This document shows, piece after piece, positions 1 through 9,411 of a DNA stretch of 9,411 bases. Source of the DNA: JBFJWU01 sp041623475 [NCBI: bacterium] (lineage in GTDB: Bacteria; J088); contig JBFJWU010000113.1 of the NCBI GenBank assembly GCA_041623475.1, positions 1 to 9,411 of the forward strand, in the 5' to 3' direction. Numbering within the stretch: the stretch's first letter is position 1; the number at the start of each line of letters is the position of its first letter. A program made the position numbers and the translations under genes. Below the pieces are notes generated by a model. The model saw nothing but the letters and a program-made list of their open reading frames with translations, searched no databases and was not told where the DNA came from.

Positions 1-31
1 CCGAGCCGGAAACACCCTGACAGCAGCCAAT

Positions 32-57
32 ACGGCGGTATTCCCGGCCGTTATTTT
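32..57 (+). terminator. Possible intrinsic terminator of an upstream gene
   Basis: ACGGCGG (32-38) can pair with CCGCCGT-type bases at 44-51, with one bulged G at 46. This gives a GC-rich stem of about 7 bp and a loop of about 5 nt. The T-rich run TTATTTT (51-57) follows at once, as in Rho-independent terminators. It would end a gene lying left of the window, which cannot be seen. The stem is short and bulged, and the T run overlaps the extended -10 element, so it may be chance. Confidence 0.3.
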
Positions 58-65
58 GCTATAAT
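57..65 (+). promoter_or_regulatory. Extended -10 promoter for the alaC-amgK operon
   Basis: TGCTATAAT is a perfect sigma-70 -10 hexamer (60-65) preceded by the TG of an extended -10. No good -35 hexamer sits 16-18 bases upstream, where the sequence is about GGTATT (37-42). That fits an extended -10 promoter that does not need a strong -35. Transcription would start near 72, leaving a leader of about 87 nt before the alaC ATG at 159. A small inverted repeat, AATAC (29-33) and GTATT (38-42), covers the -35 region and could be an operator. It is the only clear promoter in front of the eight-gene run. Confidence 0.6.
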
Positions 66-101
66 GCGATGTTTGGTTGACGCGCTGGATGACTGAAAAC
101 A

Positions 102-146
102 GCCTGAAATCATTGATAAAACTGTCCACCTCCGGGGATTTCAGGC
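102..146 (+). promoter_or_regulatory. Leader hairpin in the 5' UTR of alaC
   Basis: GCCTGAAATC (102-111) and GATTTCAGGC (137-146) form a perfect 10-bp inverted repeat around a 25-nt loop. The structure ends 12 bases before the alaC start codon, in the region where the ribosome would bind. No U run follows, so it is not a terminator. The loop contains CCACCTCC (126-133), which resembles the anti-Shine-Dalgarno end of 16S rRNA. It could control translation initiation or mRNA stability, or be a protein-binding site. The repeat is seen directly and the function is inferred. Confidence 0.45.
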
Positions 147-158
147 AGAAAGACCACG

Positions 159-1349
159 ATGAGCGAAGAATATCACCGAATTCAAAGACTCCCTCCGTAC
201 GTCTTTAACATTGTCAATGACCTGAAGTACAAGGCCCGGCGCGACGGTGAGGATATTGTTGACCTGGGAATGGGTAATCCAGACCAGGCTACTCCGACGC
301 ATATCACCGACAAACTGGTTGAAGCGGTCCATAATCCCCGCAATCACCGCTACAGTGTCAGCCGCGGTATTTTCCGGCTGCGGACCGCGATATCGGAATG
401 GTACAAGCGACGGTTTGATGTTGATATCGATCCTGATCGGGAAGCGGTGGTCACCATTGGATCCAAAGAAGGATTGAGTCACCTGATGCTGGCTGTGACC
501 GCCCCCGGGGATACGGTCATCGTCCCTGAACCGACGTATCCAATCCATACCTATAGCGTTGTTATCGCGGGTGGCGAGGTCCGGAACATACCCTTGCTGC
601 CTGCTGATGGGCTGGCCGACCGTATTCGCGAGGCGGTCGAGGACACCTGGCCCCGGCCCAAGACATTGTTGCTGAGTTTTCCCCATAATCCGACAACCTT
701 GACAGTTGACATTGAGTTTATGTCACAAATGGTTGACCTGGCACGGGAAAATGAACTTCTTCTTATCCATGACTTTGCCTATGCGGATCTCGGGTTTGAT
801 GGCTACGAGCCGCCAAGTATCTTCCAGGTTCCCGGTGCCAAGGATGTGGCTGTCGAACTGTTTACACTCAGCAAGAGTTACAACATGCCGGGGTGGCGCG
901 TCGGCTTTGTTGTTGGCAACGAGAAACCGGTACAGGCGCTGGTCAGGCTGAAAAGTTACCTGGACTACGGGATGTTCCAGCCGGTCCAGATTGCCAGTAT
1001 CATTGCCCTGGAAGGGCCACAGGACTGCGTCGACGAAATACGTGATCTGTACCGGGGCCGGCGGGATTCGTTGATCCGCGGCCTTAACCGTGCTGGCTGG
1101 CCCATCGAATCGCCCAAGGCGACGATGTTTGTCTGGGCTCCGATTCCTGAACCGTTCGCCGAAATGGGCAGCCTTGAGTTTTCAAAGATGCTGCTGCTGG
1201 AGGGGGGCGTTGCCGTCAGTCCCGGTATTGGTTTCGGCAAACATGGTGACGGTTATGTCCGAATGGCCCTGGTCGAAAACGAGCAGCGGATCAACCAGGC
1301 CGTTCGCGGAATCCGCAAGGTATTCCAGAAACATGGGATTGACCCGTGA
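159..1349 (+). CDS. alaC: Alanine aminotransferase, AlaC type (class I/II PLP)
   Basis: This 396-residue, PLP-dependent cytosolic aminotransferase most likely makes alanine from pyruvate and glutamate. It follows E. coli AlaC (about 412 residues) almost throughout. The N-terminus has [14 protein letters not shown] and the DLGMGNPD motif. SFPHNPTT carries the cofactor-contacting N177, and HDFAYADL carries D205 and Y208. The PLP lysine is K239 in [17 protein letters not shown]368 in YVRMAL should bind the substrate carboxylate. The ATG at 159 matches the family start, although the Shine-Dalgarno sequence is weak (AGAAAG near 147-152) and sits just after the leader hairpin. Its stop overlaps the GTG of hom as GTGA. 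AlaC-like aminotransferases often lie beside hom in bacteria. Other substrates are possible, but the AlaC subgroup is clear. Confidence 0.93.
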
Positions 1350-2584
1350 GTTCCCGCGTCCTTGTAGCCGGTTATGGAAATATCGGGAAGCGCACCTGCG
1401 CGATGCTGGCCGCCGGTGGCCTGGAGCTGGTCGGCGTTGTGCGCCGGACGCCTGGGCCATTGAGCGAATTTGCAGACCTGCCAGTCTATGACTCGATTGC
1501 TGACGCCCTGCCTGCATCTCGACCAGACATCTTTGTCGAGTTAATCGGTGGCGTTGACGACGCCGCATCCATGATCCTGTCTGCCATCGACGCGGGCGTT
1601 CACGTCGTAACGGCGAATAAAGCGGTCCTGGCAAGTCGGGGACGCGAAATTGCGGCGGCGGCTGCGTCGCAGGGCGTGTCCGTGCTGGCAGAGGCCTCGG
1701 TCGGCGGAGCTGTGCCGGTAATGCGTGCATTACAGGTCAGCCTGGCCGGCGATGACATCTCGAGCGTCCTGGGCGTCTGGAATGGTACATGTAATTACAT
1801 CCTGACCCGGATGGAGTCTGACGGCACGGCGTTTGACGACGTGTTGGCTGAAGCCCAGCGGCTGGGCTTTGCCGAGCCGGAACCCGGGCTGGACATCGAT
1901 GGTGATGACAGCGCCCACAAGGCCGCGGTCATTGCCCAGACGGCGTTCAGCCAGTTCCCGGATCCGGAGCAGATTGAAGTGGACGGGATTACCAACATCC
2001 GCCTGGATGATATTCGAGTGGCCCTGGGACAGGGGTACCGCCCCAAATTGATAGGCATTGTGTCTGAGCGTCCAGATGGCCTGCTGATTTACGCAGGTCC
2101 GGCGCTGTTGCCCCTGGATCATCCGGTTGCCCGCCTGGACGGTGTAACCAATGGGATCAGCATCCAGTCCGATGCCGTGGGCAGTTTGTTCCTGTCTGGC
2201 CCGGGTGCCGGACCGGGGCCAACAGCGGCCGCGGTCGCAGGGGATGTGCTTTTCCTGGCCAATGGTGGACAGCAGGCACCCCGAGAGCCAAAGGAAACAC
2301 GACTGTCCGACCTGGACCAGGTCGAATTTCCGTTTTACCTGCGTGTCGACGTTCCGGATCAGGCAGGTGTCCTGTCTGAGGTCAGCGGAATTCTGGCCCA
2401 ACATGGAATCAGTATCGAATCAATGGTTCAGCCGCCCCACGAGGGCGAATCCGTGTCGATCCACCTGACGACCCACGGTGCGGCAGTCGGGGCCGTCAAG
2501 GCAGCAGCGGGCCAGCTCCAGGAAACGGATATTGTGTTTGGGGCTGTGCTGTGGATGCCGATCCTGGATGAGTCGGATGACTGA
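1346..2584 (+). CDS. hom: Homoserine dehydrogenase, monofunctional, with ACT domain
   Basis: This enzyme reduces aspartate semialdehyde to homoserine with NAD(P)H, at the branch point to threonine and methionine. It has 412 residues, close to the usual 430, and no aspartokinase domain. The Rossmann nucleotide loop GYGNIGKR is at 9-16. TANK (K92) and WNGTCNYIL (N146) are family motifs. The catalytic Asp and Lys of DDSAHK are D188 and K192. A C-terminal ACT domain runs from about 328 to 405 ([18 protein letters not shown]...). In this family that domain usually gives feedback inhibition by threonine. The start is GTG in a GTGA overlap with the alaC stop, which indicates translational coupling. 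The next gene starts 8 bases before this stop. I see no missing key residue. Confidence 0.94.
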
Positions 2585-3764
2585 TCCTCGACGCGTCTAT
2601 TTCCTGCAACCGGATGGCTGTGCGGACGAGCCGATCGCCGAACTGGACGGGAAGACCCCGCTGGCCGCGGCCAGGACTCCCAATCTGGATCGTTTGGCCC
2701 AACAGGGACGCTGTATCAGTCTGGAAACGATCCCCAAGGGATTCCCGCCCGGCAGTGATATTGGCAACATGAGCCTGCTGGGGTTTGACCCTAATCAGTT
2801 CTTTACCGGTCGCGCACCGATCGAAGCCGCGGCCATGGGGGAAGTACTGGCGGACGATGAAGTTGCGTTCCGATGCAACCTGGTTAATATCGACCATGGC
2901 CAGGATTCGCCGGTTATGGTTGATTTCAGTGCCGGCCATATCGAAACGGACGAGGCGCATCAGTTGATTGCGGCGCTCGCTGAACGATTGCCCGGGGTCA
3001 GGTTGCTGCCCGGGGTCAGCTATCGCCACATTCTGGTTGCGCAACCCGGAAGTGGCAGTGCCGAGACAACCCCCCCGCACGATATCCAGGGACAGTCAGT
3101 AGACGCATACCTGCCTGTCGGCGATTGGTCCCGGCAATGCCTGGAATGGATGGGCATGGCACGCGAGGTCCTGGCGGAACATCCGGTGAACCAGGCCCGC
3201 ATCGACCGCGGCGATCTGCCGGCGACGGATATCTGGCTGTGGGGGCAGGGTGGCGCGACGCAGTTGGAGTCGCTCGAAACCCGGCACGGGCGGACTGGAG
3301 CCATGATCACAGCCGTTGACTTGCTGCGGGGATTGGCTGTGCTCACCGGTATGCGAAACATTGCGGTTCCCGGGGCGACCGGTTTTATTGATACGAATTA
3401 CGCAGGCAAGGCGCAGGCGGCCATTGATGCACCCGAGCCATTTGTATTCCTGCATCTCGAGGCACCTGACGAATCGTCACACATGGGCAGCCTGCCGTAC
3501 AAAATTGAGTCGCTCGAACGGTTTGACGCTGAAATCGTCGGGCCGATCCTGGCCGATGCAGAGCAGGCGGGCGCCCTGATTGTCGTTACTCCGGATCATC
3601 CGACATTGATCCGGACCCGAACCCACGCCCTGGCCAATGTTCCCTGCGTTGTCTGGGATTCCCAAAACCTAGTTGACTCGGGCGTGGCGGGGTACGATGA
3701 ATCGATCGTCGAAACCGGTGAACCGGTACAGGCATGGAGGTTACTGGACAGTGTCTGGGACTGA
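2577..3764 (+). CDS. ApgM-family phosphotransferase, proposed homoserine kinase clade
   Basis: This 395-residue protein belongs to the alkaline-phosphatase superfamily, archaeal-type cofactor-independent phosphoglycerate mutase group. The metal and catalytic residues are all visible: D13 in the PDG motif, nucleophile S60 in PPGSDIGN, D298 and H302 in DESSH, D340 and H341 in PDHPT, and H350. The motifs FRCNLV, SAGHIET, SYRHILV, TPPHDI, HPVN, GAMITAVDLLRG and GATGFIDTNYAGKA match the bacterial subgroup described in protein family databases as proposed homoserine kinase (TIGR02535). Family context for that role is adjacency to hom and absence of GHMP-type thrB. The overlap with hom here supports it. 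True phosphoglycerate mutase activity remains possible. I chose ATG 2577 because homology begins right after it. The reading frame is open back to 2478, but that part is hom sequence in another frame. ATG 2568 is an alternative. It overlaps hom by 8 bases. Confidence 0.85.
   Translation: MTDPRRVYFLQPDGCADEPIAELDGKTPLAAARTPNLDRLAQQGRCISLETIPKGFPPGSDIGNMSLLGFDPNQFFTGRAPIEAAAMGEVLADDEVAFRCNLVNIDHGQDSPVMVDFSAGHIETDEAHQLIAALAERLPGVRLLPGVSYRHILVAQPGSGSAETTPPHDIQGQSVDAYLPVGDWSRQCLEWMGMAREVLAEHPVNQARIDRGDLPATDIWLWGQGGATQLESLETRHGRTGAMITAVDLLRGLAVLTGMRNIAVPGATGFIDTNYAGKAQAAIDAPEPFVFLHLEAPDESSHMGSLPYKIESLERFDAEIVGPILADAEQAGALIVVTPDHPTLIRTRTHALANVPCVVWDSQNLVDSGVAGYDESIVETGEPVQAWRLLDSVWD
3736..3740 (+). 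promoter_or_regulatory. Ribosome binding site for the GlpX-like gene
   Basis: GGAGG is a near-consensus Shine-Dalgarno sequence ten bases before GTG 3751, inside the end of the preceding gene. It supports the GTG start over the upstream in-frame ATG at 3673. It also suggests that this gene has its own strong initiation as well as coupling. Confidence 0.55.
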
Positions 3765-4716
3765 AGGAACAATCAGCCGCGGAGTCGGAATCGACGTCGT
3801 CCGTCTGACCGAGGGTGCCGCGCGTGAAGCGGCCCGAGGTGTTGGCCTGGGGGACGAAGAAGCAATCTATCGTGGTGCCCTGGAGGGGTTCTACCAGAGC
3901 CTGCCCGAAGTGAACTTCCGAATAGCCAACATTTTTGGCGAAGCTGATCCGGAGTGGATTGACAGGGTGCAGGCGTTCAAAAATCAGGAGATGCCGGACG
4001 CTATTTCCGTCGATATTGGCATCCACGTAGTCGAATGCCTGACCGCGTGCGCCCTTGGCGGGCGCAATGCAATGAGCGCTCTTGTTGTTGCGCACGAGGG
4101 CACCATCCGGAGAATTCCGGACATTTACATGGACAAAATCGCCTGTGCGCCAGAGATTCGCGATGTTATCAATTTTGACGACAAGCCGTCGGACCTGCTG
4201 CGGGCGGCAGCCGATGCCAAGAAATCTGCGGTAGATGAGTTGCGCGTTACGATCCTTGACCGGCCGCGAAACCGCCACTGGATCGATGCAGCTCGCAGTG
4301 TTGGCAGTCGAGTGCGATTGATCGCAGATGGTGACCTGGCCGCAGCGATTGCGACGGCGATCCCGAATTCCGGGATCGATATGTTGGTGGGCAGTGGCGG
4401 CGCGATGGAAGGCTGGTTGGCTGCGGCAGCGATGCGAGGCTTGGGGGGCGGATTCCAGGGGCGATTCCTGGTCAAGGACGACGATGATATGCGTTCTTTG
4501 ATCGATGCCGGATTTGATGATCCGCGCAAGCCGATCAACCTGGACGAGGTATTGCCGGAAAAATTGATTTTCAGCGCGACCGGAATTACATCGGGTGATG
4601 TCCTTGACAGCCTGTCTTTTCGTGATGGACGTGCTAACAGCCACTCATTGATGGTGCGGACAGCCAGCGAAACAGTTCGCTGGATTCACAGCGAGCGACT
4701 GGTCGCCCGCAGCTGA
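3751..4716 (+). CDS. GlpX-like protein with altered active site
   Basis: This 321-residue homologue of class II fructose-1,6-bisphosphatase (E. coli GlpX, 336 residues) aligns without gaps at a constant +7 offset from about residue 18 to 220. I used E. coli numbering recalled from memory. Conserved are E64 (E57), E95 (E88), Y126 (Y119) in PDIYMDKI, R173 (R166), D193 and D195 (D186, D188) and E220 (E213), plus FSATGIT near the C-terminus. Replaced are K29 to E36, metal ligand D33 to Y40, metal ligand D85 to H92, G89-T90 to C96-L97 and K164 to R171. The DPIEGT signature is therefore gone. The region after residue 225 is shorter than in E. coli. Normal phosphatase activity looks unlikely, and the true function is unknown. 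GTG 3751 is preceded by GGAGG (3736-3740) at a spacing of 10 and overlaps the previous gene by 14 bases. An upstream ATG at 3673 would lie deep inside that gene. Confidence 0.82.
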   Translation: MSGTEGTISRGVGIDVVRLTEGAAREAARGVGLGDEEAIYRGALEGFYQSLPEVNFRIANIFGEADPEWIDRVQAFKNQEMPDAISVDIGIHVVECLTACALGGRNAMSALVVAHEGTIRRIPDIYMDKIACAPEIRDVINFDDKPSDLLRAAADAKKSAVDELRVTILDRPRNRHWIDAARSVGSRVRLIADGDLAAAIATAIPNSGIDMLVGSGGAMEGWLAAAAMRGLGGGFQGRFLVKDDDDMRSLIDAGFDDPRKPINLDEVLPEKLIFSATGITSGDVLDSLSFRDGRANSHSLMVRTASETVRWIHSERLVARS

Positions 4717-4721
4717 TCTGC

Positions 4722-5294
4722 ATGCCAACCGCTGAACGCGAGGCGCGGATGCAGGCCGTGGCATCCAAACGGTCCAGTTTTGTTACGGTCCTGCTGGATG
4801 GCGTCCACGATCCTCACAATATTGCCGCCGTTCTTCGCAGCGCCGATGCCTTTGGGGTACGAGATGTGCATGTTGTCGAGTCCGGCCAGCAAGTACGGAT
4901 CAGTAACAAGGTTGCCCGGGGAACACAGAATTGGGTCAATCTATATCGGTATCCGTCAGCCACTGTCGCCGGCGGACATCTGCAGCAACAGGGCTATCAG
5001 TTGCTGGTCGCTGCCGCCGGAGAGAACGGGATTGAATTGAACGAATGGATGCCAAGCCAGCGCACGGCGTTTGTCTTTGGTAACGAACACGCTGGGGTTC
5101 GTGAGGATTTGCGGAACATTGCAGACGGGACGTTTCAAATCGATATGGTTGGTATGGTAGAAAGCCTGAATATCAGCGTAGCCTGCGCGATCACATTGCG
5201 ACACGCCCGGACACGCCTGGCGGCCGAACCCCGGTTGTTGCTGGATCACGCCGACAGGCAGGCGCTGGTTGAGCACTGGGGGGCCAGTGGCTGA
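4722..5294 (+). CDS. trmH: TrmH-type tRNA guanosine-2'-O-methyltransferase (SpoU/SPOUT)
   Basis: This 190-residue SPOUT-class methyltransferase is expected to transfer a methyl group from S-adenosylmethionine to the ribose 2'-OH of G18 in the tRNA D-loop. Its length equals that of Thermus TrmH (about 194), and the key residues fall at a constant offset of two. Motif 1 is PHNIAAVLRSADAFG with N33 and catalytic R39. Motif 2 is FGNEHAGV with E122. Motif 3 is MVESLNISVA with S148 and N150, part of the trefoil knot that binds S-adenosylmethionine. The N-terminus matches TrmH rather than the longer RlmB or TrmL-type relatives, although another tRNA or rRNA target cannot be excluded. ATG 4722 lies 5 bases after the previous stop and has no clear Shine-Dalgarno sequence, so it probably relies on coupling. 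gltX begins 8 bases before its stop. Confidence 0.88.
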   Translation: MPTAEREARMQAVASKRSSFVTVLLDGVHDPHNIAAVLRSADAFGVRDVHVVESGQQVRISNKVARGTQNWVNLYRYPSATVAGGHLQQQGYQLLVAAAGENGIELNEWMPSQRTAFVFGNEHAGVREDLRNIADGTFQIDMVGMVESLNISVACAITLRHARTRLAAEPRLLLDHADRQALVEHWGASG

Positions 5295-6771
5295 CGGCCG
5301 CGTAAGATTTGCACCGAGTCCAACCGGCACCCTGCATCTGGGCAATGCCCGGACGGCGCTGTTTAATTTTCTGCTCAGTCGGGCAGAAGGGTATACGTTC
5401 ATCTATCGCAGCGAGGATACCGATCGACAGCGCAGCACGCGTGACAGCGAACAGTCGATCATCGAGGACCTGCGCTGGCTGGGACTGGAATGGGACGAAG
5501 GTCCGGACCTTGGGGGACCCTGCGAACCGTATCGGCAGAGCGAGGCTGGCGATTATTACCGGGGCGTTTTGGAACGACTGCAGGACGACGACAAGGTTTA
5601 CCCTTGTTTTTGTACCCCGGAACAACTTGATAGCGACCGGCAGCAGCAGCAGGCAAACAAGGAAAACCCGGGCTATGTCGGGCGTTGCCGGAACCTGTCG
5701 TCTGAACAACGTCAACAGCATGAGGAACGGGGAGATCCCCACGTCTGGCGACTGCGAATACCTGAATCCGGAACCGTGGATTTTGACGACATCGTCAGGG
5801 GCAAGGTCTCGTTCCCGGTTGGCAATCTTGGGGGGGACCTGATTCTGGCTCGCCGAGATTTGTCACCGACATTTCATTTTGCGGTCGTTGCCGATGATCA
5901 TCGAATGAAGATTTCCCTGGTCCTGCGAGGCGAGGACCACCTGACCAATACAGCCAAACAACTGCTGCTGTATAGGGCCCTGGAATGGGCGCCCCCGCGA
6001 TATGGCCATATGGCGATGATCCTCGGGCCCGACAAGGCGAAGTTGTCAAAAAGGCACGGCGACACGTCCGTCCAGCAATACAGGGCACGAGGAGCCGTCC
6101 CGGGCGCACTGTTGAACTATCTCAGCCTGCTGGGATGGAATCCCGGCGACGACCGCGAATTGATGGAACTTGACGAGATCCTGTCATCATTTTCACTTGA
6201 TCGTCTGGTCAAGAGCGCGGCCGTGTTTGACGAAAAAAAGCTGGCCTGGATGAACGGCCAGTATTTGCGACAAATGGTCCCCGGTAATTTTGTGCAGTTC
6301 AGCCGCCAGTGGCTCGAGAGTTACCATCCGGAATTGATCGAACGGATCGGTGACCGCTGGATCGAAGCGGTCCTGCCATTGTTCCAGGAAAAGGTAGAGT
6401 TCCTTGACGAATTGCCGGGCCACCTTGAAATATTTGTTGACGGCCCGGTGGCGTACGGCAAATCAGAAGAAAAGATTGCCAGGATGGAATCGGCAAAACC
6501 GATTGCCCGGGTCCTGATTGATGCGTGTGACGACGTGCCATCGGGGCTGAGTGCCCGACTGGACTGGTTTGAACGGACCAAAGAGCGCGCGGCGTCCGAA
6601 TCGGGGGCGACCGGGAAACAATTATTCCAGCCGCTGCGCCTGGGAGCGAGTGGCCGGGCCGGGGGGCCCGATCTTGCGCAACTGTATGCGTTGATGGCTC
6701 CGGAGTTGATCAAGGCCCGGTCCCGGTATTTGCTGGAGTACGCAGGCGGGGAAGATGAGGCTACAGAATGA
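5287..6771 (+). CDS. gltX: Glutamyl-tRNA synthetase
   Basis: This class I aminoacyl-tRNA synthetase charges tRNA-Glu with glutamate. Counting from GTG 5287 it has 494 residues, against 471 in E. coli. RFAPSPTG is followed by the HIGH-type motif HLGN (17-20), and the KMSKS-type motif is KLSKR (252-256). The zinc-binding insert has C107, C109 and C134 at the same spacing as E. coli C98, C100 and C125, but the fourth ligand His (E. coli H127) is N136 here. The C-terminal helical anticodon-binding half is present. I cannot tell whether the enzyme also charges tRNA-Gln. The start is uncertain. GTG 5287 gives the usual short N-terminus and has a G-rich stretch (5278-5283) just upstream. TTG 5269 would add six residues. 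It overlaps trmH by 8 bases and cysS by 4. Confidence 0.95.
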   Translation: MADGRVRFAPSPTGTLHLGNARTALFNFLLSRAEGYTFIYRSEDTDRQRSTRDSEQSIIEDLRWLGLEWDEGPDLGGPCEPYRQSEAGDYYRGVLERLQDDDKVYPCFCTPEQLDSDRQQQQANKENPGYVGRCRNLSSEQRQQHEERGDPHVWRLRIPESGTVDFDDIVRGKVSFPVGNLGGDLILARRDLSPTFHFAVVADDHRMKISLVLRGEDHLTNTAKQLLLYRALEWAPPRYGHMAMILGPDKAKLSKRHGDTSVQQYRARGAVPGALLNYLSLLGWNPGDDRELMELDEILSSFSLDRLVKSAAVFDEKKLAWMNGQYLRQMVPGNFVQFSRQWLESYHPELIERIGDRWIEAVLPLFQEKVEFLDELPGHLEIFVDGPVAYGKSEEKIARMESAKPIARVLIDACDDVPSGLSARLDWFERTKERAASESGATGKQLFQPLRLGASGRAGGPDLAQLYALMAPELIKARSRYLLEYAGGEDEATE

Positions 6772-8273
6772 CGATTCAACTGTTTGATACCGCATCCCGG
6801 GAGGCACGGGATTTCGTGCCAGCGGACCAGGCCAACGTCCTCATGTACGTCTGCGGCCCGACGGTTTACGATGACCCTCATCTGGGCCACGCACGGGCAT
6901 CGGTGGTGTTTGACGTACTGTACCGGGTTCTCCGTCGGCAGTACGGGATCGACGGTGTGACATACCTGCGGAACTACACGGATGTCGATGACAAGATCAT
7001 TGTCCGGGCAAATGAACGGCAGGTTGCCATCGACGACATAACAGAGCGCTATATCGACTCTTACGAGGTCGCAATGGCGGCCCTGGGTTGCCTGGATCCG
7101 GACCTGAAACCGAGAGTGACCCAGGTGATGGACGAGATCATCGCCTACGTGCAGAAGCTTGTCGACAGCGAGATCGCCTACGCGGTTGACGGGGATGTGT
7201 TCTTTTCAATCGATGCATTTCCGGCGTATGGGAAACTTTCGCAACGGGGGGCCGATGAACTGCAAACCGTCCACCGGGTCGAGGTCGATCCACGCAAGCG
7301 GAATCCCCTGGATTTTGCCGTCTGGAAGTCTGCCAAACCCGACGAACCCAGTTGGGACAGCCCGTGGGGTCCAGGACGACCGGGGTGGCACATCGAATGT
7401 TCTGTTATGGCGACCCACTTCGGTCGCAATACCCTGGATATTCACGGGGGCGGGCAGGACCTGATCTTCCCGCATCACGAAAACGAAATTGCACAGTGTG
7501 AGTCGCTGACCGGTGTTCCCTTTGCCAACTATTGGGTCCACAATGGTTTCGTTCGGATTGATGCCGAAAAAATGTCCAAAAGCCTGGGCAATTTCACAAC
7601 CGTCTCTGAACTGCTGGACGTCTGGCCTGCTGAATGTCTGCGCTACTTCCTGCTGTCGGCCCAATACCGAACGCCCCTGGATTTCACGTTGCAGGCCGTT
7701 GCCGAAGCGGTAAAGGCACTGGCACGAATCTACGACGGCTTTGCCTGGCTGGACATCAAGGAATCATCGGAAATTGAGCCGACAGCCAAACAGCGGGGCA
7801 GACTGGACAGGCTTGCGGTCAACGTTCGGGCTGCTCGCAAAGGGCTATGGACAGAGCTGCAAAACGACATGAACACACCGGCCGCGCTGTCAAACGTGTT
7901 TGACGCGGTTCGCGAAATGAACCAGGTCATCAGGGGATTTCCTGAAGGCGTCCCATCAGCGGCCAGTGATGCCAGGGCTGCTGCTGCTGAATTGCTCAGC
8001 GATTTGCGGGAATTGCTGGGAATCTGCCAGGGAACCGCAGCCGAGTTCAACGCTACCTGGAACAGGGCTGCGGCGGCCATCCTGGGCATCGATACTGCGG
8101 ACATTGATGCCCGCGTACAGTCTCGCGAAGATGCCAGGCTGGCCAAAGACTGGGATGAAGCAGATCGAATCCGCGACGAGTTGGCGGGGCAGGGGGTGGT
8201 TCTCGAAGATGCGGGCACGGACTCGAGTTGGCGTATTGATCCGTTGGCTGCGGCCGACACCCTGCGAGGTTAG
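6768..8273 (+). CDS. cysS: Cysteinyl-tRNA synthetase
   Basis: This 501-residue class I synthetase charges tRNA-Cys with cysteine. E. coli CysS has 461 residues. MYVCGPTVYD leads to the HIGH motif HLGH (38-41), and KMSKS is at 268-272 followed by LGN. The zinc ligands that select cysteine are all present: C29, C211 in GWHIECSVM, and H236 and E240 in FPHHENE. NYTDVDDKII and DIHGGGQDL are further family signatures. A DALR-like helical region and a small C-terminal anticodon-binding segment (about 440-501, REDARLAKDWDEADRIRDEL) complete it. ATGA at 6768 overlaps the gltX stop, and TGAGG (6756-6760) lies 7 bases upstream as a Shine-Dalgarno sequence. It stops with TAG at 8271-8273. Confidence 0.96.
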   Translation: MTIQLFDTASREARDFVPADQANVLMYVCGPTVYDDPHLGHARASVVFDVLYRVLRRQYGIDGVTYLRNYTDVDDKIIVRANERQVAIDDITERYIDSYEVAMAALGCLDPDLKPRVTQVMDEIIAYVQKLVDSEIAYAVDGDVFFSIDAFPAYGKLSQRGADELQTVHRVEVDPRKRNPLDFAVWKSAKPDEPSWDSPWGPGRPGWHIECSVMATHFGRNTLDIHGGGQDLIFPHHENEIAQCESLTGVPFANYWVHNGFVRIDAEKMSKSLGNFTTVSELLDVWPAECLRYFLLSAQYRTPLDFTLQAVAEAVKALARIYDGFAWLDIKESSEIEPTAKQRGRLDRLAVNVRAARKGLWTELQNDMNTPAALSNVFDAVREMNQVIRGFPEGVPSAASDARAAAAELLSDLRELLGICQGTAAEFNATWNRAAAAILGIDTADIDARVQSREDARLAKDWDEADRIRDELAGQGVVLEDAGTDSSWRIDPLAAADTLRG

Positions 8274-8302
8274 CACTCCTGGACAATGCGATCGGCCAGC
8301 GT

Positions 8303-9328
8303 GTGCAGCGGGCTGTGCAGTTGATCCTGCCGTCGTGGACCGGTGCACGAATCGAACCGCTTGCTGGCGATGGTTCCAACCGGTCGTACGTACGAATTCT
8401 CCACGATGATGGCCATCGCGTCGCGATGGTGCTGGCTGCTGACGATTTACACGGTGGCAAAGCGGAAGAGGTCGGTAGCGGCGTTACCGATGACCAATTG
8501 CCGTTCGTGGAAATCACAGAACTGCTAACGACTGCCGGGTTGCCGGTGCCGATCATAGACGGTTGGTCCAGCGACGAGGGTGTCCTGATTATGGAAGACC
8601 TTGGTAGTTTACATCTTGCTGATTGTTTTACAGACGGGATCTCGCCCCTTGATCACTATCGAGCGGCCCTTGACCAGTTGGTGGTGTTTCAGTCGTCCCG
8701 GTTTCCCCCGGAATCCGTGATTGCCCGCCGTGGTTACGGATTTGACCTGTGGCTCTGGGAATTTGAGCATTTTGTCGAATACGGAATCGAAGCCCGGCAG
8801 GGTATTGAGCCCTCGTCCTATCCGCGAACCGAATTGATGTCATCATTCGCCGATCTGTCGCGAATGATCGCAGAGTGCCCCAGGGTGCCGGTTCACCGTG
8901 ATTTCCATAGTCGCAATCTGCTGATCAAAAAGGGGCAGGTGCGTTGGATTGACTATCAGGACGCATTGATGGGGCCGGCCTTGTACGATGTCGCCAGCCT
9001 TTTGTTTGACGCATATGTCAACATTGACGAGGTTCACTGCCGAGAGCTTTTTTCAGGCTACCTGTCACAGGCCAGGGAACGATCTGTCCCCGTGTCCGAC
9101 CATTCGGAGGAATTGCTGAATGTCATTGCGGTCCAGCGTATGCTCAAGGCTGCCGGACGATTCGTTTATTTCCGTGATGTGAAAGGGCTGTCGGGATATG
9201 TCGAACACATCCCGGGCCTGATGAAACGCGTCGCTGGAATTGTCACCAATCTGGACGGGCAGGTTCCCGCACTGGATCGTGCATTTGCACTGATGTTACC
9301 GTTGGTTCCTGAGTGGGCGGGCGGTTGA
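8303..9328 (+). CDS. Aminoglycoside-phosphotransferase-fold kinase, AmgK-like
   Basis: This 341-residue kinase of the APH fold resembles AmgK, the anomeric kinase that phosphorylates N-acetylmuramate and N-acetylglucosamine in the peptidoglycan recycling route of Pseudomonas. The ATP-binding N-lobe has GDGSNRSYVR (22-31), and MEDLG marks the hinge. The catalytic loop is VHRDFHSRN with H198, D200 and N205. The metal-binding motif is IDYQD with D217. AmgK-like features include GPALYDVASLLFDAYV and QRMLKAAGRFVYFRDV. No signal peptide or membrane segment is visible. The partner uridylyltransferase gene murU, usual beside amgK, does not follow, so the substrate is uncertain and I give no symbol. 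GTG 8303 is the first usual in-frame start after the cysS stop, 29 bases downstream, with no clear Shine-Dalgarno sequence. The frame stays open upstream, so a rarer start such as CTG 8279 is possible. Confidence 0.72.
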   Translation: MQRAVQLILPSWTGARIEPLAGDGSNRSYVRILHDDGHRVAMVLAADDLHGGKAEEVGSGVTDDQLPFVEITELLTTAGLPVPIIDGWSSDEGVLIMEDLGSLHLADCFTDGISPLDHYRAALDQLVVFQSSRFPPESVIARRGYGFDLWLWEFEHFVEYGIEARQGIEPSSYPRTELMSSFADLSRMIAECPRVPVHRDFHSRNLLIKKGQVRWIDYQDALMGPALYDVASLLFDAYVNIDEVHCRELFSGYLSQARERSVPVSDHSEELLNVIAVQRMLKAAGRFVYFRDVKGLSGYVEHIPGLMKRVAGIVTNLDGQVPALDRAFALMLPLVPEWAGG

Positions 9329-9350
9329 CCACCACGTTCCACACGCGAAA

Positions 9351-9411
9351 TTACAAAAAGAAGCGTTGGTAGTCGTCCGGTAAATGTTCAGGATCTGGTA
9401 AATCCGGCGGC
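9351..9411 (-). CDS. C-terminal end of a convergent gene (partial)
   Basis: Reading leftward from the window edge, the minus strand encodes PPDLPDPEHLPDDYQRFFL and then TAA (9353-9351). The acidic, proline-rich tail ending in YQRFFL looks like a real protein C-terminus, and other frames here stop early or look random. Only 19 residues are visible, so neither family nor function can be given. Its stop lies 22 bases from the stop of the AmgK-like gene, so the two genes converge. I see no clear hairpin terminator between them (9329-9350). Confidence 0.4.
   Translation of the reverse strand, partial: PPDLPDPEHLPDDYQRFFL

Follow-up and report, generated by a model that had tools for sequence, protein, structure and literature searches.

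The window, that is, the whole stretch of 9,411 nucleotides of DNA here analysed, carries the genes and features listed below. Residue numbers such as D33 and T90 are those of E. coli GlpX, and residue placements derive from the alignment.

159 to 1349, plus strand: alaC-like aminotransferase gene, first gene of the conserved order
1346 to 2584, plus strand: hom, encoding homoserine dehydrogenase with an ACT domain
2577 to 3764, plus strand: ApgM-family gene, proposed homoserine kinase ThrB2 (TIGR02535 and PRK04200 scores)
3736 to 3740, plus strand: GGAGG, ribosome-binding-site-like, 10 nt ahead of the GTG (direct reading)
3751 to 4716, plus strand: GlpX-like gene (class II fructose-1,6-bisphosphatase, FBPase, fold) with a degenerate catalytic site; 321 aa, GTG start
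3868 to 3870, plus strand: codon TAT, Tyr40 in place of the metal ligand D33
4024 to 4041, plus strand: HVVECL (residues 92-97) in place of DPIEGT (85-90)
4261 to 4269, plus strand: R171-P-R173, retained 6-phosphate pocket (K164/R166)
4327 to 4335, plus strand: D193-G-D195, retained DGD furanose-binding motif (role of DGD according to passages of PMC10289334)
4408 to 4410, plus strand: E220, the retained metal ligand E213 (Gln in the other degenerate clade)
4722 to 9328, plus strand (same strand): trmH-like, gltX, cysS and APH-family (AmgK-like) kinase genes, downstream of glpX

The glpX-like reading frame runs unbroken from its GTG at 3751 to the stop at 4714-4716, overlaps the upstream apgM-like gene by 14 bp, and fits the codon usage of its neighbours (r of 0.82 in frame vs 0.49 one frame off). 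Its product matches the Pfam FBPase_glpX model with 265.7 bits (E of 5e-79), so that the family assignment is not due to chance. An AlphaFold2 model built with seven sequences is of moderate quality (pLDDT 74.6, pTM 0.78), with low confidence at residues 97-104, 281-299 and the C-terminus, the first of these segments falling below 50 and adjoining the lost nucleophile. In a Foldseek comparison, every one of its 24 PDB matches at E ≤ 0.001 is a class II FBPase (TMq 0.74-0.83); PDB 1ni9, titled as a glycerol metabolism protein, is GlpX by sequence match. By sequence and by fold, the window protein is a member of the class II FBPase family. On the TIGR00330 equivalog model it scores 181.4 bits, under the cut-off of 259.3, while among three degenerate relatives (see below) L060 and L199 pass (335.5 and 310.2 bits) and L202 fails (229.3 bits).

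Active-site residues were then placed using as references E. coli GlpX from the MG1655 record and the M. tuberculosis sequences in the PDB. Since the alignment to both is ungapped from before D33 to past T90, the placements in this stretch are firm. The window protein shows replacement of K29 (by E36), D33 (Y40), D85 (H92), P86 (V93), G89 (C96), T90 (L97) and H167 (N174), and retention of E57 (E64), E88 (E95), Y119 (Y126), R166 (R173), D186 (D193), D188 (D195) and E213 (E220); the equivalent of K164 is Arg (R171), as it also is in M. tuberculosis. Within HVVECL, the metal ligand D85 is therefore His, G89 is Cys and the nucleophile T90 is Leu, E88 being kept. The class II active site is listed in passages of PMC5892879 as D33, E57, D85, E88, T90, Y119, K164, R166, D188 and E213. 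Of its four metal ligands (D33, E57, D85 and E213, here Y40, E64, H92 and E220) two are retained; two of five metal and nucleophile positions (T90 included) persist, and so do 6/6 substrate positions (E88, Y119, K/R164, R166, D186 and D188), numbers too small for a formal test. According to passages of PMC10289334, the sugar phosphate is bound by the Arg pocket together with the DGD motif. The nucleophilic Thr of DPxEGT is absent from the window protein, and its replacement by Ala is reported to inactivate both the M. tuberculosis enzyme (T84A, the T90 equivalent; passages of PMC5892879) and another class II enzyme (T89A; passages of PMC10289334). Leu at this essential position, together with the loss of D33 and D85, is here counted for loss of fructose-1,6-bisphosphate hydrolysis, even though His at 85 could, along with E88 and E213, still hold one metal ion.

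These placements bear out, against the actual E. coli MG1655 and PDB sequences, the losses that an earlier note on this DNA had described (D33 to Tyr, D85 to His, Gly-Thr to Cys-Leu), as well as its claims of a retained sugar-phosphate pocket (Y126, R173, D193 and D195) with E220, and of an intact frame behind a ribosome-binding site. K29, which that note also counted as a lost catalytic residue, has to be read differently. It is indeed replaced by Glu, but it does not figure in the catalytic list in the passages of PMC5892879 dealing with the active site, and Lys is missing from 131/131 operon-linked relatives (defined below), 34 of which retain the full catalytic set; Arg stands there in L305, a linked row added later. 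Among the 18 unlinked-looking rows readable at this position, 15 have Lys, 1 Arg and 2 Glu, and Glu is the commonest residue at 29 in linked rows keeping D33. Since Lys29 is absent from linked rows that are catalytically intact, its loss marks a subfamily and is no evidence of dead catalysis. With Glu36, the window protein follows the operon-linked subfamily.

Relatives of the window GlpX were found in 134/148 genomes of the class of G002, with a best identity of 43%, over a part of the protein. The class searched is Binatia-like and also holds a Candidatus Binataceae genome (L043, G008). From the matching genomes the best places listed were taken, short ones and some others being left out. 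The alignment comprises, besides the window and E. coli, 155 GlpX rows sorted by residue 213 and by neighbours, drawn from hits that cover at least 200 query residues and without the E. coli locus; each row stands for a distinct sequence rather than for a genome, with one pair being >99.5% identical. Rows were called linked when a hom, thrC or apgM match lay upstream on the same strand within the stretch read, most unlinked rows having only 1.5 kb of flank. On this basis, 97 rows are linked and carry Gln213, 4 carry Gln213 without visible context, 34 are linked and intact, and 20 are intact without visible link.

Thus, E213 is changed to Gln in 97 of the 131 linked rows, and whenever E213 is lost the replacement is always Gln. 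T90 is lost in 96 of these 97 rows, and position 90 varies freely (A, S, P, G, V, D). The same 97 rows retain E88, G89, R164, R166 and D188 throughout and Y119 in 91 cases; D33 is present in 83, E57 in 80 and D85 in 90, P86 being lost in 81 and D186 in 56. The most degenerate linked copies (L275, L283, L285, L286 and L202) combine D85 to Asn, a changed E57, T90 to Gly and E213 to Gln. A second class of this phylum, that of G542, has GlpX in 25/26 genomes; 16 loci were read there, three of them (L296, L297 and L303) in genomes already represented among the rows. There, apgM adjoins glpX in all 16 loci; 15 copies are intact and one (L299) is degenerate, with T90P and P86A and a retained E213. 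L084, from the same class as L299, has D85A, T90A and E213Q.

In the window, glpX follows hom on the plus strand within an alaC-hom-(thrC)-(apgM) order, and it belongs to the GlpX subfamily bound to the homoserine/threonine operon. Of the 59 degenerate rows for which 3.9 kb or more was read upstream, 55 have a detected hom, 39 thrC and 31 apgM, and hom was detected in 12/12 intact linked rows with the same flank; neighbours were detected by tblastn with the window proteins and one thrC, a search whose sensitivity limits what an absence means. Being the most constant neighbour, hom leads to homoserine dehydrogenase being named as the likely partner. An AlaC scan fetched 80 loci, 6 of them with the alaC-hom-(thrC)-apgM-glpX order, and the Binatia-like class searched above is that of one of these six. 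The ApgM-family gene of the window scores 444.2 bits on TIGR02535, vs a cut-off of 446.3, and 455.2 on PRK04200, vs 426, and the role of ThrB2 in threonine synthesis is itself unsettled in passages of PMC7311316 and PMC9026213.

Some further observations concern these neighbours. At one locus (L208/L317, G060:C8), thrC and an intact degenerate glpX flank what is left of an apgM: 36 bits on TIGR02535, 4 stops and only short weak tblastn pieces, ThrB2 having decayed while glpX was retained. An enoyl-CoA hydratase gene follows the degenerate glpX in L190 and L199, and L199 also has methylmalonyl-CoA mutase and B12-binding genes downstream (Pfam). Strong and near full-length ApgM relatives (44-51% identity) occur in 39/299 genomes of the phylum of G005; these were set aside as irrelevant to the operon, hom or glpX adjoining in none of the 20 stretches read (L170-L189), some of them short.

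As a control, 19 second GlpX copies were chosen from the lower-scoring matches in genomes with two or more; in all 19 genomes so chosen the first copy is linked and carries Gln213. D33, E57, D85, E88, T90 and E213 are intact in 19/19 second copies, and 18 lack hom, thrC and apgM in the fetched stretch, L323 having hom nearby. Two more (L288 and L289) are intact where readable. Altogether 22 second copies were read, 21 being unlinked or intact (where readable) and one a duplicate of a degenerate operon: G016 holds the degenerate hom-thrC-apgM-glpX operon twice (L256 and L257), with identical GlpX and no other GlpX match listed. For 35 degenerate near pairs dN/dS ranged from 0.006 to 0.253, and for intact linked pairs from 0.022 to 0.125 in 15, with one further pair giving no value and several dS being saturated. 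The degenerate GlpX relatives are maintained proteins under purifying selection.

A tree of 35 rows was built with active-site columns left out and with rows shorter than 240 aa and near-copies (72% identity within category) dropped. It groups L084 with intact linked rows, and a single clade of all Gln213 rows is rejected both with the window outside (p-AU 0.009) and inside (p-AU 0.031). Considering this rejection along with the grouping of L084 and the residues of L299, catalytic loss, as judged from the residues, very probably arose more than once among linked copies. In the best tree the window GlpX falls inside the Gln213 clade (support 100/99) on a very long branch (2.38); trees that place it outside that main degenerate group survive the AU test (p-AU 0.133). 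The window lacks Gln at 213, Glu220 standing there; this Glu would be a reversal if the window belongs inside the Gln213 clade, and the window would represent a further independent loss of catalysis if it belongs outside. Of 72 columns with 95% identity or more among linked rows, the window keeps 52 and departs from 20.

Close GlpX relatives of the window were confirmed neither in a scan of genome contigs nor in one of viral contigs, and GlpX matches in plasmid and phage records were below 40% identity in the listed 10 of 50 and 4 of 4. Whole-genome searches found GlpX in 10/369 genomes of the class of G005, 48/247 of the phylum of G010 and 0/8 of the phylum of G541, with no relative above 43% identity among the matches listed. 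The window CysS has matches in 33/35 genomes, at up to 48% identity over the full length and up to 55% in partial matches, identities pointing to a poorly sampled lineage for the window; in an AlaC tree the window likewise sits on a long branch, outside every starred set.

The reading here preferred, to which an even chance of being right is given, is that the window protein binds a sugar phosphate without hydrolysing it and serves the homoserine branch as a partner or regulator. Judging by the residues lost, this GlpX-fold protein would no longer hydrolyse fructose-1,6-bisphosphate; the pocket for the 6-phosphate and the sugar ring being retained, the predicted binding of a phosphosugar would be the selected function. 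The protein may then sense phosphosugars as the partner or regulatory subunit of another enzyme, homoserine dehydrogenase being the likeliest, a coupling that would tie flux through the homoserine branch to the state of central carbon metabolism. Several findings weigh against this reading: Gln213 relatives mostly keep D33, E57 and D85, needless for a pure binding protein, and intact linked copies (34/131) share the operon, which by itself therefore does not demand catalytic loss. G016, too, shows no listed GlpX besides its two degenerate copies. The window is, moreover, a single sequence on its very long branch, retains E57, E88 and E213 with His at 85, and has a structure model of moderate quality. 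A more specific version, in which a GlpX-derived protein disarmed more than once binds fructose phosphate and switches homoserine dehydrogenase, is put forward only tentatively, and that tentative standing is shared with its bolder form, in which homoserine would be phosphorylated using a sugar phosphate.

A protein of changed chemistry, in which degenerate linked GlpX acts on a pathway metabolite (for instance by transferring phosphate to homoserine or by dephosphorylating another phosphoester), is considered unlikely. The persistence of most metal ligands in Gln213 rows, the invariable change of 213 to Gln and the decayed apgM with stops beside an intact degenerate glpX in G060 speak for it. 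So does the kinase content of 30 genomes of the class, chosen by hand, mainly for operons without apgM, their fractions thus not being a survey: ThrB exceeds its cut-off in 0/30 (with 25 weak matches) and ThrB2 in 7/30, while thrC is present in 28/30. Against this, ThrB_alt exceeds its cut-off in 0/30, yet proteins matching it below the cut-off occur in 29/30, the cut-off being reached in only 1/14 control genomes, and the best NCBIfam match of 10/10 proteins scanned is a homoserine kinase model, also below cut-off. ThrB_alt-like proteins thus probably fill the homoserine kinase gap, as far as such matches tell, and the idea of linked GlpX as a substitute for a missing homoserine kinase is weakened to a rival rather than a lead. 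The free variation of position 90 is also unlike that of a new catalytic residue. With respect to the window itself, H92 and C96 occur in no aligned relative. Seven proteins (L309-L312 and L314-L316), from genomes without ThrB over cut-off, are homoserine-kinase-like APH proteins scoring 94-168 bits vs 271 for PRK05231, possibly a divergent ThrB_alt group.

That the gene has no function left, through decay or through sequencing error in its one contig, is rather improbable. This reading would suit the long branch of a sequence found only once and the change in 20 of 72 near-invariant columns, and the Asp to Tyr, Asp to His and Gly to Cys replacements would each take, from the codons, one base change; but the frame is intact, overlaps the upstream gene and has normal codon usage, all six substrate-binding positions are kept, and purifying selection acts on relatives that have lost a comparable set of residues. 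Least probable, and indeed very unlikely, is an odd but functional FBPase with metal sites rebuilt from E36, H92, E64, E95 and E220. E57, E88 and E213 are there, His at 85 can ligate a metal, and by the alignment E36 would lie four residues before the D33 position; nonetheless, the nucleophile is Leu where Ala inactivates two class II enzymes (passages of PMC5892879 and PMC10289334), Glu at 29 is commonest also where D33 is retained and so is no replacement ligand, and the TIGR00330 score is under the cut-off, though degenerate relatives can pass it.

With the non-hydrolytic partner kept as the preferred reading, the pseudoenzyme half of the interpretation in the earlier note appears the better one. 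It is supported and widened, since catalytic loss, as read from the alignments, recurs in linked copies of many genomes while phosphosugar residues persist; the sensing of a sugar phosphate, as the note proposed, would fit. The other half, new chemistry using H92 and C96, loses its footing, as the three alignments checked contain no further GlpX row with Tyr33, His85 or Cys89, and no HxxEC clade was found among the relatives aligned. The expectation that such genes always stand beside hom and an ApgM-like gene is largely sustained for hom (55/59 degenerate rows) but not for apgM (only 31/59).

One odd gene thereby grows into a recurrent operon-bound GlpX subfamily that is probably non-hydrolytic. 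A literature search, made on listings, returned no paper joining GlpX with pseudoenzymes and no description of operon-linked degenerate GlpX. Degenerate relatives that pass TIGR00330 would be annotated as FBPase, so that gluconeogenesis would probably be read wrongly into genomes. That a conserved FBPase bound to this operon was disarmed repeatedly next to homoserine dehydrogenase points to a connection, so far undescribed, of central carbon metabolism with the aspartate family. This proposed link adjoins the ThrB2 step, itself unresolved in print (passages of PMC7311316 and PMC9026213), and, if true, it would mean an undescribed control of the homoserine branch by carbon state through a widespread GlpX-derived protein.

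In comparison with known systems, the window protein shares with class II GlpX (PF03320, TIGR00330; 3d1r, 6ayu, 7txb and 3rpl) its fold, length, phosphosugar pocket, E57 and E213, and differs from it in the replacement of D33, D85, T90 and G89 and in a score under the TIGR00330 cut-off. E. coli glpX follows glpF-glpK (MG1655), whereas the window glpX sits behind hom and apgM. ThrB2 (TIGR02535) is a different protein from GlpX, being its operon neighbour in the window and in 31/59 degenerate rows. Intact linked GlpX (L013, L035, L036, L051 and L065) shows the alaC-hom-(thrC)-apgM-glpX order of the window and has Lys29 replaced, but, unlike the window, it keeps DPLEGT, D33 and E213 intact and is, from these residues, probably still catalytic. 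Finally, Gln213 GlpX of the Binatia-like class (L060, L190 and L199) shares the operon of the window, the loss of Lys29 and T90 and the retention of most sugar-phosphate residues; it loses E213 and often P86 or D186 and mostly keeps D33 and D85, while in the window this pattern is reversed.
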